Origin: Myxococcales bacterium
Lineage (GTDB): Bacteria > Myxococcota > Polyangia > Fen-1088
NCBI GenBank assembly: GCA_003155465.1
Contig: PMCR01000184.1
Span: forward strand, 1-14,059
DNA length: 14,059 nucleotides
Direction of reading: 5' to 3'
The notes beneath the pieces are model-generated. The model was not told the DNA's origin. It made no database searches and saw only the letters and a list, made by a program, of their open reading frames with translations. The translations under genes were made by a program, and so were the position numbers. This document shows positions 1-14,059 of this stretch, piece by piece (the first letter of the stretch is position 1; the number at the start of each line of letters is the position of its first letter).

Positions 1-111
1 TGCCGTCGCATCTGGCCCAGCATCACGCCCCCCACCGAGGGCCGCCCCTTTGCACGCCCCGAGGGCCAGACAGGAAAGCAAGACCGCCAACCAAGTAGGA
101 GAACGAGTCAT
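1..111 (-). CDS. Lipoprotein, N-terminal part (runs off window edge)
   Basis: The minus strand from the ATG at 111 reads 37 codons without a stop to the window edge. The translation begins MTRSPTWLAVLLSCLALGAC, followed by KGAALGGGRDAGPDATA. This is a standard lipoprotein signal: one Arg in the n-region, a hydrophobic core, and a lipobox LGAC that places the lipidated Cys at residue 20. The Gly/Asp/Ala-rich stretch after the Cys is the flexible tether often seen in myxobacterial lipoproteins. The ATG at 116 is not usable because it runs into TGA after two codons, so 111 is the start. A weak AGG lies about 6 nt upstream. The gene is co-directional with the chemosensory operon and 246 bp downstream of its last stop. 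The body of the protein lies outside the window, so function is unknown. Confidence 0.75.
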   Translation of the reverse strand, partial: MTRSPTWLAVLLSCLALGACKGAALGGGRDAGPDATA

Positions 112-357
112 GTCATACCTGCACCGGTGAAAGGCAGCGCCGAAGAGAGCGCCAACAATCCCAACGCTAGGCCCATTATCCGCCCTGGCCTCGGTCAGTC
201 AACCGACCCGTTCATTGTGCTGCATGCTGTTGTGTGCACGATCACATCTGCGGCCACCAACGGCCAACGACCAGAAATCAGGCGCAGAATGTCAGAGCAC
301 GCGATGATCTGTGCCTGGGTGAACACTCATGCCCATTGCGCATGAGCCCTTCCCAAG
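112..357. other. Intergenic region between cheB stop and lipoprotein start
   Basis: No credible coding sequence is seen on either strand in these 246 bp. Short open frames here have no recognisable domain and no good ribosome site. The region should hold the 3' end of the chemosensory transcript and a promoter for the minus-strand lipoprotein, but no convincing -35/-10 pair was found by eye. Confidence 0.5.
326..346 (-). terminator. Inverted repeat just after cheB; weak terminator candidate
   Basis: Positions 326-332 (CTCATGC) and 340-346 (GCATGAG) are perfect 7-bp inverted arms around a 7-nt loop. The structure begins 11 nt after the cheB stop codon at 358-360. No T-rich tract follows it on the minus strand, so it is not a canonical intrinsic terminator. 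It could be a 3'-end stabilising hairpin or a chance dyad. Confidence 0.3.
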
Positions 358-1818
358 TCAGGCCCCGCCGCCCACCAATTCGTTGACCAGCCAGGCCAGT
401 CGCTCGCTCCTCTCGACAAAGGCACCGGTCGCACGCGCCAGAGCCCGTTCGGGCATGCCGGCCACCACTGCGCTTTCGGGGTCTTCCACCACCGCGGTGC
501 CACCAGCGGCGTAGATCGCGCCCAGGCCGTCGGCCCCGTCGCTGCCCATGCCCGACAGCACAACGCCCAGCGCCCGCCGGCCAAAGCCCACTGCCAACGA
601 CGACAGCAAGACTGTGCCAGACGGACGGAAGCCGTCGACCGCATCCCCCGACCGCAGTCGCACCCGTCCATCAAGGGCCAGCTCCATGTGCGCGTCGTCG
701 CTCGCCACCGCCACTTCGCCTGGCGCCACGCCGTCTCCGTCGCGCGCCAGCTTCACCGTCAGTTTGGTGGCCGCCGCCAGCCATGACACCAGCGCGGCCG
801 CGAATCCCCGCTCGGTGTGCTGCACGACTGCGATTGGCGCGGGAAAGTCGGCTGGCAGGCCCGCCAACAGATCACGCAGCACGCGTGGCGCTCCGGTCGA
901 GCCGACCACCCCCACCACCGCGACCTCGCTGGGACGAAGGGGGACCGATCGGCGGATCACCGGCTGGGCCAGGGCGCGCGCGCGCGCCACCTGCACCATG
1001 CGGCGAACGGTCCCCACCAGACGAGCCAGGCTCGTGTCGTCAAGGCCTCCGCGCGGTTTGTGGAAGACCTCCAAAGCGCCACCCGCCAGGGCATCCTGCG
1101 CCAGTTGGCCGGTCGAGCCGGGCGCACCCGCCACCACCAGAATCGGGCAGGGGCACTCGCGCATGATGCGCAGGGTGGCGTCTGTCCCGTCCATGATGGG
1201 CATCAGCAGATCCATGGTGACAAGATCCGGTCGCAGCTCGGCGGCCATGCTGACTGCTTGCACCCCGTCGCTGGCCTCACCGACAATCTCCATGTCGGGC
1301 TCGCGGGAGAGCCCTTCGCGCAACAACGTGCGCACCACCGCCGAATCGTCGACAATGAGAATGCGCGTGCGCGCGGGCTGGCCCGTGGTGCTCGCCCCGC
1401 CTCGCCTGCCCTCCGCCTGGGCACGAAGCGAAGCCCGCGCCATGCGGCGCACAGTCGCGGTCAGTGCGGCTGCCGCCGTCGCGTCGAAGCCCGTGGCCGG
1501 CTTGGGGAATACCTCCAGCGCGCCGCGAGCTAATGCCTCCATCGCCAGCGTGCGCACGTCTCCACCGTCGCGCGCCACCACTACGATGGCGGTGGGGCAG
1601 TCCCGCATGATCCGCTCGGCCGCTTCCAGCCCGTCCATCACGGGCATGAGCACGTCCAGGGTGATTACATCAGGTCGAAGTCGTACTGCCAGCTCAACCG
1701 CGGTCCTGCCGTCGCCCGCCTCACCCACGACCTCGATATCCGGGGCAGCCGCGAACGTCTCGCACAGCACCGCCCGGATAAGCGGGGAATCATCGACCAC
1801 CAGCACCCGCGTCTTCAT
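358..1818 (-). CDS. cheB: CheB-type methylesterase with two tandem receiver domains
   Basis: This 486-residue protein has the order REC1 (about 1-125), REC2 (about 150-275), CheB methylesterase (about 297-486). Family CheB proteins demethylate or deamidate chemoreceptor glutamyl residues when their receiver is phosphorylated by CheA. REC1 shows D9/D10, phosphoacceptor D55 (TLDVLMP) and K106. REC2 shows D157/D158, D203 (TMDLLMP) and K254. The catalytic triad is intact: S307 in GSTG, H334 in VQH, D427 in GMGSDGADG. Both receivers have Ala (A82, A230) where CheB/CheY receivers normally have Ser/Thr. Usual CheB is about 350 residues, and the excess is the second receiver. The start is set by ATG at 1818-1816, which overlaps the cheA stop TGA at 1817-1815 (ATGA). 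An in-frame upstream ATG at 1851 would lie inside cheA and precede the receiver by 11 residues. This is the last gene of the operon. Confidence 0.93.
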   Translation of the reverse strand: MKTRVLVVDDSPLIRAVLCETFAAAPDIEVVGEAGDGRTAVELAVRLRPDVITLDVLMPVMDGLEAAERIMRDCPTAIVVVARDGGDVRTLAMEALARGALEVFPKPATGFDATAAAALTATVRRMARASLRAQAEGRRGGASTTGQPARTRILIVDDSAVVRTLLREGLSREPDMEIVGEASDGVQAVSMAAELRPDLVTMDLLMPIMDGTDATLRIMRECPCPILVVAGAPGSTGQLAQDALAGGALEVFHKPRGGLDDTSLARLVGTVRRMVQVARARALAQPVIRRSVPLRPSEVAVVGVVGSTGAPRVLRDLLAGLPADFPAPIAVVQHTERGFAAALVSWLAAATKLTVKLARDGDGVAPGEVAVASDDAHMELALDGRVRLRSGDAVDGFRPSGTVLLSSLAVGFGRRALGVVLSGMGSDGADGLGAIYAAGGTAVVEDPESAVVAGMPERALARATGAFVERSERLAWLVNELVGGGA

Positions 1819-3986
1819 GGCCGCACCACGAAGGGACTCACGGTTCGCCACAGCAGGGCCTGGCTGAAGTCACTCTTGTCGATATAGGCCTGCACCCCCG
1901 CCTCCAGTGCGACCCGCTTCTCGCTCTCGTTGCCACGCATGGAGATAACCACCACCGGGACGTCCTGGCCCTTGGCGCCGCTGCGAATGGCCCTCACCAA
2001 GCCCAGCCCATCGAGCCGCGGCATGTCCATGTCGGTCAGCACAATATCCACGCCGGTCTCTGCGGCCAACACCGCCAGCGCCTCCTCGCCGTCGCCCGCG
2101 ACCAGCACCCGCAGGCCGTAGCAACGGAGCGCCTCGGCGACGATGTCACGCACCAGGGGCGAGTCGTCCACCACCAGCGCCAAGCAACCCGCCCCGCTGG
2201 ATGCCAGGGGTTCCATCGCGACTGCGCGTGCCTTGGCCTGCTGGCTACGCGCCAACAACACGAGTTCGGTGGCTTTCAGCACCACCGCGAGAGTCCCGTC
2301 TTCCAGGGTCACTGCAGCGGTGACCAGGGATTGGCGCTCGAAGAATTTCACCATTGGCTGAAGCACAACCTCACGCTCCAGATGGTCGCTGCTGCCGTGC
2401 AAGGCGACCAGGTCTGCCCCACTTTGCGCGATCATGATGCGGGTGTTGGCACCGGTGCCGCGGGTTTCGTCAAGCGTCTTGCCCAGGTCGAGCAGCGGCA
2501 GAAGCGCATCGTTGTATCGAATGGTCGGCCCGTCGGGGCTCTCCACCACCGGCACGGAGCGCGCTTCCACCAGGGCGCGCACCGACGAGGCGGGCAGGCC
2601 GTAGGTGCCCATGCCCACGCGGAACAGCACCACCCGCGAGATGGCCACGGTGATGGGCACGTAGATGTCGAAGGTGGTTCCCTGCCCCACCTGCGTGGTC
2701 ACGTCAACCGTCCCGCCCAGACCTTCCACCACGTCGAGCACCACGTTGAGCCCGATACCTCGACCTGACAGCTCCGTCACGTGGCCTCGGGTGGACAAAC
2801 CAGCGGCGAAAATACTGCGGATGACCTGCGCGTCAGGTGCCGAGTCCGCCTCGGCCGGGTGGAGCAGCTTCATCTCGACCGCGCGCCGCCGAACCGCCGC
2901 GTGATCAATCCCAGCCCCATCATCTGACACCCGCAAGTGCAAGCGCTGACCAACTACACTTGCGGCAACCCGGATCGTGGCTTCCACTGGTTTGCCGAGC
3001 CGCTTACGCGTCTCGGCGTCCTCGATGCCGTGATCCACGGCGTTGCGCAGAAGGTGCAGCAGCGGCTCCTCCAGCCTCTCGAGCAAGGTCTTGTCCACCT
3101 CGACCTGCTCGCCCTCGACGTCCAGGCGAACCTCGCGCGAGAGCGACCGAGCCAGCGCGCGCAGGGGCACAGGGAATCGCTCCAGCAGCGTCCACAGCGG
3201 CGTCATGCGCAGCTCGCGTGTGGCGCTGTCGAGTTCCGCCACCACCCGCGACAAAGTGTGGCTCTCTTCTCGCAATCGGGACTCGATCCCGGCCAAGCCG
3301 GCCACCACCAGCGCCCACTGGCGCGCCCGCTGGTCGTCCTGGGCCAACCCGGACGCTGCCAGGGTGTCGGCCGCGGTCTCACGAATATGATGCAGCTCAC
3401 GCGCGACCTGACGACAGCGCACATGCGACAGCAGCATGTCCGAGACCACGCCGGGCAACCGATCGATCTTCTCCGAGGCGATACGAACCGACGCTTCCCG
3501 CCGCGGCGAAGCCGGTCGGGTGAGCACGACCGACGGTGTGGATGGCGCCGACACGTTGGGGATCGCGTTCGCATCGGACTCTGCACCGGGGACCAGCGCC
3601 TGCAACTCGGACACAAAGGCTGTCGCCTGGGAAGACCACGCGCCGGGCTCAGCCTGCACCAGCGCCGTGATCAGATCCAGCCCGCGCAAGACCAAGTCGC
3701 CGGCGACCTGATCGGGGCCCTGGTGCCGATCGCGCACCAGCTTCACGAACCCTTCGACTAGATGCACCAGGCGCGCAACCTCGACAAAGCCGGTCAGGCT
3801 GGCTTCGCCCTTCAGGGTGTGACTCTCGCGCAAAAACCCAGCCGGATCGACGCCCTTGGTTTCAAAGTCGATCCACGAGAGGTTGAGGCGGCCGACCCGT
3901 TCGCCCACGACCTGGCGGAACGTCTCCAGTCGCTTCTGCCGGCGAACGTCCTCTTCGATTGGCACGACCCTACCGGTTTGTTCCAT
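1815..3986 (-). CDS. cheA: Hybrid CheA kinase: Hpt - dimerisation - ATPase - CheW - receiver
   Basis: This 723-residue central kinase autophosphorylates an Hpt histidine under control of receptor and CheW. Visible parts: Hpt domain (about 1-125) with phosphorylatable H56 in SHTLKGEAS; a Pro/Ser-rich linker; dimerisation helices (about 165-255, VRIASEKIDRLPGVVSDML); HATPase (about 260-443) with N-box LLRNAVDHG (312-320), G1 SDDGAGID (354-361) and G2 GRGIGL (408-413); CheW-like regulatory domain (about 445-580); and a C-terminal receiver (about 602-720) with D607/D608, phosphoacceptor D652 (LTDMDMP), S682 and K704. There is no obvious P2 domain between Hpt and dimerisation regions. The architecture resembles FrzE-type CheA-CheY fusions of myxobacteria. 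The receiver could be an output or a phosphate sink. The start overlaps the receptor gene by 17 nt and the stop overlaps cheB by 4 nt, indicating coupling. Confidence 0.95.
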   Translation of the reverse strand: MEQTGRVVPIEEDVRRQKRLETFRQVVGERVGRLNLSWIDFETKGVDPAGFLRESHTLKGEASLTGFVEVARLVHLVEGFVKLVRDRHQGPDQVAGDLVLRGLDLITALVQAEPGAWSSQATAFVSELQALVPGAESDANAIPNVSAPSTPSVVLTRPASPRREASVRIASEKIDRLPGVVSDMLLSHVRCRQVARELHHIRETAADTLAASGLAQDDQRARQWALVVAGLAGIESRLREESHTLSRVVAELDSATRELRMTPLWTLLERFPVPLRALARSLSREVRLDVEGEQVEVDKTLLERLEEPLLHLLRNAVDHGIEDAETRKRLGKPVEATIRVAASVVGQRLHLRVSDDGAGIDHAAVRRRAVEMKLLHPAEADSAPDAQVIRSIFAAGLSTRGHVTELSGRGIGLNVVLDVVEGLGGTVDVTTQVGQGTTFDIYVPITVAISRVVLFRVGMGTYGLPASSVRALVEARSVPVVESPDGPTIRYNDALLPLLDLGKTLDETRGTGANTRIMIAQSGADLVALHGSSDHLEREVVLQPMVKFFERQSLVTAAVTLEDGTLAVVLKATELVLLARSQQAKARAVAMEPLASSGAGCLALVVDDSPLVRDIVAEALRCYGLRVLVAGDGEEALAVLAAETGVDIVLTDMDMPRLDGLGLVRAIRSGAKGQDVPVVVISMRGNESEKRVALEAGVQAYIDKSDFSQALLWRTVSPFVVRP

Positions 3987-5301
3987 CGGCCGCTACGCCC
4001 GCCGGCAGCGGCCCTTGATCGATGGCCCGGACGGGCGCGGTCAAGCGACCACTGCCCACCAGGGTGCCCAGTTGCAACGCCGCCGCAGCCAACTCCGCCG
4101 CGTTGGCCGCGGTCTGGCGTGTCCTCGCCATGGCGTCGGTGACCGTAGCTGCCATGTCGTCCATGCTCTGTCCCACCTGCTCGGTCGCCCGGCGCTGCTG
4201 CTGGGTCTCCAGCGCAATTTCACGGGCCGAACGCGTGGTTTCCTCGGACAGTGCCACGCCCTCCTGCCCGGCCTGAACCGCGACCTGGGAGGCGGCCCGC
4301 ATTTCGTTCATCAGCCGCCGAATGCCGGCCACCGACTCCATCACGCTCTCGGCCAGTCGGCGCATCTCCGCCGCCACCAAGGTGAACCCGCGCCCTGCCT
4401 CGCCCGCCTTGGTGCCCTCCAGCGCGGCATTCAAAGCCAGCAGGTCCGTGCGATCCGCGACCTGCATGATGGCGGCCAGGATCTCGGTCGCCTTCTCTGC
4501 GTGGCTGTTGAGTTCCTTAACCCGCAGCGCGACGTCGCGGTTTCCCGTCACCGTCCGTTCGGCGTTGCCCAGCACCGCGCTGGAATTCTCGGCGATCTGC
4601 TGCGCGGACGACAGCACCGCCTCCATCGTACGCCGGGTCTGCTCGATGCCGGAAGCCTGCTGCATGCCCGCACTCTCTTGGCTGCGCGCCGAGTCCACCA
4701 GATCCTGCGAGAGTCGAGTCAGTCGTTTGGCCACCGCGCGAATGGGACGCGCGATGTTGCCCGAAAGAAACCAGGCCACGCCCACGCCGATGAGCAAGAT
4801 AACGAATGCCCCGCCCAAAGCCGCGGTTTGGCTGGCCCGGATAGCATCGTCGATCGACTGGCGCGAAAAGCCCGCCACCAGGGTGCCCAGGTAGTTGCCC
4901 TTGCTGACAAGGGGCACCAGCACGTGGACCAGGCCTCCGCGCGTCTGCAAGACTCTTTGCTCACGGCTGTTGTCGTGCAGCTCCTCACCCTGCCCCAGCG
5001 CGCCCACGCTCTGACGCTGATAGACCTCACCGTTGGCTTTCAACACCACCACGTAGCGCAGGTCCGCATGGTCACGAACCGCGGCCAGCGAGTTGCTCAC
5101 CTCGTTTCGGTCGTCACGCTCCACCGCCGGAGCCACCAAGTGGGCCAACACCTCACTCGTGCCGGTGGCGCGCGTGACCAGGGCTGCACTCGCCATCCGT
5201 TCCTGCTGAAGCAGGAAGTACCCGGCGAAGCAGACCGTGACAGAGGCGATCACCAGCGTGAACGCCAGGATCAATTTCGCCCGCAACACCAGTGCGCTCA
5301 T
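3970..5301 (-). CDS. Methyl-accepting chemotaxis protein, two membrane segments
   Basis: This 443-residue inner-membrane chemoreceptor has TM1 at about 10-31, a periplasmic sensor at about 32-158, TM2 at about 160-180, and a cytoplasmic coiled-coil signalling domain. The periplasmic part (LRYVVVLKANGEVY ... HVLVPLVSKGNYLGTLVAGF) looks like a small Cache/PAS-type fold, so its ligand is unknown. After TM2 there is only a short HAMP-like start (NIARPIRAVAKRL) and then coiled coil, so a full two-helix HAMP is not evident. The kinase-contact hairpin is at about 280-306 (VADRTDLLALNAALEGTKAGEAGRGF), with EGTKAGE where enterobacterial receptors have EAARAGE. No NWETF-like CheR tether is seen at the C-terminus. 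The gene starts 28 bp after the cheW stop and overlaps cheA by 17 nt. It should be the dedicated receptor for this pathway. Confidence 0.93.
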   Translation of the reverse strand: MSALVLRAKLILAFTLVIASVTVCFAGYFLLQQERMASAALVTRATGTSEVLAHLVAPAVERDDRNEVSNSLAAVRDHADLRYVVVLKANGEVYQRQSVGALGQGEELHDNSREQRVLQTRGGLVHVLVPLVSKGNYLGTLVAGFSRQSIDDAIRASQTAALGGAFVILLIGVGVAWFLSGNIARPIRAVAKRLTRLSQDLVDSARSQESAGMQQASGIEQTRRTMEAVLSSAQQIAENSSAVLGNAERTVTGNRDVALRVKELNSHAEKATEILAAIMQVADRTDLLALNAALEGTKAGEAGRGFTLVAAEMRRLAESVMESVAGIRRLMNEMRAASQVAVQAGQEGVALSEETTRSAREIALETQQQRRATEQVGQSMDDMAATVTDAMARTRQTAANAAELAAAALQLGTLVGSGRLTAPVRAIDQGPLPAGVAADGTNR

Positions 5302-5329
5302 GGGTGGCCGCCCTTGGGTCTTCCGGCCA

Positions 5330-6019
5330 TCAGTCGCCCCCTTGGCTCAGCCCGGCCGCCGCGGCGACCAGCTGGGCCACGTCCAGCACGCTCACCTGGT
5401 TGCCCTGCCACTCAAACTCCTCGCGCAGGAAGCAGGGCCGGCCCGCGCTGCCGGCCCGCGCCCCCAGCACCGCCGGCTGGTCGTCGATGATGCCGCGAAT
5501 CTCGTCAACCACTAAAGCGATCTCGTATTCACCGGCGCGCACCACCACCAGGCGGGGCAGACTGGTGGCCAAGGTTGGCGCCGCAGGCCCCACGACCCCG
5601 ATCATCTGTTCGAGGCTGATGACCGGCACCAAACCTCCGCGCAAGCTGGCCACCCCCAGCACGTGACGCGCGGCCGTGGGCACCCGCGTGACCGCCCCCT
5701 TGACCGCCACCTCCTGGACCATGCCTGCTGCAAGAGCGAACCACCGCCCTCCCATGCGCACGAGCATGAGCGCCGCAGCTTCGCCCACGGGACTGTCTTC
5801 ATGGGAACCCTGGGAGGGTTCCCATACCCTTCGGCCCCCCACACCCACCCCCTCCCCGCTCGCTTCGCTCGGCCTCGCGCGATGGTCCGCCACGCTCGGC
5901 GCTGGCGAAAGCGCACGGGGTGGGCAGGGTGGACGGTCCGCCCCGAAGGCCGGCGGGCTCCCCACGCGACCAGGCGTCTCCGGCGGTAGCTCGCGCCAGG
6001 GCGCAATGGCGTGGCTCAT
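5330..6019 (-). CDS. cheW: CheW adaptor with repeat-derived N-terminal extension
   Basis: This 229-residue protein couples the chemoreceptor to CheA. The CheW-like core is at about 80-229 (ALMLVRMGGRWFALAAG, then GVASLRGGLVPVISL and ALVVDEIRGIID), including the typical LRG...P(V/I)I turn. Typical CheW is about 150-170 residues. The extra length is a Pro/Arg/Gly-rich segment at residues about 17-73, which coincides with the dispersed repeat at 5877-5970 and its extension to 5801. The start at 6019 is supported by a 4-nt ATGA overlap with the stop of the Hpt-REC gene (TGA 6018-6016), so the repeat-derived peptide is probably translated. ATG at 5802 is out of frame with the core. The segment is low-complexity and probably disordered, tolerated because it precedes the fold. 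The stop is followed by the receptor gene after 28 bp. Confidence 0.9.
   Translation of the reverse strand: MSHAIAPWRELPPETPGRVGSPPAFGADRPPCPPRALSPAPSVADHRARPSEASGEGVGVGGRRVWEPSQGSHEDSPVGEAAALMLVRMGGRWFALAAGMVQEVAVKGAVTRVPTAARHVLGVASLRGGLVPVISLEQMIGVVGPAAPTLATSLPRLVVVRAGEYEIALVVDEIRGIIDDQPAVLGARAGSAGRPCFLREEFEWQGNQVSVLDVAQLVAAAAGLSQGGD
5801..5825. repeat. Perfect 10-bp inverted repeat at the edge of repeat copy A
   Basis: Arms ATGGGAACCC (5801-5810) and GGGTTCCCAT (5816-5825) are exact reverse complements around a 5-nt loop TGGGA. The hairpin lies inside cheW at codons about 65-73, between the repeat-derived segment and the CheW core. A perfect stem of this length inside a coding region is unusual. 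It probably marks the far end of the longer form of the dispersed element. Confidence 0.8.
5877..5970. repeat. Dispersed repeat, copy A, inside cheW coding region
   Basis: This 94-bp block aligns without gaps to 12515-12608 in the same orientation, with 81 of 94 identical bases by hand count. Positions 5942-5968 are 27 consecutive identical bases shared with 12580-12606. It encodes CheW residues about 17-48 (VGSPPAFGADRPPCPPR and following). The unusual composition continues from 5876 down to 5801 and ends in a perfect hairpin; this extension is absent from copy B. Several frames are open through it on both strands, as expected for a stop-poor GC-rich element. Confidence 0.85.
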
Positions 6020-6750
6020 GCCCGGAGCCCCTCGAAAAGCGTGGCCACGCGGCTCACCACCACGTCGGCGCCTGCCAACTTGGACACGAACGCCTCAGGT
6101 CGAATGGCGTCCAAACGGACGCGCAATTCGACCTCAGAACGTCCGGAGATCAGCAGGACTGCCGTACACTGCCCACGCGTCACATCACGGAAGCGCTGGC
6201 ACAGCTCGGCCACATCCAAGTTCGGCATTTGAACGTCCGCCACCAGCACCGCCGGGGAGAACGAAGCGCACACCGACATCGCATTTTCCAGCGATGTGGC
6301 ACTCCGGACCTCGAATCCCCGCACCTCGAACACATCGGCCAGCGCCTGTGCCGCCACTTCACTGTCGTCCACGACCAGGACGCGACGACGGTCACTTCCC
6401 TTGCGCGCTGCCTCGACGGGCGCCGGGGCGGATCCCTTGGCCGAAATCTCTTGCAGCAGATAGCCCAACTTGCGCAACAGGCGGCCGCAGGTAACCCGCG
6501 CCTCCTGGTCAGCCCCAGTGCCCAGGAGATGCGCCGACCGCTCGCCCTCCCAGGCCACGCGGGCCACCTCGGGCAGACTGAGCATGGCGGCCTCGCCCCC
6601 GATGGTGTGCAGCTCTCTGGCCAGGTCCCAAACCTCGCCCGCCCTACCAAGCAGCCCGAGGCCACGGGAAACCCTCTCCTTGGCTGTGGATATAAAGCGC
6701 TCCTGCAGCTTGGGACTAGCGATCGTCGCCATGGCCGTTGAGGTCAACAT
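6016..6750 (-). CDS. Hpt-receiver protein, first gene of chemosensory operon
   Basis: This 244-residue protein joins an N-terminal histidine phosphotransfer helix bundle (about 15-105) to a C-terminal receiver (about 121-244). The Hpt motif is RELHTIGGEAAMLSL with candidate phospho-acceptor H48. The receiver has D128/D129, phosphoacceptor D172 (LVADVQMP), S202 and K224, so all canonical receiver residues are present. It has no output domain, and could relay phosphate within the pathway or act as a CheY-like output with a self-Hpt. Start 6750 is preferred because AGGG sits about 7 nt upstream; an alternative in-frame ATG at 6732 (MATIASPKLQ) has a poorer site. Its stop overlaps the cheW start (ATGA). 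Confidence 0.9.
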   Translation of the reverse strand: MLTSTAMATIASPKLQERFISTAKERVSRGLGLLGRAGEVWDLARELHTIGGEAAMLSLPEVARVAWEGERSAHLLGTGADQEARVTCGRLLRKLGYLLQEISAKGSAPAPVEAARKGSDRRRVLVVDDSEVAAQALADVFEVRGFEVRSATSLENAMSVCASFSPAVLVADVQMPNLDVAELCQRFRDVTRGQCTAVLLISGRSEVELRVRLDAIRPEAFVSKLAGADVVVSRVATLFEGLRA

Positions 6751-6878
6751 CGGCGCCCTGGCCGAAGAACCTTAGAGGGATCTGCGTCGACCGGGGCGGG
6801 ACCGATGACGCGTCAGCGAGGGGAATATTCGCGTTCGTACCGGAATACGGCGCAGGGGCCGGGCCCGAATTCGCGAGA
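6751..6878. promoter_or_regulatory. Upstream region of chemosensory operon
   Basis: These 128 bp separate the beta-propeller gene stop (6879-6881) from the start of the Hpt-REC gene, and are the only gap large enough for an operon promoter. They contain a perfect 10-bp palindrome at 6806-6815, and 8-bp palindromes GAATATTC (6823-6830) and CGAATTCG (6866-6873). No clear sigma-70 hexamer pair is seen. Transcription start and regulator are unknown. Confidence 0.4.
6806..6815. promoter_or_regulatory. Palindrome TGACGCGTCA, possible operator
   Basis: The 10-bp sequence is perfectly self-complementary. It lies 56-65 bp upstream of the first chemosensory gene, a plausible place for an operator. One such palindrome could occur by chance in GC-rich DNA, and no second copy was noticed in the window. 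Confidence 0.3.
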
Positions 6879-9800
6879 TCAATCGAGCGGTATGGTTGAC
6901 GGCGCAGTCATACTCATGTGGTCCAGGCCGAAATAGCCTGACGCCACGTAGAGGTCATCGCCGAATGCTTCCATGGTGGTGGCCCATCCGAGCGTGCGCA
7001 GGAACCTGGCCCCGCTGGGCTGGGCAGGATTGGACACGTCGACTGCCAGGATGCCATCGCCCGACAGGTTGACGAACAAGCGGCCCTGGTTGGCGCCCAT
7101 GATCTGCAGGCCATACGCCTTGGTCGGCTGGTCGTAGCGCGTGGCAAAAGAATCATTACTCAAGTCGAAGATCATCAGGCGGTCGGAAGTGGTCTCCCAG
7201 TTCTGGGCACTGGAGCCGGAGCCATCCGAGCTGACGCCCCCCCCGGCTGAGCCGACCGCCACACCCCCGCCCCCGTAGTAGTAGGAGTAGTAGTTCTGCT
7301 GGCCCGACACGTACATGGTGCTGCCCTCGAACGTCAGGCCACCCAGGTAGATGTCGCTGAATAGCTTGGTATCCAGCAACTCTGCGGCCGGCGTCCCGCC
7401 CACGTTCACCTGGTGCAGAAGGTGCAGCCGCGTGTCGGGCCGGTAGTAGCTGTAAGTGCCGGTTCCTGTCGACGGAATGTAGACGTAGGTCTGGTCTTCG
7501 GTCATGAAGTACCGATGCCCCGCCGACGCCCCCCAGGTGCGCACCAGCGGGCCAGGGATATTGATCTTCTCAGCCGACGTGAAGCTGTCCCCTGACCTGT
7601 TCCAACGCTGGGCGTAGTACTTGTATTGTGTGAGCATCGAGCCGTCATTCCCCCGCGTATCGGACACCCACTTGCGCTGGCCCAGATAGAAACCGCTCGG
7701 GTCTACCGGATCGCCGACCAACGTATAGGCGCTCCAGTCCGAGCTGTTGCCGTCGGGCAAGGAAATCTGGCTCACACTGGGAGCATCGGCGTCTGTCAGA
7801 TTCAGGAACACCAGCCACGCCGTGTACCAACCCACATTGGTCGTGTTGTCGTAGTTGTAGCTCTCGTTGATGGTCACCAGTCCACTTTCCACCTCCGTCC
7901 AACCACCGTATCCGTTGAACCAATAGCCGCCCCAGTAGCCGTCCCAGCCGCAGCGATACGGGTAGTACGGAATCACGTTGCCCTGTACAATCGCCGAGCC
8001 TGCCCGACGGGGATGCGTCGGATCGGTCATGTCGTAGACAAGCACCTGGGTTTGCTGATACGAGTAACCGCTGCCGCTGTTGTCATACGGGAGATAGCGA
8101 AACAGGAGCAACTGGTTGCCGTGCTTGATCGCCTGCTGCACCTGCCCGACCGAGAAGCTGGCCACCGGAATTGCGCCGTCGAGATCACCACCCGCCGCCA
8201 GAACCCGGAACTGCGAGAGGTCTTGATTGGGGTTGCCCCAGTAGCCTGGCTGCGACTGAACCTGGGCCACCAAGTACTTGCCGAACTGAAAGACTTGATT
8301 GTAGTAGGGGGCAATTTCTATGATCGATTGCAACTGGGGATTGGCCAGATCCTGCAGGCTGGCGATTGAGGCGTGGGTGTCGGACAGGTTGACCATCATG
8401 CGCTGACCTGTGGCTTGGTGGGCGAAGACGATGGTCCGGCGGACGTTGCCGTTGGGGTGGATGAAGGTGCCGTAGTTCTTCAACACGGTTTGTTGGGCCG
8501 GTGCCTTGGTGTCGTCGTATTGACTGAGATCCCACGCCATGATCCCCACAGCGCTCTTGTTCTCGTACCACCACCAGTCGTCGCTGGGGTCGCTCCTGGT
8601 CACGTAGTATACAGGCACAGTCACCACGTTGACTTGGCTGTCGGAGTACATGCCGATCATCTTGTGGGCCTGGTCCAAGTTCCAGTTGATGTCCGAGCCC
8701 ACCCATTCGGCATTCTGCACCGCCACGCATTGGCGCTGCACCAGCCGCACCTTGGTCAGATCGCGAACGTCAATGATACTGACCGCCATGTTGGTCGACC
8801 AGCGGCTTGACCCGTCCTGAGCTCCAGTGCAGGTCGCGCTGGTGTCCTGCCCGACCGCCAGCAGGAACTTGTTGTCGCCGATCAATCGGAACACGTTCAT
8901 GTTGCCTGACAGGCCGTCCACCGCCGAGAGCACCGTCAGGTTCTTCGGGTCGGCGAAGCTGAGGGCGTAGAGCGGGTCCATGTTCTGCGCGGTGATGGCG
9001 TAGACCACGCTGCGATCAACATCGAAGGCGCTGCCACGCACCGTCTCGTTCGGCTTCCCGAAGTCCAGGCTGTCCAGCATGACCGGGTTGCTGCCATCAG
9101 TGATGTCCCAGGACTCGAGTGTGTTCTGGGTGTAGGACGTGCCCATGCAATTGGACCCCGACCACCCCTGACGCGCGAAGATGCCGTAGAAAGTGCCGGT
9201 ATTTTTGGTCGAGTCGAAGACATAGGTCATCTTGAATTGGTCGCCGATCGCGCCGGCGGCCTCGAAGCGGGTGTGGCGGCGGATGGTCCCAGCGGGATCA
9301 CTCACGTCGATGATCGACACCACAGTCTGCTCCTGACTGGAGTAGGTCCCACAGTCGTAGTAGCCATTCTTGTTCGAGCCGCTGGAGGTGTAGCCATAGA
9401 TCCCCCAGTTCTCGGCCACCATGAGCGCATTGGAGGTGGCCGAGATGGTCACGTCGCTGAAGGTCTTGCTGTAGTAGTACTGGCCATTCGGATCGTTGAC
9501 CTGGACGCTGCCGCCCTGGAAGATCTGAAGCTGGCCCACCTGCTTGAGCGCCTGCGGGTCGGACACGTCGAACGAGTAGACCCACGCCTGCTCCGGCTGC
9601 GGATTGCTCGACGTCTGGTACCCCCAGCCCCCGTAGTAGTACAGCGAGATGTACGAAACCAGGTAGATGGTGTTGTCAATCTTGCGGGAGACGCCCTCGC
9701 GCAGCTCGCCGATGATATCCACCGTGCTCATCACGCGCGGGTTCTGCAGGTCGCTGACGTCGATGGCCACCAGCTGCGAGACGTAGTGACGCTCGAACTG

Positions 9801-10298
9801 AAACTTGCCGTTGACTTGGGTGAGATAGAGGGCGTCGCTCAGCAAGGCGTACACGGTGTTGCCGGTGACGAACATCTCGATCGGATAGCCGTAGACCGGC
9901 AGGCGCGAAAGCTGCCTGGGGTTCTTGGGATCGACGAGATCATAGATGATGAGGCCGCGGTAGGTATTGAAGTAGAAGAGCCGGTCGGAATCGATGCGGT
10001 AGATGTCCGCTTCCTGGACCGTGGCATCCCGACCGCCCGGGGCACCCGGAGCCGTGGCATTGTCCGTGGTGCCGGTTGTTCCGCCCGCGGCTGGGGCCAT
10101 CGGCGCAGGGGGAGAGCCTTTCCCCGCTCCGTCCGAGGAAGCGGTGCCTTGGGTTGGGCCGCCATTTTCCTGTGTCTCGGTCGTGAAATCGGTCTGGCCC
10201 GGGGTCACGCCGGTCCCGGAACTGCTCGAACCGGCGCATGACGCCGCAAAGACCGCGGACAGGAACGCAGCGGCGAGGGACTTTGAGGATGAACGCAT
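6879..10298 (-). CDS. Secreted beta-propeller domain lipoprotein
   Basis: This 1139-residue protein starts MRSSSKSLAAAFLSAVFAAS with the lipidated Cys at residue 21. A Ser/Thr/Gly/Ala/Pro-rich tether (about 22-92) is followed by a large propeller region. The segment VQEADIYRIDSDRLFYF at about 94 and recurring units such as YDLVDPKNPRQL, IDVSDLQNPRVM, FDVSDPQALKQV and YDMTDPTHPRRA resemble the secreted Beta_propel family (PF09826-like) and LVIVD-type blades. Tyr/Gly-rich loops are frequent, and GGGGVAVGSAGGG near residue 1010-1030 looks like a spacer. The start at 10298 is chosen over an in-frame ATG at 10358 because GGAGG (10305-10309) sits 6 nt upstream and the signal peptide begins there. 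Function is unknown in the family; an outer-surface role is inferred. It lies 128 bp upstream of the chemosensory operon on the same strand. Confidence 0.88.
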   Translation of the reverse strand: MRSSSKSLAAAFLSAVFAASCAGSSSSGTGVTPGQTDFTTETQENGGPTQGTASSDGAGKGSPPAPMAPAAGGTTGTTDNATAPGAPGGRDATVQEADIYRIDSDRLFYFNTYRGLIIYDLVDPKNPRQLSRLPVYGYPIEMFVTGNTVYALLSDALYLTQVNGKFQFERHYVSQLVAIDVSDLQNPRVMSTVDIIGELREGVSRKIDNTIYLVSYISLYYYGGWGYQTSSNPQPEQAWVYSFDVSDPQALKQVGQLQIFQGGSVQVNDPNGQYYYSKTFSDVTISATSNALMVAENWGIYGYTSSGSNKNGYYDCGTYSSQEQTVVSIIDVSDPAGTIRRHTRFEAAGAIGDQFKMTYVFDSTKNTGTFYGIFARQGWSGSNCMGTSYTQNTLESWDITDGSNPVMLDSLDFGKPNETVRGSAFDVDRSVVYAITAQNMDPLYALSFADPKNLTVLSAVDGLSGNMNVFRLIGDNKFLLAVGQDTSATCTGAQDGSSRWSTNMAVSIIDVRDLTKVRLVQRQCVAVQNAEWVGSDINWNLDQAHKMIGMYSDSQVNVVTVPVYYVTRSDPSDDWWWYENKSAVGIMAWDLSQYDDTKAPAQQTVLKNYGTFIHPNGNVRRTIVFAHQATGQRMMVNLSDTHASIASLQDLANPQLQSIIEIAPYYNQVFQFGKYLVAQVQSQPGYWGNPNQDLSQFRVLAAGGDLDGAIPVASFSVGQVQQAIKHGNQLLLFRYLPYDNSGSGYSYQQTQVLVYDMTDPTHPRRAGSAIVQGNVIPYYPYRCGWDGYWGGYWFNGYGGWTEVESGLVTINESYNYDNTTNVGWYTAWLVFLNLTDADAPSVSQISLPDGNSSDWSAYTLVGDPVDPSGFYLGQRKWVSDTRGNDGSMLTQYKYYAQRWNRSGDSFTSAEKINIPGPLVRTWGASAGHRYFMTEDQTYVYIPSTGTGTYSYYRPDTRLHLLHQVNVGGTPAAELLDTKLFSDIYLGGLTFEGSTMYVSGQQNYYSYYYGGGGVAVGSAGGGVSSDGSGSSAQNWETTSDRLMIFDLSNDSFATRYDQPTKAYGLQIMGANQGRLFVNLSGDGILAVDVSNPAQPSGARFLRTLGWATTMEAFGDDLYVASGYFGLDHMSMTAPSTIPLD

Positions 10299-10304
10299 GG
10301 CAAG

Positions 10305-10309
10305 CCTCC
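10305..10309 (-). promoter_or_regulatory. Ribosome binding site of the beta-propeller gene
   Basis: GGAGG on the minus strand lies 6 nt before the ATG at 10298. It decides the start in favour of 10298 and against the upstream in-frame ATG at 10358. Confidence 0.8.
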
Positions 10310-10547
10310 GGGCCAGACAAGCTAGCAAGGCCCGTGCCGTGCACTTGGTCTGCGACAAGCGTGGGCTGGGTGGGCTTCACCCTCAGAAAACTGGCACCTG
10401 GCCGGCTATCCTTATCGAAAATCCGCGAACCACGTGACCAGGGCGTCATGGACCAGGTGTTGGCACCGGGCGGGACCCAACGTCAATTCGGTTGCCACGC
10501 GCGCAATGCGTTGGCACCCGCTTCTTCGTGCACCCGCTGTTTCCGCG

Positions 10548-10560
10548 GGCAAGACTTGCC
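10548..10560. promoter_or_regulatory. Palindrome GGCAAG-A-CTTGCC just upstream of cysC
   Basis: Six-base arms are exact reverse complements around a single central A. The dyad ends 12 nt before the cysC ATG at 10573, where an operator or a 5'-leader structure could affect translation. No Shine-Dalgarno sequence is apparent for cysC, so this location is of interest. It could be coincidental. Confidence 0.3.
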
Positions 10561-10572
10561 ACATTGGCCCCA

Positions 10573-11115
10573 ATGACAGACCGCGCTGGCAGCCCCATCG
10601 TCTGGTTCACCGGTCGCCCGGCCGCCGGCAAGAGCACCCTGGCGGCGGCGCTGCGCCCGACCCTGCAAGCCATCTGGCCAGTGGAAATTCTGGATGGCGA
10701 CCAGGTTCGCCATTGGCTGTCCGACGATCTCGGCTTCTCTCGCCCTGATCGCGACCGCAACATCGCCCGCATCGCCCAGGTGGCCTGCCTGCTGGCCCAC
10801 AATGGCGTGGCTGTGATTGTCGCGGCTGTCTCGCCCTACGCGGCTGCGCGGGCGCAGGCTCGCGCGCTGGCCACAAATCAGGCCATCCCCTTCTTTGAAA
10901 TCTTCGTCAGCGCGCCCCTCGCCGTGCTGGCCCAGCGTGACCCCAAGGGGATGTACCAGCAAGCCCAGGCGGGCCAAATTCCCAACTTCACCGGCGTTTC
11001 CGATCCCTATGAGGACCCCGAACACCCCGACCTGATGATCCACACCGACGCCGAGTCAGTTGCGGCGAGCGCAGACCGCGCGGTGGCCAGCCTGCGCGCG
11101 CGTGGATTGCTGTGA
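10573..11115 (+). CDS. cysC: Adenylylsulfate (APS) kinase
   Basis: This 180-residue soluble enzyme should phosphorylate adenosine 5'-phosphosulfate with ATP to give PAPS, the sulfate donor for sulfation or reductive assimilation. Seen: P-loop GRPAAGKST at about 13-21; LDGDQVRHWLSDDLGFSRPD, which matches the family's LDGD-x-VR..L..DLGF signature; VSPY followed by an R; and RDPKGMY ... FTGVSDPYEDP near the C-terminus, matching the substrate-binding part of CysC. Length is normal for stand-alone APS kinase. ATG 10573 gives the usual short lead before the P-loop; a TTG at 10492 would add 27 unsupported residues. No cysD, cysN or sulfotransferase gene is adjacent. It ends 1 bp before the convergent AgmX/PglI gene. 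Confidence 0.93.
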   Translation: MTDRAGSPIVWFTGRPAAGKSTLAAALRPTLQAIWPVEILDGDQVRHWLSDDLGFSRPDRDRNIARIAQVACLLAHNGVAVIVAAVSPYAAARAQARALATNQAIPFFEIFVSAPLAVLAQRDPKGMYQQAQAGQIPNFTGVSDPYEDPEHPDLMIHTDAESVAASADRAVASLRARGLL

Positions 11116-11116
11116 G

Positions 11117-12676
11117 TTAGCTTGTCGGGGAAGTGAAGCTGAACGGATAGAGGACGATGACCATGCCCGCGCCCACCGGCTTGGGAAACTCCCAGCGCCG
11201 GACCGCATTGACCACGCAGTTCTCCACCCGCGCGTCGTTCATGCTCGTGCTCTGCATGACCGATGTCAGCACCTGTCCCAGGGGCGAGATGGCGAATTGC
11301 ACGGAGATGCGTCCGGCCAGCGCTGGCTTTCTCGCCAGTTCCTGGTCGTAGCAGTACTTCACCTCGTTCATATGCTGGCGAACGATGCGGCGGATGATCT
11401 CCTTGTCTAGCGAACCGCGCACCGTGACCACCCCAGGAACGATTTCGGGAACGATGGTGCGCCGTGGCCGGGTGAGCAGCCCCACATGCTGCCCATATCC
11501 GCCCTCGCCGCCTGATCCGCGACCCGCCGAACCCAAAGTGGCCAGGGAGCCGCCCCCGAGCGTACCCTGCCCGGTCCCGCCGCCGCCCGCGCCGGTGCCC
11601 AAGGGACCGAGCCCGCCCACGCCGCCTGCCTCGCCGATGAAAGCGCCAATCAGATTGCCCAGCACGTCCTCTGGATCGTTTCCCAGCGCCATCTCGCGTC
11701 CGAAAATCGACGCCATCTTCGAGTTGTGTTTGTTCATCATGCCCAGAATGCCGGAGTTCAGCGCGCGCTCCTCTGCCGCTTGTTTGCTCATATACGGATT
11801 CCGGTTGTTCTCCGGCCCCTTGACCGCGTAGCGCTTGTTGGCCTCGTTTGATGTCTTGCTGCCCATCTTGCCGGGATCACCCACGTGGGCCTTGCCCTCG
11901 TCGCCGCGCCCATCGGGCCGCCTGGCGGTAAGCCAGTCCGGCACTTTCTCCTCGACCGCCGGGATGGCGACAGAGGGCAGGTAGTTTTTGTCCCAGGCCA
12001 ACGACTCCAGCGACAGGGATCGCGCATCCGGCGGAATGGCGAGCATCGCCAGCAGCAACAGACCCAACCCCATCGCAGCGGCCGCGGTGTATTTGTGCTC
12101 AGCCCAGCGCAGGGCGAGCCAGTGGCGCGGCACCTGCTCGGCCTTGTGCGTGCGGCCGAGCACGAACACGACCTGGCCGCATTCCACGCGCGCCCGGCTC
12201 TGGCGCGGCAGGGTGAAGCTGCGACCGCGCTCGCGCACGTAGTCCTGCAACCGCACAGCGCGGCCGTCCACCCACAGCTCGCCGCCCATCTGCGGCGTCA
12301 CGTTCACCAGATAGTCCTGGCCCCAGGTGGTGATGAGGGGCAGCGAAGCCCCGCCGATCAGCTCCTGCGCGACCGGCGCGTCGGCCTCCGCAGTTGCGCC
12401 GATCACATACTGCGCCGGCCGCTTTCCTCTCCCCTCTCGGGCGTTGTCGTCCAAGTGGTGGGTGGCAATCAGTCGACCACGAAAATGGGCCTGCACTTCC
12501 AGCGTGTCACCCCCGCGCAATGGTACGCCACGCGCGCCGCCGGCGAGGGCGCGCGGGGCGGGCAGGGTGGGCTGTCCGTCCCGAAGGCCGGCGGGCTCCC
12601 CACGCGCCTCGGACCCCAAACCGTGGAACGTGAGCTTGTCTCGATACACATCAGTCCCTGTCGCGATGGTTGCCAT
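11117..12676 (-). CDS. AgmX/PglI C-terminal domain membrane protein
   Basis: This 519-residue protein belongs to the myxobacterial AgmX/PglI C-terminal-domain family, related to TonB-like energy-transduction ends and linked to gliding motility or envelope assembly in relatives. N-terminal cytoplasmic region about 1-195 includes a beta-rich part (ELWVDGRAVRLQDYV, RARVECGQVVFVLG). One TM segment lies at about 197-214 (TAAAAMGLGLLLLAMLAI). A long linker follows, with a Gly-rich run at about 350-410. The C-terminal domain (about 425-519) has the conserved Cys pair in VKYCYDQELARKP and ENCVVNAVRRWEFP. Residues about 24-54 are encoded by the dispersed repeat at 12515-12608. Start 12676 has AGGAG (12683-12687) 6 nt upstream; the ATG at 12724 is disfavoured. 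Specific partners are unknown. Confidence 0.88.
   Translation of the reverse strand: MATIATGTDVYRDKLTFHGLGSEARGEPAGLRDGQPTLPAPRALAGGARGVPLRGGDTLEVQAHFRGRLIATHHLDDNAREGRGKRPAQYVIGATAEADAPVAQELIGGASLPLITTWGQDYLVNVTPQMGGELWVDGRAVRLQDYVRERGRSFTLPRQSRARVECGQVVFVLGRTHKAEQVPRHWLALRWAEHKYTAAAAMGLGLLLLAMLAIPPDARSLSLESLAWDKNYLPSVAIPAVEEKVPDWLTARRPDGRGDEGKAHVGDPGKMGSKTSNEANKRYAVKGPENNRNPYMSKQAAEERALNSGILGMMNKHNSKMASIFGREMALGNDPEDVLGNLIGAFIGEAGGVGGLGPLGTGAGGGGTGQGTLGGGSLATLGSAGRGSGGEGGYGQHVGLLTRPRRTIVPEIVPGVVTVRGSLDKEIIRRIVRQHMNEVKYCYDQELARKPALAGRISVQFAISPLGQVLTSVMQSTSMNDARVENCVVNAVRRWEFPKPVGAGMVIVLYPFSFTSPTS
12515..12608. repeat. Dispersed repeat, copy B, inside AgmX/PglI-family gene
   Basis: This is the second copy of the 94-bp block at 5877-5970 (81 of 94 identical, no gaps, same orientation). 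Here it encodes residues about 24-54 (GEPAGLRDGQPTLPAPRALA and following), in a different frame from the cheW copy: offset from the start codon modulo 3 is 2 here and 1 in cheW. The flanks on both sides differ from copy A, so the shared block has defined ends. It interrupts the N-terminal region between VYRDKLTFHGLGSE and VPLRGGDTLEVQAHF. Confidence 0.85.
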
Positions 12677-12901
12677 GGAAAACTCCTCGCGTTGGGCTCG
12701 CGTGCCGCGGTCACCTTTCCGCACACACGGCGAGCGGGGGCGGCCCGGGTGCCAGGGATTCCGGCGCTTGGGGCCTTCAATTCAACTGACAACCCAGCGG
12801 GCGCTAGGTTTCAAGGAAGCCACCGAAAGCGACTAGCCCTCAAATTTCAGATGGCAGGCCTTTCCATGGATCACGGCTGCGCGGAGACGTATCGTGTAGG
12901 C
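12677..12901. other. Divergent intergenic region, AgmX/PglI gene and lipoprotein fragment
   Basis: These 225 bp lie between divergent starts and probably contain promoters in both directions. Apart from the AGGAG site no confident promoter element or operator was found. An open frame of the plus strand crosses it but has no coding support before the lipoprotein ATG at 12902. Confidence 0.4.
12683..12687 (-). promoter_or_regulatory. Ribosome binding site of the AgmX/PglI-family gene
   Basis: AGGAG on the minus strand, 6 nt before the ATG at 12676, fixes the start there rather than at the upstream in-frame ATG at 12724. Confidence 0.75.
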
Positions 12902-13132
12902 ATGGCAAGCTCAGTTCGCCCGAGCAGGATCGTTGCCGCGCTCGCCCTCGCAACATGCGCTTGGGCTGCCGCGTGTGGATCCAGTACCGTGCCCCACCCC
13001 CTTGGTGTCCAGAAACAGATCGCTGGAATTCCTGCACAGAATCGCGGAGATGCGCAGCTTGAATCTGCGTGTCTGAGCGGGCAGCGTGGCCATCAATGCT
13101 TCCGGCAACGCTGCAATTTCTCATCACGATGA
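12902..13132 (+). pseudogene. Truncated lipoprotein, probably cut by the insertion sequence
   Basis: The plus strand from ATG 12902 reads 76 residues to TGA at 13130-13132. It begins MASSVRPSRIVAALALATC and continues AWAAACGSSTVPHP: two Arg, a hydrophobic core, and lipobox AAAC with lipidated Cys at residue 25. Only a short tail follows. Its last residues overlap the transposase reading frame starting at 13069 or 13096 but in a different frame, so they are probably insertion-sequence DNA. The simplest reading is a lipoprotein gene interrupted about 35 to 60 codons in. The rest of the gene would lie beyond the insertion sequence, outside the window. It could instead be an intact tiny lipoprotein, which is less likely. 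Confidence 0.6.
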
Positions 13133-14059
13133 TCGCATGCGCGATCAACGAGAGAATGCAGCGCAAGCTGGACCACACTCAGGAAGAGGTCCGGGTTCTC
13201 AAGGACGTGCTGAAGGCTCCCACGGGCAGCGATAGGATTGTATTCACAGCCGACCAACGTCGTCGCCTCGCCGTCTCAGGCAAAGCTTCGAGCCCGGAAG
13301 AGCGGGAAAGGTGCTGCCGGATCGTGAAGCCTGGGACGCTCTTGGGGTGGTTTCGCCAGATGGTGGCGCAGAAATACGACAGCTCGAAGAAGAAGGTCGG
13401 TCGACCACGGAAGAAGAAGGACATCCGCAAGCTGGTGATCGCTATGGCCATGGCGAATCTGGGCTGGGGATATACGAAAATACGCGACGCCCTTCGGACC
13501 GGATTGAAGATCGAGATCGGACGAACGACGGTGGCCAGCATCCTGCTGGAAGAAGCGATCGAGCCGGCACCGGAGCGCGAGAAGAAGCGGACCTGGAAGC
13601 AATTCATGAAGAGCCATTGGGACACGCTCTACGCCTGCGATTTTTTTTCAGCGTGGAAGCCTTGGGTCCATTCGGCACGGTTCGGTACATGGTGTTCTTC
13701 GTCATCGAGCTCAAGAGTCGCGCCGTCGACATCGCCGGGATTGCCGTTGACCCCGGCGAAGCGTGGATGAACCAGGTGGCTCGAAATTTGACAGATCCGG
13801 TTGATGGGTTTCTTCGTGGCGCGAAGTACCTGATCCATGATCGGGACCCGTTGTTCACGGAGGGGTTCGTCGCGATTCTGGAAGCGGGAGGCGTGAAGAG
13901 CGTGAAGATTCCGGCGCAAAGTCCAAATTGCAATCCATACGCGGAGCGCTTTGTAAGAACCATCAAGTACGAGTGTCTCAATCACTTCGTCATCTTCGGC
14001 GAGCGACATCTGCGTCACTTGATCAAGGAATTCGTCGAGCACTATATGACCGAGCGGTT
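13006..14059 (+). mobile_element. Insertion sequence with DDE (rve-type) transposase, partial
   Basis: The element is defined by its transposase; the right end is outside the window. The left end is uncertain. It must lie after the lipoprotein signal sequence and before the transposase start, and TGTCC at 13006-13010 is only a candidate terminal sequence. Without the right end, terminal inverted repeats and target-site duplication cannot be tested. Family looks like the IS3/IS481-like group with an integrase core. Confidence 0.6.
13096..14059 (+). pseudogene. DDE transposase, frameshifted at a T8 run and cut by window edge
   Basis: From ATG 13096 (MLPATLQFLITMIACAINER; a GTG at 13069 would add nine residues) the frame encodes a coiled N-terminal part, a helical region KKVGRPRKKKDIRKLVI and the approach to the integrase core, ending at the first catalytic Asp in YACDFF (codon 13639-13641). 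A run of eight T (13641-13648) follows and the frame goes out of phase. The core continues one base back, in the frame whose codons start at 13650: SVEALGPFGTVRYMVFFVIE, then LIHDRDPLF with second Asp (13839-13841) and NPYAERFVRTIK with the Glu (13944-13946). So D, D and E are all present but split over two frames. Relatives read through without a break as DFF(S/T/A)VE, so six T would restore the frame. It is either inactive or depends on slippage at the T run. Confidence 0.8.

Follow-up and report, generated by a model that had tools for sequence, protein, structure and literature searches.

The DNA analysed here, hereafter the window, is a stretch of 14,059 nt from a Myxococcales bacterium (contig PMCR01000184.1). 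Between positions 358 and 6750 its minus strand carries a chemotaxis cluster encoding a CheB with two receiver domains, a CheA with a receiver, an MCP, CheW and an Hpt-receiver protein. The cheW gene (5330 to 6019, minus strand; 229 aa) starts, as proposed in an earlier note on this DNA, with the ATG at 6019, which overlaps the upstream stop codon as ATGA. Another gene (11117 to 12676, minus strand; 519 aa) encodes a protein with an AgmX/PglI C-terminal domain that scores above the NF033768 cut-off; its similarity to GltG stays below the cut-off. A transposase/integrase-like gene occupies positions 13069 to 14059 on the plus strand; its first part has no Pfam match at E 0.001, while the second part (from ca. 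13690), identified by eye, continues in a different frame beyond the end of the window.

The earlier note had reported a 94-bp block common to cheW and the AgmX-domain gene. Positions 5877 to 5970 indeed match 12515 to 12608 at 81 of 94 positions without gaps, including 27 consecutive identical bases (5942 to 5968), and the widest ungapped alignment covers 83 of 96 positions (5873 to 5968 versus 12511 to 12606). Chance similarity was ruled out by a self-BLAST of the 14-kb window, in which this match had an E value of 1.9e-24 and the runner-up non-self match one of 0.009. The sequences around the two blocks are unlike each other and the host proteins are unrelated, both as had been claimed, CheW displaying PF01584 at residues 84 to 220 and the other protein NF033768. 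Because the block is read in different frames by the two genes, the match exists at the DNA level and does not reflect a common protein domain.

A repeat is therefore present as stated, but the reported block corresponds approximately to one half of it only, namely the part that contains a first hairpin, H1. The full copy in cheW (copy A; 5795 to 5968, minus strand) comprises 174 nt or 58 codons and accounts for residues 18 to 75 of CheW, which corrects the 17 to 73 first given. A conserved CGCG served to place its left end; the right end was set 7 nt past a second hairpin (H2), on the model of the empty sites described below. Copy A is composed of H1 with a loop module (5878 to 5968, minus strand; divided by eye against 81-nt copies), an extra module between the hairpins that encodes a peptide around ARPSEASGEGVGVGGRR (5831 to 5877, minus strand; by eye), and H2 (5801 to 5825), a perfect 11-bp palindrome with a 3-nt loop and no mismatch, to which nothing comparable occurred in 200 shuffles. 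By eye, the 174 nt are thus explained by the addition of the H1 loop module and of the second module before H2. Copy B, in the AgmX-domain gene (12510 to 12606, minus strand; inner boundary approximate), consists of H1 and the loop module and lacks H2. In the structure predicted for CheW by AlphaFold2, the blocks over residues 1 to 80, native linker included, have a pLDDT of 51 to 60, and 12 of the 15 blocks after residue 80 one of 82 to 96.

A search with the window CheW protein returned 102 proteins, 12 of which (P0090 to P0092 and P0094 to P0102) have no CheW annotation yet contain its N-terminal segment. The segment common to CheW and other proteins ends in the DNA palindrome at 5801 to 5825, and its occurrence in other protein families led us to reject a CheW-specific linker. 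The source record of one element-bearing protein reads Polyangia bacterium.

Structure, target and distribution of the repeat unit

Scanning the genome collection for this palindrome yielded at least 120 stretches, located in MAGs titled Myxococcales, Deltaproteobacteria, Proteobacteria and, in one case, Chloroflexi. Among these loci, 138 palindromes were counted, of which 123 could be oriented by the standard junction and 89 have a recognisable left end; of the latter, 86 had enough flanking sequence for the coding test (79 with the 51-nt distance defined below) and 82 were aligned. A covariance model provided 68 matches, reduced to 66 after two shorter ones had been dropped, and 13 of these already belonged to the first set, leaving 53 further copies.

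The basic unit measures about 81 nt (27 codons) and combines the covarying hairpin H1, the hairpin H2 ATGGGAACCCTnnnAGGGTTCCCAT and a short tail near TNTCART, in the order CGCG, H1, CGCGGGAGGG, H2 and tail. Of the 89 copies whose left end could be recognised, 82 have CGCG at a distance of 51 nt from H2; adding the 23 nt of H2 and the 7 bases that follow it according to the empty sites gives 81 nt, a length that for the aligned copies was set by us in this way. In the 82-copy alignment, the H1 covariation score was 0.181 versus 0.055 +/- 0.004 in shuffled alignments, a value reached in none of 500 shuffles, and double-change cells numbered 139 versus 48. The invariance of H2 is not evidence of the same kind since H2 was the search pattern and copies were picked by its exact sequence. 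Neighbouring copies, in one orientation or the other, are spaced by 81 nt in six of 16 pairs, by 78 to 84 nt in seven and by 105 to 118 nt in three, and two further spacings of 84 were observed among model matches at L278; because these spacings differ, the right end or tail of the unit varies. At L029, L044, L087 and L092, a second subfamily, with CGCGTAGGCG, CGCGTTGGCG or CGCGTCGGCG as its left end, occurs 78 nt behind another copy.

Insertion is biased with respect to the sequence directly 5' of the element. Among the 77 copies that do not lie directly behind another, ART was found at this position in 32 (0.9 expected), TAGT in 13 (0.06 expected) and CTAGT in 10 (0.01 expected). In the set of 53, which also contains adjacent copies, ART was found in 25 cases and TAGT in 14. 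More than half of the copies lack a 5' ART. The right-terminal bases of the unit resemble the target, and no general signal of target-site duplication beyond that of permuted pairs was obtained for the 89 copies.

The earlier note had made its idea of a mobile element depend on the genome holding more than these two copies, and copies proved numerous. The covariance model, for which no more than 150 candidates were scored in any genome, detected 4 to 149 matches each in 16 of the 18 genomes of the order to which G009 belongs. In total, 18 of 30 genomes were positive, the other two being one of 11 other members of the class (G014, with 48 matches; G021 to G030 had none) and G012. The latter, a MAG titled Chloroflexi UBA12275, has two copies outside the class, due to either contamination or transfer. 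Exact palindromes numbered 2 to 118 per genome in all 14 MAGs, which had been chosen for having at least one, and they were present in 13 of the 18 genomes of the order and in 14 of 317 genomes of the class. Carriage by viral contigs, plasmids or phages was rejected, as viral contigs gave no match to the exact palindrome, and plasmids and phages none to the element at the sensitivity used.

Copies inside genes and their insertion history

Based on codon usage, 13 of 86 copies are in frame in coding-like ORFs versus 339 of 594 random positions. These 13, which include two orthologous sucD copies (L005 and L058) and one whose ORF runs through Ns (L039), were joined by ten of the 53 further copies, themselves chosen as 81-nt model matches. 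The pooled figure of 23 out of 139 corresponds to a depletion in genes (Fisher P = 8e-19), in a test that detects in-frame copies only and leaves disruptions outside the count. A stricter coding test, replaced by the codon-usage test, had retained seven copies with both flanks coding on one strand, six of them in frame and open and one shifted, a stop preceding the element. On the whole, most copies look intergenic, with a minority in frame in genes. Twelve of the 13 in-frame copies measure 81 nt and one 78, the 51-nt distance being present anyway in 79 of the 86 copies tested.

The in-frame copies are read in three sense and two antisense frames, so that no fewer than five of the six possible frames are used, in both orientations. 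Among the 12 proteins without a CheW annotation, host families include cobalamin adenosyltransferase, RdgB, DapF, YdjC and M23/LysM. A second protein search (seven proteins including the query, the families of three being rechecked) added two HflX, two protein kinases, an HGSNAT-type protein and one protein without Pfam domain. Further hosts include LigA, AceE, an HpnN-like transporter, a YtfE-like protein, MutS, an amine oxidoreductase, a Lnb-N protein, a histidine kinase, a DUF362 protein, SucD and a dynamin-like protein. When matched to solved structures, SucD and RdgB each show a single break, at residues 114/145 versus 113/117 in E. coli for the former and at 94/138 versus 114/116 for the latter. 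In the DapF protein P0096 the frame seems, by eye, to be lost past the element, which speaks against tolerance. In the HflX proteins P0103 and P0106, one and the same place holds composite forms of the element that differ from each other. Of 82 copies, 77 have an open frame +0; an adaptation of the element to openness in many frames was nevertheless rejected, open frames being no commoner than in 81-mers drawn at random from these loci. The encoded peptide has 27 codons and Pfam scans revealed no intein domain, which sets the element apart from inteins.

Empty sites were identified for two genes. The element is present in antisense in sucD of G009, G001 and G002 and absent from that of G013, G011, G005, G007, G003 and G008; filled and empty alleles differ by 81 columns and the target is not duplicated. 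The junction at this site is without ART and reads GCAA, or GCAG in the two empty alleles that are closest. A downstream frame change in sucD of G002 is a second observation that speaks against tolerance. The dynamin-like GTPase gene is filled in G002 and empty in G001, G010, G009 and G013, all four showing GAAT at the junction, and here the insertion amounts to a net gain of 81 nt, again without target duplication. In similar membrane-protein genes of G001 (L040:4255-4335) and G010 (L287:704-784), the element occurs at nearly the same place in different frames, as a result of either two insertions or one insertion with later shifts.

The situation of the two window copies is different in age. 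The cheW orthologue of G004 has a full basic copy, that of G011 a reduced one, and remnants were seen by eye in G001 and G002; the more distant orthologues of G005, G006 and G007 are without the element. As to the AgmX-domain gene, a full copy occupies this site in the orthologue of G002 (L011:2775-2855) and the G004 orthologue is empty. The earlier note had held that a segment shared by CheW orthologues through descent would speak against a mobile element, and close orthologues do share the insertion in this way, intact or eroded, just as the agmX site is shared with G002; the family, however, is dispersed. Since these sites are shared, the pair in the window goes back to old insertions common to relatives, and the family as a whole has been mobile. 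The note's broader proposal, a small repeat tolerated in coding sequence, finds support in the copy number, the in-frame copies in unrelated proteins and the empty sites in two genes.

Proposed mode of transposition and relation to known repeats

Elements of the IS200/IS605 family, which use a Y1 HUH transposase, have subterminal hairpins and a target-like right end, and insert 3' of a short target without duplicating it. The element described here resembles them in its hairpins and its target-like right end, and in part in its strong preference for sites 3' of ART/TAGT without general target duplication. It differs in that this preference is incomplete and that no TnpA/TnpB parent with these ends was found. 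The target bias, together with the absence of general target duplication and of terminal inverted repeats and with the target-like right end, fits single-strand transposition of the HUH/Y1 type. The element would thus move as single-stranded DNA by means of such a transposase acting in trans, with H1 as a putative left end, H2 as the right end and the terminal TNTCART as the candidate right cleavage site. Insertions into genes would survive when 81 nt, or another multiple of three, add an open and probably disordered peptide at a tolerant loop, and later gain or loss of modules may have produced composite forms such as the cheW copy.

No autonomous parent sharing the ends of the element was detected in the MAGs, which may be incomplete. 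Y1_Tnp matches occur in 6 of 14 genomes, none of these genes having the element in the flanks fetched, and a TnpB-bearing parent was rejected as the TnpB model matched in none of 13 genomes. The most serious alternative, which we nevertheless regard as rather doubtful, is a REP/BIME-type repeat family that owes its spread to a RAYT transposase (TnpA_REP). GTGG- and GTAG-like 5' hairpin parts are present in the element alignment, one subfamily reads CGCGTAGGCG, general target duplication is lacking, and a RAYT-like protein with an HUH-like motif (by eye) was found in 10 of 19 genomes, all ten with 20 or more exact palindromes. Its match to NF047646 is, however, below the cut-off, and the co-occurrence, good with exact palindromes, may merely follow kinship; it was moreover weakened by the model, which found copies in seven genomes from which the protein is absent at E <= 1e-8 (99 matches in G003, 73 in G008, 48 in G014, 20 in G015, 18 in G018, 5 in G017 and 4 in G016). 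A RAYT gene flanked by the element was also rejected, none having been found in the MAG flanks fetched, which contain other repeats or are without this element. Several of 12 full-length RAYT-like genes (L126, L187, L188, L189, L199, L205 and L206) have other short repeats upstream, around GTAGGTGCCAGAGTTTTC or GGTGCCAGACGCTTCC, which perhaps form a REP-like family of their own. The hairpins with tag-like 5' parts, high copy number, location mostly outside genes and lack of general target duplication do recall REPs, BIMEs and REPINs, but the present unit differs by its two dissimilar hairpins in fixed order and by the lack of a RAYT gene found flanked by it.

Spreading through an RNA function, as a terminator, mRNA stabiliser or cis-regulator, is unlikely. 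It would account for the strong H1 covariation and for the majority of copies being outside coding-like ORFs, and in 33 of 83 cases a gene end is no more than 60 nt away on one or both sides; copies within genes nevertheless occur in both orientations, no U-tract follows H2 (by eye), and a known RNA family was rejected because no Rfam family reached its gathering score in the window and one copy gave three sub-threshold matches. More improbable still is a DDE-type MITE, bounded by terminal inverted repeats and a duplicated target. The size, dispersal and apparent intergenic bias of the element would be compatible, many insertions are at CTAG-like targets, and words of at least 6 nt are shared by both flanks in 5 of 89 copies (1.9 expected), four of which are beside another copy; target duplication is otherwise absent, the termini match in inverted orientation at 5.9 of 14 positions versus 5.3 with shuffled letters, and the gain at empty sites is a net 81 nt. 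Lastly, a Pro/Ala-rich linker arising without mobility, by shared ancestry or low-complexity convergence, is barely conceivable: such peptides are expected from GC-rich DNA and close CheW orthologues have the segment by descent, but a DNA repeat at many sites per genome, in differing frames and both orientations, with hairpin covariation and clean empty sites, refutes it at the DNA level.

Rickettsia and Wolbachia provide the best-known cases of palindromic insertions that keep the frame of a gene. As described in passages of PMC2229807, PMC3733652 and PMC10969869, Rickettsia palindromic elements (RPEs) are short dispersed hairpin-forming repeats located between genes and in frame in conserved genes; according to the first, they measure 105 to 146 bp and have a long stem and terminal inverted repeats. 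Protein-coding palindromic repeats of Wolbachia are known here from the title of a reference in PMC2229807. The comparison with RPEs made in the earlier note holds as an analogy, given in-frame insertion into unrelated conserved genes, and not as membership: the present unit has about 81 nt, two separate hairpins and no terminal inverted repeats, the 174-nt cheW copy being a composite. It is further set apart, by description, by its GC-rich hosts of another phylum and by its use of at least five of six reading frames. Enterobacterial ERIC and Neisseria Correia elements are small repeats also reported as fused in frame to ORFs, which in a review table in PMC2229807 have terminal inverted repeats and target duplications; the present element has no terminal inverted repeats and no general target duplication. 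The passages of these three papers and of PMC8538405 do not contain the present element, and no description of such an element in Myxococcota was found among open-licence PMC papers, judged by their titles.

Overall, these repeats are probably short non-autonomous mobile elements, probably transposed as single strands, that would be tolerated in proteins and are RPE-like in effect yet distinct. The most suitable description is a new family of two-hairpin repeats that act like RPEs and, by the tests made, are not RPE, REP or MITE; the element itself is most likely selfish. A bolder reading can be offered only tentatively: the 27-codon unit, mostly stop-free in its main frame, might represent an undescribed single-strand-transposed class that has repeatedly entered core genes (ligA, mutS, aceE, sucD and hflX) of free-living bacteria in several frames and then grown or shrunk by hairpin modules in codon multiples, adding peptide segments to proteins order-wide. 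With up to 149 copies detected per genome in 16 of 18 genomes of a GC-rich order, the family leads one to ask by what enzyme a two-hairpin unit this short (ca. 81 nt) is mobilised. Filled and empty alleles of core genes constitute a natural experiment on the conversion of mobile DNA into protein sequence and on which protein sites tolerate insertion.
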